Source: Rhodobacterales bacterium
GTDB lineage: Bacteria > Pseudomonadota > Alphaproteobacteria > Rhodobacterales > Rhodobacteraceae
Length of the DNA stretch: 64,000 bases
Direction of reading: 5' to 3'
NCBI GenBank assembly: GCA_002748265.1
Contig: PDRY01000013.1
Coordinates: forward strand, 310,001-374,000
A program made the position numbers and the translations under genes. Under the pieces are notes generated by a model. It saw only the letters and a program-made list of their open reading frames with translations, was not told where the DNA came from and did no database searches. Below are positions 1 to 64,000 of this stretch, one piece after another. Within the stretch, counting starts at the first letter, position 1; each line of letters starts with the position of its first letter.

Positions 1-1228
1 AATCATCCACGCCGTCCAACTCGGCCAGGTTTGGCGCGGTCAGAATCGTGGCTTCAGGGTTGCGCATGCGGATCACGCTGGCCCGGATGCGGGGCTGCGG
101 GGCGGTGTGATCGTCTTCGACCGGGTCTTCTTCGTCTTCTTCGCCGGCGCTCTCGTCTTGTGTGCCAAGGGCACCCGCGATGCGCGCGACGATGTCGTCG
201 TCGGCCTGATCGTCAGCCATAGCATTGTCGGAGCGATCATCCGCTTCCGCCGGAGTATCCTCAGTGGTGTCGACGTCCGGGGTGCTGAGGGATGAAATCG
301 CAATCGCCGCGTCTTCCTCGGGCTCCTCGGGCGTCGCGGCAGGCGCTTCGGACTCCTCAGCGGCGTAGGTCACGAGGGTTTGAGACGCGTCGGCCTCTTC
401 GATCTCTGTGGGGGCCTCAGCCTCTTCCGGAGCCACCTCTGCGGCACCCTCAGGGGCCGATGCAGGGGCGTCCGCCTCGGGGGCAACGTCGGGCGCGATC
501 GGAGCCTGCTCTTCTGCGTCAGCGGGGGCCGCGGATGCGGCCACCGGAGCATCGGGTGCGATCTCGGCGGGCGTCTCTTCCGCGGCGGGCGCCTCTTGCG
601 CGATCGAGGGGGTGTCGACGGCAGGGCTGTCATCCGCTTCGACGTCCGCCCCAGAGGGCGACGTCGCCGCGCGAGCAGTCGCGACGACGTCGGGTTGCGG
701 CAACGGCGCGGTTTGCGCGCTGTCGCTGGCCATGGGGACGTGGGAGGGCTGACCCAGCAGGTCGCTATCCTCGGCCCAGACATCGGGGGATTCGCTGCGA
801 TGCACGATGGCGCGGATGCGCTGCAGCTTTGCGGCGATAGAGTCGCTGTCGGCGGCGCGGGCAGAGGGCATCTGCTGCGTGCGCGGCAAGTTGGGTTCTG
901 TCAGGACAGCGGTCTGTCGGTCGGGCCGCACCGGCGCAGTCTCGGGGGCGGGGGCGCGCTTGGGCTCTTCTTCGCGCGCGGCCCGCAGGGTCACGCCCGA
1001 ATCGTCGCGATGCGCTTCGACCCGGCCTTCGATCTGCTTGGCCGCGATCTGCGCCAGCATGTCGGTGTCTAGCTGTGGCGGCTCCGCGCCGAAGTAGCGG
1101 TCATCGGCGGCCAGATCCCGGAAATACTCTGCGATTGCCTTCATGGTCTCGAAGGAATCGTCAAAGCCCTCCAGCGTGCAGGAGAACGTGCCATAGGACA
1201 CAGTGAGGATTTTACTCGGACCAACCAT
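1..1228 (-). CDS. Acidic low-complexity protein of unknown function (C-terminus outside window)
   Basis: The reading frame is open from an ATG at 1228 down to the left edge, giving at least 409 codons with no stop. The first 60 or so residues look like a folded module (starts MVGPSKILTVSYGTFSC, then a DDSFETMKAIAEYFRDLAADD stretch). The rest is dominated by Ala, Pro, Glu and Asp, including a long Pro-Ala-Glu segment at roughly residues 130-340, then a more basic stretch with RIRASVIRMRNPEATIL-like sequence near the edge. AAGG lies upstream of the start. Similar proteins in Rhodobacteraceae are, as I recall, sometimes labelled chemotaxis protein CheA, but I see no histidine kinase or Hpt motif in the visible part, so I give no function. 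It is divergent from the thiamine pyrophosphokinase gene. Confidence 0.75.
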   Translation of the reverse strand, partial: MVGPSKILTVSYGTFSCTLEGFDDSFETMKAIAEYFRDLAADDRYFGAEPPQLDTDMLAQIAAKQIEGRVEAHRDDSGVTLRAAREEEPKRAPAPETAPVRPDRQTAVLTEPNLPRTQQMPSARAADSDSIAAKLQRIRAIVHRSESPDVWAEDSDLLGQPSHVPMASDSAQTAPLPQPDVVATARAATSPSGADVEADDSPAVDTPSIAQEAPAAEETPAEIAPDAPVAASAAPADAEEQAPIAPDVAPEADAPASAPEGAAEVAPEEAEAPTEIEEADASQTLVTYAAEESEAPAATPEEPEEDAAIAISSLSTPDVDTTEDTPAEADDRSDNAMADDQADDDIVARIAGALGTQDESAGEEDEEDPVEDDHTAPQPRIRASVIRMRNPEATILTAPNLAELDGVDD

Positions 1229-1361
1229 AATGTGACCTTCTTCCGCTTGCGGACAAAACTGTTACCTTCTCCTGACGGCGAAAGGGGAAAGCATGAAGAG
1301 CATCACGCGATTATTTCTGGGCACTTTTGCGGCAGCACAATGATGCGAGGTCAATTTTGAC

Positions 1362-2054
1362 ATGAATGAAGCAATTGTTTCCAGCCTTGAACCAATCGGG
1401 CTTGTCGGAGGCGGGGCCAGTTCGGACGCCCTGATCGAGCTGGCCGAGCGGATCGTGACCGGCTGGGTTGCGGCGGATGGTGGTGCGGATGCCCTGCTTC
1501 AGGCTGGCCGCCACCCGCGCGCCGTCATCGGGGATATGGATTCGCTGTCTGACCGGGCGCGCGCGCGTTTTGCCGCCGAACTGCACCCGATCCCCGAACA
1601 GGAGAGCACCGATTTCGACAAGGCGCTGCGCTCGATCCGGGCGCCTTTGGTTGTCGGGGTTGGCTTCACAGGCGGGCGCGTCGATCACGAATTGGCCGCG
1701 TTCAGCACCCTTCTTAAGCGGGCCGATTGTGCGTGCATTCTGCTCGGCGCGCAAAGCCTCGTCTTTCACTGCCCGCCACAGTTGTCGTTGACGCTGCCCA
1801 AGGGCGATCTGGTGTCATTGTTTCCGCTTCAGCCTCTCCAAGTGGCCTCAACGGGGCTGGTTTGGGAGACAGAGGGGCTCACCTTGCAGCCGGGGGTCCG
1901 GGTCGGCACGTCGAACGAGGTGCGCGAAGACGGGCCGGTGCGTTTGGCTCCGTCGGGGGACGGGCTTCTTGTGATCCTGCGCTCCAGCCAGCTGGTCGAG
2001 GCGGCGCGGGCGCTAGGCGAGAGCCATCCACAGGGGCAGGGCAATCAGGCTTAG
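1362..2054 (+). CDS. thiN: Thiamine pyrophosphokinase
   Basis: Transfers pyrophosphate from ATP to thiamine, giving thiamine diphosphate, the cofactor of the pyruvate dehydrogenase E1 encoded further along this window. The 230-residue protein shows the family's landmarks: AADGGADALL near residue 39, the GDMDS metal/ATP-binding motif near residue 57, QESTDFDKAL, and GGRVDHEL near residue 108. The C-terminal half is the beta-sandwich thiamine-binding part. Its last 42 bases overlap the 3' end of the convergent AEC transporter gene. No TPP riboswitch is visible upstream. Confidence 0.93.
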   Translation: MNEAIVSSLEPIGLVGGGASSDALIELAERIVTGWVAADGGADALLQAGRHPRAVIGDMDSLSDRARARFAAELHPIPEQESTDFDKALRSIRAPLVVGVGFTGGRVDHELAAFSTLLKRADCACILLGAQSLVFHCPPQLSLTLPKGDLVSLFPLQPLQVASTGLVWETEGLTLQPGVRVGTSNEVREDGPVRLAPSGDGLLVILRSSQLVEAARALGESHPQGQGNQA

Positions 2055-2924
2055 GAGCGTCTGCACCGCCAGAATATCGGCATAGAGCGGGGCATCGCCG
2101 CCCATCTGCCGGGCCAGGATGTAGCCGTTGGTCGCGGCGGGCACGGCGAAAACCATGACGCCCATCAGCCGCGCGGTTGGATCAAGCGCCAGCAGCGGTG
2201 CAATCGCCAGGAATAGCGCGGGCAGCAGCAGCGGGCGCAGCGCGGCACCGATCCACACGCGCGGATCACGGGTCAGCAGACGCTTGGGCACAAGCGCAGC
2301 GCCGACGGCCAGGATCCCCACGCCAAGCGCGGCGTCTCCGACCAGGGTCAGGGCGTTGAGGATCGGCGCGGGGGGCGCCACCCCGGACAGGTTGAACGCC
2401 AGCCCCGCGGCGGAGGCCTGAATGATCGGGTTGCGCGCCAGCGTGCGCAAGATCCCGGCCAGTGTCGGTTTTGCGGCGCCGTAGCTGGCCAGCACCAGAA
2501 CGCAGGCGGGGTTGATGACCGGCACCAGCAGCGCCATCGCGACGGCGACCATGGCAAAGGCGGTCTCTCCGCCCCAGAGCCGCGCCAAAGCGAGCGCGAT
2601 GAACCCGTTCCATCGCATGGTCGTCTGGTAGAGCGTGGTAAAGCCGGGGGCGTCCACGCGCCACAGCCCCACCGCCTTTGCGCCGATCATCAGCAGCGAC
2701 GCGAGGCCAAGCGTGCCCCACAGCGCCACTGCAAGGGCGCCATGCCGCGCCATGTCCAGTTCGGCCCGCGCGATGGCCAGGAACAGAACGGCGGGGATGA
2801 GCACCCGGAAGGACAGCACTTCGATCCCGTCCCACATCTGGCGTGTGACAATCCCCGCCGCGACCGTTCCCCAGCCCAGGGCCAGGGTCAAAGCGATGGG
2901 CAAAATGGCGGCGGCGGCATCCAT
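2013..2924 (-). CDS. AEC-family (auxin efflux carrier type) transporter
   Basis: A 303-residue, strongly hydrophobic protein with about ten predicted membrane segments arranged as two five-helix halves, as expected for the bacterial AEC/PF03547 family, which exports organic anions or amino acids at the inner membrane. Recognisable features are the conserved Asn-Pro in the VPVINPACVLVLA segment (about residues 134-146) and the C-terminal AVPAATNGYILARQ motif. It starts only 3 bases after the stop of the serine dehydratase gene, so the two are probably cotranscribed; export of a serine-related metabolite is an inference from that pairing, not visible in the sequence. The gene ends inside the 3' end of thiN. 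Confidence 0.85.
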   Translation of the reverse strand: MDAAAAILPIALTLALGWGTVAAGIVTRQMWDGIEVLSFRVLIPAVLFLAIARAELDMARHGALAVALWGTLGLASLLMIGAKAVGLWRVDAPGFTTLYQTTMRWNGFIALALARLWGGETAFAMVAVAMALLVPVINPACVLVLASYGAAKPTLAGILRTLARNPIIQASAAGLAFNLSGVAPPAPILNALTLVGDAALGVGILAVGAALVPKRLLTRDPRVWIGAALRPLLLPALFLAIAPLLALDPTARLMGVMVFAVPAATNGYILARQMGGDAPLYADILAVQTLLSLIALPLWMALA

Positions 2925-2927
2925 GGA

Positions 2928-4301
2928 TCAGCAGTTCGGCACGTTGACGGCAAGGCCGCCCAAAGAAGTTTCCTTGTAGTTGGAACACATATCGCGCCCC
3001 GTGTCCCGCATCGTGCGGATCGCAGCGTCCAGCGGCACGAAATGCGATCCGTCCCCGCGCAGCGCGAGACTGGCGGCGGAGACCGCCTTGATCGCCCCCA
3101 GCCCGTTGCGCTCAATACAGGGCACCTGCACGAGGCCCTTCACCGGGTCGCAGGTCATGCCCAGATGGTGCTCCAACGCGATTTCGGCGGCATTTTCGAT
3201 CTGCTCGCTCGTGCCGCCCATCACGGCACAGAGCCCGGCGGCGGCCATGGCCGAGGCGCTGCCGACCTCCGCCTGGCACCCGGCCTCCGCGCCCGAGATG
3301 GAGGCGTTATACTTGATCAGCCCGCCAATGGCGGCGGCGGTCAGCAGGAATTCCGGGATCCGGGACCGGGTCGCGCCCGGCACATGGTCCAGCCAGTACC
3401 GGACCGTGGCCGGGATCACTCCGGCGGCGCCATTGGTGGGCGCGGTGACAACCTGCCCGCCGGCGGCGTTTTCCTCGTTCACCGCCATGGCATAGGCGAT
3501 CATCCAGTCGTTGCAGGTGTGGGGCACGGTGATGTTGCGCCCATGCTCGGCCTTCAAATCCTGGTGGAGCTTATGCGCCCGGCGCTTCACGTTCAGCCCG
3601 CCGGGCAGGATGCCATCGGTGGCCAACCCGCGCTCCAGACAGGCTTCCATGACGTCCCAGATCCGGGTGAGCCCTTTGGACAGATCGGCCTCGGGATGGC
3701 GCGAAAGCTCATTGGCGCGCTTCATCTGGGCGATCGTCTTGCCCGAGCGCCGCGCCATGTCGAGCATCATCTCCGCCGTTTCAAACGGGTAGGGGCAGGG
3801 CGGGCCGTGGTCGGTGTCTTCTCCGGCCTCCAGCTCTTCCGAGGTCAGGACAAACCCGCCGCCGATGGAGTAATAGGTGATCTCGCTCACGATATCGCCC
3901 TGCGCGTCATGCCCGCGCAGGATCATCCCATTGGCGTGGCCCGGAAGGTTGGGTCCAAAATCGAAGCGCAGATCCTCATGGGGATCGAAGCGCAGCTCTG
4001 GCAGGTTGCCCGGATGCAGCGTGCGTTCGGCGCGGATGCGCTCCAGCTCGGCCTCCGCGGCGTCCAGGTCGAAACTGTCCGGCGCGAACCCGGCAAGCCC
4101 CAGGATCGTCGCACGGTCGGTCGCGTGGCCTACGCCGGTGAAGGCGAGCGATCCGTGCAGCACCGCCGAGACCCGCGTTATCGAAAACGGCTGTGCGCGC
4201 AAATGGTCCAGAAACCGCCCCGCGGCCACCATCGGTCCCATCGTGTGAGACGAGGACGGGCCAACCCCGACCTTGAACATATCGAACACGGACAGAAACA
4301 T
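2928..4301 (-). CDS. sdaA: L-serine ammonia-lyase (iron-sulfur dependent)
   Basis: Deaminates L-serine to pyruvate and ammonia in the cytosol. The 457-residue single-chain form has the N-terminal beta domain ([20 protein letters not shown]) followed by the catalytic alpha domain. Cysteines that should hold the 4Fe-4S cluster are seen in [19 protein letters not shown] and VPCIERNG. The reading frame is open further upstream, but the ATG at 4301 is chosen because GGAGG sits just before it and the family starts with MFLSVFD-like sequence. The downstream AEC transporter follows after 3 bases. Confidence 0.95.
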
Positions 4302-4418
4302 TGCGCCTCCTTTGCGGTCCCCAAGCTCCAACAGTTTCACCGGGGTAACGCAAGGGCTTGCTTGACCGGGCACGGCACGCGGCAGCTAACTGAGCAAAAG
4401 CGACGGGGAGGGCGCGCA

Positions 4419-4838
4419 ATGACACCGACTGACGATCAAATCCTGAAGATGGGCTGCGCCATATTGGCGATGCAGCCCTTCAGCACGCTTCTGGGGGCGG
4501 AGCTGACCGCGTTCACGGAGGGCGAGGCAGAGCTGACGCTGCCCCTTCGTGAAGATCACCTGCAACAGCACGGCTTTGCCCATGGCGGGGTGGTCAGCTA
4601 CCTGGCCGACAACGCTCTGACTTTCGCGGGGGGCTCAAAGCTGGGCGATGTGCTCACGGTGGAGTACAAGATCAACTATCAACGCCCGGCCAAGGGCGTC
4701 CGGCTGATCGCGCGGGCGTCTGTTTTGTCGGCCGGAAAGCGGTTTGCCACCTGCACCTGTTCGATCTTTGCGGCTGATGACGCGGGCGCGGAGACCCTTG
4801 TTGCCACCGCGCAGGGCACGATTGCGGCGCGCAAGTAG
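4419..4838 (+). CDS. PaaI-family (hotdog-fold) thioesterase
   Basis: A 139-residue single hotdog-domain protein. The diagnostic segment is HGFAHGGVVSYLADNAL (residues about 47-63), with the HGG that forms the acyl-thioester binding turn and the Asp/Asn near the catalytic position, followed by the LTVEYKINYQRPAKG strand. Members hydrolyse acyl- or aryl-CoA thioesters; the substrate cannot be read from the sequence. The start at 4419 has GGGAGGGC upstream; the frame is open for another 1.6 kb upstream, but that stretch is antisense to sdaA. It is divergent from sdaA. Confidence 0.88.
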   Translation: MTPTDDQILKMGCAILAMQPFSTLLGAELTAFTEGEAELTLPLREDHLQQHGFAHGGVVSYLADNALTFAGGSKLGDVLTVEYKINYQRPAKGVRLIARASVLSAGKRFATCTCSIFAADDAGAETLVATAQGTIAARK

Positions 4839-4917
4839 CGCATGGGGCGGCATGCCCCCTCGCACGTGGCGGCGATCCTGCCTATAAGCGGATCAACCAT
4901 GCGAGAGGATGCCATCC

Positions 4918-5700
4918 ATGTCCGCCGACCTGTCCCCGATCGACAAGGCCAAGTTCACGGCCGCACAGAAGGCTGCCAGCTTTGTTGAGACCGGCATGCG
5001 GGTCGGTCTGGGCACCGGCTCCACCGCCGCCTGGCTGGTGCGCTGCCTGGGAGAGCGGGTGCGCGACGAAGGGATCAGGATCACCGGCGTGCCCACATCT
5101 TCGCGTACGGCGGCCTTGGCACGGGATGTGGGGATCCATGTCGTTTCGCTCGACGAGGCGAAGTGGCTCGACCTGACCATTGACGGCGCCGATGAGGTGG
5201 ATGGCGATCTTAACCTCATCAAGGGCGGCGGCGGGGCGCTCTTGCAGGAAAAGATCGTTGCGACGGCCTCGGATCAAATGATCGTGATTGCGGATGCCTC
5301 CAAACATGTGGACACGCTGGGGGCGTTTCCGCTGCCCGTCGAGGTGATCCCGTTCGGCTGGCAGACGACAAAAGTCCTGATGGAGGAATCGCTGATCGGG
5401 CTTGATGTGCTTGGGCGCGACAGCGCGCTGCGCATGAATGGCGACAGCCCCTATATCACCGACGAAGGCAACCTGATCATCGACCTGCACCTGAACCGGA
5501 TCGGCAACCCCCGACAGCTCAGCCTGGTCCTGAACCAGATCCCCGGGGTCGTTGAAAACGGTTTGTTCGTGGATATCTGCGATCTGGTCATCACCGGCTA
5601 TGGCGATGGGCGCTGCGAGGTGCAGGACATCAACTCGGGCACCATCGAAGAGAGCCGGATCGACTTTCTGGAAGCCGACAACCTGTTCACCGACCTGTAA
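4918..5700 (+). CDS. rpiA: Ribose-5-phosphate isomerase A
   Basis: Interconverts ribose-5-phosphate and ribulose-5-phosphate in the pentose phosphate pathway. The 260-residue protein shows the family motifs GLGTGSTAAW (about residue 31), the DGADEVDGDLNLIKGGGGALLQEKI catalytic segment (about residues 84-108; Asp and Lys are catalytic in RpiA) and a C-terminal DLVITGYGDG block. An alternative ATG three codons upstream exists; 4918 is preferred because it places GAGAGG at normal spacing and matches MSxDLSPIDKAKF starts. Glutathione reductase follows after 9 bases, so the two may be cotranscribed. Confidence 0.94.
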   Translation: MSADLSPIDKAKFTAAQKAASFVETGMRVGLGTGSTAAWLVRCLGERVRDEGIRITGVPTSSRTAALARDVGIHVVSLDEAKWLDLTIDGADEVDGDLNLIKGGGGALLQEKIVATASDQMIVIADASKHVDTLGAFPLPVEVIPFGWQTTKVLMEESLIGLDVLGRDSALRMNGDSPYITDEGNLIIDLHLNRIGNPRQLSLVLNQIPGVVENGLFVDICDLVITGYGDGRCEVQDINSGTIEESRIDFLEADNLFTDL

Positions 5701-5709
5701 GGAGCCCCC

Positions 5710-7137
5710 ATGAGCTTTGACTATGATCTCTTCGTGATCGGCGGAGGCTCCGGCGGTGTGCGGGCCGCGCGGCAGGCGGCGGCTGCGGGGGCTCGCGTGG
5801 CTCTGGCCGAGGAATACCGCATGGGCGGCACCTGCGTCATTCGCGGCTGCGTCCCCAAGAAGCTGATGGTTTACGCGTCCGGCTATCGGTCCATGCCCGA
5901 AGACGCGCGGGCCTTTGGCTGGGACATCCCCGATGGCGGTTTCGACTGGCAGGCCTTTCGCCCCAAACTGCGGGCCGAGCTGGACCGTCTGGAAGGCGTC
6001 TACAATCGGCTTTTGGACAATTCCGGCGTGACCGTCTTTGCGCAGCGCGCCACTGTGGCTGACCCGCACGAGGTCGAGCTGACTGATGGCACCCGCATCA
6101 GTGCCAAGCATATCCTTGTCGCCGTGGGCGGTGCGCCGGTGATGCCCGACCTGCCCAATGCCGATCTGGGGATCACCTCCAACGACATCTTCCTGATGGA
6201 GAAGCTGCCCAAATCCATCCTGATCGTCGGCGGTGGCTATATCGCTTGCGAATTTGCCTGCATCCTCAATGGTCTGGGCGTGGAGGTGACGCAGTATTAT
6301 CGCGGCGCGCAAATCCTGCGGGGCTTTGATGAAGAATGCCGCGGCCACATCGCGGACGAGATGATCGCGGGCGGCGTGAACCTGCATCTGGGCACCAATA
6401 TCGCTGAGATGGAATGCGCCGCCGATCACGAGAAGGGCAGTGACCGCTCCGAAGGCGGGGAGGCTGGGCCGCTGCATGCGCCGTCCGACCCGGACGGGCC
6501 GGTCTGGGTGCGCTCCACCAATGGCGAGGCGCGGGTCTTTGACAAGGTGATGTTCGCCACGGGCCGCGCTCCGGTAACGGCCGGGCTGGGGCTCGAAGAG
6601 CTGGGCGTCAAACTCTCGCGAAATGGCGCCATTGAGGTGGACGACTATAGCCAGACTTCCGTGCCGTCGATCTATGCCATCGGGGATGTGACCGACCGCG
6701 TGCAGCTGACCCCGGTTGCGATCCGCGAGGCCATGGCCTTTGTGGACACCGTGTTCCGGGGCAATCCCACCAAGGTGGATCACGACCTGATCCCATCGGC
6801 GATCTTCACCCAGCCGGAAATGGGCACCATCGGCCTTTCTGAGGAAGAGGCGCGCGATGCCGGACCGATCAAGGTCTTTGTGTCGTCCTTCAAGCCGATG
6901 CAGGAGAGCTTTGCCGGGCAGGCCACCCGCGTGCTGATGAAGCTGATCGTCTGCGCCGACACCGACCGGGTCCTGGGCTGCCACATCGTGGCCCCCCATG
7001 CTGGAGAAATGATCCAGCTGGCCGGGATCGCGGTGAAGATGGGCGCCACCAAGGCCCAGTTCGATCAGGTCTGCGCCGTCCATCCGACCATGGCCGAGGA
7101 GCTGGTCACGATGCGAGAGCCGACCCGGACCGCTTGA
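5710..7137 (+). CDS. gor: Glutathione-disulfide reductase
   Basis: FAD- and NADPH-dependent reduction of oxidised glutathione. Seen in the 475-residue product: the FAD-binding GGGSGGVRAARQAA at residue 11, the redox-active disulfide GGTCVIRGCVPKK with Cys42 and Cys47, the NADPH-binding GGGYIACEFACILNGLG near residue 176, the second FAD motif YAIGDVTDR, and the C-terminal VCAVHPTMAEE segment supplying the catalytic His. An insert rich in Gly, Asp and Pro lies at about residues 237-264, in the NADPH domain, where relatives usually have a short loop (see findings). GGAG lies before the ATG; rpiA ends 9 bases upstream. Confidence 0.94.
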   Translation: MSFDYDLFVIGGGSGGVRAARQAAAAGARVALAEEYRMGGTCVIRGCVPKKLMVYASGYRSMPEDARAFGWDIPDGGFDWQAFRPKLRAELDRLEGVYNRLLDNSGVTVFAQRATVADPHEVELTDGTRISAKHILVAVGGAPVMPDLPNADLGITSNDIFLMEKLPKSILIVGGGYIACEFACILNGLGVEVTQYYRGAQILRGFDEECRGHIADEMIAGGVNLHLGTNIAEMECAADHEKGSDRSEGGEAGPLHAPSDPDGPVWVRSTNGEARVFDKVMFATGRAPVTAGLGLEELGVKLSRNGAIEVDDYSQTSVPSIYAIGDVTDRVQLTPVAIREAMAFVDTVFRGNPTKVDHDLIPSAIFTQPEMGTIGLSEEEARDAGPIKVFVSSFKPMQESFAGQATRVLMKLIVCADTDRVLGCHIVAPHAGEMIQLAGIAVKMGATKAQFDQVCAVHPTMAEELVTMREPTRTA

Positions 7138-7209
7138 TTTCACGCGGTTAGAACCCAGTTTAGAACCAATACGCCCGCGACATGCGGGCACCGACAAAGA
7201 GGACGCAGT

Positions 7210-8358
7210 ATGGCGAACAATCAGGGCCCCTGGGGGGGTGGCGGCAACAGCGGCGGGAACAACGGCTCCGGCGGAGACAATGGCGGCGACCGTCGCCCGC
7301 CAGAGCGGCGCCCGGACGACATGCCCGACATTGACGAGCTGATGAACAAGGGCCGCGAACAGCTGCGCGTCCTGATGGGCGGCGGCAAGGATGGCGGCAA
7401 TGGCCGCTCCGGTGGTCCGCGCGGCGGCGGGCAGGGGCCCGAAATCACGCGCGGCATGGTGGGGCTGGGCGCCCTGGCCGTGGCTGCGCTTTGGGCGTTC
7501 TCCAGCTTCTACACCGTGCGGCCCGAGGAAAAATCGGTCGAGCTGTTCCTGGGCAGCTATTCCCAGACCGGTGAGCCGGGCCTGAACTTCGCGCCCTGGC
7601 CGGTGGTGACCAAGGAGGTCGTCGCCGTGACGTCGGAACGCACGCTGGACATCGGCACCTCGTCCTCGGGGCTCGATGCTGGTCTGATGCTGACCGGGGA
7701 TGAGAACATCGTCGATATCGACTTCCAGGTCGTGTGGAACATCATCGACCCGGCGCAATACCTGTTCAACCTGGCTGATCCGCAGGCGACCATTGCCGCC
7801 GTGGCCGAATCCGCCATGCGCGAGATCATCGCGCAATCCGATCTGGCGCCGATCCTCAACCGGGACCGGGGTGCGATTGCCGACCGCCTGAAGGAGATGA
7901 TCCAGGACACGCTGGACAGCTACGACAGCGGCGTGAACATCGTCCGCGTCAACTTTGACAAGGCCGACCCGCCCGAGCCCGTCATCGCCGCCTTCCGCAA
8001 GGTGCAGGACGCCGAGCAGGAGCGTGACCGGCTGCAAAACGTGGCCCGCGCCTATTCCAACCAGGTGACCGCCGAAGCGCGCGGTAAAGCGACCGAGATC
8101 ATCCAGCAGGCCGAAGCCTATCGCGCCCGCGTGGTGAACGAGGCCGAAGGTGAAGCCAGCCGCTTTGCCGCCGTTCTGGAGGAATATGCCAAGGCCCCCG
8201 AAGTGACCCGCAAGCGTCTCTACCTTGAGACGATGGAGCAGGTCCTGGGCAATGTGGACATGGTGCTTCTGGACGGTGATGGCGCGGGGGCCGTGCCCTA
8301 CCTGCCGCTCAACCAGCTGACCACGCGGCCCGCACCGCAGACCGGGGAGTCGAACTGA
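7210..8358 (+). CDS. hflK: FtsH-modulating membrane protein HflK
   Basis: HflK and HflC form a large periplasmic SPFH/prohibitin assembly that encloses and modulates the FtsH protease. The 382-residue protein opens with a Gly/Asn-rich cytoplasmic stretch (WGGGGNSGGNNGSGG), then one membrane segment at about residues 83-100 (VGLGALAVAALWAFSSFY), the SPFH domain starting VRPEEKSVELFLG, and a long coiled-coil helix with ARGKATEIIQQAEAYRARVVNEAEGE. The stop overlaps the hflC start in a TGATG, giving coupled translation. Confidence 0.94.
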   Translation: MANNQGPWGGGGNSGGNNGSGGDNGGDRRPPERRPDDMPDIDELMNKGREQLRVLMGGGKDGGNGRSGGPRGGGQGPEITRGMVGLGALAVAALWAFSSFYTVRPEEKSVELFLGSYSQTGEPGLNFAPWPVVTKEVVAVTSERTLDIGTSSSGLDAGLMLTGDENIVDIDFQVVWNIIDPAQYLFNLADPQATIAAVAESAMREIIAQSDLAPILNRDRGAIADRLKEMIQDTLDSYDSGVNIVRVNFDKADPPEPVIAAFRKVQDAEQERDRLQNVARAYSNQVTAEARGKATEIIQQAEAYRARVVNEAEGEASRFAAVLEEYAKAPEVTRKRLYLETMEQVLGNVDMVLLDGDGAGAVPYLPLNQLTTRPAPQTGESN

Positions 8359-9443
8359 TGCGTAAACTTGGATTTGCTCTCCCCGCCGTTGTGGCCATCG
8401 CCGCGCTTGGCCTGTCGTCGCTGTTCATCGTGGATGAACGCGAAAAGGCGCTCGTGCTGCAATTCGGCCGTGTCGTGAAGGTGAAGGAAGACCCCGGTCT
8501 GGGCTTCAAGATCCCGCTCATTCAGGAAGTGGTGCGCTATGACGACCGCATTCTGAGCCGCGATCTGGACCCGATCGAAGTCACGCCGCTCGATGATCGC
8601 CGCCTGATCGTGGATGCGTTCTCGCGCTACCTCATCAACGACGTGCAGCAGTTCCGCGAAGCGACCGGGGGCGGCGGAGAAGCCGCAGCCGCACGCCGTC
8701 TGGACAGCATCCTGCGCGCCGAGATCCGCGAGGCGCTCGGTGCCGTGACGTCGAATGCGATCCTGAGCGAGGACCGCATCGAGCTGATGCAAAAGATCCG
8801 CAACGGCGCGATTGGCGAGGCCAACGCCCTGGGGCTCACCATCATCGACGTGCGCCTGAAGCGGACCGACCTGCCGCCCGCCAACCTTGACGCCACCTAT
8901 GAGCGGATGAAGGCCGACCGGGAACAGGAAGCGGCCGACCAGATCGCGCGCGGTAAGGAAGCCGCGCTTGAGCTGCGCGCCGCCGCTGACCGTGAGGTCG
9001 TCGAGGTGCTGTCCGACAGCAATCGCCTAGCCGAGATCACCCGCGGTGAGGCTGACGCCCGCCGCAACGCGATCTTTGCCGAAGTGTTCGGCGCGGACCC
9101 GGAATTCTTTGAATTCTACCGCTCCATGAACGCCTACGTGAAGGCGATCGGCTCCGGCCGGTCCTCCATGGTGATCTCCCCCGATAGCGAGTTCTTCTCC
9201 TATCTCAAGGAGGACAACCCGACCGGCGCGCAGCCGCAGCTAAATGCCGAAGCGGTTGCCGCCGCGCGGGAGGCCCTGAGCGCCGAGGCCGAAGAGGCTC
9301 GCGCCCAGCAAAAGGCCGAAGAGGAAGCCCGCGCCAAGGCCGAAGCCGAAGCGCGCGCTGCCGAAGAGGCCGCCGCCGCGGAAGCCGCCGCAGCGGAGGC
9401 CGCCGCTGCAGAAGCCGAAGCGGCGACCAACGGCAGCAACTGA
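8358..9443 (+). CDS. hflC: Protease modulator HflC
   Basis: Partner of HflK in the inner-membrane SPFH complex. It has an N-terminal membrane anchor (FALPAVVAIAALGLSSLFIV), the SPFH domain with DEREKALVLQFGRV, and a coiled-coil with GEADARRNAIFAEVFGADPEFFEFYRSM, which is typical of HflC. At 361 residues it is longer than the common form of about 290-330: the last 60 residues are a low-complexity Ala/Glu helix (AEEEARAKAEAEARAAEEAA and further) ending in TNGSN. Start and stop overlap its neighbours by one base (TGATG), so hflK-hflC-DUF2065 form a tight operon. Confidence 0.94.
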   Translation: MRKLGFALPAVVAIAALGLSSLFIVDEREKALVLQFGRVVKVKEDPGLGFKIPLIQEVVRYDDRILSRDLDPIEVTPLDDRRLIVDAFSRYLINDVQQFREATGGGGEAAAARRLDSILRAEIREALGAVTSNAILSEDRIELMQKIRNGAIGEANALGLTIIDVRLKRTDLPPANLDATYERMKADREQEAADQIARGKEAALELRAAADREVVEVLSDSNRLAEITRGEADARRNAIFAEVFGADPEFFEFYRSMNAYVKAIGSGRSSMVISPDSEFFSYLKEDNPTGAQPQLNAEAVAAAREALSAEAEEARAQQKAEEEARAKAEAEARAAEEAAAAEAAAAEAAAAEAEAATNGSN

Positions 9444-9637
9444 TGGGCTGGGGCCTTCTGGCCCTGGGCCTTGTCTTTCTGGTCGAGGGCCTCTTGTGGG
9501 CCCTCGTCCCGAACCTGGTCGAAGAGCTGTTGCGGCTCCTGCGCGAAATGCCGGAGCCGCAGCGCCGCACCGCCGGTCTGATCGCGGCCTGTTTCGGCCT
9601 AACCCTGATCTGGTTGGCATTTTCCCTTGGCATTTAG
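9443..9637 (+). CDS. DUF2065 family small membrane protein
   Basis: A 64-residue protein made of two hydrophobic helices (residues 1-27 and 44-62) around a charged, arginine-rich middle (ELLRLLREMPEPQRRTAG). This matches the DUF2065 (YjeT-like) family, which commonly follows hflC. Its ATG overlaps the hflC stop codon. No biochemical role is established for the family; a part in the HflKC/FtsH complex is inference from gene order. Confidence 0.85.
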   Translation: MGWGLLALGLVFLVEGLLWALVPNLVEELLRLLREMPEPQRRTAGLIAACFGLTLIWLAFSLGI

Positions 9638-9654
9638 CGTCACGTCACCTCACC

Positions 9655-9664
9655 TTCACGTGAA
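9655..9664. promoter_or_regulatory. Perfect 10-bp palindrome upstream of degP
   Basis: TTCACGTGAA, extended imperfectly by CC/GG on each side, lies in the 137-base gap between the DUF2065 gene and the protease gene. It could be an operator for the protease gene, but no regulator can be named and a palindrome this short may arise by chance. Confidence 0.25.
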
Positions 9665-9774
9665 AGGGGCGGTTTGTGATGTTTTTCCCGCATTGTGAAT
9701 TTGTTATCGCGCCTTATCTTGACAGCAGCAGGCGGTCATACCCGTCCAACGTGACAGGCAAGGAGGAACCCCGA

Positions 9775-11301
9775 ATGTCTCACGCCGCAACCCTTTCCCG
9801 CGCGCTGCCGCGCCCGTTGATGCAAGCCGTATCGGCGCTCGCAATTGGCGCGGCGCTCGCGCTTGCCCCGGCGCTGCCGACCCATGCGCAGGAGGCCGCG
9901 ACCAACCTCACGGACAATGTCACCGACACGATGGGCGGGCGCCCGCTGTCCTTTTCAGAGCTCGCAGAGCAGGTGAGCCCCTCTGTGGTGAACATCACCA
10001 CCACCACCATGGTGTCGGGCCGCAGCGGCCCGCAGGACCTGTTCCCCGAAGGCTCGCCCTTTGAGGATTTCTTCCGCGACTTTCAGGAAGATGGCGATGG
10101 CCGCCCGCGCCGTTCCTCGGCCTTGGGATCGGGGTTCGTCATCTCGGACGACGGCTTCATCGTCACGAACAACCACGTGATCGAAGGCGCCGATGAGATC
10201 GAGATCGAGTTCTTCCCCAGCGATGGCGCCTCGCGCACCACGCTACCGGCCAAGGTGATCGGCACCGATGCCAATACCGACATCGCCCTGCTGAAGGTGG
10301 AAAGCGATGCGCCGCTGCCCTTTGTCAGCTTTGGTGACAGCGATGGCGAAGAGGCCGAGACCGGCGATTGGGTCATGGCCATGGGCAACCCGCTTGGGCA
10401 GGGGTTCTCGATCAGCGCGGGGATCATCTCGGCGCGGGGGCGTTCGCTCTCCGGGACTTATGACGATTACATCCAGACCGATGCCGCGATCAACCGGGGC
10501 AACTCGGGCGGGCCGCTGTTCAACATGGCGGGCGAGGTGATCGGTGTGAACACCGCGATCCTGTCGCCCAATGGCGGCTCCATCGGGATCGGCTTTGCCA
10601 TGTCCTCTGCTGTCGTTGAAAACGTTGTCGACCAGCTCAAGGAATTCGGGGAAACCCGCCGCGGGTGGCTGGGCGTGCGCATTCAGGACGTGACCCCGGA
10701 CATGGTGGAGGCCATCGACGGGCTCGACGCGCCTGCGGGTGCGATGGTCACCGATGTCCCCGACGGCCCGGCGAAAGATGCGGGCATGCTGTCGGGCGAC
10801 GTGATCTTGTCCTTCGACGGGGCTCCTGTCGATGACACGCGTGAGCTGGTGCGCATGGTCGGCAACGCCCCCGTGGGCAAGGATGTCGCGCTGACGGTGC
10901 TGCGCGAGGGCAGCACCGAAGAGCTGACCGTCACCTTGGGCCGCCGCGAGACGGCGCAGGGCAATGACAGCTCCAGCGAAGGCGAGCCGATGGAGCCAGC
11001 GGAGGCGCAGATCCTCGGCCTGACCGTGGCGCCTTTGGACGATGAACTGGCCAAGCAGTTCAATATCGAAGGCGCACGCGACGGGCTTGTTGTGTTGGAT
11101 GTCGATCCGGCGAGCGAAGCCGCCGACAAGGGGCTCGCCCCCGGCGATATGATCACCGAAGCGGGCCAGACTGCGATTGCCACGGTCGAAGACCTGGAAG
11201 AGCGCGTGCAAGACAGCGTCGATGCGGGCCGCAAGTCGATCCTGCTGCTGATCCGCCGCGGTGGAGACCCGCGCTTTGTCGCGCTGCCCCTGACGGACTA
11301 A
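9775..11301 (+). CDS. Do/DegP-family periplasmic serine protease
   Basis: Envelope quality-control protease and chaperone. The 508-residue precursor has a signal peptide (hydrophobic core ALAIGAALALAPALPTHA ending ALPTHAQEA), a trypsin-like domain with the triad visible in TNNHVIEGADE (His), NTDIALLKV (Asp) and RGNSGGPLFN (Ser), then two PDZ domains, the first beginning RRGWLGVRIQDV and the second around GLVVLDVDPASEAADKGLAPGD. The start at 9775 follows AGGAGG; an in-frame ATG 33 codons upstream has no such site and would bury the signal peptide. Location after hflKC suggests a joint membrane/periplasm proteostasis region. A strong terminator follows. Confidence 0.94.
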   Translation: MSHAATLSRALPRPLMQAVSALAIGAALALAPALPTHAQEAATNLTDNVTDTMGGRPLSFSELAEQVSPSVVNITTTTMVSGRSGPQDLFPEGSPFEDFFRDFQEDGDGRPRRSSALGSGFVISDDGFIVTNNHVIEGADEIEIEFFPSDGASRTTLPAKVIGTDANTDIALLKVESDAPLPFVSFGDSDGEEAETGDWVMAMGNPLGQGFSISAGIISARGRSLSGTYDDYIQTDAAINRGNSGGPLFNMAGEVIGVNTAILSPNGGSIGIGFAMSSAVVENVVDQLKEFGETRRGWLGVRIQDVTPDMVEAIDGLDAPAGAMVTDVPDGPAKDAGMLSGDVILSFDGAPVDDTRELVRMVGNAPVGKDVALTVLREGSTEELTVTLGRRETAQGNDSSSEGEPMEPAEAQILGLTVAPLDDELAKQFNIEGARDGLVVLDVDPASEAADKGLAPGDMITEAGQTAIATVEDLEERVQDSVDAGRKSILLLIRRGGDPRFVALPLTD

Positions 11302-11324
11302 CAAACGGCCCATCAACGGTTTAA

Positions 11325-11359
11325 CCCCATCCGCCGCCCGGCGGGTGGGGTTTTGTTTT
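11325..11359 (+). terminator. Rho-independent terminator after the DegP-type gene
   Basis: CCCCATCCGCC pairs with GGCGGGTGGGG (one G-T pair) around a GCCC loop, followed by TTTTGTTTT. It lies 23 bases after the protease stop codon. Confidence 0.85.
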
Positions 11360-11546
11360 GGCTCAGACCGTCCTGGCGCTTCTTTGAGCCGAAAGGGGAA
11401 GGCCAGGGAGATTTATACGGCCTCCCTGTTGGCTGGGCCGTGCCCAATACCCTGCGCAACTGGTCCGATTTGGAAATCTCCGGCGAAACGCGGGAACCTG
11501 CTGCCTGCGATGCGCGTGCGGCGGGAGGTCGGGATTGATCCCGAGC

Positions 11547-12098
11547 TTATTGTTCCGAAAAAGGGTCGGCTTGGAAGCCGCCATCCAGAAGGTCGATCTG
11601 CTCCCGGCTGAGCCGCACCAGACCCAGCCGCTGCGCCGCTTCCAATGATAGGATCTGACTGTCCGGCCCGAACCCCTTTTGAAAGCGGCGGATCGCGGCG
11701 CCGGTGGCGGGGCTCAGATCGCCATCTACCGGGCCGCGGTAGAGCCCGCGTGCCTGCAGCGCCCGCTGCAGGCTCTCCACGAATTCTAGAGTGAAGACGT
11801 TCGGGCAGGGGGTCGGGAAGCGGATCTTCTGCCGCTCGCGGACAATCCGTTGTTCGGTCACTGTGCGGTAGCGCGCGGGGGCTGTGACGGCACCGGTGTC
11901 GTCACGCTGCGCGGGGGCGGCGATCTCCTGACGGGTGACGGTTTCGATCACCGCCGGGGCCATGTCATGGCTGAAACAGCGGCCCTTAGCGTCCACGAAA
12001 TCGGGCCGCAGCGCATCGCGCGCGCTTGCGGCCTCGGGCGTGGGGGCGGCACAGCCGCTCAACGCCAGAGCGGCGGCGATCAGGATGGGTCGGGTCAT
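11547..12098 (-). CDS. Peptidoglycan-binding domain lipoprotein
   Basis: A 183-residue secreted protein. The N-terminus is a lipoprotein signal (MTRPILIAAALALSGCAAP; lipobox LSGC, Cys16 predicted to be lipidated). A middle segment is rich in charged residues (ETVTRQEIAAPAQRDD, TVTEQRIVRERQ). The C-terminal 75 residues match a PG_binding_1 repeat: FVESLQRALQARGLYRGPVDGDLSPATGAAIRRFQ. It is probably anchored in the outer or inner membrane and contacts the cell wall. It is convergent with the DegP-type gene; the 187 bases between that terminator and this stop contain no gene I can support. Confidence 0.82.
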   Translation of the reverse strand: MTRPILIAAALALSGCAAPTPEAASARDALRPDFVDAKGRCFSHDMAPAVIETVTRQEIAAPAQRDDTGAVTAPARYRTVTEQRIVRERQKIRFPTPCPNVFTLEFVESLQRALQARGLYRGPVDGDLSPATGAAIRRFQKGFGPDSQILSLEAAQRLGLVRLSREQIDLLDGGFQADPFSEQ

Positions 12099-12196
12099 GG
12101 GCTGCTCGGCCTTGGGCGGTTTGGGTCAGTATAACCCCGCGGCGCTCCGGGGCAAATGGCCGATTCGCTCTGGAACCCGGCGACGCTGCGCACTAG

Positions 12197-12550
<354 letters not shown>

Positions 12551-12565
12551 TCGGTGGGCGCGGGG

Positions 12566-13291
12566 TCAGACCCGCGCCGCCAGCACACAGAGCGCGGTGA
12601 TCTGGGTGAGCTGCTGCGTGGCGCCCAGGATGTCGCCGGTCTGGCCGCCGATGCGCGCCCGGGCCTCGTTGCACAGCCAGAACACCGCCGCGGCCCCCGC
12701 GATCAGGATCGGGACCACGCCTGCGCCGGTCAGGATCAGCGTCAGACCCGCGCCTATTGCCAGAGATGTCACCGCGCCGGAGCCTCCGGGTTGGCCCGCG
12801 CCTTTGGACAGGCCGTCGGTGCGGGCGGGGAGCAGGGCCTCCATCACCACCGCCATCGCCGCGCGGCTGATCGCCCCGGCCGCCAGCAGCGGCGCCCAGA
12901 CGGCGCCCGCCTCCAGCAGCGCCGTCAGCGCCGCGCCTTGCAGCCCCAGCGACAGGATCAGGGCCAGAACGCCATAGCTGCCGATCCGGCTGTCGCGCAT
13001 GATTTCCAGGCGCCGTGCCGTGGCGCCGCCGCCCCACAGCCCGTCCGCGCTATCGGCCAGCCCGTCTTCGTGCAGCCCGCCCGTGGCCAGCACCCCGGCG
13101 GCAAGCGCGAGCCCCGCTGCGATGGCCGGGGGCAGCCCGGCCCAGAGCGCCAGCGTCGCGGCCATGGCCTGACACGCCCCAATGACCAGCCCCACGAGCG
13201 GAAAGGCGGGCGCGGCGGCGGCAAGCGTGCCGGGACCGCCTCCGGGCAGGCGGGTCAGGAAACCAAGAGCGCAACGGAATTGGGTCAGCAT
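12566..13291 (-). CDS. cobS: Adenosylcobinamide-GDP ribazoletransferase
   Basis: Joins adenosylcobinamide-GDP and alpha-ribazole in the last steps of cobalamin synthesis at the inner membrane. The 241-residue protein is almost entirely hydrophobic, with six or seven predicted helices, and shows the family signature GGLHEDGLADSADGLWGG (about residues 65-82) followed by ARRLEIMRDSRIGSYG. The start at 13291 (MLTQFRCALGFLTRLP) fits homologues; the frame continues open upstream but only antisense to cobT. It is divergent from cobT across 72 bases, which leaves little room for separate regulators. Confidence 0.93.
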   Translation of the reverse strand: MLTQFRCALGFLTRLPGGGPGTLAAAAPAFPLVGLVIGACQAMAATLALWAGLPPAIAAGLALAAGVLATGGLHEDGLADSADGLWGGGATARRLEIMRDSRIGSYGVLALILSLGLQGAALTALLEAGAVWAPLLAAGAISRAAMAVVMEALLPARTDGLSKGAGQPGGSGAVTSLAIGAGLTLILTGAGVVPILIAGAAAVFWLCNEARARIGGQTGDILGATQQLTQITALCVLAARV

Positions 13292-13363
13292 GGCGGGCCT
13301 TTGGCTTGAAACATCCGGCAAACCGGTAGAAGTCTCGCTCCCGACAGGCAAGAGGACGCCCCC

Positions 13364-14374
13364 ATGATCTTTGACAGTTTCGACACTTTCCGCACCGCGC
13401 TGCGCGATCTGCCCCGGCCTGACGCCGACGCCCGCGCGGCAGCAGAGGCCCGCAACGCCCAGCTCACCAAGCCCGCCGGGTCTTTGGCGATGCTCGAAGA
13501 CCTGGCGGCCTGGCTCGCCGCGTGGCAGGGCACCGAGCGCCCCCATGTGGACGCGCCGCAGGTCGCAATCTTTGCGGGCAACCACGGCGTGTGTGCGCAG
13601 GGCGTGTCGGCCTATCCGCCCGAGGTCACCGTGCAGATGGTTGCCGGGTTCGAAGCGGGGTTCGCGGCGATCAACCAGCTCGCCAAGCTCCACGGCGCGC
13701 AGCTCTCGGTCCACCCGATCGAGCTGGATCGCCCCACCGCCGATTTCACCCAAGGCCCCGCAATGAGCGAGGCAGAAACGCTGGAGGCGCTGCGCATCGG
13801 CTGGGAGGCCGTGGACCCCAAGGCCGATCTGTTCATCGCCGGAGAGATGGGGATCGGCAACACCACCCCGGCTGCGGCTTTGTCGGCGGCGCTGCTGGGC
13901 GGCAACGCGGGGGATTGGACCGGGCGCGGCACCGGGGTCGATGATGCCGGGCTCCGCCGCAAGGAAGCCGCTGTCGCCGCCGGGCTGGCCCGCCACAACG
14001 ACAGCGATGACGCGCTGCAGACCCTTGCCCGGCTGGGCGGGCGCGAGATCGCGGCCATGGCGGGGGCCATCGCCGGGGCCCGCGCGGCGCGGGTGCCGGT
14101 GCTGCTCGATGGGTTCATCTGCTGCGCGGCGGCGATTGTGCTGGAGAAAGCGGCCCCGGGGACACTGGCCCATTGCCGCGCGGGCCATCTGAGCGCCGAG
14201 GGCGCCCATGCCCGCCAGCTTGAGGCGCTCGGCCTGACCCCGATCCTGAGCCTGGGCCTGCGGCTGGGCGAGGGCTCCGGCGCGGCAACCGCGCTTGGCG
14301 TGGTGCGCGCGGCGGCGGCGTGCCAGTCCGGCATGGCGACCTTTGCGGAAGCCGGGGTCAGCACCGGCGAATAA
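13364..14374 (+). CDS. cobT: Nicotinate-nucleotide--dimethylbenzimidazole phosphoribosyltransferase
   Basis: Makes alpha-ribazole phosphate from dimethylbenzimidazole and nicotinate mononucleotide, supplying the lower ligand that CobS attaches. The 336-residue protein contains the typical PAGSLAMLEDLAAWLA start region, FAGNHGVCAQGVSAYPPEVT (about residues 68-87), GEMGIGNTTPAAAL (about 163-176), the catalytic Glu region near the C-terminus (LRLGEGSGAATALGV) and the DGFICCAAAI block. It has AAGAGG upstream. Together with cobS it forms a divergent pair for nucleotide-loop assembly. Confidence 0.95.
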   Translation: MIFDSFDTFRTALRDLPRPDADARAAAEARNAQLTKPAGSLAMLEDLAAWLAAWQGTERPHVDAPQVAIFAGNHGVCAQGVSAYPPEVTVQMVAGFEAGFAAINQLAKLHGAQLSVHPIELDRPTADFTQGPAMSEAETLEALRIGWEAVDPKADLFIAGEMGIGNTTPAAALSAALLGGNAGDWTGRGTGVDDAGLRRKEAAVAAGLARHNDSDDALQTLARLGGREIAAMAGAIAGARAARVPVLLDGFICCAAAIVLEKAAPGTLAHCRAGHLSAEGAHARQLEALGLTPILSLGLRLGEGSGAATALGVVRAAAACQSGMATFAEAGVSTGE

Positions 14375-14437
14375 GCACGATCCGGGTCGTGCAAGGCGGC
14401 GGGCGCGGGGCAGGGTGGCCCCGAAAGGAGCCCGCCC

Positions 14438-15031
14438 ATGCCGACCGTCGACATTATCGCCCTGATCGTCTTCCTCGCCCCGATGGCCTACAGCCCGGGG
14501 CCGGGCAACATGTTCTTTGCCGCGCTTGGGGCACGCTACGGGCTGCGGGCCTGCACCCCCGCGCTTGCCGGGTATCATCTGGCCACGCTGATTGTGAGCT
14601 TTGCGCTTGGGCTGGGCTATGCCACAGCCGTAGCCGGGGCACCCTGGATCGGGCAGGCGCTGCGCTTTGCGGGCAGTGCCTATGTGCTGTGGCTGGCCGT
14701 GGGGCTGATGCGGGCCGGGCCGCTGGACAGCGCAGTCTCCGCGCGTCCTGCCGGGTTTGGCTCCGGGGCGCTTCTGCTTCTGCTCAACCCGAAGGGCTAT
14801 GTCATCATGGTCCTGATGATGACCCAGTTCGCAGCGGCCGCGTCCCCGGCCCGGATTGCGGTCATCGCCGTGCTCTTCACGCTCAACAACCTGGTGGCTT
14901 TCCTGGTCTGGGCCCTGATCGGAGACCGGCTGGCCCGTCGCTTCCGCAGCCCCGGCCAGGCGCGCGGGCTCAACATTGCGCTAGGCGCGGCGCTTGGGCT
15001 TGTCGCGCTTTGGATGCTGCTGCGCGCATAG
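14438..15031 (+). CDS. LysE/RhtB-family amino-acid exporter
   Basis: A 197-residue inner-membrane protein with six predicted helices. The N-terminal motif AYSPGPGNMFFAALGARYG (about residues 18-36) is the LysE family hallmark, and LLNPKGYVIMVLMMTQF matches the conserved NPK segment near the middle. Such exporters move amino acids or related compounds out of the cell; the substrate cannot be inferred. AAAGGAG lies before the ATG. It is convergent with the antiporter gene. Confidence 0.88.
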   Translation: MPTVDIIALIVFLAPMAYSPGPGNMFFAALGARYGLRACTPALAGYHLATLIVSFALGLGYATAVAGAPWIGQALRFAGSAYVLWLAVGLMRAGPLDSAVSARPAGFGSGALLLLLNPKGYVIMVLMMTQFAAAASPARIAVIAVLFTLNNLVAFLVWALIGDRLARRFRSPGQARGLNIALGAALGLVALWMLLRA

Positions 15032-15043
15032 ACGCCCCCGGCG

Positions 15044-16960
15044 TTACCCGGTGATCCCCGGTCCCTTGCTCTGAAACCCGACGTCTTCCGGATCGGCGCC
15101 CGGACCGCGCGGAGCGGCGTGGTCCAGCACCTCCATCAGAGCGGTCTCCAGCTCGCTGTCCAGCTCGCGGGCGCGGGCAACATATTCGGGCACCATCGAC
15201 ACTGCGACACCGGGTTTCCACAGCGTGGCCAGCTCTTTCACCATGTAGCGGTCGTGGTGGTAGTAGGTCTGTTCAACCTGTGCCGCCTCGTATTCGGTCA
15301 GTCCCAGATCTTCCAACGCGTAGCGCCCCGCCCGCAAAGAGCTGTCGAACAGCTCGCGCACGATGTGATCGGCGCCCGCCTGGTAGATCTCATAGACATG
15401 GGCGCGGTCATGGGCGCGGGCGATGATCGACAGATCGGGTCGCAGCCTGCGCGCGTAGCGCACGACGTTCACCACCAGATCACGCTCGCCCAGGGCGACG
15501 ACCAGCACCTTGGCCGTGTCGATCCCCGCGGATTTGAGCGTGTCGGGCCGGGACGGGTCCCCGAAATAGGCTTTGCCGCCAAAGCGCCGGATCGTCTGGA
15601 TGGCGGCAAAGTTGTTGTCGATCACGACGGTGCGGAACCCCGCATGGCGCACCACGCGGTTCACCACCTGTCCAAAGCGCCCGATCCCCGCGACGATCAC
15701 GGCGCCCTGGTCGTCGATTTCGTCATGCTCGGTGGGGGTCTGGGCTTCGCTTCGGCGGTCGAGCCAGTCGAACAGCAGGAACAGAAGGGGCGTGGCCATC
15801 ATAGACAGGGCGATGATCAAGAGCAGCGTCTGCGCCGTCTTGGGGGTGATGACCCCCTGCGCGAGGCTAAAGGACGCCATGACAAAGCCGAACTCCCCGG
15901 CCTGGGCCAGCGACAGGGTGAACAGCCGCCGGTCGCGCCGGGAATGGGGAAAGGCCCATGCCAGCCCGTAGAGCACGAGCGCCTTCACCGCGATCAGCAG
16001 GAGCGTCATGGCGATGATGCGGAACGGATCCGCGGTGAGCACGGCAAAGTCGATCCCGGCCCCCACGGTGATGAAGAACAGCCCCAGCAAAAGCCCCTTG
16101 AAGGGCGCCAGATCGTTTTCAAGCTGATGCCGGAATTCGGATCCGGCAAGAACCACGCCCGCCAGGAACGTGCCAAGCGCGGGAGAGAGCCCCACCAGCT
16201 CCATCAGCACGGCGATGGAGACGACCATGAGCAGCGCAAGCGCGGTGTAGAGTTCGGGCAGCTTGGCGTGGCTGATATAGCGGAACACAGGCCGGGTGAG
16301 GTGCCGTCCGGCCAGGATCACGGCGGCTACGGCGCCCAGCGTGATCAGCGTGACGCTCCAGCCGGGAAGTCCTTCGGTCAGGCTCAGCCCGTGGGATATG
16401 TCGTCGGCCGCCCGGGCCATTGAGCCATCGGCGTTGAGCGTGATCGGCGCGGGCGCTGCCAGCAGCGGCAGCAGCGCGAGGAACGGGATCACCGCGATGT
16501 CCTGCGTGAGCAGCACCGAAAACACTGATCGTCCCCCGGCGGTGCGCACCAGCCCTTTTTCGGTGATGGTCTGCAACACGATCGCCGTCGAGGACAGCGC
16601 CAGCGTCATGCCGATGGCAAGCGCGGCCTGCCAGGGCTGTTCCAGAGCCATGACCGTCAGGAACAGGAGCAACGTCGTCAGCGCGATCTGCAACCCGCCC
16701 AGGCCGATCAGCCGGTCCCGCATGTCCCACAGGGATCGCGGCTCCAGCTCGAGCCCGATCAGGAACAGCATCACGACAACGCCGAACTCCGCGAAATGCT
16801 GAAGCTCATGGGCGTGGCTGCCGATGGCGGGGATGAAGCCCACGGCGACGCCCGCCAGAAGGTATCCCAGCACCGAGCCCAGCCCCAGCCGGGCAGAAAG
16901 CGGCACGGCAATGACCGCCGCGCCAAGGTAGATCGTCGCCTGAAAAAGAAAGCTCTGCAT
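15044..16960 (-). CDS. Kef-type monovalent cation:proton antiporter (CPA2) with TrkA-N domain
   Basis: A 638-residue inner-membrane protein. The first 390 residues form the 12-13 helix CPA2 exchanger (FGVVMLFLIGLELEPRSLWDMR; ALSSTAIVLQ; GTFLAGVVLAGSEFRHQLE), and residues from about 418 are a soluble Rossmann TrkA-N domain with VIVAGIGRFGQVVNRVV and the nucleotide-binding VVIDNN. This layout is that of KefB/KefC, glutathione-gated potassium efflux systems that protect against electrophiles. The presence of gor in the window is consistent with glutathione metabolism, but direct coupling is inference. No separate KefG/KefF ancillary subunit is seen. Confidence 0.9.
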   Translation of the reverse strand: MQSFLFQATIYLGAAVIAVPLSARLGLGSVLGYLLAGVAVGFIPAIGSHAHELQHFAEFGVVVMLFLIGLELEPRSLWDMRDRLIGLGGLQIALTTLLLFLTVMALEQPWQAALAIGMTLALSSTAIVLQTITEKGLVRTAGGRSVFSVLLTQDIAVIPFLALLPLLAAPAPITLNADGSMARAADDISHGLSLTEGLPGWSVTLITLGAVAAVILAGRHLTRPVFRYISHAKLPELYTALALLMVVSIAVLMELVGLSPALGTFLAGVVLAGSEFRHQLENDLAPFKGLLLGLFFITVGAGIDFAVLTADPFRIIAMTLLLIAVKALVLYGLAWAFPHSRRDRRLFTLSLAQAGEFGFVMASFSLAQGVITPKTAQTLLLIIALSMMATPLLFLLFDWLDRRSEAQTPTEHDEIDDQGAVIVAGIGRFGQVVNRVVRHAGFRTVVIDNNFAAIQTIRRFGGKAYFGDPSRPDTLKSAGIDTAKVLVVALGERDLVVNVVRYARRLRPDLSIIARAHDRAHVYEIYQAGADHIVRELFDSSLRAGRYALEDLGLTEYEAAQVEQTYYHHDRYMVKELATLWKPGVAVSMVPEYVARARELDSELETALMEVLDHAAPRGPGADPEDVGFQSKGPGITG

Positions 16961-17084
16961 AACAACGTCATCCGCCTTTCTGCGCTTGCGCGCAAGCTGG
17001 CAGATCAGCGCGGAACACCCGTCGGCGGAGCACCGCGACCAAGGGCAATCAGAGCGCGCGGCGGCGCCGAAAACAGGGCGTGGC

Positions 17085-17777
17085 TTAGAGCTCGACGATC
17101 TCCATCACGGCGGGGGTTTTCACGTCCACGCCCGGCAGGGCCGCGATCAGCGCATCGGCGGATTGCTCCAGCAGGGGGAACGTCTGGTAGTGACATGGGA
17201 TCACGGTTTTGAAGTCAAAGAAGGTCTTTGCCGCGTAGCCCGCGCGCGCCATGTCCATGGTGAAATGCCCGCCCGCGCACAAGATCCCGATATCGGGTTT
17301 GTGCAGGTCCGCCATCCAGCCCATATCGGCCATGATGTCGGTGTCACCCGACAGGTAGATCACCTTGCCATCTACGGCGATCATGTAGCCCGCCGGGTCT
17401 CCGCAATCTATCGGCTTGCCGTCCTCCATCCGGGTGGAGCTGTGGGTGGCGTTGACCATGGTCACCTGCGCATCGCCCAGGGCGACGGTGCCGCCCTTGT
17501 TGAAGCCGACGCAGGTGAGCCCGTGGGCGGCTTCGAGCCAGGTGGTCAGGTCAAAGATGCCAACGACCGTGGCGCCGGTATCTTTGGCGATGGCGGCGAC
17601 TTCGTCCGCGTGGTCGAAATGGGCATGGGTCAGAAGAATATGGGTGGCACCTTCGATGGCCTCGGCACGGCGCTCGGTCGGGAAGGTGGGGCAGCCGTCT
17701 AACCATGGGTCGATCAGGATCACGGCCTCTGCGGTTTCGAGCCGAAAGCCGGAATGGCCAAGCCAGGTGAGTTTCAT
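17085..17777 (-). CDS. UPF0173 metal-dependent hydrolase (metallo-beta-lactamase fold)
   Basis: A 230-residue soluble protein. The metal-binding signature H-x-H-x-D-H is HAHFDHADE (His51, His53, Asp55, His56), with further ligands expected in NATHSSTRM, YLSGDTDIM and IPCHYQTFP. The start at 17777 (MKLTWLGHSGF) has GGAGG upstream and matches family starts; the open frame upstream includes a dispersed repeat and is not coding. The physiological substrate of the family is unknown. It is divergent from gatC. Confidence 0.9.
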   Translation of the reverse strand: MKLTWLGHSGFRLETAEAVILIDPWLDGCPTFPTERRAEAIEGATHILLTHAHFDHADEVAAIAKDTGATVVGIFDLTTWLEAAHGLTCVGFNKGGTVALGDAQVTMVNATHSSTRMEDGKPIDCGDPAGYMIAVDGKVIYLSGDTDIMADMGWMADLHKPDIGILCAGGHFTMDMARAGYAAKTFFDFKTVIPCHYQTFPLLEQSADALIAALPGVDVKTPAVMEIVEL

Positions 17778-17834
17778 GCGTGCCTCCCTCGGTTGCGCGG
17801 GCAAAGCGTAGCCCGGCTGCGCTCTATTGCAAGC

Positions 17835-17903
17835 GGGGGATTGGGGGCTTTGCCCCCCTGGCCTGCGGCAATTCCCCCCGGGGATATTTGAGGCCAAAAG
17901 AAG
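17835..17903 (+). repeat. Dispersed hairpin repeat, copy A
   Basis: It has the same architecture as the other copies in the window: a G-rich lead-in (GGGGGATT), a GGGGGCTTTGCCCCCC hairpin, a variable middle, then CCCCCCGGGGATATTTGAGGC and CAAAAGAAG. It lies between the divergent UPF0173 and gatC genes. It differs from copies B-D in the tail (TATTTGAGGCCAAAAGAAG instead of TATTTGGACAAATAAGAA) and so may belong to a sister subfamily. Confidence 0.7.
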
Positions 17904-17988
17904 GGGGCGCCTCGCGCGGGGGCGTTCGTGTCGCTTGCGGGCGGCGCGCCGCTTTTGTAGGGGAGAGGCCAGACAGACGGAGGCCCCC

Positions 17989-18276
17989 ATGTCGATTGAC
18001 ACAGAGACCGCGCGCAAGGTCGCTCATCTCGCCCGGATCCGGGTCGAGGAAGATGCGCTGCCGGCGCTTGCCCAGGAGTTCAACGCGATCCTCGGCTTTA
18101 TCGAGCAACTGCAGGACGTGGATGTCGACGGCGTTGAGCCGATGACGTCGGTCACGCCGATGCGGCTCAAGCGCCGCGAGGACGTCGTGACCGATGGAAA
18201 CCAGCAAGAGGCCGTTCTGGCCAATGCGCCCGATGCCCGTGAGGGGTTCTTTGCCGTGCCGAAGGTGGTGGAATGA
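17989..18276 (+). CDS. gatC: Aspartyl/glutamyl-tRNA amidotransferase subunit C
   Basis: Small subunit of the GatCAB amidotransferase, which converts misacylated Glu-tRNA(Gln) and Asp-tRNA(Asn) to the correct amide forms. The 95-residue protein has the helical N-terminus [13 protein letters not shown], then [23 protein letters not shown] and the C-terminal [19 protein letters not shown], all typical. Its stop overlaps the gatA start (ATGA), so the pair is translationally coupled. gatB is not in this window. Confidence 0.96.
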
Positions 18277-19742
18277 CCGATCTGAGAGACCTGACGATTG
18301 CACAGGCGCGTGATGCGCTGCGCAAGGGGGATGTGACGTCGGTGGAGCTGACCGAAAGCTGTCTGGGCGCCATCGAAGAGGCCGGTGCGCTCAACGCCTT
18401 CGTCCACAAGACGCCGGAGATCGCGATGGCCCAGGCCCAGGCGGCCGATGCGAAGGGCTATGACGGCGCGCATGGCATGGCCGGGATCCCGGTGGGGATC
18501 AAGGATCTGTTCTGCACGAAGGGCGTGCCCTCGCAGGCGGCCTCGCGGATCCTTGAAGGGTTCAAGCCGGAATACGAATCCACCGTGACGACCAAGATGT
18601 TCGATGCGGGCGCGGTCATGTTGGGCAAGATCAACATGGACGAATTCGCCATGGGATCCTCCAATGAAACGTCCGTCTATGGCGATGCCGTGAACCCTTG
18701 GGGCGAAGGGCTCACGCCCGGCGGCTCTTCGGGCGGCTCCGCCGCTGCGGTGGCCGGGCGGCTGTGCCTCGGCGCGACCGGGACCGATACCGGCGGGTCG
18801 ATCCGGCAGCCCGCGGCCTTCACCGGGATCACCGGGCTCAAGCCGACCTATGGGCGCTGCTCCCGCTGGGGGATCGTGGCCTTTGCCTCCTCGCTCGATC
18901 AGGCGGGGCCGATGACCAAGGATGTGCGCGACGCGGCGATCATGTTGTCGTCGATGGCTGGGCACGATCCGAAGGACAGCACCTCTGTTGACCTACCGGT
19001 GCCGGATTTCGAAGCCATGCTGACCGGCGACATCAAGGGCAAGGTGATCGGCATTCCGCGCGAATACCGCATGGACGGCATGCCCGAAGAGATCGAAGCG
19101 CTCTGGCATCAAGGCGCCGAGATGCTGCGCGACGCCGGGGCGGAGCTGCGGGACATCTCGCTGCCGCACACGAAATACGCGCTGCCGACCTATTACGTGA
19201 TCGCGCCTGCTGAGGCGTCGTCCAACCTGGCCCGCTATGACGGGGTGCGCTTTGGCCACCGCGCCACGCTGGAGGCGGGCGAGGGCATCAACGACATGTA
19301 TGAAAAGACCCGGGCCGAAGGCTTTGGCCATGAGGTGCAGCGCCGGGTCATGGTCGGCACCTATGTGCTCTCGGCTGGGTTCTATGACGCCTATTACAAC
19401 CGTGCCCGGAAGGTCCGCAGCCTGATCAAGCGCGACTTCGATCAGGTGTTTGCAGACGGGGTGGATGCGATCCTGACCCCGGCCACGCCGTCGGCGGCTT
19501 TCCCGCTGGGCGGGATGGAAGACGCCGATCCCGTCAAGATGTATCTCAACGACGTGTTTACCGTGACGGTGAACCTCGCGGGGCTGCCGGGAATTTCGGT
19601 GCCCGCCGGGCTCGATCACAACGGCTTGCCGCTTGGGCTGCAGCTGATCGGGCGCCCCTGGGAAGAGGGCGATCTGCTGAATACCGCCTATGCGCTTGAG
19701 CAGGCCGCCGGGTTCGTGGCGAAGCCGACGCGGTGGTGGTAA
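18273..19742 (+). CDS. gatA: Aspartyl/glutamyl-tRNA amidotransferase subunit A
   Basis: Glutaminase subunit of GatCAB, an amidase-signature enzyme. In the 489-residue product the Ser-cisSer-Lys triad is visible: Lys in [10 protein letters not shown] (about residue 76), then the Gly/Ser-rich [15 protein letters not shown] (about residues 148-162) and [16 protein letters not shown] with the nucleophilic Ser. The length is normal. It starts at an ATG overlapping gatC by 4 bases. The lipoprotein gene downstream begins 29 bases after the stop. Confidence 0.97.
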
Positions 19743-19771
19743 AGCGGGCCGGTTACAATCAGGAGGCGTCC

Positions 19772-20548
19772 ATGCGCGCTGTCTTTGCAATGGTGGTTCT
19801 GGCGGGGTTGGGCGCAGCATGCGCGCCCAAAGCGCCTGTTTCGAACCCCGGGCCCGGCTTTAGCAACTACACAGACTACCAGAGAGAGCAGGCGCGCCGC
19901 GACGCGCTGCTGCGCGGGACGCAGCCTGCTCCGGTGACGGCCCAGCCAATCGGCGCGCCAATCTCGGCGGTTCCGGCCACTGGCACGGTGCAACAGCCGG
20001 TGGCGGCACCCGCTGGCGCGAGCTATGGCGTCGATCCCCTGCGCACGGCGGGTGTCCAGGCGAGCCCGACCAACGCGGCGCCTGTCTCTTACGGAGCCGA
20101 TCCGCTCCGGACCGCTGGGGTGCAGGCCAGCCCGGCCAACGCCGCTCCGCCAAGCCATACCGGCATCTCCGATGAGCAGAGCTTCTCCGCCGTTTCCAGT
20201 CGCGAGACGATTGAGAGCGATGCCGCCCGGCGCGCGCAGCAGGCGGCGGCCTACCAAGTGGTCGCACCCACCGCTCTGCCAACGCGCAGCGGCGAGACCG
20301 GACCCAACATCATTCAATTCGCGCTCTCCACGCGCAATGCAAAGGGCCAGCAGGCCTATACGCGCGGCTATACCCGTCAGGGCAAGACCCAGGCGAACTG
20401 CGCGAAATATGGCTCCCCGGACGCGGCGCAGCGCGCCTTTCTGGCCGGGGGCGGGCCGTCCCGGAACTTCGAAGGGATGGATCCGGATGGCGACGGGTTC
20501 GCCTGTTCGTGGGATCCGACCCCGTTCCGCGCCGCCGCGCGCCAGTGA
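19772..20548 (+). CDS. Lipoprotein with C-terminal Excalibur calcium-binding motif
   Basis: A 258-residue secreted protein of unknown role. The N-terminus is a lipoprotein signal (MRAVFAMVVLAGLGAACAP; Cys17 follows AGLGAA). A linker rich in Ala, Pro and Gln contains a tandem repeat, YGxDPLRTAGVQASPxNAAP, at about residues 88-107 and again about 111-130. The C-terminal 35 residues match the Excalibur module, with the Ca-binding loop DPDGDGFACSWDP. AGGAGG precedes the ATG at 19772, which is chosen over an in-frame upstream start overlapping gatA. The stop overlaps the GTG start of the amidase gene, which suggests a shared cell-wall function. Confidence 0.8.
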   Translation: MRAVFAMVVLAGLGAACAPKAPVSNPGPGFSNYTDYQREQARRDALLRGTQPAPVTAQPIGAPISAVPATGTVQQPVAAPAGASYGVDPLRTAGVQASPTNAAPVSYGADPLRTAGVQASPANAAPPSHTGISDEQSFSAVSSRETIESDAARRAQQAAAYQVVAPTALPTRSGETGPNIIQFALSTRNAKGQQAYTRGYTRQGKTQANCAKYGSPDAAQRAFLAGGGPSRNFEGMDPDGDGFACSWDPTPFRAAARQ

Positions 20549-21216
20549 CCCGATCGCCCAATTTCGGCCCCCGCCGGGATGGGCTTCGGCCCTCTCTGGT
20601 CGTCCTGCATTACACCGCGATGGACAGCTTTGACGCTGCGCGGGAGCGCCTGTGCGATCCCGCTGTCGAGGTGTCCGCCCATTGGCTGATCGGTGAATCT
20701 GGCACCTGCACGCAGTTGGTCGATGAAGAAATGCGCGCCTGGCATGCGGGCGCCGGCAGCTGGGGCGGTGAAGAGGATATCAACTCCCGCTCCATCGGGA
20801 TCGAGCTGTGCAACACCGGCGCGCATCCGTTCCCCGAACCCCAGATGGCGGCGCTCGAGCCCCTTCTGGCGGCGATCCTGAACCGCTGGTCCATCCCGCC
20901 GCAGCGCGTGATCGGCCATTCCGACATGGCGCCGCAGCGCAAATTCGACCCCGGCCCGCGCTTCGACTGGCTCCGGCTGGCGCGCCAAGGGCTATCGGTC
21001 TGGGCGCAACCCGGCCCGGCCCACGAGAGCGCCCCGTTCATGGAGAGCGCCACGCGCTTCGGCTACACTGCCGATCTCCCGCAAGAAGCGATCCTCGCCG
21101 CATTCCGCGCCCGCTTTCGCCCCTATGCCGCTGGGCCCGAGAGCGCAGCAGATCGCGCACTCATCGGAGCGTTGGCGGCGCTGTATCCCGCGGCCAGCTC
21201 TTCTTATTTGTCCTAA
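20545..21216 (+). CDS. N-acetylmuramoyl-L-alanine amidase (Amidase_2, AmpD-like)
   Basis: Cleaves the amide bond between N-acetylmuramic acid and the stem peptide. The 223-residue protein has the zinc-binding His of LVVLHYTAM (about residue 23), the AWHAGAGSWGG segment and the second His/Asp pair of VIGHSDMAPQRKFDPGPRFDW. No signal peptide is seen, so a cytosolic AmpD-type recycling role is likely. GTG at 20545 overlaps the previous stop (GTGA), which explains why no ATG sits at the expected place. The last codons (encoding SSYLS and the stop) are formed by the end of a dispersed repeat (copy B). Confidence 0.88.
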   Translation: MTRSPNFGPRRDGLRPSLVVLHYTAMDSFDAARERLCDPAVEVSAHWLIGESGTCTQLVDEEMRAWHAGAGSWGGEEDINSRSIGIELCNTGAHPFPEPQMAALEPLLAAILNRWSIPPQRVIGHSDMAPQRKFDPGPRFDWLRLARQGLSVWAQPGPAHESAPFMESATRFGYTADLPQEAILAAFRARFRPYAAGPESAADRALIGALAALYPAASSSYLS

Positions 21217-21265
21217 ATACCTTGGGGGAGGCGCAAAGCGCCGGGGGCGAAGCCCCCAAACCCCG
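21201..21265 (-). repeat. Dispersed hairpin repeat, copy B, forming the end of the amidase gene
   Basis: Read on the minus strand: GGGGTTTGGGGGCTTCGCCCCC, a GGCGCTTTGCGCC hairpin, CTCCCCCAAGGTATTTAGGA and CAAATAAGAA. Compared with copies C and D an extra A splits the terminal TATTTG-CAAATA palindrome, and this creates the amidase TAA stop on the plus strand. It sits between the amidase gene and the RNase P RNA gene. Confidence 0.8.
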
Positions 21266-21311
21266 CGGCGTGATCTTGACCGCGCGGGCCCCTGCGCCTA
21301 GGTGATCCCTC

Positions 21312-21677
21312 GCGCGGAGGGGTGGATGGCCGCGGGCCCTTGGCCCGAGGAAAGTCCGGACTCCGATGAAGCAATGGCGCCGGGTAACGCCCGGCGGGGG
21401 CAACCCCAGGGACAGCGCCACAGAAAACAGACCGCCCCGCAGGCCGGGGTCAGGGTGAAACGGTGGGGTAAGAGCCCACCGCGGGACGGGCAACCGGACC
21501 GGCACGGCAAGCCCCGCCAGGAGCAATGCCAAATAGGGACCTCGTCCGGGTAACCGGGGGACGCTTCTGCCCAGAGGTCCGGGTCGGCAGCTTGAGGCCG
21601 CAGGTGACTGCGTGCCCAGATGAATGGTCATCCCCGAAGCGATTCGGGACAAAATCCGGCTTATATCCCCTCCGCGC
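21312..21677 (+). ncRNA. rnpB: RNase P RNA, bacterial type A
   Basis: Catalytic RNA of ribonuclease P, which trims the 5' leaders of tRNA precursors. The conserved cores are visible: GAGGAAAGTCCGGACTCC near the 5' end, ACAGAAAACAGACCGCC, GGTAAGAGCCCACCG, AGATGAATGGTCATCC and ACAAAATCCGGCTTAT near the 3' end. The ends are set by helix P1, in which GCGCGGAGGGG at 21312 pairs exactly with CCCCTCCGCGC ending at 21677. The length of 366 nt is normal for Alphaproteobacteria. Confidence 0.95.
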
Positions 21678-21740
21678 ATTTCAACCCCGTCTGGTCCGGC
21701 AAAGCCCCGTGGAGATGGCAGCAGGGCCATTTAGACGCCC

Positions 21741-21767
21741 AGAGGGGGTGTTTGAGGCCAAAAGAAC
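21741..21767 (+). repeat. Partial dispersed repeat (tail only)
   Basis: GAGGGGGTGTTTGAGGC followed by CAAAAGAAC resembles the 3' tail of repeat copy A (CCGGGGATATTTGAGGCCAAAAGAAG), without the upstream hairpins. It lies between rnpB and rpmG and is probably a decayed copy. The rest of the 218-base gap holds a possible TTGACT box near 21801 but no convincing -10. Confidence 0.45.
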
Positions 21768-21895
21768 GGGGGCATGGGGCGCGGGATCGCCTGTCGTGGT
21801 TGACTTCGCGCGGCGGGCGGGTAAAAGGCAGGCTTCACGAGATTACCTTGCGTGTGCGCCCATCCGCGCGGCGCGCCCAAAAGAGAGAGACCGAT

Positions 21896-22063
21896 ATGGC
21901 GAAGCCGACCACTATCAAAATCCGCCTGAACTCGACCGCAGGCACCGGCCACTTCTACGTGACCAAGAAGAACGCGCGCACCATGACCGAGAAGATGATC
22001 GTTCGCAAATACGACCCGGTCGCGCGCAAGCACGTCGAATACAAAGAAGGCAAGATCAAGTAA
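21896..22063 (+). CDS. rpmG: 50S ribosomal protein L33
   Basis: A 55-residue basic ribosomal protein. The sequence [20 protein letters not shown] and the [27 protein letters not shown] region are diagnostic for L33 of the zinc-free (C-minus) alphaproteobacterial type; the CxxC pairs of the zinc form are absent. AGAGAG lies before the ATG, and a compact terminator follows 26 bases after the stop. Confidence 0.97.
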
Positions 22064-22089
22064 GATCGCCTGACATTTGTTATGAAAAG

Positions 22090-22113
22090 CCGCCCTTCGG
22101 GGCGGTTTTTTTT
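22090..22113 (+). terminator. Terminator after rpmG
   Basis: CCGCCC-TTCG-GGGCGG followed by eight T residues. Confidence 0.9.
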
Positions 22114-22136
22114 GTTGATCCCGTCTGGTGCGGGAC

Positions 22137-22163
22137 AAAAAAAGGCCGCCCCGAAGGGCGGCC
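22137..22163 (-). terminator. Terminator of the Bax-inhibitor-1 gene
   Basis: On the minus strand GGCCGCCC-TTCG-GGGCGGCC is followed by a run of T residues (the A run at 22137-22143). It lies between convergent genes, back to back with the rpmG terminator. Confidence 0.88.
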
Positions 22164-22187
22164 TTTTCTGTGCCGGTCGGCGCCGGA

Positions 22188-22928
22188 TCAGTCGCGGTTG
22201 CCGAGAAGCTGCAGCAGGAACATGAACATGTTGATGAAGTCGAGATACAGGTTCAGCGCGCCCATGATGGCGGATTTGCCGAGCCACTCGCTGTCCATGT
22301 GCATGGCATGCTGGACGTAGTCGGTTTTGATCTTCTGGGTGTCATAGGCCGTCAGGCCCGCGAAGATCAGAACGCCGATCACGGAGACCGCGAACATCAC
22401 CGCTTCGGACTGAAGGAAGATGTTCACGATGGACGCCACGATCAGGCCGATCACGCCCATGATCAGGAAGCTGCCCCAGCCGGAGATGTCCTTCTTCGTG
22501 GTGTAGCCCCACAGGGACAGACCGGCGAAGGCCACGGCGGTGATCAGGAAGGTCTGCACGATGGACATGCCGGTGTAGACCAAGAAGATCGAGGAGATCG
22601 ACAGGCCCATCATGGCGGCGAAGGCGTAGAAGAACACCTGCGCGCCCGCAGCCGACAGGCGGTTGATCAGAGCGCCGAAGGCGAACACCATGATCAGCGG
22701 GGCAAACATGATCAGCCATTTGAGCGGCGAGCCATAGATCGCCTGGCCAAGTGCGGTGACCTGACCGTCTTGCACCGCAAGGCCGGAAATGGCCCAGGCC
22801 GCGGCGCCGGTAATCACCATGGCCACGGACATCAGCCCGTAGACCTTGTTCATATGAGCGCGCAGGCCCTGATCGATCTGCGCGTGGGTGGCGGCAGAGC
22901 CGGCGCGCACCTGAGTGTAGTCAGCCAT
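22188..22928 (-). CDS. Bax inhibitor-1/YccA-family membrane protein
   Basis: A 246-residue inner-membrane protein with seven predicted helices, preceded by a soluble N-terminus (VRAGSAATHAQIDQGLRAHMNKVYGLM). The family signature is in AMMGLSISSIFLVYTGMSIVQTFLITAVAFAG and the C-terminal ALNLYLDFINMFMFLLQLLG. Bacterial members such as YccA interact with FtsH and YbhL-type proteins act as pH-sensitive calcium channels; which of these applies is not visible. GGAGGTGAC lies before the ATG. Confidence 0.92.
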   Translation of the reverse strand: MADYTQVRAGSAATHAQIDQGLRAHMNKVYGLMSVAMVITGAAAWAISGLAVQDGQVTALGQAIYGSPLKWLIMFAPLIMVFAFGALINRLSAAGAQVFFYAFAAMMGLSISSIFLVYTGMSIVQTFLITAVAFAGLSLWGYTTKKDISGWGSFLIMGVIGLIVASIVNIFLQSEAVMFAVSVIGVLIFAGLTAYDTQKIKTDYVQHAMHMDSEWLGKSAIMGALNLYLDFINMFMFLLQLLGNRD

Positions 22929-23052
22929 GAGTTGTCACCTCCGAAAGAAACTGGCTTGCACGGGCACATTGCCCGGCATCCGGTCAAATATCGGCATGAC
23001 GCGGCTCTGTTTCAAGGCTTTTCGTGCGCGTTATGGCCGCCGATTCAAAGGG

Positions 23053-23265
23053 TCAGCGGGTCCAGGAGGCTGGTGCGTCCCATGGAGAGCGTGCTGCTTC
23101 GCGCAGGGCGTCCTCCCGCGATACGCCGATATCGCGCAGGGCGCGGTCGTCCAGCTCCGCCAGCTGGCGTCGTTGGCGGCGCAGTTCGAGCCCTTTCAGG
23201 AGCCGAGCGCGTAGGGACGGGCGGCGTGCGGGACGGCAGGTCTGCGACGTTAGGGAAAGGGTCAT
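23053..23265 (-). CDS. DUF1127 small arginine-rich protein
   Basis: A 70-residue basic protein. The C-terminal half ELRRQRRQLAELDDRALRDI followed by GVSREDALREAARSPWDAP is the DUF1127 signature (RRxLxxLDDxxLxDIGLxRxD). Alphaproteobacterial members are small regulators, some linked to RNA turnover, phosphate or carbon metabolism. It is divergent from a LysR regulator whose probable operator (23300-23322) lies in the shared intergenic region, so it is a likely target of that regulator. Confidence 0.87.
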   Translation of the reverse strand: MTLSLTSQTCRPARRPSLRARLLKGLELRRQRRQLAELDDRALRDIGVSREDALREAARSPWDAPASWTR

Positions 23266-23299
23266 GGGGTGGTCCTTTCAATCTGCGTGATGGGTTTGT

Positions 23300-23322
23300 A
23301 TCAAGTGATCTCCGTACTTGAT
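23300..23322. promoter_or_regulatory. LysR-type operator (T-N11-A inverted repeat)
   Basis: ATCAAG-N11-CTTGAT, extending to a 7-bp perfect inverted repeat (ATCAAGT / ACTTGAT with 9 bases between), fits the classical LysR T-N11-A box. It sits 34 bases from the DUF1127 start and 65 bases from the lysR start, in the divergent intergenic region, next to CTATAG-like sequence that may be a -10 box for the DUF1127 gene. Confidence 0.6.
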
Positions 23323-23387
23323 CTATAGCGCGTGATGGATCATAAGTAATATGAATGTTTTTGAGTAAATATATCGAAAGTGATGAT

Positions 23388-24257
23388 ATGAGCCGCCAGT
23401 TGGATCTCACCTCTCTTCGTTCTTTGGTCGCTGTGGCGGATACCGGCGGCGTGACCCGCGCTGCGGGCTATCTGAACCTCACGCAGTCTGCGGTTTCGAT
23501 GCAGATCAAGCGGCTGGAGGAAATTCTGGACGCCCCGCTGCTGGAGCGGCTGGGGCGCGGGGTCGTCCTGACGCCGGACGGCGAAGCGCTGCTGCCGCAG
23601 GCCCGGCGCATGCTGGAGCTGAACGACGAAGTCCTACGGCGCTTTGCAGCCCCATCAGAACGGCAGATGATCACCATCGGTGTGCCACATGACATCGTGT
23701 ATCCGGCGATCCCCGAGGTTCTGCGCCAGCTCAACGCGTCGTTCCCCCATGTGAAGATCGTGCTCAACTCCTCGCTGACGCAGATCCTCAAGGACCGGTT
23801 CGCGGAGGGTGAGATGGATATGATCCTGACCACTGAAAGCGAGGCCTCCCCGGGGGCGGAGACCTTGCAGACGCTACCTCTCGTGTGGTGCGGCGCGATC
23901 AACGGGCAGGCCTGGCGGCGGCGGCCGATCCGGCTGGCCTTTGAGCGCCGCTGCGTGTTCCGGCGATCGGTTCAGGATGCGCTCGACCACGCTGGAATCG
24001 CTTGGGAAATGGCCGTCGATTCGGACAACTTCCGGTCGGTCAGTGCCATGGTCAGCGCCGATCTGGCGGTCTCGACGCCGATCCAGAGCACCATGATGCG
24101 CGACTGGGAGGAGATCCGCCACGATGGCGCCTTGCCCGATCTTGGGACGGTTGACGTCAATCTCTACACCCGACCGGGCCAAACAGATCAGGTCAGCGAA
24201 GCTGTGCGGGGCATGCTGCGCCACGCTTTTTCGTCGGCGCGAAGCAACGCCGCTTAG
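23388..24257 (+). CDS. LysR-family transcriptional regulator
   Basis: A 289-residue DNA-binding regulator. The N-terminal winged HTH is clear: QLDLTSLRSLVAVADTGGVT with AAGYLNLTQSAVSMQIKRLEE, followed by the dimerisation helix and a substrate-binding domain (MITIGVPHDIVYPAIPEVLRQLNASFP). The start at 23388 (MSRQLDL) is chosen because upstream codons, though in frame, encode an atypical extension in the AT-rich promoter. It is divergent from the DUF1127 gene and probably regulates it and itself through the box at 23300. Confidence 0.9.
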   Translation: MSRQLDLTSLRSLVAVADTGGVTRAAGYLNLTQSAVSMQIKRLEEILDAPLLERLGRGVVLTPDGEALLPQARRMLELNDEVLRRFAAPSERQMITIGVPHDIVYPAIPEVLRQLNASFPHVKIVLNSSLTQILKDRFAEGEMDMILTTESEASPGAETLQTLPLVWCGAINGQAWRRRPIRLAFERRCVFRRSVQDALDHAGIAWEMAVDSDNFRSVSAMVSADLAVSTPIQSTMMRDWEEIRHDGALPDLGTVDVNLYTRPGQTDQVSEAVRGMLRHAFSSARSNAA

Positions 24258-24685
24258 ACCTTGATCGTCACGAAAACGCCAAGTGCCATGATCGCGATCC
24301 CAAGCGCCCGGCTTGGGCTGATTGGGGCGGGCAGGGCGCCGAACAGCCCAAAATGGTCGATCAGCGCGGCAGAGACGAGCTGCCCCAAGAGCACAAGGAA
24401 CACCGCGTTTCCGATGCCGATCATCGGCGCGATCCAGGTGATCGACAGAACGTAAAAGGCGACCAGCGTGCCGGCCAGGAACAGGTGGCGCGGTGCGGTT
24501 CCCATGCGGGAAAACCCTTGCGGTGCTGTCACCAACGCAGTGGCAAGCGCGACGCAAAACGCAACGATAAACAACACTGTGGCCGCCGCCGCGGGAGAGC
24601 CGATATGGCGCCCGAGCGCGGCATTGAGCGCCGCCAGCACGGGGATACCGACCCCGGCAGCAAGCATCACGGCATAGGGTATCAT
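24254..24685 (-). CDS. DMT-superfamily transporter, YdcZ (DUF606) type
   Basis: A 143-residue membrane protein with five predicted helices, about half the length of a two-domain EamA protein, as expected for the YdcZ family. Typical motifs are GIPVLAALNAALGRHIGSP near the start and GIGNAVFLVLLGQLVSAALIDHFGLFG in the second half. Its last bases overlap the lysR stop region (4 bases). The substrate is unknown. The ATG at 24685 has GGAGA upstream; the open frame above it runs into the tRNA-Gly gene and is not coding. Confidence 0.85.
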   Translation of the reverse strand: MIPYAVMLAAGVGIPVLAALNAALGRHIGSPAAAATVLFIVAFCVALATALVTAPQGFSRMGTAPRHLFLAGTLVAFYVLSITWIAPMIGIGNAVFLVLLGQLVSAALIDHFGLFGALPAPISPSRALGIAIMALGVFVTIKV

Positions 24686-24801
24686 CGGCGGGTCTCCTTC
24701 GCGGGCGAGTTGCGCTGCAGCATGGTCGCCCGAGTCGCTGCTGTCCAGACCGACAGAGCCCTTGCGCTGCCCGCTCAGTTGCGCCAGAAGGAGCCGGAGC
24801 G

Positions 24802-24875
24802 GCGGGTATGGTGAAATGGTATCACACGAGCCTTCCAAGCTCTTGGTGCGGGTTCGATTCCCGCTACCCGCTCCA
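24802..24875 (+). tRNA. tRNA-Gly (anticodon TCC)
   Basis: Cloverleaf of 74 nt with encoded CCA. The acceptor GCGGGTA pairs with TACCCGC, the anticodon loop is CTTCCAA between CGAGC and GCTC(T), and the T arm is GCGGG-TTCGATT-CCCGC. Anticodon TCC reads GGA/GGG glycine codons. Confidence 0.96.
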
Positions 24876-24957
24876 GATGTCCCGACATGACCCTTCAATT
24901 CGCGCTGCAGATTGGTATGCAGTTGGCCCCTCGGCCGTCCATGCCGCGAAGGGACGC

Positions 24958-25974
24958 TTAGGACGTGCTGGCGCGGCGCAGAAGTTCTATGGCGTCGGGC
25001 TTGCTCAGCAGGCTTTCCGCGACCTCGTAGTGCGCAGAGACGGGCTCCGCGTCTTCGGGCGCGAGGTGGCTGATATGGCTGGCGACCTCATCCGGGAGGA
25101 GTTCCCGCGTCTGGTGGTCGATATAGAGCGATTCCGACGCGATGCCTTCGGCATAGATGATCTCGTGATGGTCAAAGAGCATCTGGTAGTACTCCACATG
25201 GCCCCCGACCTGGCGAGAGATCGCGTCGCCATCGACCAGGTGGCGCACCTTGACGAGGATGTCGGGGCGGCCTGCGCCGATCTTGTCCTCGCGCTGATAG
25301 ACCATGATCCGGTGATCGGGGCTGACCAGAAGATCGCCCGCATTGTTCAAGGCCCCAGCGCGGATCAGAACCGGTGCGAAGGCGCCGCTGGCGCGCAGGG
25401 TCGACACGCCGAGCCAGCGAAGGGGCTGCACGCCATTGTCGCGGGTGAGAACGAGATCGCCGGGGCGCAGATCTTCGATCGGCCTTTGGTTGCCATCCGC
25501 CATAGTGATGCGCGTCCCCTTGCCAAAGGAGACACAGGCAATCTGGGCAAAGCGGCGTGTGGCCGAGTGCCGATCAATGCCGACCAGCCGATACGCGTGG
25601 TCGGCCTCCAGCGGGGCGAGCGGGAGCACATAGACGGATTCAGCCATGTTGTCGCTGATCTCAACCAGGATCAGCGCCTCACAGGTGGTGCCGCTGTTGT
25701 CCATCAAGGTGATGCAGCTGTCGAGCACCACACCGTTGCCGGGATGGCCGATGGGGCTTTGGTCCTGGATGCGGAAGGTCTTGAGACGGGGGCCGAGAGC
25801 CACGTGGAGCGTTTCGCGTTCAGCGCCCTGCGAAAGCGTGTAGTAGTCATCCATGACGAGTTCATCGGCAAAAGAGATCGCGTCGCCGCGAGCAACCCCT
25901 TCGGAAACGCGCAGGGCGCTGCCGGGATAAACCTTAAGAGTCTGGATTGATCTCCTGATATCCACGATCTTCAT
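24958..25974 (-). CDS. Hint-domain protein (Hint_2 family)
   Basis: A 338-residue protein. The first 140 residues form an uncharacterised beta-rich module (TLKVYPGSALRVSEGVARGD; CITLMDNSGTTCEALILVEI). From about residue 148 comes a Hint (hedgehog/intein) fold: CVSFGKGTRITMADGNQ with the Cys at block A, then PIEDLRPGDLVLTRDNG, and block B LLVSPDHRIMVYQ with the conserved His. The C-terminal GHVEYYQMLFDHHEIIYAEG block is typical of Hint_2. No extein-like C-terminal HN motif is seen, so splicing is not expected; self-cleavage is possible but unproven. GGGGG precedes the ATG at 25974. Confidence 0.82.
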   Translation of the reverse strand: MKIVDIRRSIQTLKVYPGSALRVSEGVARGDAISFADELVMDDYYTLSQGAERETLHVALGPRLKTFRIQDQSPIGHPGNGVVLDSCITLMDNSGTTCEALILVEISDNMAESVYVLPLAPLEADHAYRLVGIDRHSATRRFAQIACVSFGKGTRITMADGNQRPIEDLRPGDLVLTRDNGVQPLRWLGVSTLRASGAFAPVLIRAGALNNAGDLLVSPDHRIMVYQREDKIGAGRPDILVKVRHLVDGDAISRQVGGHVEYYQMLFDHHEIIYAEGIASESLYIDHQTRELLPDEVASHISHLAPEDAEPVSAHYEVAESLLSKPDAIELLRRASTS

Positions 25975-26121
25975 ATGTCCCCCATACTCGAAACCGATTA
26001 CACATGCTTTAATCAAGTGATGGTGTGCGGTTCAAATCTGGCAGCATCAGGGAGCCACTAGGAATAAACTGCGGCAAGCATAGCGCGATCTCAAACGATC
26101 GCAATCGGGAGGAAACGCCGA

Positions 26122-26901
26122 ATGGATCTTGGAATAAGAGGCAAGAAAGCGCTGGTTTGTGCAAGCTCTAAAGGGCTTGGGCTTGGGTGTGCGCGGGCTT
26201 TGGCCGATGCGGGGGCGGATCTCGTGATGAACGCGCGCGGCACTGAGGCGCTTGCCGCGGCAGCGCAGGAAATCGAGCGCGCGCATGGCGTTACCGTGAC
26301 GCAGGTCGCCTGCGACGTGACCACACCCGACGGGCAAGCGCAGCTTTTGGAGGCCGCCGCTGGTGCTGACATCCTGGTCACAAATGCGGGCGGCCCGCCG
26401 CCCGGAGTATGGAGCGACTGGTCTCGCGCGGATTTTCAGGCGGCGATTGATGCCAACATGCTGGCGCCGATTGCGCTCATGCAGGGACTTTTGCCCGGCA
26501 TGATCGAAAAGCGGTGGGGGCGGGTGGTCAACATCACCAGCCAGGCCGTGCGCTCTCCGATCCCGGCGCTTGGGCTTTCGAACACCGCGCGCAGCGGGCT
26601 GACCGGTTTTGTCGCGGGCACGGCGCGGCAGGTCGCCGAATATGGCGTTGCGATCAACAATCTGTTGCCCGGCATTCACGACACGGACCGGGCGGATGCG
26701 CTCGACAAGGGCGTCGCGGGCAGTTCCGGCATCAGCCAGGACGCGGCGCGGGCGCAGCGCGAGGCCACCATTCCCGCCCGCCGCTACGGCACACCCGAAG
26801 AGTTTGGCGCCACCTGCGCGTTCCTGTGTTCGCAATATGCGGGCTTTATCATCGGGCAAAACGTGATGCTCGATGGTGGCGCCGCGAATATCGCGATCTA
26901 G
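26122..26901 (+). CDS. SDR-family oxidoreductase
   Basis: A 259-residue Rossmann-fold enzyme. The cofactor-binding glycine motif is altered: KALVCASSKGLGLGCARALADAG (ASSKGLG in place of TGxxxGxG), as in several SDRs related to 3-oxoacyl-ACP reductases. LVTNAGGPPPG is the NAG motif. The catalytic Ser is expected in NITSQAVRSP; the usual Y-x-x-x-K is replaced by NTARSGLTGF, so the Tyr and Lys are absent, which makes the reaction doubtful. GGGAGG lies upstream. The next gene, an ABC ATPase, is 63 bases downstream. Confidence 0.82.
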   Translation: MDLGIRGKKALVCASSKGLGLGCARALADAGADLVMNARGTEALAAAAQEIERAHGVTVTQVACDVTTPDGQAQLLEAAAGADILVTNAGGPPPGVWSDWSRADFQAAIDANMLAPIALMQGLLPGMIEKRWGRVVNITSQAVRSPIPALGLSNTARSGLTGFVAGTARQVAEYGVAINNLLPGIHDTDRADALDKGVAGSSGISQDAARAQREATIPARRYGTPEEFGATCAFLCSQYAGFIIGQNVMLDGGAANIAI

Positions 26902-26964
26902 CGGGCTCTTGCGATGCGGGGCGGGGCTTGATACCCCGCCCTGACTGTTTCGCTCGGGAAAGAC

Positions 26965-28050
26965 ATGACCGACATCGCCCCCCGGCTTGAGATTCGCAAT
27001 CTGGTGCGCGCCTATGACGGGCAGCGCGTGGTCGATGACGTGAGCCTGTCGATCATGCCCGGAGAGGTCATGTGCCTTCTGGGCCCCTCGGGCTGCGGCA
27101 AATCCACGACCTTGCGCATGATCGCCGGGGTGGAGCGGCAGGATAGCGGCTCGATCTATGTCGATGGCTCTTTGGTCTGCGACACGGTGTTCCGCCTGCC
27201 GCCCGAAGCGCGCCATATCGGCCTGATGTTCCAGGATTTCGCGCTGTTTCCGCATCTCGATGTCGGGCGCAATGTGGCGTTCGGGCTCAAGGGCGGGCTT
27301 GGCGCCAACCGGGCACGGGTTGAGGAGCTGCTTAGCAAGGTCGGGATGCTGCGCTATATTGATCAGTATCCGCACGAGTTGTCAGGGGGCGAGCAGCAGC
27401 GCGTTGCACTTGCCCGCGCTCTTGCGCCCCGGCCCAAGGTCATGCTCATGGATGAGCCGTTTTCCGGGCTCGATGACCGCCTGCGCGACGACATTCGCGA
27501 TGAAACGCTCGATCTGCTCAAGGCGGAGAACGCGGCGGTGCTGTTGGTCACGCATGAACCCACAGAGGCCATGCGCATGGCCGATGAGATTGCCCTGATG
27601 CGGGGGGGGACGGTCGTGCAGCGCGGGGCGCCCTACAACATCTACAACGCGCCCGTGGATCGTCAGGCGGCTGCGTTCTTTAGCGACATCAACGTGTTGA
27701 GCGGCGCTGTTCAAGGGGCGCTGACGGAAACCGCCTTTGGGACATTCCTTGCGCCGGGCTTTCGCGATGGCACGCATGTGGACATTGTGTTTCGCCCCCA
27801 GCACGTGCAGATCGACTTTGATCGCGATGGGCGCGGCCCACATCCGACGATGCGCACAGGCACGCCGGCCCGCGCCATCGTTCAGCGGGCGCGGTTCATG
27901 GGCTCCGAGAGCCTTGTCGAATTCCGGCTGGATTTCGACGGCTCCAAGGTGACGGCCAAGGTGCCGAATGTGTTCCTGCCCAAACCGGGCACGCCGCTGT
28001 GGCTGATGGTGCGCCGCGACCGCTGCTTTGTTTTCGAGCGCGACGACTAG
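26965..28050 (+). CDS. ABC transporter ATP-binding protein (MOI/FbpC-PotA type), orphan
   Basis: A 361-residue nucleotide-binding subunit. Seen: Walker A GPSGCGKST (about residue 39), Q-loop MFQDFALFPHLDVGRNVAFGL, signature LSGGEQQRVALARAL, Walker B KVMLMDEPFSGLD, and the H-loop LLVTHEPTEAMRMADEIALM. A C-terminal TOBE-like domain follows (VDIVFRPQHVQIDF; RARFMGSESLVEFRL). This class energises iron, sulfate or polyamine importers. No permease or binding protein lies beside it, so its partner must be elsewhere or absent. Confidence 0.88.
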   Translation: MTDIAPRLEIRNLVRAYDGQRVVDDVSLSIMPGEVMCLLGPSGCGKSTTLRMIAGVERQDSGSIYVDGSLVCDTVFRLPPEARHIGLMFQDFALFPHLDVGRNVAFGLKGGLGANRARVEELLSKVGMLRYIDQYPHELSGGEQQRVALARALAPRPKVMLMDEPFSGLDDRLRDDIRDETLDLLKAENAAVLLVTHEPTEAMRMADEIALMRGGTVVQRGAPYNIYNAPVDRQAAAFFSDINVLSGAVQGALTETAFGTFLAPGFRDGTHVDIVFRPQHVQIDFDRDGRGPHPTMRTGTPARAIVQRARFMGSESLVEFRLDFDGSKVTAKVPNVFLPKPGTPLWLMVRRDRCFVFERDD

Positions 28051-28082
28051 CGCAATAGCTCCATGCGGGGCAGGGTGAGCGG

Positions 28083-28799
28083 ATGAAAGCGACCATCCCA
28101 CCTGATCAGACCGACGCTGCCCGTGCGCCTTTGCCCAAGATGCAGCCCGTTACCGGCCCGTGGATCACGGTGAATGCCGACTATGCTGATCAGATGGCAG
28201 AGCGGGACCGGCTGCTGGCGCAGCGTCGGGGCGACGTGATTGCGATGCTGCCTGACGCGCAGGAGGCGTGCGCCGAAGCGTTGGAGGTGATCCTCGAAGC
28301 GCTTCCTCCGTTGGGGTTCGAAGTCACGCCGGAGCAGGTGCGCCGCCCCGATGGGGTGTGGGTCCCGTTGGCGGCGCCGCTTGATACGCTTGCGCGGCTC
28401 ATCACGGAAGACATCTGTATCCTGCAAAAGCAGGGCGATGAACATGTGCTGATCGCGGCGGCTCTGCTCTTTCCGTCCAGCTGGACGCTGTCGCAAAAGA
28501 TCGGGCGCCCGCTGCGCGCGATCCACATGCCGGTCGCGCCCTATGACGATGCGATCGCCGCGCGGGTGCAGAGGTTCTTTGATGGGGTGCGGCCCGGCCG
28601 GCCGCTGTGGCGGGCGAATCTGCTCGATTACGAGGATGCTGCGCTCTACCAGCCCCGCCGCGAATACGAACCCAAGGGCCGCGAGCCCGGCGTGCGGCCG
28701 ATGTTTTGGCGATCGGAGCGGCAGACGGTGTTGCGCCTGCCACGCACAGAGGCGGTGGTCTTTGCCATTCACACGACAGTGGTGCCGCGCGAGGCGTGA
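28083..28799 (+). CDS. DUF3445 / heme-dependent oxidative N-demethylase-like protein
   Basis: A 238-residue cytosolic protein resembling the HODM family (PF11927), some members of which oxidatively demethylate dimethylamine using a PAS-fold heme. Recognisable parts are WITVNADYADQMAERDRLLA, ITEDICILQKQGDEHVLIAA (about residues 101-120), LLFPSSWTLSQKIGRPLRAIH, and the C-terminal FWRSERQTVLRLPRTEAVVFAIHTTV. His and Cys residues are present but I cannot assign the heme ligand. It starts 32 bases after the ABC gene and may share its transcript. Confidence 0.82.
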   Translation: MKATIPPDQTDAARAPLPKMQPVTGPWITVNADYADQMAERDRLLAQRRGDVIAMLPDAQEACAEALEVILEALPPLGFEVTPEQVRRPDGVWVPLAAPLDTLARLITEDICILQKQGDEHVLIAAALLFPSSWTLSQKIGRPLRAIHMPVAPYDDAIAARVQRFFDGVRPGRPLWRANLLDYEDAALYQPRREYEPKGREPGVRPMFWRSERQTVLRLPRTEAVVFAIHTTVVPREA

Positions 28800-28806
28800 G
28801 GAGGGG

Positions 28807-29928
28807 TCAGGCCGCGATCAGCGGCTTGCCGTTTTTCCCGTGGCGGAAGGCGAGCTGCCGCCCTTCTCGGCCCGAGACAAAGGGGCGGGCCGGGGGATAG
28901 GCCGTGTCCTGTTCCAGCTCGGGGAAGGCGCGGTACAGGCTGGTCAGCGCCTTTGGGCTCAGCGTTTTCAGGGCCATGGGGCCGGGGAAGAAGCTTTCGG
29001 TTTCCGCGCCGTTCGAGCGCACGATGCGGTGCGTTTCGAACATCATGTGGAAATAGGTCACTTCGGGCAGGTCATCGGCCAATGTGATCCCCTCCAGCTC
29101 AAGAAGGTGTTTGGCCGCGACCAGCACTTCGGCCGCGGCAAACATGCGTTCCGCGATCCTGGAGCGCACCAGCACGCGGTGTTGCTGCGACACGACCAGC
29201 GGCTTTTCCGGACACCCTGCACCCAGGGCGCCGGGTGCGATGCGCACCGGAATAAGGGACGGGCGCGTTCCAAGCGCGTAGGCGCTGTGCAGAGAGGCGC
29301 TGATCCACAAGACAGGCTGCGGGCCTTCGTCAGTCAGGACAAGATCGCCGGGCCCCAGAGTTTCGATCGGCCGCTCGCCCTCGGGCGTGTCGATCATCGT
29401 GCCTTTGGCAAAGCAAACCGATCCGTCGACCCGGTCGATATACATTCCGTTATAGGTGCTGCTCTCAAGCTGATTGAGCGTGATCGTCTCAATCGGGCCG
29501 CTCAGATAGCTGACGACATCGGTATTCTGTTCGTATTCCGGGGCAATGAACGTGTTGCCCTGCGTGTCCTGAAAGATCACCGCGGTGACGGTTTCGGTGG
29601 TGCCGTCCTGAAAGGTGATCGTCGCGAAATAGGTCGCCGTGGCGTCGAATGTGGAGCTGTTGAGCGGGCCGCCTGGGGCCTGCCAGGTAAAGCCGTCCTG
29701 GCTGCCCACGGCGCCGTCCATGTCCAGAACGCCTTGGGTGCCGCCATTGTCCTGCGGGGTCACCTCAACAAGGTTGTCACGCAAAGGATTTGCGGCATCG
29801 CCAAAGCTCTGCCCCACCAGACGCCATGCGTCATTGGCTTGATTGTCGTACTCATCGTTGGACCAATTCGGTGCCGGGTCGATGAGAGGTAGCACGCCCA
29901 GATAGAGCGCGTCCCATACCAGTGCCAT
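28807..29928 (-). CDS. Hint-domain protein (Hint_2 family)
   Basis: A 373-residue protein. The N-terminal 180 residues are a beta-rich region with acidic loops (DPAPNWSNDEYDNQANDAW; ATITFQDGTTETVTAVIFQD) that may be an adhesin-like or surface module. The Hint domain starts at CFAKGTMIDTPEGERPIETL with block A Cys, then GPGDLVLTDEG and block B LVVSQQHRVLVRSRIAERMF, and the C-terminal VTYFHMMFETHRIVRSNGAE block. No signal peptide is evident. The start is placed at 29928 (MALVWD), where GGAGGCAGGA lies upstream. It ends 8 bases from the convergent HODM-type gene. Confidence 0.82.
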   Translation of the reverse strand: MALVWDALYLGVLPLIDPAPNWSNDEYDNQANDAWRLVGQSFGDAANPLRDNLVEVTPQDNGGTQGVLDMDGAVGSQDGFTWQAPGGPLNSSTFDATATYFATITFQDGTTETVTAVIFQDTQGNTFIAPEYEQNTDVVSYLSGPIETITLNQLESSTYNGMYIDRVDGSVCFAKGTMIDTPEGERPIETLGPGDLVLTDEGPQPVLWISASLHSAYALGTRPSLIPVRIAPGALGAGCPEKPLVVSQQHRVLVRSRIAERMFAAAEVLVAAKHLLELEGITLADDLPEVTYFHMMFETHRIVRSNGAETESFFPGPMALKTLSPKALTSLYRAFPELEQDTAYPPARPFVSGREGRQLAFRHGKNGKPLIAA

Positions 29929-30413
29929 TCCTGCCTCCGTCCCTCGCTCCGGGTGCCGCTCTTGGTGGCGGCGCTTGATCCGAACCGGGTGCAACCCGTC
30001 TTTGCGGGCCTCATTAAGCAGACGTTAATCGGGCAGGGGCGAGCGGAGGAACGGTGTTCTTGATCTGGCGACAATCATGGTGCGGCGTGAGTCTTTTTGG
30101 CCACAATCCACTGAAAGAGCTGCGAATAATTCACAAATCGCCACTTCGGCGCCTTCGGGTTGCCTTAATTCGGCCTCATTTCGGTGGGGTCACCACGTGG
30201 CCGGAAGGATGCCTTGCGGGCTTGAGCTGCTAACGCGCGGTCGTGGTGAGAATCGCCGCCCAGAGGGCGTTTTCAGCCCCCTGACAGATCGGGAGATCCT
30301 GTGCGATCCGGGTCTGGGTCTCCTCAATCCCGCATCCCGTTGGCGCGACGGAGGTAAGCGCAACGGTGTGCGCGGTGCTGCTGGCCTCCTAACGAAAGGC
30401 GCTCATGCCAACG
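29929..30413. other. Intergenic region with no recognisable gene
   Basis: About 490 bases between the Hint gene start and the glnA terminator. I see no start with a ribosome-binding site giving a plausible protein, no tRNA and no repeat copy. One plus-strand frame is open through it into glnA, but its composition does not look coding. It presumably holds the Hint gene promoter. Confidence 0.5.
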
Positions 30414-30443
30414 AAAAAGGGCGCCCCGTGCGGAGCGCCCTTT
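30414..30443 (-). terminator. Terminator of glnA
   Basis: On the minus strand GGGCGCTCC-GCAC-GGGGCGCCC followed by TTTTT (the A run at 30414-30418). It is located 19 bases past the glnA stop. Confidence 0.88.
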
Positions 30444-30461
30444 CCCTGATGTCTCAGCCGC

Positions 30462-31868
30462 TTAGCAGCTGTAGTAGAGCTTGTATTCCACCGGGTGGGG
30501 GGTGTGCTCATACTCGTAGACTTCTTCCCATTTCAGGTCGAGATAGCCCTGGATCTGGTCCTTGGTGAACACGTCACCGGCCAGCAGGAAGTCGTGATCG
30601 GCTTCCAGGCTGTCGAGCGCTTCACGCAGGCTGGCGCAGACGGTCGGGATGCCTTCCAGCTCTTCGGGGGGCAGATCGTAGAGGTTCTTGTCCATGGCCG
30701 GGCCCGGATCGATCTTGTTCTTGATGCCGTCGAGACCGGCCATCAGGAGCGCCGAGAAGCACAGGTAGGGGTTCGCGGACGGATCGGGGAAGCGGGCCTC
30801 GACGCGCTTGGCCTTCGGGCTTTCGGTCCACGGAATGCGGACGCAGCCGGAACGGTTGCGGGCCGAATAGGCGCGCAGCACAGGGGCTTCGAAACCGGGG
30901 ATCAGGCGCTTGTAGCTGTTGGTGCCCGGGTTGGTGAAGGCGTTCAGCGTCTTGGCGTGCTTGAGCACACCGCCGATGAACCACAGCGCTTCCTGGGACA
31001 GGTCGGCATACTGATCGCCTGCGAACAGCGGCTTGCCGTCCTTCCAGATGGACATGTTCACGTGCATCCCGGTGCCGTTATCGCCAGCGATCGGCTTGGG
31101 CATGAAGGTGGCCGATTTGCCGTAGGCGGCGGCCACGTTGTGGATCACGTATTTGTACTTCTGCTGCTGATCGGCCTGCACGGTCAGCGTGTCGAAGATC
31201 ATCCCCAGCTCGTGCTGGCAGGAGGCCACTTCGTGGTGGTGCTTGTCGACCTTCATGCCCATGCGCTTCATGGTGGAGAGCATCTCGGAGCGGATGTCCT
31301 GAGCATCGTCGATCGGGTTGACCGGGAAGTAGCCGCCCTTGACGCCGGGACGGTGGCCCATGTTGCCCATCTCGTATTCGGTGTCGGTGTTCCAAGCAGC
31401 GTCCTGGGCGTCGACTTCGAAGGAGACCTTGTTCATGGCGACCTGGTAACGCACGTCGTCGAACAGGAAGAATTCGGCTTCCGGGCCGACGAAGAAGCTG
31501 TCGCCGATGCCGGAGGACTTCAGATAGGCTTCGGCCTTCTCGGCGGTGGCGCGGGGGTCGCGCTCATAGGCTTCGCCGGTGTCGGGCTCCGCGATGGAGC
31601 AGTGCACGGCCAGGGTCTTTTCCGCGTAGAACGGATCGATATAGGCGGAGCGCGCGTCGGGCATGAGTTTCATGTCCGAGGCTTCGATCGATTTCCAGCC
31701 CGCGATGGAGGAGCCGTCGAACATGAAGCCTTCTTCAAGGAAGTCTTCGTCCACCTGGTCCTGCAGCAGGGTCACGTGCTGAAGCTTGCCGCGCGTGTCG
31801 GTGAATCGGATGTCGACATATTCGACTTCCTCGTCGGCGATCAGCTTGAGAAGGGCTTTGTTGTCCAT
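30462..31868 (-). CDS. glnA: Glutamine synthetase type I
   Basis: ATP-dependent conversion of glutamate and ammonia to glutamine, the main nitrogen assimilation step. The 468-residue dodecameric type I enzyme shows [27 protein letters not shown], the ATP-binding [38 protein letters not shown], and the adenylylation loop [12 protein letters not shown] whose Tyr is the GlnE target. GAGAGGAC precedes the ATG at 31868; the open frame above it covers glnB. It is 64 bases downstream of glnB, forming the usual glnBA operon. Confidence 0.97.
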
Positions 31869-31932
31869 TTCGTCCTCTCTTGGGTTGAATGCGGTGCGGT
31901 ATGGATGGCCATACCAGTGGGTATGGGGTGGT

Positions 31933-32328
<396 letters not shown>

Positions 32329-32421
32329 TCAATGCGACGGATGCGCGGGCTGCGGCGCTGCGGCATGATATCAGGCCCGCTGCCTAATAATTGTGCAGAA
32401 CGCTCAAAATGGAGGCGATGC

Positions 32422-33966
32422 GTGACCGAGCTGCTGACAGCCGCCCAGATGCGGGACGTGGAGACGCGGGCCATCGAGTCGGGATCGGTGAGCGGTCTTG
32501 AGCTGATGGAGCGTGCCGGAGCAGGCGTTGTCTCGGCCATCCTGCGGATGGCGGAGGAGGGGGGCTCTGCCCCCGTCGCCTGTGGCGACTCCCCCGAGGT
32601 ATTTGGACAAATAAGAAACGCGGTTGTGCTGTGCGGGCCGGGGAACAACGGCGGGGACGGGTTCGTGATTGCCCGGCTGCTGGTCGAGGCGGGGTGGACC
32701 GTGAGCGTGGTTCTGTTCGGGGATGCCGCGAAGTTGCCGCCCGATGCGCGGGTTAATCATGACCGCTGGTGCGAGATCGGCGCTATTCAACCCTGGGAGA
32801 GATCCGGGGCGGAGAGCTTTGCGGACCGGCCCCTGGTGGTGGATGCGGTCTTTGGCACGGGGCTCGCGAGGCCAATCCCCGGAGCGGTGCGGGAAGTGCT
32901 GTGGGCGGCGCGGGGCTGCCCGGTTGTGGCGGTGGATTTGCCGTCGATGCTGGGCTCCGACAGCGGCGCTGACTTGGGCAGCTGGCCCGACGATGCCGGG
33001 TTTGCGCATCTGACGGTGAGTTTTCACCGGTTCAAGCGGGGGCATATTCTGGGCGCGGGGCCGCGCTTGTGCGGGCGGGTTGAGCTTGCCGATATTGGGC
33101 TGAACGGGGCGGCGACGGAGGCCGTGCGGCTGGTGGAGGCGCCAGAGGGGATTGGCAAGCCCCAGGGGCATAAGTTTGATCATGGATCTGCTCTCGTCCT
33201 CACGGGCGGCATGGGGCGCACGGGGGCGGCGCGGCTTGCGGCGCGGGGGGCTTTGCGGATAGGGGCCGGGCTGGTGACGCTGGCCGCGCCGGGGAATGCG
33301 ATGGCTGAATGCGCCGCGCGGATTGACGCGCTGATGCTGCGGCGTTGCGACGACGCGGGTAGCCTCGTGCAGCTGCTGGAGGACCCGCGCATCACCGCGC
33401 TGTGCCTGGGGCCGGGGCTGGGCGTTGAGCGCGCGCGCGATTTGCTGTCGGTGGCCTTGGAGGCCGGTCTAAGCTGCGTTCTGGATGCTGATGCGATTAC
33501 TGCCCTTGCGGGTGGAGCGTCGGGGGGCGGGCTGCATGAGCGCTGTGTGCTGACGCCCCACAGCGGGGAGTTCGCGCGGCTATTTCCGGACCTGTCCTTG
33601 GATGCGCCGGTTGAGGCGGCGGCGGAGGCGGCGGTGCGGGCGGGCTGCACGGTGCTTCTGAAAGGCCCGGCGACAGTGATCGCCGCGCCGGATGGGCGGG
33701 TTGCGGTCCACGCTGCGGTCTATGAGCGAGCCGTGCCATGGCTGGCGACGGCGGGGGCGGGAGACGTCCTGGCCGGGATGATCGCCGGGCTCATGGCGCG
33801 CGGCTGGGTAGCGTTCGAGGCCGCCAAAGCCGGTGCTTGGCTGCATGCCGAAGCTGCGCGGCTGTTTGGCCCCGGGCTCATCGCGGAGGACCTGCCCGAG
33901 CAGATCCCCTTGGTGTTACGGCTGCTTCAGAACGGGGTGCAGACCAGTTCCAGCCCGTCAGCATAG
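32422..33966 (+). CDS. nnr: Bifunctional NAD(P)H-hydrate epimerase / ADP-dependent dehydratase
   Basis: Repairs hydrated NAD(P)H: the N-terminal YjeF_N domain epimerises NAD(P)HX and the C-terminal ribokinase-like domain dehydrates it. Seen: LTAAQMRDVETRAIESGSVSG, CGPGNNGGDGFVIARLL (about residues 74-90), DAVFGTGLARP, then CLGPGLG, VLTPHSGEFARLFPD and the anion hole TAGAGDVLAGMIAGL. GTG at 32422 is chosen because GGAGG lies 6 bases upstream. Residues about 46-65 (between SAILRMAEE and AVVLCGP) are encoded by an in-frame copy of a dispersed hairpin repeat (copy C). The 514 residues are otherwise normal. Its last 40 bases overlap a convergent Hint gene. Confidence 0.93.
   Translation: MTELLTAAQMRDVETRAIESGSVSGLELMERAGAGVVSAILRMAEEGGSAPVACGDSPEVFGQIRNAVVLCGPGNNGGDGFVIARLLVEAGWTVSVVLFGDAAKLPPDARVNHDRWCEIGAIQPWERSGAESFADRPLVVDAVFGTGLARPIPGAVREVLWAARGCPVVAVDLPSMLGSDSGADLGSWPDDAGFAHLTVSFHRFKRGHILGAGPRLCGRVELADIGLNGAATEAVRLVEAPEGIGKPQGHKFDHGSALVLTGGMGRTGAARLAARGALRIGAGLVTLAAPGNAMAECAARIDALMLRRCDDAGSLVQLLEDPRITALCLGPGLGVERARDLLSVALEAGLSCVLDADAITALAGGASGGGLHERCVLTPHSGEFARLFPDLSLDAPVEAAAEAAVRAGCTVLLKGPATVIAAPDGRVAVHAAVYERAVPWLATAGAGDVLAGMIAGLMARGWVAFEAAKAGAWLHAEAARLFGPGLIAEDLPEQIPLVLRLLQNGVQTSSSPSA
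32559..32617 (+). repeat. Dispersed hairpin repeat, copy C, inside nnr
   Basis: GGGGGGCTCTGCCCCC, then the perfect hairpin GTCGCC-TGT-GGCGAC, then TCCCCCGAGGTATTTGG and ACAAATAAGAA. It shares the tail TATTTGGACAAATAAGAA and both hairpins with copy D. It is read in frame, encoding GGSAPVACGDSPEVFGQIR. Confidence 0.85.
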
Positions 33967-34379
33967 ACGATCCGGCCTTCGTCGAATTTCGGGCGGACCA
34001 GCTCGACGCTTTGATAGCCCGCATCGGTGATCGTGCTGCCGTTGACCAGATCGCCGGCCTCGGTGATCGTGGGCATGCGGCTTGGGCCGCTTTCCATGAA
34101 GATCAGAGTCTCCTCCCCGACGGTGAGCGCGGCGGAGGGTTTACCCGGAGCAATGGCATCCGGAGCAATGTGGATCAGCCGGGCGATGCCTTGCGCCCGC
34201 TCAATGGTGCCAACGCGTTGCAGCCCATATTCGCGGGTGATGATGAAGCTGCCTTCCGACAGATCGCCCATCGTCTCGACTCCGGCACGAGTCAGCACGG
34301 TGGTTTGGGCCAGCATGCCAACCGCAGGGATCGAGGCGCTGGCAACGTCGTTGCCGTCGAATTCGTGTGCCTGGTACAT
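33927..34379 (-). CDS. Small degenerate Hint-like protein
   Basis: A 150-residue protein that aligns by pattern to the Hint_2 proteins nearby: AVGMLAQTTVLTRAGVETMG at the block A position, DLSEGSFIITREYGLQRVGT matching PGDxxxTRDxGxQxxRW, and RIVYADGLELV matching the C-terminal block. Residues thought necessary for Hint chemistry are missing: no Cys or Ser starts block A and the block B His (VSPxHRI) is replaced by LTVGEETLIFMES. It is probably a non-catalytic relative. It overlaps nnr by 40 bases at the 3' end. Confidence 0.7.
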   Translation of the reverse strand: MYQAHEFDGNDVASASIPAVGMLAQTTVLTRAGVETMGDLSEGSFIITREYGLQRVGTIERAQGIARLIHIAPDAIAPGKPSAALTVGEETLIFMESGPSRMPTITEAGDLVNGSTITDAGYQSVELVRPKFDEGRIVYADGLELVCTPF

Positions 34380-34542
34380 AGTCTCAGCCGTCCGTTGAAA
34401 CAGTTATCTGATCGTTAACGTTTCACTAGAGGGCGCTTATGGCGAAATTGGGGCGGGCTGTTCGGCGCCCACGTCTTTTTTCGGATATTTTTCCGCTCGC
34501 ATCCCGGCGGGGCCTTTGGTAGAGAGCGGCGCAATCTTTCCT

Positions 34543-34627
34543 GCGGGTGTGGCGAAATTGGTAGACGCACCAGATTTAGGTTCTGGCGCCGCAAGGCGTG
34601 GGGGTTCAAGTCCCTCCACCCGCACCA
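34543..34627 (+). tRNA. tRNA-Leu (anticodon TAG)
   Basis: 85 nt with encoded CCA and a long variable arm. The acceptor GCGGGTG pairs with CACCCGC; the anticodon loop is TTTAGGT between CCAGA and TCTGG; the variable arm is CGCCGCAAGGCG and the T arm GGGGG-TTCAAGT-CCCTC. TAG reads CUA leucine codons. It lies 28 bases upstream of tig. Confidence 0.96.
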
Positions 34628-34655
34628 CTGAATGACGATGAAAAGGACGGCAAGG

Positions 34656-35984
34656 ATGCAGGTCACCGAGACCCTGAACGAAGGCCTCAAGCGCGGCTAC
34701 CAGATCACCGTGACCCACGATGAGCTGGACGCGAAGGTTGAAGAGAAGCTGGTGGAGGCGCAGCCGACCATCGAGATGAAGGGCTTCCGCAAGGGCAAGG
34801 TCCCGATGGCTCTCCTGCGCAAGCAGTTCGGTGAGCGTCTGATGGGCGAAGCCATGCAGGAAACCATCGATGGCGCCATGCGCGAGCATCTGGAAAACAC
34901 CGGCGATCGCCCGGTGGCCCAGCCCGGCATGAAGATGACCAACGAAGACTGGAAGCCCGGTGACGACGTGGTTGTCGATGTGGATTACGAAACCCTGCCG
35001 GAAATCCCGGAAATCGACTTCTCTGACGTGGAGCTGGAGCGTCTCGTCGTGAAAGCCGACGACGCCGAAGTGACCGAGGCTCTGGAAAACCTCGCCAAGT
35101 CCGCTCAGGACTTCGAGGAGAAGAAGGGCAAGGCCAAGGATGGCGATCAGGTCGTGATCGACTTCAAGGGCATGCTCGATGGCGAAGCCTTCGAAGGCGG
35201 CACCGCCGAAGGCTACCCGCTGGTTCTGGGCTCCGGCTCCTTCATCCCCGGCTTCGAAGAGCAGCTGGTCGGCGTGAAGGCCGGTGAGGAGAAGGACGTC
35301 AACGTGACCTTCCCCGAGGAATACCAGGCGGAGCACCTGGCCGGGAAGGACGTGGTCTTTGAGGTCAAGGTGAACGAGGTCAAGGCGCCCAAGGATGCCG
35401 AGATCAACGACGAGCTGGCCCAAAAGTTCGGTGCCGAGGATCTGGATGCCCTGAAGGGCCAGATCGCGGAGCGTCTGGAAGCCGAATACAAAGGCGCCGC
35501 GCGCGCCATCGCCAAGCGCGGCCTGCTGGACGCTCTGGACGGCAAGGTTGAATTCGACCTGCCCCCGAGCCTGGTGGACGCCGAAGCGAACCAGATCGCG
35601 CATCAGCTGTGGCACGAAGAGCACCCCGAGGTGCACGATCACAACCACGACGCCATCGAGCCCACCGACGAGCACAAAGAGCTGGCCGCCCGCCGCGTGA
35701 AGCTGGGCCTGCTGCTGGCCGATGTCGGCCAGAAGGCCGGTGTGGACGTCTCGGACGCCGAGATGACCCAGGCCGTGATGAACCAGGCTCGCCAGTATCC
35801 GGGTCAGGAGCGCCAGTTCTTCGAAGCCGTGCAGCAGAACCCGCAGCTGCAGCAGCAGCTCCGTGCGCCGCTGTTCGAAGACAAGGTTGTCGACCACGTG
35901 CTGGAGCAGGCCAAAGTGACCGACAAAGAGGTCTCCAAGGACGATCTGCAAAAGGCCGTCGAGGCCATGGAAGACGAAGAATAA
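34656..35984 (+). CDS. tig: Trigger factor (ribosome-associated chaperone and prolyl isomerase)
   Basis: Binds at the ribosome exit and shields nascent chains. The 442-residue protein has the ribosome-binding domain with the signature [17 protein letters not shown] (about residues 43-59), the FKBP-type PPIase domain ([39 protein letters not shown]) and the helical C-terminal domain. Codons upstream of 34656 overlap the tRNA-Leu spacing and are unlikely to be used; [13 protein letters not shown] is the usual start. A strong terminator follows. Confidence 0.96.
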
Positions 35985-36008
35985 GACCGGCACATCGCTG
36001 GTTTGCGA

Positions 36009-36033
36009 AGGCCGCCCCTTGGGGCGGCCTTTT
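36009..36033 (+). terminator. Terminator after tig
   Basis: AGGCCGCCCC-TT-GGGGCGGCCTTTT, 25 bases after the trigger factor stop. Confidence 0.9.
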
Positions 36034-36080
36034 GCGTTTCCGGGCGTCGCTTTGGGTTGCGACTTTGCGGCTTGGCCCTG

Positions 36081-36219
36081 ACGGTCCAGCCAGCCGCTGG
36101 GGCTGGTGCTGGTAATGCGCAGGAACTCGCGGTTGAAATTGGATTTCGTGTTGAACCCCGAGGACAGCATGGCGTCGGTCACGCTCTGGCCGTCCAGCAT
36201 GGCCTGCTGGGCCGCTCCA
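36081..36219 (-). pseudogene. AraC-family regulator remnant (C-terminal HTH only)
   Basis: On the minus strand this stretch encodes AAQQAMLDGQSVTDAMLSSG followed by FNTKSNFNREFLRITSTSPSGWL, the second half of an AraC-type DNA-binding domain, including the conserved GF-x-x-xSxFxRxFxRxxGxSPxxW pattern. Upstream, where the rest of the regulator should be, the sequence switches at once to a fragment of an oppositely oriented hydrolase. No stop follows directly; the frame runs into the tig terminator. Only about 50 residues of a roughly 300-residue protein remain. Confidence 0.75.
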
Positions 36220-36793
36220 GACCGAGTGTTTGCAAATGGCATCGACGAACGCCGCATCATGGCGGCAGGCTTTTCCTTTGGCGGCTGGACGGCTTTATCC
36301 CTGGTCGGCGCGCGCTGCGGGGGCGCTTGCGGCCTGCGACACGCATCAAAGCGTCATGGAGCTGTGCGACCTTCTGCTGTCGGACGAGGTCCAGCTTCAA
36401 TCCGTGGACCCAAAGCTGTGGAATGCCAGCTACGCGGATCCGCGCGTGACCGGGGCCTTTTCGATTGATCCCGGCTTTGTCTGGGGGCTGGAAGAGGACG
36501 ATCTGTCCTCGCTGTTGCCCAAGGTGGCGGTGGTGGGACTCGGAGGCGCGCAAGACCGTCTCTTTGCGACCAATTTCGACGAAAGCGGGTTGGCGTATCT
36601 TCTGGGGGATCGGCAGATCGTGCGGTTCGATCCGGCCTATCATTTTAGTGCAATGACGCTGTGCAAACCCGAAGGCGAAGCGATCTTGCTCGATGAGCAG
36701 GACGATCCAGTCTGCACCGATCCCGCGGGGTCCGACCGTGCTGCGATCCATGCCAAGATCATCGACATGATGGCCGAGGAGTTGGGGCTTTAG
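36220..36793 (+). pseudogene. Alpha/beta hydrolase (dienelactone-hydrolase-like) remnant, 5'-truncated and frameshifted
   Basis: One frame reads DRVFANGIDERRIMAAGFSF then GGWTALSLVGARCGGA, with the nucleophile elbow G-F-S-F-G. At about 36310-36335, in a G-rich run, the reading moves to another frame and continues GALAACDTHQSVMELCDLLL and on to LPKVAVVGLGGAQDRLFA and the C-terminal AEELGL stop at 36793. The first half of the gene is missing, being cut at the junction with the AraC remnant. Both a deletion and a frameshift make it non-functional. Confidence 0.72.
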
Positions 36794-37009
36794 CGCTCAG
36801 ATGGGCGCGCGGATGAAAGGGCGATGTCATCTAAATGAGACATATGCCTGCGACAATTTGCGCGGATTCGGCACAGTTCCTTTTCACCGAAGCGTTTCAG
36901 CACAGTTCGGGTCGAGCTTTCCCAGCTCGGCCCGTATTTTGTTTGCGGCAGGGATTTGCCCGCAAATCAGAGATGCCGCGCCCGCCAGGGGCAGGCGCGG
37001 CGATGTCGA

Positions 37010-38965
37010 TCACAGAGCGATACGGTAGAGCGCAAAGCCCCCTTCGCCTTCACCGGCGGGGGTGATGTTCACGCCCTGCACGTCGGCGGCATAGGCGGCG
37101 CCCGCCGGGCCGGTTTCAAACAGGACCGTGGTGCCGGGCATCGGCGCAAAGGTCCAGTTGGCATCGGCTTTCGGGTCCACGGTGCCCTTCTCGACAATAT
37201 AGCGCACGATGACGTCGCGGTTGGTGTCGGGGGCTTCGAACACGGTGGTCTCGGGCGAGGCGCCCGGGAAGTGCCCGCCGCCGCCCGCGCGGTAGTTGTT
37301 GGTGGCGACGATGAACTCTGCCGCATCGTCGATGGGCTGGCCGTTGAAGGTCAGGTTCTTGATGCGGTTCGCGCCTTCCGCGATCACTTCGCCATCCTTG
37401 TTGTATTTGGACGGCTCGGACAGGTCGATCTGGTAGGTGACACCGTCGATCACGTCGAAATTGTAGGACGGGAAGGACGGGTTGAGCAGAACCGCGTCCT
37501 GCGCGCCGGGTTCGATCTGATTGAACATCCCGGCGGAACGTTCCAGCCATTCGCGGACCTGTGCGCCGGTGATACGCACCGCGCGGGCCGTGTTCGGGTA
37601 GAGATAGAGATCGGCCACGTTCTTGATCGCCACATCGCCGGGGGCGACATCGGTGAAATATTCGGGGCCGCCGCGACCGCCCGCCTTGAACGGCGCTGCC
37701 GCCGACAGGAGGGGCAGGGCCTCATGCTCGGTGCCCTTGAGCATCTGGGCGATGTACCACGTCTGCGCGTTGGAGACGATCTGAACCGACGGGTCATCCG
37801 CGACGAGCGCGAAGTAGCTGTGCAGCGGCGCCGCCGTCTTGCCCACGGCCCGGCGCACATAGGCGAGCGTTTCCTCATGCGCGGTCTGGGTGGCCTCCAG
37901 CATCGGAGTGTAGTCTTCGACGAGCGCCGTCACGGAGCGGTCTTCGTTCCGCTTGGAGATCGGACGCGCTTCGCTTTGATGGCCGACCACTTTCCAGGTG
38001 TTGCCGTCGCGTTCGATCAGAAGGTCGATCAGACCCATATGGCTGCCCCAGTAGCCAGCCATGACGGCGGGGGTGCCGTGGATCGTGCCATTGGCGGTAT
38101 CGACGGCGGCGTAGTCCTTGTAGGTGTCCGAGGGGAACACGAGGTGGCTGTGCCCGGTCAGCACCGCGTCGATCCCGTCGATGGCGGCAAGCGGGACGGA
38201 GGCGTTCTCCATCATGTCGCTCTCATCGGCGCTGCCGATGCCGGAGTGGCTGAGCGCAACGATGATCTCGGCGCCTTCTTCCTTCATCTGCGGGATATAG
38301 GCGCGGGCGGCAGCGAGGATGTCGCGGGTTTCAACATTGCCTTCCAGGTGCTGGCGGTCCCACTGCATGATCTGCGGCGGCACGAAGCCGATCAGACCGA
38401 TGCGGATCGGGGCGGTGGTGCCATCGCCCAGCGTGATCTGGCGGTCTAGGATCACATAGGGCTTCACCAGGGTTTCGTCCTCGGTCGGGGCGCCGCCCAG
38501 CTTGCGGGCGACGTTGCAGCACACCACGGGGAAGCCCGCTCCGGCGAGCGCCTTTTCAAGGAAGGACAGCCCGTAGTTGAATTCGTGATTGCCGAGCGTC
38601 ATCGCATCAAAGCCCAGCGTGTTCATGGCATCGATCACCGGGTGGGTCAGATCGCCATCCATGCCGCGCTCATAGGCGATGTAGTCGCCCATCGGGTTGC
38701 CCTGCAGGAAATCGCCATTGTCCAGCAGCAGCGTATTGGTCGCCTCGGCCCGGATCCCTTCGATCAGCGTTGCGGTGCGCGACAGGCCGACCGTGTCGAC
38801 GGGCTTGTCGGCATAGTAGTCATAGGGGTGCACATGGACATGGATGTCGGTTGTCTCGATCAGGCGCAGATGGGCCTGATTGGAGGCAGCGCGGGCGCTG
38901 AACGGGTGCAGGGCGATGAAACCGGCGGTGCTGGCCAGGAAATGACGGCGCGAGAGAGCGGGCAT
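37010..38965 (-). CDS. cpdB: Bifunctional 2',3'-cyclic-nucleotide 2'-phosphodiesterase/3'-nucleotidase
   Basis: Periplasmic salvage of cyclic nucleotides and 3'-nucleotides. The 651-residue precursor begins with a twin-arginine signal (LSRRHFLASTAGFIALHPF). The metallophosphatase domain shows ETTDIHVHVHPYDYY, LDNGDFLQGNP, TLGNHEFNYGL, ALSHSGIG and LTGHSHLVFP. The 5'-nucleotidase C-terminal domain follows (NTARAVRITGAQVREWLERSAG; TNNYRAGGGGHFPG). AAGGAG lies before the ATG at 38965. The Tat signal differs from the Sec signal of the E. coli enzyme and suggests folding before export. Confidence 0.94.
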   Translation of the reverse strand: MPALSRRHFLASTAGFIALHPFSARAASNQAHLRLIETTDIHVHVHPYDYYADKPVDTVGLSRTATLIEGIRAEATNTLLLDNGDFLQGNPMGDYIAYERGMDGDLTHPVIDAMNTLGFDAMTLGNHEFNYGLSFLEKALAGAGFPVVCCNVARKLGGAPTEDETLVKPYVILDRQITLGDGTTAPIRIGLIGFVPPQIMQWDRQHLEGNVETRDILAAARAYIPQMKEEGAEIIVALSHSGIGSADESDMMENASVPLAAIDGIDAVLTGHSHLVFPSDTYKDYAAVDTANGTIHGTPAVMAGYWGSHMGLIDLLIERDGNTWKVVGHQSEARPISKRNEDRSVTALVEDYTPMLEATQTAHEETLAYVRRAVGKTAAPLHSYFALVADDPSVQIVSNAQTWYIAQMLKGTEHEALPLLSAAAPFKAGGRGGPEYFTDVAPGDVAIKNVADLYLYPNTARAVRITGAQVREWLERSAGMFNQIEPGAQDAVLLNPSFPSYNFDVIDGVTYQIDLSEPSKYNKDGEVIAEGANRIKNLTFNGQPIDDAAEFIVATNNYRAGGGGHFPGASPETTVFEAPDTNRDVIVRYIVEKGTVDPKADANWTFAPMPGTTVLFETGPAGAAYAADVQGVNITPAGEGEGGFALYRIAL

Positions 38966-39133
38966 GAGAATGCTCCTTGTATTGTCGTGTTGATGAAAAA
39001 GTCTCTCACGCCATTGTAACAATCATGCGCCTCTTCCCGAGTCCCTGTCCTTTCCGCAGGGTCGTGAATTCCGCTGTTGGTTCAGCATGATCAGAGCGTT
39101 AGCGTGTGCACATTCTAATCTGGGAGCTTATTC

Positions 39134-39613
39134 ATGAAGAGTTTTGCGACAATGCTGGCGGCAGCTATGTGTCTTGCCGGTGCTGCTGATGCTTGCCCGA
39201 GCTGGGCCAATGACGGCCAGCGTGCGTCTTTCAGCGGGTCGGAACTGCGCGGTGGCGGAAAGGCCCTGCGCGTGGTGGCGGGCGGCGATCAGCGGTTGAT
39301 CGGATGCGGCATTCCGTTCGGCAGCGACAATGGCGATGGGTATGTGACGCGTGATCCGGATTTCACTTTCGATATGCGCGGGCTTAGTGGCTATAAGCTG
39401 GTGCTGAGCACCTATAGCGAATGCGACAGCGTGTTGGTGATCAACACGGGCACCGACAGCTGGTTCTACGACGATGATGACAATTCCGACAGCGCGCTGG
39501 ACAGCCGGATCATCCTGACCCGCCCGCGCGACGGGATTTATGACGTTTGGATCGGCACCCATGATGGCAGCGTTTGCGATGCCATGCTGGCCTTGCAGAC
39601 GATCCCGCGCTGA
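39134..39613 (+). CDS. Small secreted protein of unknown function
   Basis: A 159-residue protein with a signal peptide (MKSFATMLAAAMCLAGAADA). The mature part has five Cys residues and ends in a beta-rich segment, YKLVLSTYSECDSVLVINTG, WFYDDDDNSDSALDSRIILT and GIYDVWIGTHDGSVCDAMLA, resembling pre-peptidase C-terminal (PPC-like) domains seen in Rhodobacteraceae secreted proteins, some of which have been annotated as S1 peptidases. No catalytic triad is present here. It is transcribed alone and followed by a terminator. Confidence 0.8.
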   Translation: MKSFATMLAAAMCLAGAADACPSWANDGQRASFSGSELRGGGKALRVVAGGDQRLIGCGIPFGSDNGDGYVTRDPDFTFDMRGLSGYKLVLSTYSECDSVLVINTGTDSWFYDDDDNSDSALDSRIILTRPRDGIYDVWIGTHDGSVCDAMLALQTIPR

Positions 39614-39643
39614 TCCCTGAGGGGGACGCGATAGCAAAGCAAA

Positions 39644-39672
39644 GGGCCGCCCCGATTGGGGCGGCCCTTTTT
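39644..39672 (+). terminator. Bidirectional-type terminator between the secreted protein gene and a Hint gene
   Basis: GGGCCGCCCC-GATT-GGGGCGGCCC followed by TTTTT. It lies between convergent genes and can serve both. Confidence 0.88.
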
Positions 39673-39696
39673 CATGCGGGTTTGCGCGAGGCGTGG

Positions 39697-41505
39697 TCAG
39701 GCGAAGAGGCTGCGCCCGTTCTTTGCGTGGCGTTCGGCCATCCGCTGTGCCTGCCGTCCGGGCACAAGCGGCCGGGCCGGGATCGGGCCCGCGCCGCCGG
39801 GGATGGCCTGGTCCAGCTCGGGGAAGAGCGTGAGGATCTCATTCCGCGATGCGGGGGGGACGGATTTGAGCGCTTCCGGGCCGGGGTAGAGCGATTCCGT
39901 CCACGCGCCATTGGCGATGATGACCTCGTGATCGCTGCACAGGACGTGGATGTATTCCACGCTCTCCACATCATCGAGCCGCTCAACGCCGGGCAGCGGT
40001 AGAAGCTGCTTGGCTGCGACCAGCACTTCTGAGCAGCCGAACATCCGCTGCGCGATTTTGGAGCTGACCAGAATACGATGCTGCGGCGAAACGGTGAGAT
40101 CCCGCTGCGGCATGTTCTGCCCGAGCGCCCCTGCAGAAATCCGGATGGGCCGCATCCGGGGCAGGGCGGTGAGCTCCTCTTGGGTCATAACCCGGCGCCC
40201 CATCCAGCGGATCGCCTGGAACCCGTGATCACGGGTGGCGATGCGATCGCCCGGACGAAGGGTTTCGATGGGCTGCGCTCCGTTGATCGTGGTGATGAGC
40301 GTGCCGGGTGTGAAGCAGATCGGGCCACAGATCTTTTCGACATTGGCAATGTTGACCCCTTCGAAGCTGAAGTCATTCTGCGTGCCGTATGTCCAAAGCC
40401 CATCCTGTTCGGGATCCTGCCAGTATTGCTCCGTCAGCGCGGTGTAGAGCGCGTTGCCGTCATTGGGAGGAATGCGGAAGATCGCCTTGTCTCCGCTATA
40501 GGATACGCCCATCGTCGCGCAGGCGATGCTATTGTCGATCCCAAGGGACAGGGTGTCATTGCCCCCTCCCGTGTCCAGATTATGGGTGATCGTCGCGCCG
40601 TCTCCGAACCAGAGGCTGTCATTGCCGTCATATTCGGTTGTGCCATTGGCCTGATCGCCAATCACGCTATAGGCTGTGAAACCCGACCCAGCGGTCAACG
40701 TGTCGGAGCCTGTGCCCAAAGTCAGCTCGCAGTCGATGCGCACGTCGTTCCCGAGCGTAATGCTATCGTGCCCGGTGCCGGTATCCATGTTGTGCAGGAT
40801 ATGGGCCTGATCTCCCAAGGTGATGGTATCAGCTCCGGCCCCGGTGAGGATGGTTCCGGCCGTGAGCCCAGAGCCAAAGGTGATCTCGTCTTCGTCGTTG
40901 TCACCACAGACGTCGCCCGTATCGATCGTTCCGGTGATCGTTACGTCATTGCCGCCGATGACGGTATCATCGCCATCGCCGAGCGTGATGGACCCGGAGA
41001 CAGTCGCTCCGTCGCCCAACACCACCAGATCGTCATCGGACCCGTCGCCAACGCCGTTCTGCGTGCCGTTGGGACCGCCCCAGATGTCTCCGATCTGTGC
41101 GTTATCCCCGACGAGGACGGTCATGCCATCCGTGTGGGTCCCGTCGATGCGCACGCAGGAGAAATCCTCACCTTCGGGCACCGAGATGGTCGGGGTCAGG
41201 GAGCCGTCTCCCGACGGGTCGACGAAGCCGACCGTGTAACTCGGCGAGCCACCCTCGGTCGGTTCCAACGTAATGTTGGCCTGCGTCCCTTCGCCCGAGC
41301 AGCCGCCAAAGGTGACGGTGCCGCACAGGTCTTTAGACACCAGCACATTGTCGCCTTCCGACAGGTTCACAGGGTAGCGGTTACCATAGCCGTCTTCGGG
41401 TATGATCCGGACCGAGTAGGTTTCTCCGTCGCTGGAGTAGCTGTCGCCGGGCGCAAGACCCAGGCTGGATGCCGTGTAAGCATCCAGTACGTAATAGTTC
41501 ACCAT
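39697..41505 (-). CDS. Large Hint-domain protein with RTX-like N-terminal region
   Basis: A 602-residue protein. Residues about 130-330 form degenerate Gly/Asp-rich repeats (LGDGDDTVIGGNDVTITG; TGAGADTITLGD; GTGSDTLTAGSG), similar to calcium-binding RTX repeats though not strict nonapeptides. The Hint domain starts at CFTPGTLITTINGAQPIETL with block A Cys, then RPGDRIATRDHGFQAIRWMG and block B LTVSPQHRILVSSKIAQRMF, ending with VEYIHVLCSDHEVIIANGAW. No Sec signal is visible; type I export is possible by analogy with RTX proteins but no ABC exporter is nearby. ATG at 41505 is preferred over an upstream TTG. Confidence 0.83.
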   Translation of the reverse strand: MVNYYVLDAYTASSLGLAPGDSYSSDGETYSVRIIPEDGYGNRYPVNLSEGDNVLVSKDLCGTVTFGGCSGEGTQANITLEPTEGGSPSYTVGFVDPSGDGSLTPTISVPEGEDFSCVRIDGTHTDGMTVLVGDNAQIGDIWGGPNGTQNGVGDGSDDDLVVLGDGATVSGSITLGDGDDTVIGGNDVTITGTIDTGDVCGDNDEDEITFGSGLTAGTILTGAGADTITLGDQAHILHNMDTGTGHDSITLGNDVRIDCELTLGTGSDTLTAGSGFTAYSVIGDQANGTTEYDGNDSLWFGDGATITHNLDTGGGNDTLSLGIDNSIACATMGVSYSGDKAIFRIPPNDGNALYTALTEQYWQDPEQDGLWTYGTQNDFSFEGVNIANVEKICGPICFTPGTLITTINGAQPIETLRPGDRIATRDHGFQAIRWMGRRVMTQEELTALPRMRPIRISAGALGQNMPQRDLTVSPQHRILVSSKIAQRMFGCSEVLVAAKQLLPLPGVERLDDVESVEYIHVLCSDHEVIIANGAWTESLYPGPEALKSVPPASRNEILTLFPELDQAIPGGAGPIPARPLVPGRQAQRMAERHAKNGRSLFA

Positions 41506-41817
41506 TATCACCAAATCCCGCGGTGGCCCACGAGAGTCCTAATTAGAGTCCCCCAGGTCAATCTGGCAAAAAACTGGATTGGCCTGCCCATATCTCTATG
41601 GGCCCTTGGAAGCTGTCTGGAAGTTACGGAAGATGCAATAAATTAGACATAATTTTGCCCAAAACACATTGTTTCCGAGGGAAAAAGTCGGTGACCGCGT
41701 TTGCCGCATGGCTGACGATCACGTATTGGGTGAGCGATTGATGTAATTAAAACAACCAGGAATTGTTTATCGGTCATTTCGGAAATGACGATAGTGGCAT
41801 TTGATTCGTGAGGATAG
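41506..41817. other. AT-rich intergenic region
   Basis: About 310 bases of clearly lower GC than the surroundings (for example AATAAATTAGACATAATTTT near 41637 and GTAATTAAAACAACC near 41743). I see no gene. It probably holds the promoter of the large Hint gene; the inverted repeat GTCATTTCGGAAATGAC at 41773-41789 may be a regulatory site. Confidence 0.55.
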
Positions 41818-41845
41818 AAAAAGGCCGCCCAATCTGGGCGGCCTT
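41818..41845 (-). terminator. Terminator of the rpsF-rpsR-rplI operon
   Basis: On the minus strand GGCCGCCC-AGATT-GGGCGGCC followed by TTTTT (A run at 41818-41822), 34 bases past the rplI stop. Confidence 0.88.
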
Positions 41846-41878
41846 TCTAATGCTTTCGATCTGGGACTTTGCCCTAGA

Positions 41879-42508
41879 TCAGGCGTCGTCGTCCTCGGCC
41901 GGGGCTTCCGCGTCCGGCTCCGCGCCGCGCGGGTCGTCCATGTCGTCCAGACCTGCAGCGCCGATATCGTCGAAGAGCTGCTCGATCTCGAACTCGGCAG
42001 CGGCTTCTTCTTCAGCGGCGAGGTCCTGAATGGACTTGCCGGTGGCCTGAAGCTCGGCTTCTTCGACGGTCCGGGCCACGTTCAGGGTGATGACGGCATC
42101 GACCTCGGGGTGCAGGGTCACGTGCACGTCGTGCATGCCCAGATCCTTGATCGGGGCCTTCAGCGCCACCTGCTTGCGGTCGACAGTGAAGCCAGCCTCG
42201 GTCGCAGCTTCCGCTGCGTCGCGGGTCGAGACGGAGCCGTAAAGCGCGCCGCCATCGGAGGCGGAGCGGATCACGACGAAAACCTGACCGTCCAGCTTTT
42301 CGGCCAGCGATTCGGCTTCGGCTTTGCTCTCCAGGTTACGGGCTTCCAGCTGAGCTTTCTCGGCCTCGAACTTGGCCTTGTTGGCCGCGTTCGCGCGCAG
42401 GGCTTTGCCCTGGGGCAGCAGGAAGTTGCGGGCGTAGCCTTCCTTGACGGAGACGACTTCACCCATCTGGCCCAGTTTGGCCACTCTTTGCAAAAGGATC
42501 ACATCCAT
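41879..42508 (-). CDS. rplI: 50S ribosomal protein L9
   Basis: The N-terminal RNA-binding domain is clear: [20 protein letters not shown] followed by [19 protein letters not shown]. The 209-residue length exceeds the usual 148-150 because of an acidic C-terminal extension ([20 protein letters not shown] through EAPAEDDDA), a form common in this family of bacteria. It is the last gene of rpsF-rpsR-rplI, 12 bases after rpsR. Confidence 0.97.
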
Positions 42509-42520
42509 GGGACTTGCTCC

Positions 42521-42748
42521 TTATTTCACGGCGTAGGGCAGCAGGCCCAGGAACCGTGCGCGCTTGATCGCCTGAGCCAGCTTCCGCTGGTTTTTGGCGC
42601 CAACGGCGGTGATACGGGAGGGGACGATCTTGCCGCGCTCAGAGATGTAGCGCTGCAGGAGTTTCACGTCCTTGTAGTCGATCTTCGGCGCATTCTCGCC
42701 CTCAAACGGGTCGGTCTTGCGACGGCGGAAAAACGGTTTAGCAGCCAT
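42521..42748 (-). CDS. rpsR: 30S ribosomal protein S18
   Basis: A 75-residue basic protein with the S18 core [20 protein letters not shown] and [20 protein letters not shown], then [11 protein letters not shown]. It lies between rpsF and rplI in the standard order; S18 binds S6 on the 30S platform. Confidence 0.98.
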
Positions 42749-42769
42749 TTTATCTATCCTTCCCGTAAC

Positions 42770-43123
42770 TTAGCGACGCGGGCGGCGATCTTCACGATCG
42801 TCACGCTTTTGCATCTGGATCGAGGGGCCTTCCTCGTGCTCGTCCACCTTGATGGTGAGCACACGCATCACATCATCATGCAGACGCATCAGGCGCTCCA
42901 TTTCCTGCACGGCGCCGGCGGGGGCGTCGGTGCGCAGGAAGGCGTAGTGGCCCTTGCGGTTCTTGTTGATCTTGTAGGCCATCGTCTTGACGCCCCAATA
43001 CTCCGAGCCGACGACTTTGCCGTCATTGTCCGACAGGACGCCCGAGAAGTGTTCGATGAGGCTTTCGGCCTGCGCGCTGGACAGGTCCTGGCGCGCGATA
43101 AAGACATGCTCATAAAGCGGCAT
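42770..43123 (-). CDS. rpsF: 30S ribosomal protein S6
   Basis: A 117-residue protein: MPLYEHVFIARQDLSSAQAE, then KMAYKINKNRKGHYAFL-like segment (KTMAYKINKNRKGHYAF) and RLMRLHDDVMRVLTIKVDEH. The C-terminal tail is charged (QKRDDREDRRPRR). The ATG at 43123 is preceded by GGAG. A promoter with -35 TTGCTG and -10 TATAAG lies about 110 bases upstream. Confidence 0.97.
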   Translation of the reverse strand: MPLYEHVFIARQDLSSAQAESLIEHFSGVLSDNDGKVVGSEYWGVKTMAYKINKNRKGHYAFLRTDAPAGAVQEMERLMRLHDDVMRVLTIKVDEHEEGPSIQMQKRDDREDRRPRR

Positions 43124-43229
43124 GAATTTCTCCGTCATGTAAGCGCATTTCAAAGACCGGCCCAAGAGCCTTCCGCGGGGACGGTCACGAGAGCTGCGCG
43201 GGTCAAGCGGGTCGCGGAAGGAATGCGGC

Positions 43230-43257
43230 CTTATACAGCATCGCGCCCCTGCAGCAA
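43230..43257 (-). promoter_or_regulatory. Probable sigma-70 promoter of rpsF-rpsR-rplI
   Basis: On the minus strand TTGCTG (43257-43252), 16-base spacer, TATAAG (43235-43230). The leader of about 100 bases to rpsF could carry S6:S18 autoregulation, but I do not recognise its motif. Confidence 0.55.
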
Positions 43258-43270
43258 GGCCCCATGTTCC

Positions 43271-43299
43271 TTGCCGGGCGCGGCGCGGGACGCTAGGTC
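43271..43299 (+). promoter_or_regulatory. Possible sigma-70 promoter of fabD
   Basis: TTGCCG, 17-base spacer, TAGGTC, ending 26 bases before the fabD ATG. The -10 match is weak. Confidence 0.35.
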
Positions 43300-43324
43300 A
43301 GGGCAAACAGTAAGGAGAACCCCG

Positions 43325-44260
43325 ATGCGCGCTTTTGTTTTTCCCGGGCAGGGAGCCCAGACGCTTGGCATGGGCCGGGACCTGGCCGACACTCGGCCCG
43401 AGGCGAAAGCGGTCTTCGAAGAGGTGGACGAGGCCCTCGGTGAGCGGCTCAGCGCCGTGATCTGGGGAGAAGACATCGACGCGCTCACCCTGACCGCGAA
43501 TGCTCAACCCGCCCTCATGGCCACCTCCATGGCCGCCATGCGTGCGCTCGAAGCCGAAGGCGTGACCATGGGCGCCGCCTCGTTCGTAGCAGGGCACTCG
43601 CTGGGCGAATACTCGGCCCTGTGCGCTGCCGGGGCGCTGACGCTGACCGACACCGCCCGTCTCCTGCGCACCCGCGGCGAGGCCATGCAAAAGGCCGTCC
43701 CGGTGGGAGAGGGCGCCATGGCCGCGCTGCTCGGGCTCGATTTCGACACGGCCATGGCCGTGGCCGAGGAAGCAGCGCAAGGGCAGGTCTGCCAGGCCGC
43801 CAATGACAACGATCCCAGCCAGGTGGTGATCTCCGGCCACAAGGACGCCGTGGCCCGTGCCGCCGATCTGGCCAAAGAAAAAGGTGCCAAGCGCGCGCTG
43901 ATCCTGCCGGTCTCCGCTCCGTTCCACTGCGATCTTATGGCGCCCGCCGCCCAGGTCATGGCCGAAGCCCTCGAGCAGGTCGAAATCTCCGCCCCCGACG
44001 TTCCGGTCGTGGCCAATGTCCTGGCGAGCGCCATCGACAGCCCCACCGCGATCCGCTCGGCTCTGGTCACGCAGGTGACCGGCTCGGTCCGTTGGCGCGA
44101 AAGCGTTGCGTGGCTCGCCGCGCAGGGCGTGACCGAAACCTGGGAGATCGGCGCGGGCAAGGCGCTCACCGGTATGATCCGCCGCATCCACAAACCGATG
44201 GAGACCCGCGCGGTCGGCACCCCGGATGATGTGCGCGCCGCGGCTGAAAGCCTCGCCTGA
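43325..44260 (+). CDS. fabD: Malonyl-CoA--ACP transacylase
   Basis: Loads malonyl onto ACP for fatty acid elongation. The 311-residue protein has the glutamine motif FPGQGAQTLGMG at the start, the nucleophile elbow GHSLGE with Ser92, Arg in the LLRTRGEAMQKAVP segment, and the catalytic His in VSAPFHCDLM. AAGGAG precedes the ATG. The order fabD-fabG-acpP-fabF matches a standard fatty-acid cluster, here interrupted by a dispersed repeat between fabD and fabG. Confidence 0.97.
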   Translation: MRAFVFPGQGAQTLGMGRDLADTRPEAKAVFEEVDEALGERLSAVIWGEDIDALTLTANAQPALMATSMAAMRALEAEGVTMGAASFVAGHSLGEYSALCAAGALTLTDTARLLRTRGEAMQKAVPVGEGAMAALLGLDFDTAMAVAEEAAQGQVCQAANDNDPSQVVISGHKDAVARAADLAKEKGAKRALILPVSAPFHCDLMAPAAQVMAEALEQVEISAPDVPVVANVLASAIDSPTAIRSALVTQVTGSVRWRESVAWLAAQGVTETWEIGAGKALTGMIRRIHKPMETRAVGTPDDVRAAAESLA

Positions 44261-44264
44261 TCGC

Positions 44265-44328
44265 TTCTTATTTGTCCAAATACCTCGGGGGAGCGCGCAG
44301 CGCGGGGGCGGAGCCCCCAAACCCCCGG
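44265..44328 (-). repeat. Dispersed hairpin repeat, copy D, between fabD and fabG
   Basis: On the minus strand: CCGGGGGTTTGGGGGCTCCG, CCCCCGCGCTGCGCGC, then TCCCCCGAGGTATTTGG and ACAAATAAGAA. It contains hairpins GGGGGCTCCGCCCCC and GCGCTGCGC plus the TATTTGGACAAATA palindrome. It begins 5 bases after the fabD stop. Confidence 0.85.
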
Positions 44329-44350
44329 TTCACACCAGAAAGGCACTGAC

Positions 44351-45088
44351 ATGTTCGACCTGACCGGAAAATCCGCTCTCATCACCGGCGCCTCCGGCGG
44401 CCTTGGCAGCGAAATCGCCCGCGCCCTGCACGGCGCAGGCGCTACCGTGGGCCTTTCGGGCACCCGCGAAGAGCCGCTCAACGCCCTTGCCGCCGATCTG
44501 GGCGAGCGGGCCCATGTTCTGCCCTGCAACCTCTCCGATGCCGAGGCCGTCACCGCGCTGCCCAAGCAGGCCACTGAAGCCATGGGATCGGTGGACATTC
44601 TGATCAACAACGCCGGCATCACCCGCGACAATCTGTTCATGCGGATGAGCGAAGAGGAATGGGCCTCGGTGCTTGAGGTCAACCTCACCGCCACGATGCG
44701 TCTGTGCAAAGGCGTGGTCCGGGGCATGATGAAAGCCCGCTGGGGCCGGATCGTGAACATCTCTTCCGTGGTCGGCGCGACGGGCAATCCGGGGCAGGCG
44801 AATTACGCCGCGTCCAAGGCCGGGATGGTCGGCATGTCCAAATCGCTGGCCTACGAGGTGGCCAGCCGCGGGATCACCGTGAACTGCATTGCGCCTGGTT
44901 TCATTGGCTCTGCGATGACCGACAAGCTCACCGATGACCAGAAATCCGGGATTTTAGGTCAGATCCCGATGGGCCGCATGGGCGAGGCGTCCGAAATCGG
45001 CGCTGCGGCGCTCTATCTGGCCAGCTCCGAGGCAGGCTACGTCACCGGCACGACCTTGCATGTGAATGGTGGCATGGCCATGTTCTGA
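44351..45088 (+). CDS. fabG: 3-oxoacyl-ACP reductase
   Basis: NADPH-dependent reduction of beta-ketoacyl-ACP. The 245-residue SDR has TGASGGLGSEIARAL (cofactor site), NNAGITRDNLFMRM, catalytic Ser in NISSVVGATGNPGQ and the Tyr-x-x-x-Lys in ANYAASKAGM, all intact, unlike the SDR at 26122. The C-terminal VTGTTLHVNGGMAMF is typical of FabG. Confidence 0.97.
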   Translation: MFDLTGKSALITGASGGLGSEIARALHGAGATVGLSGTREEPLNALAADLGERAHVLPCNLSDAEAVTALPKQATEAMGSVDILINNAGITRDNLFMRMSEEEWASVLEVNLTATMRLCKGVVRGMMKARWGRIVNISSVVGATGNPGQANYAASKAGMVGMSKSLAYEVASRGITVNCIAPGFIGSAMTDKLTDDQKSGILGQIPMGRMGEASEIGAAALYLASSEAGYVTGTTLHVNGGMAMF

Positions 45089-45116
45089 ACGCGCTTCCCC
45101 TTGGGGAAAGCGTTTG
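45088..45116 (+). terminator. Hairpin after fabG
   Basis: AACGCGCTTCCCC-TT-GGGGAAAGCGTTT with small bulges, directly at the fabG stop. The T run is short, so it may only attenuate transcription into acpP. Confidence 0.5.
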
Positions 45117-45141
45117 CGTTGGGCGTCAATCCTGCTATAGG
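45114..45141 (+). promoter_or_regulatory. Probable sigma-70 promoter of acpP
   Basis: TTGCGT, 16-base spacer, TATAGG, 107 bases before the acpP start. A separate acpP promoter is usual because ACP is needed in large excess over FabG. Confidence 0.55.
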
Positions 45142-45248
45142 CGCCGCAATACACCGGTTGCGCGGTTTCCGCGCGGCCCAAACACAGCCCTTCGGGGCGC
45201 AATCGGGTCCAGACAGACAACGGCCCGCACAGACGTGAGGAAATGGAT

Positions 45249-45482
45249 ATGAGCGACGTCGAAGCACGCGTGCGCAAGATCGTGGTGGAGCACCTGGCGG
45301 TCGAAGAAGACAAGGTTGTGGAAAACGCCTCCTTCATCGACGACCTGGGCGCCGACAGCCTGGACACGGTTGAGCTGGTCATGGCCTTCGAAGAAGAGTT
45401 CGGCATCGAGATCCCCGATGACGCTGCCGAAACCATCCAGACCTTCGGTGATGCGGTCAAATACATCAAGGAAGCCCTCTGA
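45249..45482 (+). CDS. acpP: Acyl carrier protein
   Basis: A 77-residue acidic four-helix protein that carries growing acyl chains. The phosphopantetheine attachment Ser37 lies in [20 protein letters not shown]. The start at 45249 ([10 protein letters not shown]) is preferred over an ATG two codons upstream; GTGAGGAAA lies before it. It has its own likely promoter and a terminator. Confidence 0.98.
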
Positions 45483-45508
45483 TCCCAGCGGGTACCTGAT
45501 GCGATGAG

Positions 45509-45536
45509 ACGGCGCCTTCGGGCGCCGTTTTGCTTT
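45509..45536 (+). terminator. Terminator after acpP
   Basis: ACGGCGCC-TTCG-GGCGCCGTTTTGCTTTTT, 27 bases after the acpP stop. The 160 bases from here to fabF hold no recognisable gene. Confidence 0.85.
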
Positions 45537-45698
45537 TTGCCGCCCAAGGGCGGGGGCTCGCCCTGAGCCGCGCCAATGAGGCAGAGCACCGCCAAGCGGG
45601 CTTTCGGGTTTTCCGCCGATCCTGGGGGCGCGGTCTTGCGTCCGGGGGCGGGCAGCGCGTAAATCGGGCGAAGCCGATTTTAATGGACGGAGAGGCGC

Positions 45699-46955
45699 AT
45701 GCGCAGAGTTGTTGTCACGGGGCTGGGGCTGGTGACGCCGTTGGCCGATGGGGTGGACGCGAGCTGGAGCCGCATTCTGGACGGCGTTTCGGGCGCGGGT
45801 CCTATCACGCGTTTCGACACCGAGGGGCTGACCACCACCTATGCCTGCGAAGTGCCTCATGGCGAGGGCGAAGGCGAATTTGACGGGGCCAAATACATGG
45901 CGCCGAAGGATCAGCGCAAGGTCGATACCTTTATCCTTTACGGCATGGCAGCGGCTCAGCAGGCCGTTGAGGACGCGGGCTGGGCCATCGACGATGAGGA
46001 CGAGCTGCTGCGCACCGGCGTTCTGCTGGGCTCGGGCATCGGCGGGCTTCAATCCATCGCCGACACGGCTGTGATGATGGAAGAGAAGGGGCCGCGCCGG
46101 GTGTCTCCGTTCTTTGTGCCCGGAGCGCTGATCAACCTGATTTCTGGTCAGGTTGCGATCAAATACGGCTTCAAGGGACCGAACCACGCGGTTGTCACGG
46201 CCTGTTCCACCGGGGCTCACGCCATTGGCGACGCCGCGCGGATCATCAAATACGGCGATGCCGATGTGATGATCGCGGGCGGCGCGGAAGCGGCGATCTG
46301 CAAGATTGGCATCGCGGGTTTCAACGCCTGCAAGGCGCTGTCCACCGCGCGCACCGACGATCCCAAGACGGCGAGCCGTCCGTGGGACGCGGATCGCGAT
46401 GGGTTCGTGATGGGCGAGGGCGCCGGCGTCGTCGTTCTGGAGGAATACGAACACGCCAAGGCACGCGGGGCCAAGATCTACGCCGAAGTTCTGGGCTACG
46501 GCCTGTCGGGCGACGCCTATCACATCACCGCCCCGTCCGAGAACGGCGAGGGCGGCGAGCGCTCCATGCGGGCTGCGCTCAAGGATGCCGGGTTGGAGCC
46601 GACGGATATCGACTACATCAACGCCCATGGCACGAGCACCATGGCCGACACGATTGAGCTGGGCGCCGTGCAGCGGATGCTGGGCGATCACGCCAAGAAT
46701 GTCGCGATGTCCTCGACCAAATCCATGACCGGCCACCTTCTGGGCGCGGCCGGCGCGATTGAGGCGATCTTTGCCATCCTCGCGACCAAGCACAATGTGG
46801 CGCCGCCGACCATCAACCTGGACACGCCGCCGGAAGAGGCCGTTGTCGATCTTTGCGCGAATGAGAAACGCGAGAAGACCATCGACGTGGCACTGTCCAA
46901 CAGCTTTGGCTTTGGCGGCACCAATGCGAGCCTGATCGTCGGGAAACCGCGCTGA
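45699..46955 (+). CDS. fabF: Beta-ketoacyl-ACP synthase II
   Basis: Condenses malonyl-ACP with acyl-ACP. The 418-residue thiolase-fold enzyme has the nucleophile Cys169 in VVTACSTGAHAIGD, His residues in NAHGTSTMADTIELGA and KSMTGHLLGAAGAIEA, and the C-terminal NSFGFGGTNASLIVGK. The start has GGAGAGG upstream. Its TGA overlaps the mltG ATG by one base. Confidence 0.97.
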   Translation: MRRVVVTGLGLVTPLADGVDASWSRILDGVSGAGPITRFDTEGLTTTYACEVPHGEGEGEFDGAKYMAPKDQRKVDTFILYGMAAAQQAVEDAGWAIDDEDELLRTGVLLGSGIGGLQSIADTAVMMEEKGPRRVSPFFVPGALINLISGQVAIKYGFKGPNHAVVTACSTGAHAIGDAARIIKYGDADVMIAGGAEAAICKIGIAGFNACKALSTARTDDPKTASRPWDADRDGFVMGEGAGVVVLEEYEHAKARGAKIYAEVLGYGLSGDAYHITAPSENGEGGERSMRAALKDAGLEPTDIDYINAHGTSTMADTIELGAVQRMLGDHAKNVAMSSTKSMTGHLLGAAGAIEAIFAILATKHNVAPPTINLDTPPEEAVVDLCANEKREKTIDVALSNSFGFGGTNASLIVGKPR

Positions 46956-48121
46956 TGTGGAAAGCCATTGCCAGCACGGCACTGTCTTTGTTCGTGGTCG
47001 GGCTGTTCCTGCTGGCCGGGGTGATCTTGTGGGGCACGAGCCAGTGGCGCGACCCCGGACCGCTGAGTGAGGCGATCTGCCTTGAGGTGCCTGCGGGCAG
47101 CTCCATGCGGTCGGTCAGCGAAGACCTAGCCGCGCAAGGGGCCATTAGCCAGCCGACCATCTTCCGGGCCGGAGCAGATTACGCGGAGAAATCCGCGCTG
47201 CTCAAAGCGGGTTCGTTCCTGATCCAGCCGGGCTCCTCCATGGAGGAGATCGTGGACACGATCACGGGCACCGGCCAATCGACCTGCGGCACGGAGATCG
47301 TCTGGCGTGTTGGCGTCACCCGCCAGCAGGCGGAGATCCGCACGCTGGATCCGGCCACGGGGCGCTACGATGAGGTCGCCGAGTGGGACCCCGCCGCTGA
47401 CGCTCCGGCGGAGTATGCGCAGTATGTGGACAAGCCGGACACCCAGTTCCGCGTCGTGATTGCTGAGGGCGTCACGAGCTGGCAGGTGCGCGATGCGTTG
47501 CGCAGCATCGGCATCCTAGATGGCGATCCGGGCGAGGTGCCCGAAGAGGGCTCTCTGGCGCCGGACAGCTATGCGATCCAGCCCGGAGATTCGGGTGCCG
47601 CGCTGATCGCGAAGATGCAAGAGGCGCAGAGCGCGCGGCTGCAAACGGTCTGGGACGCGCGGTCGGACCGTACGGCGGTCGAGACGCTGGAAGACGCTCT
47701 GATTCTGGCCTCGATCATCGAGAAAGAGACCGGCGTTCCCGAGGAGCGGCGACAGGTCGCTGCCGTCTTCACCAACCGTCTGGAGCAGGGGATGCGGCTG
47801 CAGACCGACCCCACGGTGATCTACGGGATCACCAAGGGCGAGGGTGTGCTGGGCCGCGGCCTGCGCCGGTCCGAGCTGGATCGCGAGACGCCGTGGAACA
47901 CCTATGTTATCGCAGGGTTGCCGCCCACGCCGATCGCCAATCCGGGCCTGGAGAGCCTGCGCGCGGCGGTCGATCCGTCGGATGATGACTACGTGTTCTT
48001 TGTCGCCGACGGCACGGGCGGCCATGCCTTTGCCACGACGCTGGACGAGCACAACCGCAATGTCGCCCGCTGGCGCCAGATCGAAGCGGAGCGCGCCGCG
48101 CAGCAGGGCGGCGGCAACTGA
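46955..48121 (+). CDS. mltG: Endolytic peptidoglycan transglycosylase MltG (YceG-like)
   Basis: Cleaves nascent glycan strands at the inner membrane and so limits their length. The 388-residue protein has an N-terminal membrane anchor (TALSLFVVGLFLLAGVILWG) and the YceG domain with LILASIIEKETGVPEERRQV (catalytic Glu in the EKET motif, about residue 252), LQTDPTVIYGIT and TPWNTYVIAGLPPTPIANPG. It is translationally coupled to fabF (TGATG). The order fabF-mltG followed by GTA genes is conserved in this group as far as I recall. Confidence 0.95.
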   Translation: MWKAIASTALSLFVVGLFLLAGVILWGTSQWRDPGPLSEAICLEVPAGSSMRSVSEDLAAQGAISQPTIFRAGADYAEKSALLKAGSFLIQPGSSMEEIVDTITGTGQSTCGTEIVWRVGVTRQQAEIRTLDPATGRYDEVAEWDPAADAPAEYAQYVDKPDTQFRVVIAEGVTSWQVRDALRSIGILDGDPGEVPEEGSLAPDSYAIQPGDSGAALIAKMQEAQSARLQTVWDARSDRTAVETLEDALILASIIEKETGVPEERRQVAAVFTNRLEQGMRLQTDPTVIYGITKGEGVLGRGLRRSELDRETPWNTYVIAGLPPTPIANPGLESLRAAVDPSDDDYVFFVADGTGGHAFATTLDEHNRNVARWRQIEAERAAQQGGGN

Positions 48122-48194
48122 TCCGGTTAACGGTTCTTGCCGCTCCCGCGCGCTGCGGGTGAAGAAAACCTAGCCATATCGGGCGGTTGCCGGT

Positions 48195-48223
48195 TTGACA
48201 GACCGCCCGATGCCGGGCATGAT
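48195..48223 (+). promoter_or_regulatory. Possible promoter of a short leader before the GTA genes
   Basis: A perfect TTGACA (from 48195), 17-base spacer and CATGAT as -10. A short open frame, ATGCCGGGCATGATTTCAGA and on to a TGA at 48246-48248, encodes a 12-residue peptide, and a terminator follows at 48251. Together they look like a leader or a small RNA gene. Confidence 0.35.
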
Positions 48224-48250
48224 TTCAGACATGCTGGACAAGCTGTGACA

Positions 48251-48282
48251 CCCTCGGGGCCCATGGGCGCCGGGGGTTTTTT
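48251..48282 (+). terminator. Strong terminator between mltG and GTA gp1
   Basis: CCCTCGG pairs with CCGGGGG (one G-T pair), with an inner GGCCCATGGGC stem-forming segment, followed by six T residues. Confidence 0.8.
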
Positions 48283-48349
48283 CGTGACCGCGCCAAAGAG
48301 CGCGGCGCGGGCGCGGTCGGTGCTGGGCGGGCAACATACAGGCCAACCT

Positions 48350-48694
48350 ATGACCCAACCTATCGAGACGCGCGATGCGCAAGAGCAGACCGAGCTGGAG
48401 CAAGCCCGGCTGCTGTTCACCCACATCAGCAGCACGCTGCATGCAGTGCTGCAGGAGGTCCGTAGCGGGGATCTGACCCATCTGGATCAGCTGACGAAGA
48501 AGCAGTTGCAACTGGAAGAGGTCGCCAACCGGGCCGCGAAACTGAAGGAGCAGTTCGATGCGAAACACGACACGGGACTTCGAGACGGAGAGTTCGACCT
48601 TGACCGGGCTCGGTTTGAAATCGGGTGCAAGCTGGCTCGCCTCCGGGCCTGCTGCGATGCAGGACGACTTTCTTGCGAGCTTGAGCGAGAGTGA
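48350..48694 (+). CDS. GTA gp1-like protein (probable small terminase)
   Basis: A 114-residue mostly helical, charged protein (QEQTELEQARLLFTHISSTL; DQLTKKQLQLEEVANRAAKL). Its place directly upstream of and overlapping the GTA terminase gene corresponds to gene g1 of the Rhodobacter capsulatus gene transfer agent, which has been described as the small terminase. Sequence similarity is judged from memory. It starts at 48350 (MTQPIETRD). It is part of a decayed GTA cluster. Confidence 0.65.
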   Translation: MTQPIETRDAQEQTELEQARLLFTHISSTLHAVLQEVRSGDLTHLDQLTKKQLQLEEVANRAAKLKEQFDAKHDTGLRDGEFDLDRARFEIGCKLARLRACCDAGRLSCELERE

Positions 48695-49958
48695 GCTGCG
48701 GGCGCTGCCCTGGCTGTTCGATTTCTGGGCGGGGGAGCATCAGCTCCCCCCTCCGGGCGATTGGCGCTCCTGGGTGATCCTGGGCGGGCGCGGCGCGGGC
48801 AAGACGCGCGCCGGGGCCGAATGGGTGCGCGCCATGGTCGAGGGCGCGGGGCCCCGTGACCGGGGGCGCGCAGCGCGGGTGGCCTTGGTCGGCGAGACGC
48901 TGGACCAGGCGCGCGAAGTCATGGTGTTCGGGGAAAGCGGGCTCTTGGCCTGCGCCCCGCCGGATCGGAGACCCGAATGGCTGGCCGGGCGCAAGCAGTT
49001 GATCTGGCCCAATGGCGCGGTGGCGCAGATTTTGTCGGCTCATGACCCGGAGGGGCTGCGGGGCTACCAGTTTGACGCGCTCTGGGCCGATGAGCTGGCC
49101 AAGTGGAAGCGCGCGCAAGAGAGCTGGGACATGCTGCAATTCGCCTTGCGGCTGGGGGACGACCCGCGCGCCTGTATCACCACCACGCCGCGCAATGTCG
49201 CGGTGCTGCGCGATTTGCTGAACCGCGAGAGCACGGTGTCCACCCACGCCCCGACCGAGGCGAACCGTGCCTGGTTGGCGGATGGGTTCCTCGAAGAGGT
49301 TAAGGCCCGTTACGCTGGCACGCGTCTAGGCCGTCAGGAGCTGGAGGGCGAGCTGCTGGGCGATGCCGAGGGCGCTTTGTGGTCGAGCGATGCGCTGTCC
49401 GCAGGGCATCTGCGCGCGACGCCCGATCTGGCACGGGTCGTGGTCGCGGTGGACCCGCCGGTGAGCGGGCATGCGAAATCCGATGAATGCGGGATCATCG
49501 TGGCCGGTGTCACAATGGATGGCGATCCGGGCCAGTGGCGGGGCTATGTGCTGGAGGATGCCAGCGTAACGGGCGCGTCGCCACTGGAATGGGCCCGCGC
49601 GGCCGTAGCTGCGGCAGAGCGCCACGGCGCCGACCGGGTGGTGGCCGAGGTCAATCAGGGCGGCGATCTGGTGGAGCAGGTGATCCGTCAGGTCGCGCCG
49701 CTTCTTCCATACCGAGCGGTACGGGCATCGCGAGGGAAGGCCGCGCGGGCGGAACCCGTCGCCGCGCTTTATGAGCAGGGCCGGGTGCGGCATCTGCGCG
49801 GGCTGGACACGCTGGAGGAGCAGATGTGCCAGATGACGCTTCACGGCTACGAGGGGCAGGGCAGTCCCGACCGGGTCGATGCTCTGGTCTGGGCGATCCA
49901 TGAGCTGATGCTGGTCCCCGCAGCAAACTGGCAAGCGCCGCGCGTGCGGCATTTGTGA
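48558..49958 (+). CDS. GTA terminase large subunit (gp2)
   Basis: DNA-packaging ATPase and nuclease. The 466-residue protein has Walker A GGRGAGKTRAGAEW (about residue 76), Walker B FDALWADELAKW, the motif III segment ACITTTPRNVAVL, and an RNase H-like nuclease domain beginning VVVAVDPPVSG with acidic residues in KSDECGIIV and QGSPDRVDALVWAIHEL. The start at 48558 is chosen for its AAGGAG and because the KSGASWLAS segment resembles the start of other GTA terminases; it overlaps gp1 by 137 bases. The gene itself looks intact although the structural genes it should serve are gone. Confidence 0.9.
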   Translation: MRNTTRDFETESSTLTGLGLKSGASWLASGPAAMQDDFLASLSESELRALPWLFDFWAGEHQLPPPGDWRSWVILGGRGAGKTRAGAEWVRAMVEGAGPRDRGRAARVALVGETLDQAREVMVFGESGLLACAPPDRRPEWLAGRKQLIWPNGAVAQILSAHDPEGLRGYQFDALWADELAKWKRAQESWDMLQFALRLGDDPRACITTTPRNVAVLRDLLNRESTVSTHAPTEANRAWLADGFLEEVKARYAGTRLGRQELEGELLGDAEGALWSSDALSAGHLRATPDLARVVVAVDPPVSGHAKSDECGIIVAGVTMDGDPGQWRGYVLEDASVTGASPLEWARAAVAAAERHGADRVVAEVNQGGDLVEQVIRQVAPLLPYRAVRASRGKAARAEPVAALYEQGRVRHLRGLDTLEEQMCQMTLHGYEGQGSPDRVDALVWAIHELMLVPAANWQAPRVRHL

Positions 49959-50009
49959 CGCGAGATCAAGGCGCTTGCCTTCCGCGCGGTCGGAGGCTTT
50001 CCTGGCGCT

Positions 50010-50225
50010 ATGGCGAAGCTGGTTCTGACCCACAAAGCCGGTTCGATCTATGAGGATGAGCCGGATGCTGTTGAAGATTGGGCCGGGCACGATGAGGTCG
50101 TGCCGGGCCGTGAAGTGACCTCGCGGTGGTGCAGATCGCCGGGGTGATACCAAAGCCCGAGGTGGAGGGGCGCGATCAGGCGTTGATCGTACTGGGCACA
50201 AATTTGCCTTTTGCTCAGACCTTTA
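50010..50225 (+). pseudogene. HNH-endonuclease-like gene fragment
   Basis: A frame from ATG 50010 reads MAKLVLTHKAGSIYEDEPD, which resembles the start of a family of alphaproteobacterial HNH-type endonucleases. It then loses the family pattern and stops at 50147. Another frame from about 50117 reads LAVVQIAGVIPKPEVEGRDQ then ALIVLGTNLPFAQTF, resembling the next conserved block of the same family. An internal deletion, a frameshift and loss of the catalytic C-terminal part are inferred. The assignment is from pattern memory. Confidence 0.45.
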
Positions 50226-50266
50226 GGACGTCTTCAGAAAACTTCGATCACAGTGATGCGTCAGGA

Positions 50267-50503
50267 TCAGGCTGACGGCCAGCTAGCGTCTTTCTGGAGG
50301 GCGCGCGATTGCGCCCGGTCGAGCGCGGCGCGCGCCTGAGCAGGGTTCGGGCCGTGCCGTGTCCAGATGCGCAGGGCGGCGGTGGTGCTGAACGGAAGGG
50401 CGGCGTCGCGGAGCCAGGCGCGCAGATCGGGTGGGAGCGCGTCGAAGCGGTTCATGGATCGGGCGCGGCGGCGCGGGAGGGTGGTGCGGAGGTTGCGGGG
50501 CAT
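50267..50503 (-). CDS. DUF6525-like small protein
   Basis: A 78-residue basic protein, MPRNLRTTLPRRRARSMNRF followed by DALPPDLRAWLRDAALPFST and a helical C-terminus with ALDRAQSRALQKDA. This resembles DUF6525, a small family of Rhodobacteraceae with no known function. It lies inside the collapsed GTA cluster, in the opposite direction to the phage-like genes, after the HNH fragment. Confidence 0.6.
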   Translation of the reverse strand: MPRNLRTTLPRRRARSMNRFDALPPDLRAWLRDAALPFSTTAALRIWTRHGPNPAQARAALDRAQSRALQKDASWPSA

Positions 50504-50660
50504 GCTGATTGGATAGGTTATGAGATAACATATCGGTATCCGTTGCGCGGCCCCGTGGCAACCGCACGGATGGTTACTGCGGCATTAACCTCTGTCCCTC
50601 AGATTGCTTCTCAACGACGCGGTGCCCTCTGGCGCTGCAAACGCAATCAAGGAGCGGCCG

Positions 50661-50983
50661 ATGTTCGAGTTTCTGAAACGTCCCGTGGAGACGGTCGAGG
50701 TCACGTCCCTCGACAGCGCGAGCTGCTGGGCGGCGCGGGCGTGAAAACCGCTGCGGTGTCGGGGCAGGGCGTCTTTCGCGACGAGGCGAGCGATGAGCGC
50801 GTCCGGCAGGTGTTCTTTGACGGCGAGACGCCGCGCTTTCAGGTCATCATCCCCGATTTCGGCATCATCGAGGGCCCGTTCCAGGTGACCGCTTTGGAAT
50901 ATGCCGGGGCTGTGGCGGGGGAGGCGACCTTTGAGATGTCGCTCGCCTCAGCCGGGGAGATCGGCTTCACGGCGGCTCTGTAA
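50661..50983 (+). pseudogene. GTA deletion scar: portal (gp3) start joined to major tail protein (gp9) end
   Basis: ATG 50661 after GGAG encodes MFEFLKRP, the typical start of a GTA portal protein, then continues VETVEVTSLDSA, which fits the middle of a GTA major tail protein. It stops after about 27 codons. From 50717, in another frame, the tail protein continues RELLGGAGVKTAAVSGQGVF, RDEASDERVRQVFFDGETPR, FQVIIPDFGIIEGPFQVTAL and ends EMSLASAGEIGFTAAL at 50983. About 6 kb of head and tail genes (rest of gp3 to front of gp9) are therefore missing, with a second small deletion at about 50715. Confidence 0.78.
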
Positions 50984-51294
50984 TGGCCAATCCGCTGGCA
51001 GGAGAGGTCGATGTGACCGTGGACGGGCGCGTTTTCTGCGCCCGGCTCACCCTGGGCGCTCTGGCCGAGCTGGAAGAGGAGCTGGGCGAAGACAGCCTCG
51101 TCGCTCTGGCGGCGCGGTTCGAAGAGGGCCGGTTTTCGTCGCGCGATGTGCTGGCGGTGCTGGTTGCCGGGCTGCGCGGCGGCGGCTGGGAGGGTCGGGC
51201 GCCTGACCTTTTGAACGCCCGGATTGAGGGCGGCCCGCTCGGCGCTGCACGGATGGCGGCGCAGCTTCTGGCCCGCGCCTTCGCCGCGCCATGA
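50983..51294 (+). CDS. GTA gp10 (tail assembly chaperone-like)
   Basis: A 103-residue protein, starting MANPLAGEVDVTVDGRVFCA with RLTLGALAELEEELGEDSLV and the C-terminal GPLGAARMAAQLLARAFA. It matches the gene transfer agent family protein (gp10) that normally follows the major tail gene; that order is kept here even though gp9 is truncated. The ATG overlaps the gp9 stop by one base. The frame is intact. Confidence 0.82.
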   Translation: MANPLAGEVDVTVDGRVFCARLTLGALAELEEELGEDSLVALAARFEEGRFSSRDVLAVLVAGLRGGGWEGRAPDLLNARIEGGPLGAARMAAQLLARAFAAP

Positions 51295-51518
51295 GCGAGG
51301 ACCGGCGCGGCGGCATCGCCTGGGGCGCCTTGATGCGCGCGGCCATCCGCGAGCGGGGGCTGCTGCCCGCGCAGTTCTGGGCGCTCACCCCGGCTGAGCT
51401 GATGCTGCTGCTGGGGCGCGATGGTGGCGGCGTGCAGCCCATGGCGCGGGCGCGGCTGGAGGAACTGGCTGCCGCCTGGCCGGACAAAGGATCGGAGGAT
51501 GACCATGGACGAGATTGA
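51291..51518 (+). CDS. GTA gp10.1-like protein (rcc01693 family)
   Basis: A 75-residue protein, with IAWGALMRAAIRERGLLPAQ and FWALTPAELMLLLGR, matching the small phage tail assembly chaperone-like protein that lies between gp10 and the tape-measure gene in Rhodobacterales GTAs. It overlaps gp10 by 4 bases (ATGA) and the tape-measure gene by 14. Confidence 0.8.
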   Translation: MSEDRRGGIAWGALMRAAIRERGLLPAQFWALTPAELMLLLGRDGGGVQPMARARLEELAAAWPDKGSEDDHGRD

Positions 51519-51870
51519 CAAGCTAGAGGCGGAGACCGGCGATCTGGGCCGCGCGGCGGCAGAGAGCGCCGAGATGGCCCGCGTGTTCAGCGCCGAGCTG
51601 CGTACTGTGCGCAGCGCAACAGATGAGACCGCGCGGTCCCTCAGCGGGTTGGAGCGCGGTTTTTCCGGCGGCGTACGCAAGGCCATCGACAGCGTGGTGC
51701 TGGATGGCGGGCGGCTTTCCGATGCGCTTGGCATCCTGGCGCAGTCCATTTCGCGCACTGCCTACAACGCCGCGATGAAGCCCGTGTCGGACCATTTCGG
51801 CGGTCTTCTGGCCAATGGTGTGAACGCCATGATGGGCGAGGTCCTGCCCTTTGCCAATGGCGCCCTCTGT
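51505..51870 (+). pseudogene. GTA tail tape-measure protein (gp11), N-terminal fragment fused to cysE leader
   Basis: ATG 51505 after GGAGG encodes MDEIDKLEAETGDLGRAAAE, then RSLSGLERGFSGGVRKAIDS, VVLDGGRLSDALGILAQSIS, and AMKPVSDHFGGLLANGVNAM with LPFANG, the usual N-terminal half of GTA gp11. After FANGA the tape-measure pattern ends abruptly and the frame continues through what should be the upstream region of cysE, without a stop, into CysE itself. The C-terminal part and all of gp12-gp15 are absent. Confidence 0.78.
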
Positions 51871-51972
51871 CATCCGGCGGGAAACGCTCACATTCGCTTG
51901 TCCGGGGGTTTTCCCTCGCCGCCCGGACGCCTAGGGTCCGGCGCAGTCTGGATGCAACCCGAGAGCGACCCT

Positions 51973-52776
51973 ATGGCCAACCCTAAGATCGAGCCCGATG
52001 CGCTGTGGACGCGGATTCGCGAAGAAGCCGCGAGCGCGATTGCGGCAGAACCGCTGATCGGGGGCGTGCTGCACGCCTGCATCCTGCACCATGACACGCT
52101 TGATTGCGCCCTGGCTTACCGGCTGGCCACAAAGCTTGCTTCGGCCGATATGAGCGAGCAGATCCTGCGCGAGATCGCGGATGAAGCCTACGCCGCCGAT
52201 CCGGCCCTGATCCACGCTGCCCGCGCGGATTTGATGGCCATCCTGGAGCGCGATCCGGCCTGCCACCGGCTCATGCAGCCGCTGATGTATTTCAAGGGAT
52301 TCCAGGCCGTGCAGGCCCACCGCCTGTCCCATGCGCTCTGGACCCAGGGACGGAGCGATCTGGCCTACTATCTTCAGATGCGCAGCTCTGAGCTTTACGG
52401 CGTCGATATCCATCCCGGCGCGACGATCGGTCAGGGGCTGATGATCGACCACGCCCATTCCATCGTGATCGGAGAGACGGCCGTGGTCGGGGATAATGTC
52501 TCGATGCTCCATGCCGTGACGCTGGGCGGCACCGGTAAAGAGGACGAGGACCGGCACCCCAAGATCGAAGATGGCGTTCTGATCGGCGCCGGGGCCAAAG
52601 TGCTGGGCAATATCCGCGTGGGCTGCTGCTCGCGTATTGCGGCCGGGTCCGTCGTGCTGGCGGATGTCCCGGCCCACTCGACGGTTGCGGGCGTGCCGGC
52701 CAAGGTCGTTGGCGAAGCGGGTTGCCCGGAACCGGCGGCCAGCATGAACCAGCTTCTGGCGGATCTGCCGCGATGA
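51973..52776 (+). CDS. cysE: Serine O-acetyltransferase
   Basis: Acetylates serine with acetyl-CoA in the first step of cysteine synthesis. The 267-residue protein has the N-terminal helical domain (DALWTRIREEAASAIAAEPL) and the left-handed beta-helix with hexapeptide repeats: DIHPGATIGQGLMIDHAHSI, VIGETAVVGDNVSMLHAVTL and VLIGAGAKVLGNIRVG, with the catalytic His/Asp in IDHAH and the LHAVTLGG motif. The start at 51973 (MANPKIEPDAL) is chosen for homology; an ATG at 51952 is in frame. cysE next to GTA genes is a known arrangement in this order as I recall. It overlaps the next gene by 4 bases. Confidence 0.94.
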   Translation: MANPKIEPDALWTRIREEAASAIAAEPLIGGVLHACILHHDTLDCALAYRLATKLASADMSEQILREIADEAYAADPALIHAARADLMAILERDPACHRLMQPLMYFKGFQAVQAHRLSHALWTQGRSDLAYYLQMRSSELYGVDIHPGATIGQGLMIDHAHSIVIGETAVVGDNVSMLHAVTLGGTGKEDEDRHPKIEDGVLIGAGAKVLGNIRVGCCSRIAAGSVVLADVPAHSTVAGVPAKVVGEAGCPEPAASMNQLLADLPR

Positions 52777-53354
52777 AGCGGCAAGGGTTCGACCCGCTGC
52801 CGGTCTTGACCGGACCGAGCCTGATCTTGCGCCCGCTGACGCGGGAGGACGTCCCCGCCCTGGTCGCGGCGGCGGCGGATCCGGCGATCTGGGCGCAGCA
52901 CCCGGCGCAGGACCGGTGGAAGCCGGAGGTCATGGTGCCTTATGCCGAATGGCTGGCCGATGAGGGTAGCCTTGTTGTCGAAGACGCCGCCGGAGTGGCG
53001 GGCACCTCGCGCTTTTATGAGGCGTGGAACGCGCCCGGAGACATCTCTATCGGCTACACCTTCCTGACCCGCGCGCATTGGGGCGGTGCGGGCAATGCGG
53101 AGCTCAAGGCGCTCATGCTTGAGCACGCCTTTCGCTACACCGATCATGTCTGGTTTCACATTGCGGCAGACAATCTGCGTTCCCAGTCCGCAACCGCAAA
53201 GCTCGGCGCTCGCTTGATCGAAGAGACCATGGGACCGGGGCCGGAACCCAAGCTCTATCACTGTTTCAGCGTCTCGCGCGGGGCCTGGCGGGCCAGCCCC
53301 GCAGCCGCAACAGCGCGTGCGGCGGGGCTGGCATTGGATCAGGCAGAGAGCTGA
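52773..53354 (+). CDS. GNAT-family N-acetyltransferase
   Basis: A 193-residue RimJ/RimL-type acetyltransferase: GPSLILRPLTREDVPALVAA at the start, ISIGYTFLTRAHWGGAGNAE (the acetyl-CoA binding loop region) and HVWFHIAADNLRSQSATAKL with GARL, typical of Acetyltransf_3. It starts at ATGA overlapping the cysE stop, so it is probably cotranscribed with cysE. Its target is unknown. The 3' end overlaps the convergent gene by 16 bases. Confidence 0.87.
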   Translation: MKRQGFDPLPVLTGPSLILRPLTREDVPALVAAAADPAIWAQHPAQDRWKPEVMVPYAEWLADEGSLVVEDAAGVAGTSRFYEAWNAPGDISIGYTFLTRAHWGGAGNAELKALMLEHAFRYTDHVWFHIAADNLRSQSATAKLGARLIEETMGPGPEPKLYHCFSVSRGAWRASPAAATARAAGLALDQAES

Positions 53355-53674
53355 TCGAAGGCTTCCATCGCCTTGGAGCCATACATCAGAGCAGGTCCAC
53401 CGCCCATCACAACGGCGACGCTCACCATTTCTGCGAATTCTTCCCGGCTCACCCCGGCGCGGATCGCTGCTTTGGTGTGGTAGCCAATGCATTCCACGCA
53501 ATGCTCGGCGATCCCGATCGCGACGGCCATCAGCTCCTTGTGGCCAGCGGACAGGGCCCCGTCGCCCATGGCGGCATCATGCAGCCCGGTATAGGCATTG
53601 CCGGTTTCCGGCTGCACCTTGCGGAAGCTGATGATCTTGGGCGTCATGTCTTTCAGGTAGGCTTTCCAGTCCAT
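53339..53674 (-). CDS. Carboxymuconolactone decarboxylase-family (AhpD-like) protein
   Basis: A 111-residue helical protein with the active-site C-x-x-C-x-x-x-H, seen as HCVECIGYHTKAAIRAG (residues about 58-74), which in AhpD-like enzymes supports peroxidase or disulfide reductase activity. GHKELMAVAIGIAEHC and VVMGGGPALMYG are also typical. The ATG at 53674 has GGAGA upstream. Confidence 0.9.
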   Translation of the reverse strand: MDWKAYLKDMTPKIISFRKVQPETGNAYTGLHDAAMGDGALSAGHKELMAVAIGIAEHCVECIGYHTKAAIRAGVSREEFAEMVSVAVVMGGGPALMYGSKAMEAFDQLSA

Positions 53675-53854
53675 TGAGGTCTCCTTGGGTTTGTTGCATC
53701 CCGCATACGCGTTTCACGGGGAGGTCACTTTGAGGCAGATCAACCCCGTTGCAGGGGCCGCTTTTTCCGCTCCCGTACGCTACATTTGACCTCCATCAAT
53801 GCAATATCTTGAATGTGAGTTAAGTTCTGGTTGTCGCAACTCAGGAGATCCATC

Positions 53855-54301
53855 ATGCGCATGTTCTTTGCCTCCCTTATTATGGCGCTTAGCGTTGTGC
53901 TGTCCCCGCTCGCCGCGAGCGCCGATGAAGCCGAAGGTCGGTTGTTCATCAACCTGACCACGGATGACACTTGGGCGGCCGCCAAAGCGATCATGTTCGC
54001 TCATCAAAAATCGCTCGCCGGTGGGCATGATACGGCCATCTGGCTCAACGTGCGCGCTGTCTATCTGGCCGACGAAAAGCGCCCCAGCCACATCCACGGG
54101 CTGATGGCCGAAAGCGGCATGTCTATTCAGGACATGTTGACCGCGTTCATGGCTGATGGGGGCACGGTGCTTATGTGTCAGGCCTGCTCTGCCGCCGCCG
54201 GGCTGACGCAGGACGACTATATTGACGGCGTCGAGATGGGCTCTTGGCCGGTTCTGGAAAGCTGGCTCTTTGCCGATGATGTCACCACGCTCAGCTGGTG
54301 A
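53855..54301 (+). CDS. DsrE/F-like periplasmic protein
   Basis: A 148-residue precursor with a signal peptide (MRMFFASLIMALSVVLSPLAASA). The mature part fits the DsrE/F fold: RLFINLTTDDTWAAAKAIMF, AGHDTAIWLNVRAV-like strand, and GGTVLMCQACSAAAGLTQDD, containing a CxxC that could handle sulfur or redox chemistry. AGGAG precedes the ATG at 53855. It stands alone; no other sulfur oxidation genes are nearby. Confidence 0.78.
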   Translation: MRMFFASLIMALSVVLSPLAASADEAEGRLFINLTTDDTWAAAKAIMFAHQKSLAGGHDTAIWLNVRAVYLADEKRPSHIHGLMAESGMSIQDMLTAFMADGGTVLMCQACSAAAGLTQDDYIDGVEMGSWPVLESWLFADDVTTLSW

Positions 54302-54309
54302 TGTGCGAA

Positions 54310-54334
54310 GGGGGCGGGATAGGTACCCGCCCCC
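54310..54334. terminator. Hairpin between dsrE-like gene and pdhC
   Basis: GGGGGCGGG-ATAGGTA-CCCGCCCCC between convergent genes. There is no T run on either side, so termination strength is uncertain. Confidence 0.5.
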
Positions 54335-54388
54335 CTCCAATGGCTTTGAAGTCTCCCGGCGGAGGCCCGGCAGAGCCTCCACTCCCCG

Positions 54389-55732
54389 TCAGGCCAGCAT
54401 GACCATCGGATTTTCCAGGTTGGTCTTGATAGCCGTCAGGAACTCGGCCCCGAGCGCGCCGTCGATCACCCGGTGATCCACGGACAGGGTCACGCTCATC
54501 ACCGTGGCGACGGCCAGTTCGCCATCCTTGCCGACGACGGGCTTCTTGACCCCGGCGCCAACCGCGAGGATCGAGCCATGGGGCGGGTTGATGACCGCGT
54601 CGAAATTGTCGATCCCGAACATGCCGAGGTTCGAAATCGCGAAGGAGCCGCCCTGGTATTCCTCGGGGGCCAGCTTGCGGTTACGTGCCCGGCCAGCCAA
54701 GTCCTTCATCTCCGCCGAGAGGGCGGAGAGCGACTTCAGATGGGCGTCTTTCAGAACCGGCGTGAACAGCCCGCCTTCGATAGCGACGGCGACGGCCACG
54801 TCAGACGGCGCGAGCCTGAGGATCCGATCTCCGGCCCAGACGGCATTGGCCTCCGGGACCTCCTGCAGCGCGAGCGCGCAGGCCTTGATCACGAAGTCGT
54901 TCACTGACAGCTTCACGCCCTTGGGCTCCAGCTGCTTGTTCAGTTGGGACCGGAAGGCCAGCAGCGCGTCCAGCTCGATATCGCGCCGGATGTAGAAATG
55001 CGGAATGGTCTGCTTGGCCTCTCCCAGGCGGGCAGCAATCGTCTTGCGCATCCCGTCGAGCTTGACCTCCTCGAACTCCCGGCCCGCATACATGCGAGCG
55101 ATCTGATCGGCATCGACCGTTTGGGCTGCGGGGGCGGGGGCCGCTGCAGCTGCAGGCTGGGAGGGCTTCGCCTCGGGGGCCGGAGCAGCGCCGGGCTGGG
55201 CGTTTTCCACATCCGCCTTCACAATGCGACCCCGCGGGCCGGAGCCGCTGATCTGCGCGAGGTCCAGCCCTTTGTCCGCCGCGATCCGCCGCGCGAGCGG
55301 CGAGGCGAAGACCCGCTCTGCTCCCTGTGCGGGGGCCGCCGGAGCCGGAGCAGGGGTCGCCACAGGCGCCGGTGTGGGCGCTGCCGGGGCGGCTTGCGGG
55401 GCCGGGGCGCTTGCCGCTTCCGGTTCCGGTTTGGCTTCGGCTTTCGGGGCCGGTGCGGCCGGGGCGGCACCGATGTCGTCGGCGCTCTCGCCATCGGCCA
55501 AAAGCACGGCAATCGCGGTGTTCACCGCCACGCCTTCGGTGCCTTCCGCCACCAGCAGCTTGCCGATCACGCCTTCATCGACGGCCTCGAATTCCATCGT
55601 GGCCTTGTCGGTTTCGATTTCGGCCAGAAGGTCGCCGGACGACACGGTGTCGCCTTCCTTGACCAGCCATTTCGCCAGCGTGCCTTCCTCCATGGTCGGA
55701 GACAGGGCGGGCATCAGAATTTCCGTGGGCAT
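54389..55732 (-). CDS. pdhC: Pyruvate dehydrogenase complex dihydrolipoamide acetyltransferase (E2)
   Basis: Transfers the acetyl group from E1 to CoA. The 447-residue protein has one lipoyl domain ([20 protein letters not shown]; lipoyl Lys in [14 protein letters not shown]), an Ala/Pro linker, the E1/E3-binding domain ([20 protein letters not shown] with [14 protein letters not shown]) and the catalytic acyltransferase domain ending in [16 protein letters not shown], where the His and Asp of DHRxxDG are visible. It follows pdhB after 12 bases. Confidence 0.96.
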
Positions 55733-55744
55733 CGCGCGGGCTCC

Positions 55745-57133
<1,389 letters not shown>

Positions 57134-57136
57134 GTC

Positions 57137-58147
57137 TCAGGCCTCCTGCTGGGCTTCGGTGGCGTAGATGTCGGTCCAGAGCTCTTCGAGAGCAGGCTCC
57201 GGGCTGTTCTTGGCGAATTCGGCCGAGGCGTTGACGATCTCCTTGATCTCTTTGTCGATCGCCTTGAGATCGTCTTCGCTGGCATGACCGTCCTTGAGCA
57301 AAAGAGCCCGCACGGCCTCAATCGGGTCGCGCTCCTCGCGCATCTTCTGGACCTCTTCGCGGGTGCGGTATTTTGCCGGATCCGACATGGAATGCCCGCG
57401 ATAGCGGTATGTCTTGATTTCCAGAATGTAGGGGCCCTTGCCTGCGCGGCAGTGGGCCACGGCGCGTTCCCCAGCTTCCTTGACGGCCAGCACGCTCATG
57501 CCGTCCACCTCTTCGCCTTCGATCCCGAAGGCTTCGCCGCGCCCGAACAGGGTCTTGGACTTGGTGGCGCGGGCCACGCTGGTGCCCATGGCGTATTGAT
57601 TGTTCTCGATGACGAAGATCACCGGAAGATCCCACAGCTCGGCCATATTGTAGGTCTCATAGACCTGGCCCTGGTTGGCGGCGCCGTCCCCGAAATAGGT
57701 AAAGGTTACGTTGTCGTTGCCTTTGTATTTGTCCGAAAACGCAAGCCCGGCCCCCAGCGGCACCTGCGCCGCGACGATCCCGTGGCCGCCATAGAAATGC
57801 TTCTCTGCGGAGAACATGTGCATGGAGCCGCCCTTGCCCTTGGAGTAGCCCCCCTCGCGGCCGGTCAGCTCTGCCATGACGCCGTTCGGATCCATGCCGC
57901 AGGCCAGCATATGGCCGTGATCGCGATACGAGGTGATCCGTTTGTCGCCTTCCTTGGCGCAGGCCTCCAGCCCGACGACGACGGCTTCCTGACCGATATA
58001 GAGGTGACAGAACCCTCCGATCAGCCCCATGCCGTAAAGCTGACCGGCCTTTTCTTCAAAGCGTCGGATCAACAGCATGTCGCGGTAATACTGCGTCAAC
58101 TCCTCCGCTGATGCGCTTGGTTTCTTCGTCGCTTTGCGTGCGGCCAT
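57137..58147 (-). CDS. pdhA: Pyruvate dehydrogenase E1 subunit alpha
   Basis: The 336-residue subunit binds thiamine diphosphate: the GDGAANQGQVYETYNMAELW motif with GDG...NN (NN in VIFVIENNQYAMGTSV) is intact. The phosphorylation-site-like loop YRGHSMSDPAKYRTREEV is present as in other E1 alpha chains. The start at 58147 (MAARKATKKP) lies after GGGAGAG; the frame above it contains an ATG but in the promoter. It is first in pdhA-pdhB-pdhC; lpd is not in the window. Confidence 0.96.
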   Translation of the reverse strand: MAARKATKKPSASAEELTQYYRDMLLIRRFEEKAGQLYGMGLIGGFCHLYIGQEAVVVGLEACAKEGDKRITSYRDHGHMLACGMDPNGVMAELTGREGGYSKGKGGSMHMFSAEKHFYGGHGIVAAQVPLGAGLAFSDKYKGNDNVTFTYFGDGAANQGQVYETYNMAELWDLPVIFVIENNQYAMGTSVARATKSKTLFGRGEAFGIEGEEVDGMSVLAVKEAGERAVAHCRAGKGPYILEIKTYRYRGHSMSDPAKYRTREEVQKMREERDPIEAVRALLLKDGHASEDDLKAIDKEIKEIVNASAEFAKNSPEPALEELWTDIYATEAQQEA

Positions 58148-58179
58148 GATACGCTCTCCCCTCGGGCGTTGCTGGGATC

Positions 58180-58193
58180 GTTTAACGTTAAAC
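58180..58193. promoter_or_regulatory. 14-bp perfect palindrome upstream of pdhA
   Basis: GTTTAACGTTAAAC lies 33 bases before the pdhA start, in an AT-rich pocket. The central CG resembles LacI-type operators; it is a probable control site for the pdh operon, but the regulator is unknown. Confidence 0.5.
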
Positions 58194-58295
58194 AATATTC
58201 TAGCACAGATGGCAAACCGATGCCTAGAGCGAATTATTCCGGGCCTGACCTGGAGAGGGGTTTCCTATACCGCGTGAAGCCGATAGCGATAACAC

Positions 58296-59162
58296 ATGCA
58301 GGAAAACCGCTCTTTGGCGATCTTGCTGTTTGCCCTTGCCGGGGTGGCCATCGTGGCCATGTCGGGCGCGGTACGGCAGCTTGGATCGGACCTGCCGGTC
58401 GGGCAGATCATGTTCTGGCGCTCGCTCACCGCGGTGCCGGTGATCCTGTTTTATATGGCGCTGCGCGGAGAGTTCCCGCGCGCGCTGCGGACCCGGCGCC
58501 CGGCGGCGCATGGGCTGCGGATCGTCTTGGCGGTCTCGGCCATGGCCTGCAGTTTCGGCGCGCTCACCTATATATCGGTCGCGATGGTGACGGCGATCGG
58601 CTTTCTGGCGCCGGTTCTGGTGCTGCCGCTTGCCGCGCTGTTCCTGAACGAACACCTGTCGCGCTTGCGGATCGCGGCGACGGTGCTCGGCCTGGCGGGC
58701 GTCGGGATCGTGCTGCTGCGCGCCGTGGCGCTGCCGGAGGAGGGCATTCTCATCGGCACGCTGCTGGCGCTCGGCTTTGCCGTCTTGATGGCCATCGTGC
58801 GGATCGTCGTGAAGGATCTCTCGCGCACCGAGCGCCCGGCGACTGTGGCGACCTACTTCGCGCTTGGCGGCACGGTGGCGGGGGCGGCAACGGCGGCTTT
58901 TGGCTGGGCGCCGCTTCCCGATGGCGCTTTGTGGCTCTTGCCGCTGACGGGGCTGTTCGGGGCGCTCGCGCATATTCTGTCGGTCGAAGCCATCGCCCGC
59001 GCGCCAATCAGCGTGCTTGCGCCGATCGAATACAGCGAACTGATCTGGGCGGCGCTGATCGACCTGATCGTCTTTGCGACGGTGCCGGGGCCGCTGGCTC
59101 TGTTGGGCATGGCGATCATCACCGGATCGGGCATCCTAATCTGGATCGACCGGCGCAGTTAG
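58296..59162 (+). CDS. DMT-family (EamA) transporter
   Basis: A 288-residue inner-membrane protein with ten predicted helices in two EamA halves: FWRSLTAVPVILFYMALRGE, TYISVAMVTAIGFLAPVLVL and LAALFLNEHLSRLRIAATVL in the first, APISVLAPIEYSELIWAALI in the second. Such proteins export metabolites such as amino acids; the substrate is unknown. It is divergent from pdhA across about 150 bases. Confidence 0.88.
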   Translation: MQENRSLAILLFALAGVAIVAMSGAVRQLGSDLPVGQIMFWRSLTAVPVILFYMALRGEFPRALRTRRPAAHGLRIVLAVSAMACSFGALTYISVAMVTAIGFLAPVLVLPLAALFLNEHLSRLRIAATVLGLAGVGIVLLRAVALPEEGILIGTLLALGFAVLMAIVRIVVKDLSRTERPATVATYFALGGTVAGAATAAFGWAPLPDGALWLLPLTGLFGALAHILSVEAIARAPISVLAPIEYSELIWAALIDLIVFATVPGPLALLGMAIITGSGILIWIDRRS

Positions 59163-59209
59163 CGCGAACAACCGGTTTGTGATAGGCTTCTTCGGGTAAG
59201 GAGTCCGCC

Positions 59210-59980
59210 ATGACAGAAAAGACAGGAAAGCCAGTTTGGTATGAACTGACAACGGCGCCGGGCGCTTTGTCAGAGGCCGGAGCTTTTTATGCGCAGGTTC
59301 TGGGCTGGGAGATCAGCGAAAGCGGGATGGAGGATGTGACCTATCATCTGGCCCGCGCCGATGGCGGCATGGTGGCCGGGCTGATGGAGCCTCCGGCCCC
59401 CGAAATTCCGCCGGGTTGGCTGACCTACTTTGCCGTCACCGATTGCGATCTGGCCTGCGATGCGATCCGCGACGCGGGGGGCGCGCTGATGCACGGCCCG
59501 CAGGAGGTGCCGGGCACCGGGCGTTTCGCCCTCTGCGCCGATCCGCAGGGCGCGGCGTTCGGCATCCTGGAGAGCGCGCCTATGGAGGATGGCGAAGGCA
59601 GCCGGGCGCTTGCCAGAGGCCGCCCGGGTCACGCCGCCTGGAACGAGCTGATGACCAGCGATCCCGAAGCCGCTCTGGAGTTCTATGAGGGGCTCTTCGG
59701 TTGGGAGGAGGCGGAGGCGCTGAACCTTGGCGATGGCGGTCTCTACCAGACGCTCACCCATGACGGTGTGCACATGGGGGCGATCATGGGGCTGGGCAAG
59801 GCGCCGCATCCGGCGTGGATGACCTATTTCGACGTGGAGAACTGTATCTTCGCGATGGAGCGGATCGTTGCCGCAGGCGGGGCCGTAAGGGCCGGGCCGT
59901 TTGAGGCGCCTGCCGATCTCTATGTCGCCATTGCGACCGATCCTCAGGGCGTGTGGTTCGCGGTGCTGGGCCCGCGGTAG
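59210..59980 (+). CDS. VOC-family protein with two glyoxalase-like domains
   Basis: A 256-residue protein containing two VOC modules: the first from KPVWYELTTAPGALSEAGAF and YAQVLGWEISESG, the second from AAWNELMTSDPEAALEFYEG with LFGWEEAE. Each ends in a DPQGAAFGIL or DPQGVWFAVLG strand. Tandem VOC proteins of this kind are often called bleomycin-resistance-like, but activity cannot be inferred. It ends directly against the convergent septum protein gene. Confidence 0.88.
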   Translation: MTEKTGKPVWYELTTAPGALSEAGAFYAQVLGWEISESGMEDVTYHLARADGGMVAGLMEPPAPEIPPGWLTYFAVTDCDLACDAIRDAGGALMHGPQEVPGTGRFALCADPQGAAFGILESAPMEDGEGSRALARGRPGHAAWNELMTSDPEAALEFYEGLFGWEEAEALNLGDGGLYQTLTHDGVHMGAIMGLGKAPHPAWMTYFDVENCIFAMERIVAAGGAVRAGPFEAPADLYVAIATDPQGVWFAVLGPR

Positions 59981-60280
59981 TTACTGGATCACGATCTCGT
60001 CGCTGCGCACCATGCCGAGCACGTCGCGGGCGCGCTCATCAAGCAGGTCGAGGTCCAGAAATCCGTCCGACAGGCGGTGGGTGAGGTTCTCCATCCGGGT
60101 CACCTCGGCCTCCAGCCGGGTGAGCTCCGCGCGCAGGGCTTTGGTTTCGGCCTCCACTTCGGCGCGGCGGAACACGCCGAAATCACCCTGCACGGCGGCA
60201 AAGGCGAAGATGCCCCCAAGGGCGATCATCAGCGCGAAAAACAGGATGGAGCGCCAAGGCGCCCGTGCTGCGGTGGTCAT
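59981..60280 (-). CDS. FtsB/DivIC-like septum formation initiator
   Basis: A 99-residue bitopic protein: short cytoplasmic N-terminus, one membrane helix (ILFFALMIALGGIFAFAAVQ), then a coiled-coil (EVEAETKALRAELTRLEAEV with TRMENLTHRL) and a C-terminal DLLDERARDVLGMVRSDEIV. It fits the FtsB/DivIC family acting with FtsL and FtsQ at the division septum. The start at 60280 is preferred to an upstream in-frame ATG. In related genomes this gene sits near eno or pdhA; here it is 1.8 kb from pdhA. Confidence 0.87.
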   Translation of the reverse strand: MTTAARAPWRSILFFALMIALGGIFAFAAVQGDFGVFRRAEVEAETKALRAELTRLEAEVTRMENLTHRLSDGFLDLDLLDERARDVLGMVRSDEIVIQ

Positions 60281-60426
60281 CTGCTCTGCCTCCGGGCCTC
60301 TTGTCGGGCCCAACAGGTCGCATCATGCCACAGTGATTCGCCAAAGGGAATCCCCTGATTCGCCTTAACAGGTAGGTTATTGGCTAAGTGTCTTGCCGGG
60401 GTGGTCGCGGTATGATACTTAGCCGT

Positions 60427-60768
60427 ATGGATAACCAACTTGACACCCTGTTCGCCGCGCTTGCGGATCCGACCCGCCGGGCCGTGATCGCGCGGCTTGC
60501 CACCGGCCCCGCGCCGGTGTCCGAACTGCACGCCCCGCATGACATGGCGCTGCCCTCTTTTCTCAAGCATCTCAGTAAGCTGGAGGCCGCTGGGCTCACC
60601 CGCAGCGAGAAGCGGGGAAGGGTCCGCACCGTCCATATCGAAGCGGCCCCCCTGGCCGCCGCCGAGGCGTGGATCACCCAGCATCGCCGCCTCTGGGAGG
60701 GGCGGCTGGACCGGCTCGAAGCCCTCGCCACACAGCCCGACAAGGAGACAGATCATGGCGGATTATGA
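60427..60768 (+). CDS. ArsR-family transcriptional regulator
   Basis: A 113-residue winged-helix repressor: LFAALADPTRRAVIARLATG, PVSELHAPHDMALPSFLKHL with SKLEAAGLTRSEKRGRVRTV. No metal-binding CxC is seen; this subgroup commonly controls a neighbouring SRPBCC/AHSA1 gene, which overlaps it here by 14 bases. ATG at 60412 is an alternative start five codons earlier; neither has a clear ribosome-binding site. Confidence 0.9.
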   Translation: MDNQLDTLFAALADPTRRAVIARLATGPAPVSELHAPHDMALPSFLKHLSKLEAAGLTRSEKRGRVRTVHIEAAPLAAAEAWITQHRRLWEGRLDRLEALATQPDKETDHGGL

Positions 60769-61201
60769 CACCCTGACCCTCACCCGAGAGATCGCCTGTA
60801 CGCCCGAGCGGCTGTTCCACGTGATGACGGATAAGGATCTGCGCGCCCAGTGGAGCGCACCGGACGATGACAGTGTGGTCATCATCGACCATTTCGACTG
60901 CCGCCCCGGAGGGCGCGAGGAAACCCGCTGCGGCCCGAAAGAGGCGCCCAGCTTTGGCACGATCGGGCATTTCCATGTGGTCAGCCCGGAGTTTCTGTCC
61001 TTCACCGAAACCCTGATGGTGGGCGGGGAAACCGTCTCGGTCGCGCTGTGCGGGCATGAGATCAGCACCAGCTCCAAGGGCTGCGCCTTGAAGGTGACGT
61101 TGCAGATCACCAGCCTGGCCGGGCCGGATCTGTTCGCGGATTACAATTCCGGGTGGGGCTCTGCGCTCGACAAGCTCGCGGGGCTCGCGGCGGCGCATTA
61201 G
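60755..61201 (+). CDS. SRPBCC/AHSA1-domain protein
   Basis: A 148-residue START-like protein: TLTLTREIACTPERLFHVMT, then DLRAQWSAPDDDSVVIIDHF, RPGGREETRCGP and the C-terminal FADYNSGWGSALDKLAGLAA. It is the typical partner of an adjacent ArsR regulator. Ligand and function are unknown. AAGGAG lies before the ATG. Confidence 0.9.
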   Translation: MADYDTLTLTREIACTPERLFHVMTDKDLRAQWSAPDDDSVVIIDHFDCRPGGREETRCGPKEAPSFGTIGHFHVVSPEFLSFTETLMVGGETVSVALCGHEISTSSKGCALKVTLQITSLAGPDLFADYNSGWGSALDKLAGLAAAH

Positions 61202-61207
61202 CGTCAA

Positions 61208-61240
61208 GAAGGGCGCGCGGCGGGTCCGCCCGCGCCCTTC
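61208..61240. terminator. Hairpin between the SRPBCC gene and the cyclophilin gene
   Basis: GAAGGGCGCG pairs with CGCGCCCTTC across a G-rich loop, between convergent genes; no T run. Confidence 0.5.
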
Positions 61241-61249
61241 GCTGAGGAT

Positions 61250-61805
61250 CTATTCGGCTGCGGTGACGGTGACAGACGTCATCACGTCCGGCTGGCCGAT
61301 CACGGCGCCATTGCGCCCGCGTCCGCGCTTGATCGCGTCCAGCACGTCGAGCCCTTCGGTTACTTTGCCGACCACGGTGTATTGCCCATCCAGGTGGGGC
61401 GCCGGGGCGAACATGATGAAGAACTGCGAATTGGCGCTGTTCGGATCCTGCGCGCGGGCCATGCCGACGGTGCCGCGTTCAAAGCTTTCGTCGGAAAACT
61501 CTGCGGTCAGGTCGGGCTCATTGGAGCCGCCGGTCCCGGCCAGGCGCATGTCCTGACCGACGCGGCCGAATTCGACATCGCCGGTCTGGGCCATGAACCC
61601 GTCGATCACGCGGTGAAAGACGACGCCGTCATAGGCGCCGCTTTCCGCCAAAGCGGTGATGCGCGCGGTGTGGCCGGGCGCGGCCTCTTCGTTGAGGTCG
61701 ATCACGATCTGGCCTGCGGCTTCGCCCTCGACGCTGATCGTCAGGAACGGCCCTGGCTCATCCGCCAGGGCAGGGGCGCCGACAAACGCCAGGGCAAGGG
61801 CAAGC

Positions 61806-61813
<8 letters not shown>
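61250..61813 (-). CDS. Periplasmic cyclophilin-type peptidyl-prolyl isomerase
   Basis: A 187-residue precursor with a signal peptide (MRKLALALAFVGAPALA). The cyclophilin core includes YDGVVFHRVIDGFMAQTGDV with the catalytic Arg in FHRVI, RGTVGMARAQDPNSANSQFF and YTVVGKVTEGLDVLDAIKRG. It overlaps the upstream cytoplasmic cyclophilin gene by 8 bases, so the two are translated from one message and serve two compartments. Confidence 0.93.
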
Positions 61814-62312
<499 letters not shown>

Positions 62313-62390
62313 GGGGGGCTCCCTGTCTCTTGGATGCTCCTCAGGTAAGGCGCGCGGACGCGAATGCCAAGCATCCAGGCGCCGCTCCGC

Positions 62391-63092
62391 TCAGGTGTCG
62401 GTCGAGATATCGTCCCAGGCCTGACCGCCATAGCCGATCAGCCAGTTGAGCACATAGTGCCGCTCATAGACCACACCGGGGTCGAGCCCGGCCGGAGGGG
62501 CGGTGCCGTCAAGGTGCGCCTGCACGACGGCCCAGTTGGTGCGATAGATCAGGTCTGCCGCGTCGAGCAGCTCGGCCTGAGGTCGCAGCCGCGCCTTGCG
62601 CCGGAGCCCGTCCGGCCCCAATGCGCGCAAGGTTTCGGCCAGACGCGGCACATCGCAGATTTCGGTCGGCGGCGGAAGATCGTCATAGATCGACAGCGCC
62701 CAAAGCAGCACGGCCACGCCCTCATAGCGCCATGCGAACTGCGTGCGGCTGTGCATGTCGGGGGCCGTATCGTCCATGAACGCCTGCTCGTTCGGGGAAA
62801 ACAGTCCTTTGGCTTTGAACTGCTCGGTCAGCGCATCGCCAAGCGCGGGATCGCCCGTTTCGCCTTTGACCGCCACAATGGCGAGGGAGAGCAGGCGATC
62901 TGCCACCTCGGGCGTGCTGCGGCGGGTGCTGGTCTTGACTGTTTCGATGACCGGCAGCGAGTCCAGAACGGGCACCCCGATCTGTTCAAGATGGGCGATG
63001 GAGCGCGCCTTGCGCGCCTCCGCCTCATGGGGCGCGGCGGCGGCCAGACCCGGCAGGATCAGCACTGTGAGCGCAAGCAGTTTTCGGAACAT
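62391..63092 (-). CDS. DUF4272-domain protein with signal peptide
   Basis: A 233-residue secreted or membrane-associated protein. The signal sequence is [20 protein letters not shown]. The mature part is helical and fits DUF4272: [40 protein letters not shown], and [20 protein letters not shown] with [12 protein letters not shown]. No function is known. It is 78 bases upstream of the cyclophilin pair and divergent from pgk. Confidence 0.8.
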
Positions 63093-63169
63093 GGGCTCTC
63101 TCCATTGACCTGCGCGCCAAGGCGCGCAATCTGCGCGGCGAACCCGATCTAGTGAGAAGGAGCCGCGCG

Positions 63170-64000
63170 ATGACCTGGAAGACCCTTGATGACATGGACC
63201 TGAACGGCAAGACCGTTCTGACCCGCGTGGACATCAATGTGCCGATGGATGGCGACCGCGTCACCGACACGACCCGGATCGACCGCATCAAGCCGACCGT
63301 TGATGCGATCCTGGCCGCAGGCGGGCGCGTTGTGCTTCTGGCGCATTTCGGCCGCCCCAAGGGGCAGGTGGTGCCTGAGATGTCGCTTGCGCGGCTCGTG
63401 CCCGCGCTTGAGGATGTGTTCGGGCGCGCGGTGGTCTTCTCGGACAGCCTCGACAACCTGCCCGAGGGCGATGTGGTCCTGCTGGAAAACACCCGGTTTC
63501 AACCGGGTGAGGAAAAGAACGACCCTGATCTGGCCAAGCGATTCGCGGCGCTTGGGGATGTCTATTGCAACGATGCGTTCTCGGCCGCCCACCGCGCCCA
63601 TGCTTCCACGGAAGGCCTGGCCCAACTTTTGCCCGCCTGCGCCGGGCGGCTGATGGAAGCGGAGCTGCGCGCGCTCGAAGCTGCGCTTGAGGCGCCCGAG
63701 CGCCCGCTGGTGGCCGTGGTCGGCGGGGCGAAAGTGTCCACCAAGCTGGAGCTTCTGGGCAATCTCGTCTCGCGCGTCGATGCGATCGTGATCGGGGGCG
63801 GCATGGCCAACACTTTCCTTGCTGCGCAGGGGCATGACGTCGGAAAGTCGCTGTGCGAACACGACATGGCGGGTACGGCGCGTGAGATCCTCGCCAAGGC
63901 GGAAGAAACGGGCTGCCGCATCCTGCTGCCGGTCGATGTCGTCACCGCCCGCGCCTTTGAGGCCAACGCGCCCCACGAGGTGACCTCGGCTGGTGGTTGC
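63170..64000 (+). CDS. pgk: Phosphoglycerate kinase (3' end outside window)
   Basis: Glycolytic ATP-forming transfer from 1,3-bisphosphoglycerate to ADP. 277 codons are visible from ATG 63170, which follows AAGGAG. Seen: [19 protein letters not shown], substrate-binding [59 protein letters not shown] and [18 protein letters not shown], then [14 protein letters not shown]. The ATP-binding C-terminal motifs lie beyond the right edge. Confidence 0.96.

Follow-up and report, generated by a model that had tools for sequence, protein, structure and literature searches.

Organization of the locus

The window was the whole 64,000-nucleotide stretch of Rhodobacterales DNA that was analyzed; all features given below are on the plus strand unless stated otherwise. 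The locus lies between mltG (yceG; 46955..48121) and cysE (51973..52776), the site where relatives carry the RcGTA gene transfer agent (GTA) cluster, whose genes build virus-like particles through which DNA is shared. mltG, called as an ORF, is the left flank of GTA clusters in Rhodobacteraceae and cysE (SATase_N, PF06426, 1.1e-38) the right flank, and both have the same position in relatives.

Between these genes the locus kept gp1, an intact terL and the start of the portal gene, which runs into the central part of the gene for the major tail protein (MTP) and is followed by a frame break; gp10, gp10.1 and half of gp11 were also kept. A putative sigma-70-like promoter 5' of gp1 (48195..48223) was assigned from its match to the consensus. 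The GTA small terminase gp1 (48350..48694) was an open frame of 114 aa with weak but syntenic tblastn matches. The large terminase gene terL (gp2; 48558..49958) was an open frame of 466 aa containing Terminase_6N (PF03237, 4.1e-28) and Terminase_6C (PF17289, 4.4e-21). It was followed by about 0.7 kb without GTA sequence (49959..50660), with no significant blastn match in the relatives compared, in which a DUF6525 gene of 78 aa lay on the minus strand (50267..50503; PF20135, 9.2e-18).

Next came the first codons of the portal gene gp3 (50661..50684), followed by the MTP (gp9) relic (50685..50983). Further downstream were the open frames of gp10 (50983..51294; 103 aa; PF11836, 1.5e-28) and of gp10.1, the tail assembly chaperone (51291..51518; 75 aa; PF09550, 1.1e-18). 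The front half of gp11, the tape measure gene (51505..51870), matched positions 5-123 of 220 in NF058675 (3.3e-37), under the full-length cut-off of that family.

The window thus had g1-g2 heading the cluster beside mltG/yceG and cysE directly downstream, as in RcGTA, together with the trait of a decayed relic, namely recognizable GTA genes with deletions and frame breaks at the ancestral site. The original prediction of a collapsed GTA locus was borne out by the gene families, the junctions and the synteny with intact relatives; terL, gp10 and gp10.1, said to be undamaged, were all open.

Deletions and junctions

The portal start MFEFLKRP (50661) passed directly into the MTP sequence VETVEVTSLDSA, and relatives show such MTP sequence. 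Homology to both genes was found in 50661-50983, the segment proposed to fuse the portal start with mid-MTP sequence. The proposed frame-breaking loss near 50715 was also found, and amounted to about 13 nt relative to relatives, as judged by eye on the alignment. The MTP frame resumed 3' of the break (PF06199 positions 57-130 of 132, 2.1e-22). Intact relatives carry portal, protease, capsid, gp6-gp8 and MTP between terL and gp10; everything between the portal start and MTP was gone, as stated originally, but the idea of a single collapse gave way to at least two deletions.

At a second junction (about 51870), the remainder of gp11 and gp12-gp15 were missing, and gp11 was joined in frame to the upstream region of cysE. 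One open frame of 451 aa (51421..52776) contained the gp11 front half, a linker and CysE. Neither this deletion nor the 0.7 kb with the DUF6525 gene had been mentioned before. As the junction sequences show, the first deletion extended from portal codon 9 to roughly mid-MTP, the second from gp11 codon ~122 to just 5' of cysE, and the small loss broke the MTP frame.

GTA remnants in other Rhodobacteraceae

For comparison, 22 further remnants were drawn from a survey of 198 genera. Judged by the loci examined, GTA loss is frequent in Rhodobacteraceae, mostly through large internal deletions, and the window is a further case. Most losses were single deletions inside the cluster and lay close to the tips of the trees, and the right end of the remnant was within gp15 in 18 of the 22 survey loci. 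The two flanking host genes probably hold such deletions in.

Some terL was left in all 22 survey remnants, where it is the outermost gene. Among the 12 non-chimeric ones, terL was whole and open in two (G036 and G220), and truncated or interrupted by stops or frame breaks in 10, so a lone terL is not generally constrained. In eight named collapsed loci, which were found via a full-length terL query, terL was open to its normal end in seven. These counts weakened the earlier claim that the terminase is specially kept, and special retention of terL across Rhodobacteraceae was unsupported as a rule.

Constraint on terL in the window

Private changes were counted in 81 taxa at codon positions 1 and 2, using nucleotide columns with a conservation of at least 93% across taxa. 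The MTP relic had an excess of them (6/95; mean of others 0.93; rank 1 of 81), while terL did not (4/480; mean of others 5.4; rank 41 of 81), and the two differed (Fisher p 0.0021). The mean protein distance to 80 relatives was 1.51 times that of the others for the MTP relic (rank 4 of 81) and 1.10 times for terL (rank 25). At the near-invariant terL residues, the terL of the window deviated at 0 of 139. The dead MTP relic has drifted and terL has not; therefore, terL may still be used. The statistics of this one genome favor continued constraint on terL, which, perhaps with gp1, most likely stayed constrained.

The MTP relic comprised only 80 codons. The genome of the window was the sole one of its genus and its nearest terL was 73% identical, so some of the private changes in MTP may predate the collapse. 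Pooled gp10, gp10.1 and the gp11 front half had 10/196 private changes against 4/480 in terL (p 0.001). However, the unrelated neighbor mltG was also raised (10/328), so nothing follows for the excess in these tail genes; cysE of this lineage was raised too.

The undamaged frames had been read as a sign of either a recent collapse or retained use. These could be partly separated, as MTP drift compared with terL favored constraint on terL, whereas gp10 and gp10.1 were uninformative. The main alternative is that the locus is a young neutral relic, in which the collapse was too recent for terL to decay and no selection keeps anything. The open frames of terL, gp10 and gp10.1, the breakdown of terL in other collapsed loci of the family and the position of GTA losses near the tips of the trees examined are all consistent with it, but a relic so young would not be expected to carry 6/95 private changes in MTP against 4/480 in terL. 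We regard it as a serious alternative with somewhat less than an even chance. Under continued constraint on terL, the untranslated MTP relic would have drifted after the collapse and terL would not. For a role of terL without a capsid, the simplest proposal is that the TerS-TerL pair would bind or cleave DNA, driven by the old GTA promoter.

Particle production and assembly

The genome of the window is a draft assembly of 2.785 Mb in 56 contigs, 88.36% complete, in which one terL was found. The suggested search of this assembly for capsid and portal genes found neither, and there was no match to gp13 or the C-terminal part of gp15 in this 88.36%-complete genome. Protease and gp12-gp14 were absent from the locus, and the tail set gp9-gp15 was incomplete, with MTP broken and gp11 halved. 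As the assembly yielded no gene for a portal, capsid, adaptor, hub or baseplate, the cell would be unable to make a GTA particle from this locus, in agreement with the original prediction. Missing genes could sit in the gaps of the 88%-complete assembly.

An assembly artefact, with the missing genes present but collapsed or mis-joined, could be suspected in a draft of 56 contigs, and any junction shows short microhomologies. It is very unlikely: the locus has two separate junctions, a short loss that breaks the frame and 0.7 kb of additional DNA carrying a DUF6525 gene; no further match to portal, capsid, gp13 or gp15 turned up in the assembly; and comparable losses occur in genomes assembled into one or two contigs (e.g., G013, G147 and G069). 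A defective prophage of another kind, conceivable in that GTA genes are homologous to phage genes, is still less probable given the mltG and cysE flanks, the GTA gene order and closest matches that are intact GTA clusters (terL 62-73% identity in the best-listed relatives).

The best overall explanation, to which we assign a probability of about 0.85, is a decayed RcGTA-type cluster that underwent at least two deletions and would make no particles, with terL most likely constrained.

A recurrent TerL::gp15 chimera in relatives

At least 22 genomes of relatives carried an in-frame TerL::gp15 chimera with an identical codon junction, in which TerL residues 1 to ~180 were followed by the last ~650 residues of gp15, for a total of about 830-850 aa. 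The TerL part held complete Walker A and Walker B (..AAWxDE) motifs, the gp15 side read xGC..DKG.NQPN.., and the crossover was at a shared Glu codon every time. One chimera case was adjoined by an intact genome 97-98% identical. The genus of G116 had one genome only.

Single inheritance of the chimera was rejected by AU tests on the C-terminal part of gp15 (10 rows vs 44, p 2.1e-4) and on mltG plus cysE (8 vs 39, p 2e-7), and was also against the trees within two genera. Transfer of the junction was not supported either: a foreign tract in G286 would need to be under ~20 nt to the left of the junction and under ~60 nt to its right, because G286 matches the intact G285 up to those points, and a sliding-window comparison showed no rise in divergence towards the junction. 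A microhomology hotspot was not supported, as the shared stretch, which reaches 7 nt in genus g68, is 2 nt in G286. In one recent case with 2 nt shared, a longer shared stretch lay one step left of the crossover. Synonymous positions at both junction sites varied among intact genomes, and an informal comparison revealed no conserved DNA site at both.

Relaxed selection on the chimeras was not supported: pooled non-synonymous to synonymous changes were 268:1054 in chimera lineages and 198:904 in intact ones (Fisher p 0.16, from triplets that share taxa), and pairwise dN/dS of the two overlapped. Such similar ratios fit constraint or recent origin alike.

The degenerate junction pattern had 0 matches in viral contigs. 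The chimera junction was found in 0/80 viral loci, a weak test as these loci are short, and in 0/80 named loci, also a weak test as these were the best 80, drawn with full-length terL. Among the 15 plasmid records listed out of 16, none had a joined terL part, and the best matches started at residue 175 or later, except in H6 (156); records H12-H15 matched the terL part alone. The portions of the literature covered contained no description of the chimera and no map of GTA deletion endpoints.

The recurrence may stem from a hotspot, from selection for what the chimera encodes or from an artefact of the data. Tentatively, and with more doubt than belief, we suggest that GTA collapse converges to the codon through repeated selection for a TerL-ATPase::baseplate chimera or through site-specific deletion, giving a preferred product and not random erosion. 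A selected chimera would be kept with gp1, g16 and cysE once particle production had been given up.

Implications and comparison with known systems

It is a standing question why GTAs are maintained despite their cost, and by what route they disappear. As far as its sequence indicates, the window is a clean non-producer with a terminase that still looks constrained, which makes a role for TerL without a capsid testable. The survey adds that GTA losses are frequent in Rhodobacteraceae and that a TerL::gp15 chimera of one exact form is found repeatedly. If selected, the chimera would represent a new domesticated protein, evolved many times over via the same mutation; if a mutational or population process is responsible, it would serve as a marker of the rate at which GTA-minus cells appear and of the time for which they persist.

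The RcGTA of Rhodobacter capsulatus has the layout g1-g15, g16 and cysE1 (PMC9552610). The window shares with it the position between mltG/yceG and cysE, the gene order and the families of gp1, terL, gp10, gp10.1 and gp11, but is without portal, protease, capsid, gp6-gp8, most of MTP, half of gp11 and gp12-gp15. Pseudogenized or lost GTA clusters in other Alphaproteobacteria were noted in PMC10883770, and there, as in the window, GTA production was lost by cluster decay. In that paper incomplete regions were discarded before analysis, and the part consulted described no junctions, whereas the present work gives the anatomy of the window and of 22 remnants. Fusions of g16 and cysE1 are mentioned in PMC9552610; in both these and the window, a gene on the GTA side is fused in frame to cysE. 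Unlike in the fusions as mentioned there, the partner in the window is the front half of gp11, joined by deletion, and cysE retains its own start and upstream block.

The decayed GTA locus

The gene transfer agent (GTA) locus lay between mltG (46955–48121) on the left and cysE (51973–52776) on the right, the host genes that flank RcGTA-type clusters; all features were on the forward strand unless stated. gp1 (48350–48694) was followed by terL (gp2, 48558–49958), which was whole and matched both Pfam terminase domains. A non-GTA stretch of about 0.7 kb (49959–50660) separated terL from the portal start and contained a DUF6525 gene on the reverse strand (50267–50503); the two short open pieces before this gene, which matched no Pfam family, presumably resemble an endonuclease-like protein. 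In the genome nearest by terL (G187), an aldehyde-dehydrogenase-like gene and a GntR-like regulator, both named by eye, separated terL from the portal (L112:4469–6760) in an otherwise full cluster.

The portal start (MFEFLKRP, at 50661) ran directly into sequence of the major tail protein (MTP, gp9). A small loss near 50715 broke the frame, leaving the portal start codon with an open frame of 26 residues. The remainder of MTP (PF06199 57–130), which ended at 50983, was in a different frame from that codon. gp10 (50983–51294), gp10.1 (51291–51518) and the front half of gp11 (51505–51870) followed, the gp11 match ending at position 123 of 220 in the family model. The gene content and junctions bore out the original prediction of a collapsed GTA locus at 48350–51870. 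A second deletion, from gp11 to cysE, came in addition to what had been described: the gp11 frame continued through a short linker into cysE without a stop (ORF 51421–52776), giving an in-frame gp11–cysE fusion. Judged by eye, the linker and the region upstream of cysE shared a block (GGGTTT.., CCTA..) with the region 5' of cysE in relatives, so from the sequence this deletion seems to end at the cysE promoter.

The assembly (2.785 Mb, 56 contigs, 88.36% complete) was the sole genome of its genus among those compared. It held one terL copy, and genome-wide searches of this 88.36%-complete assembly returned no GTA portal, capsid, gp13 or gp15 C-terminal part; these genes could lie in the absent 12% of the genome.

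Possible constraint on terL

Having lost its frame with any start codon, the MTP relic served as an internal clock. Private changes of the window lineage were counted in a comparison with 80 other taxa, restricted to the first and second codon positions of columns that at least 93% of the taxa conserve. The MTP relic had 6 private changes in 95 columns (mean of the others 0.93; rank 1 of 81), while terL had 4 in 480 (mean of the others 5.4; rank 41 of 81; Fisher p 0.0021 between the two). The values for the other genes were 3/90 for gp10 (rank 9 of 81), 2/43 for gp10.1 (rank 2 of 63), 5/63 for gp11N (rank 3 of 76), 10/328 for mltG (rank 6 of 81) and 4/331 for cysE (rank 4 of 23). Since the lineage is long, as shown by mltG, the only upward outlier was the MTP relic and the only downward outlier was terL. 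In a simpler count of near-invariant residues, the relic deviated at about 1 of 26 and terL at 0 of 139. On the basis of one genome and a short relic, we put the probability that terL has been constrained since the collapse at about 0.55, which leaves a young neutral relic as a possible reading at somewhat below even odds.

In the near-invariant-residue count, cysE deviated more than the relic or terL, and the window CysE was the most deviant of 70 (rank 1). Five residues of the window CysE differed from the invariant or near-invariant state in 77 relatives. cysE1 may be under changed selection following GTA loss.

GTA loss across the family

The survey covered 198 genera of Rhodobacteraceae, each represented by one genome, and used capsid, terL, gp13 and TerL::gp15 sequences as queries. 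The capsid was matched at E ≤ 1e-3 in 156 of the 198 genomes. Five matches were partial or weak (G036, G094, G116, G168 and G217; E 3e-28 to 1e-65), and with these counted as lacking it, 151 genomes had a GTA-type capsid and 47 did not. At least two of the 47 (G021 and G028) were contig ends, and 15 gave no match whatever to the TerL::gp15 query. Four genomes had a capsid without terL (G132, G219, G171 and G183), their contigs all ending before or inside terL.

Besides the window, 22 remnant loci were read (G003, G013, G018, G030, G036, G069, G100, G135, G139, G147, G217, G220 and ten chimeras). Of these, 18 had a deletion whose right end fell within gp15; in G013 and G217 it fell in MTP, as in the window, and in G030 inside terL. 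No gp15 was found in the G036 remnant. Left ends ranged from about TerL residue 65 to capsid residue 110. In G095 the head persisted, but gp13, gp14 and the greater part of gp15 were gone. Eight of 80 named terL loci were truncated too (L049, L056, L057, L067, L074, L087, L099 and L108), L099 being from the same genome as the survey locus G139. The remnants are residues bounded by two host genes, and a trace of terL is common among them because this gene is outermost. Of the 12 non-chimeric survey remnants, 2 had terL whole and open, as did 7 of the 8 named truncated loci; the named loci had been recovered by a full-length terL query. In G147, mltG was inverted and adjoined the GTA remnant (L116:520–1671).

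The TerL::gp15 chimera

In 10 of the 198 genera, the interval held gp1 and one long frame in which the first ~180 residues of TerL are followed by the gp15 C-terminus of ~650 residues (Terminase_6N 2–105, GTA_TIM 204–299, Phage-tail_3 and Rcc01698_C). Chimeras were also present in ten of the 54 species of genus g68 and four of the 19 of genus g129, giving 22 chimera genomes after removal of overlap (example L143:4886–7393, others e.g. L140–L145, L173–L176, L209–L217 and L238–L241). The junction was at the identical codon in all 22 (TerL ..W-x-D, shared E, gp15 x-G-C), and no other in-register TerL–gp15 crossover occurred among the loci compared. The frame was broken in G079 and G259, ran off the contig in G163 and had a longer upstream frame in G250; the remaining 18 were open throughout. 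The Walker B region of TerL (GPQFDAA..) was likewise the starting point of deletions in G217 and G030, which join it to MTP in the former (L131:7326–7989) and to TerL's own nuclease part in the latter (L136:4484–5047), both in reverse orientation.

Judged from sequence trees, the chimera is of repeated origin. On the gp15 C-terminal tree (54 loci) the chimera label required 8 changes, of which starred branches forced at least 4; on the mltG+cysE tree it again required 8, no fewer than 5 of them forced. Within single genera the counts were 7 in g68, every one forced, and 4 in g129, where 3 or more were forced. The sharpest case is G286, which shared 97.3% identity over 4.6 kb on the left and 98.3% over 3.4 kb on the right with the intact G285; about 11 kb was absent in one step, with 2 nt shared at the joint. 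Chimeras as one clade were rejected by a tree test.

No conserved DNA site was seen at the junction, the codons at both sites varying among intact genomes. None of the 22 had crossed over at the Trp codon, three residues upstream of the junction, which would share 3–4 nt in many genomes and also keep the frame. An ATPase core fused to the end of gp15, if selected for, would retain the Walker B D and E, with the shared Glu codon serving as minimal microhomology. Such a selected product fits the origin of D and E from TerL in 22 of 22 chimeras. It also fits the retention of gp1 upstream of several chimeras, RcGTA gp1 binding the TerL ATPase domain by two-hybrid according to PMC6854486. However, dN/dS did not differ between chimeric and intact lineages, which fits young by-products too, and the chimera was seen solely in the survey genome collection. 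Contigs of two drafts also began exactly at the shared Glu codon (L195:1–30 in G032:C54; L193 end in G182:C14). Coexistence of intact and deleted forms in a sample, with the assembly graph branching at this codon, would explain these starts; a cut made in the data there would also explain them. Because of the dN/dS values, the single collection and these contig starts, the chimera is a strong lead and not proven biology.

Comparison with known GTA clusters

In the accessible sections of the GTA literature searched, neither a map of deletion endpoints nor a TerL::gp15 chimera was found; incomplete regions were discarded before analysis in PMC10883770. Intact clusters exceed the length packaged by the particles they encode (PMC6209664). 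PMC9552610 places g16 and cysE1 downstream of RcGTA, gives cysE1 a role in the receipt of GTA DNA and describes g16–cysE1 fusions. The window locus is chiefly valuable as an entry point to the recurrent collapse pattern across the family. It is a genuine decayed GTA cluster of a known kind, with one unusual feature, a terL that seems constrained next to a drifting relic, and with the second deletion that joins gp11 in frame to cysE.
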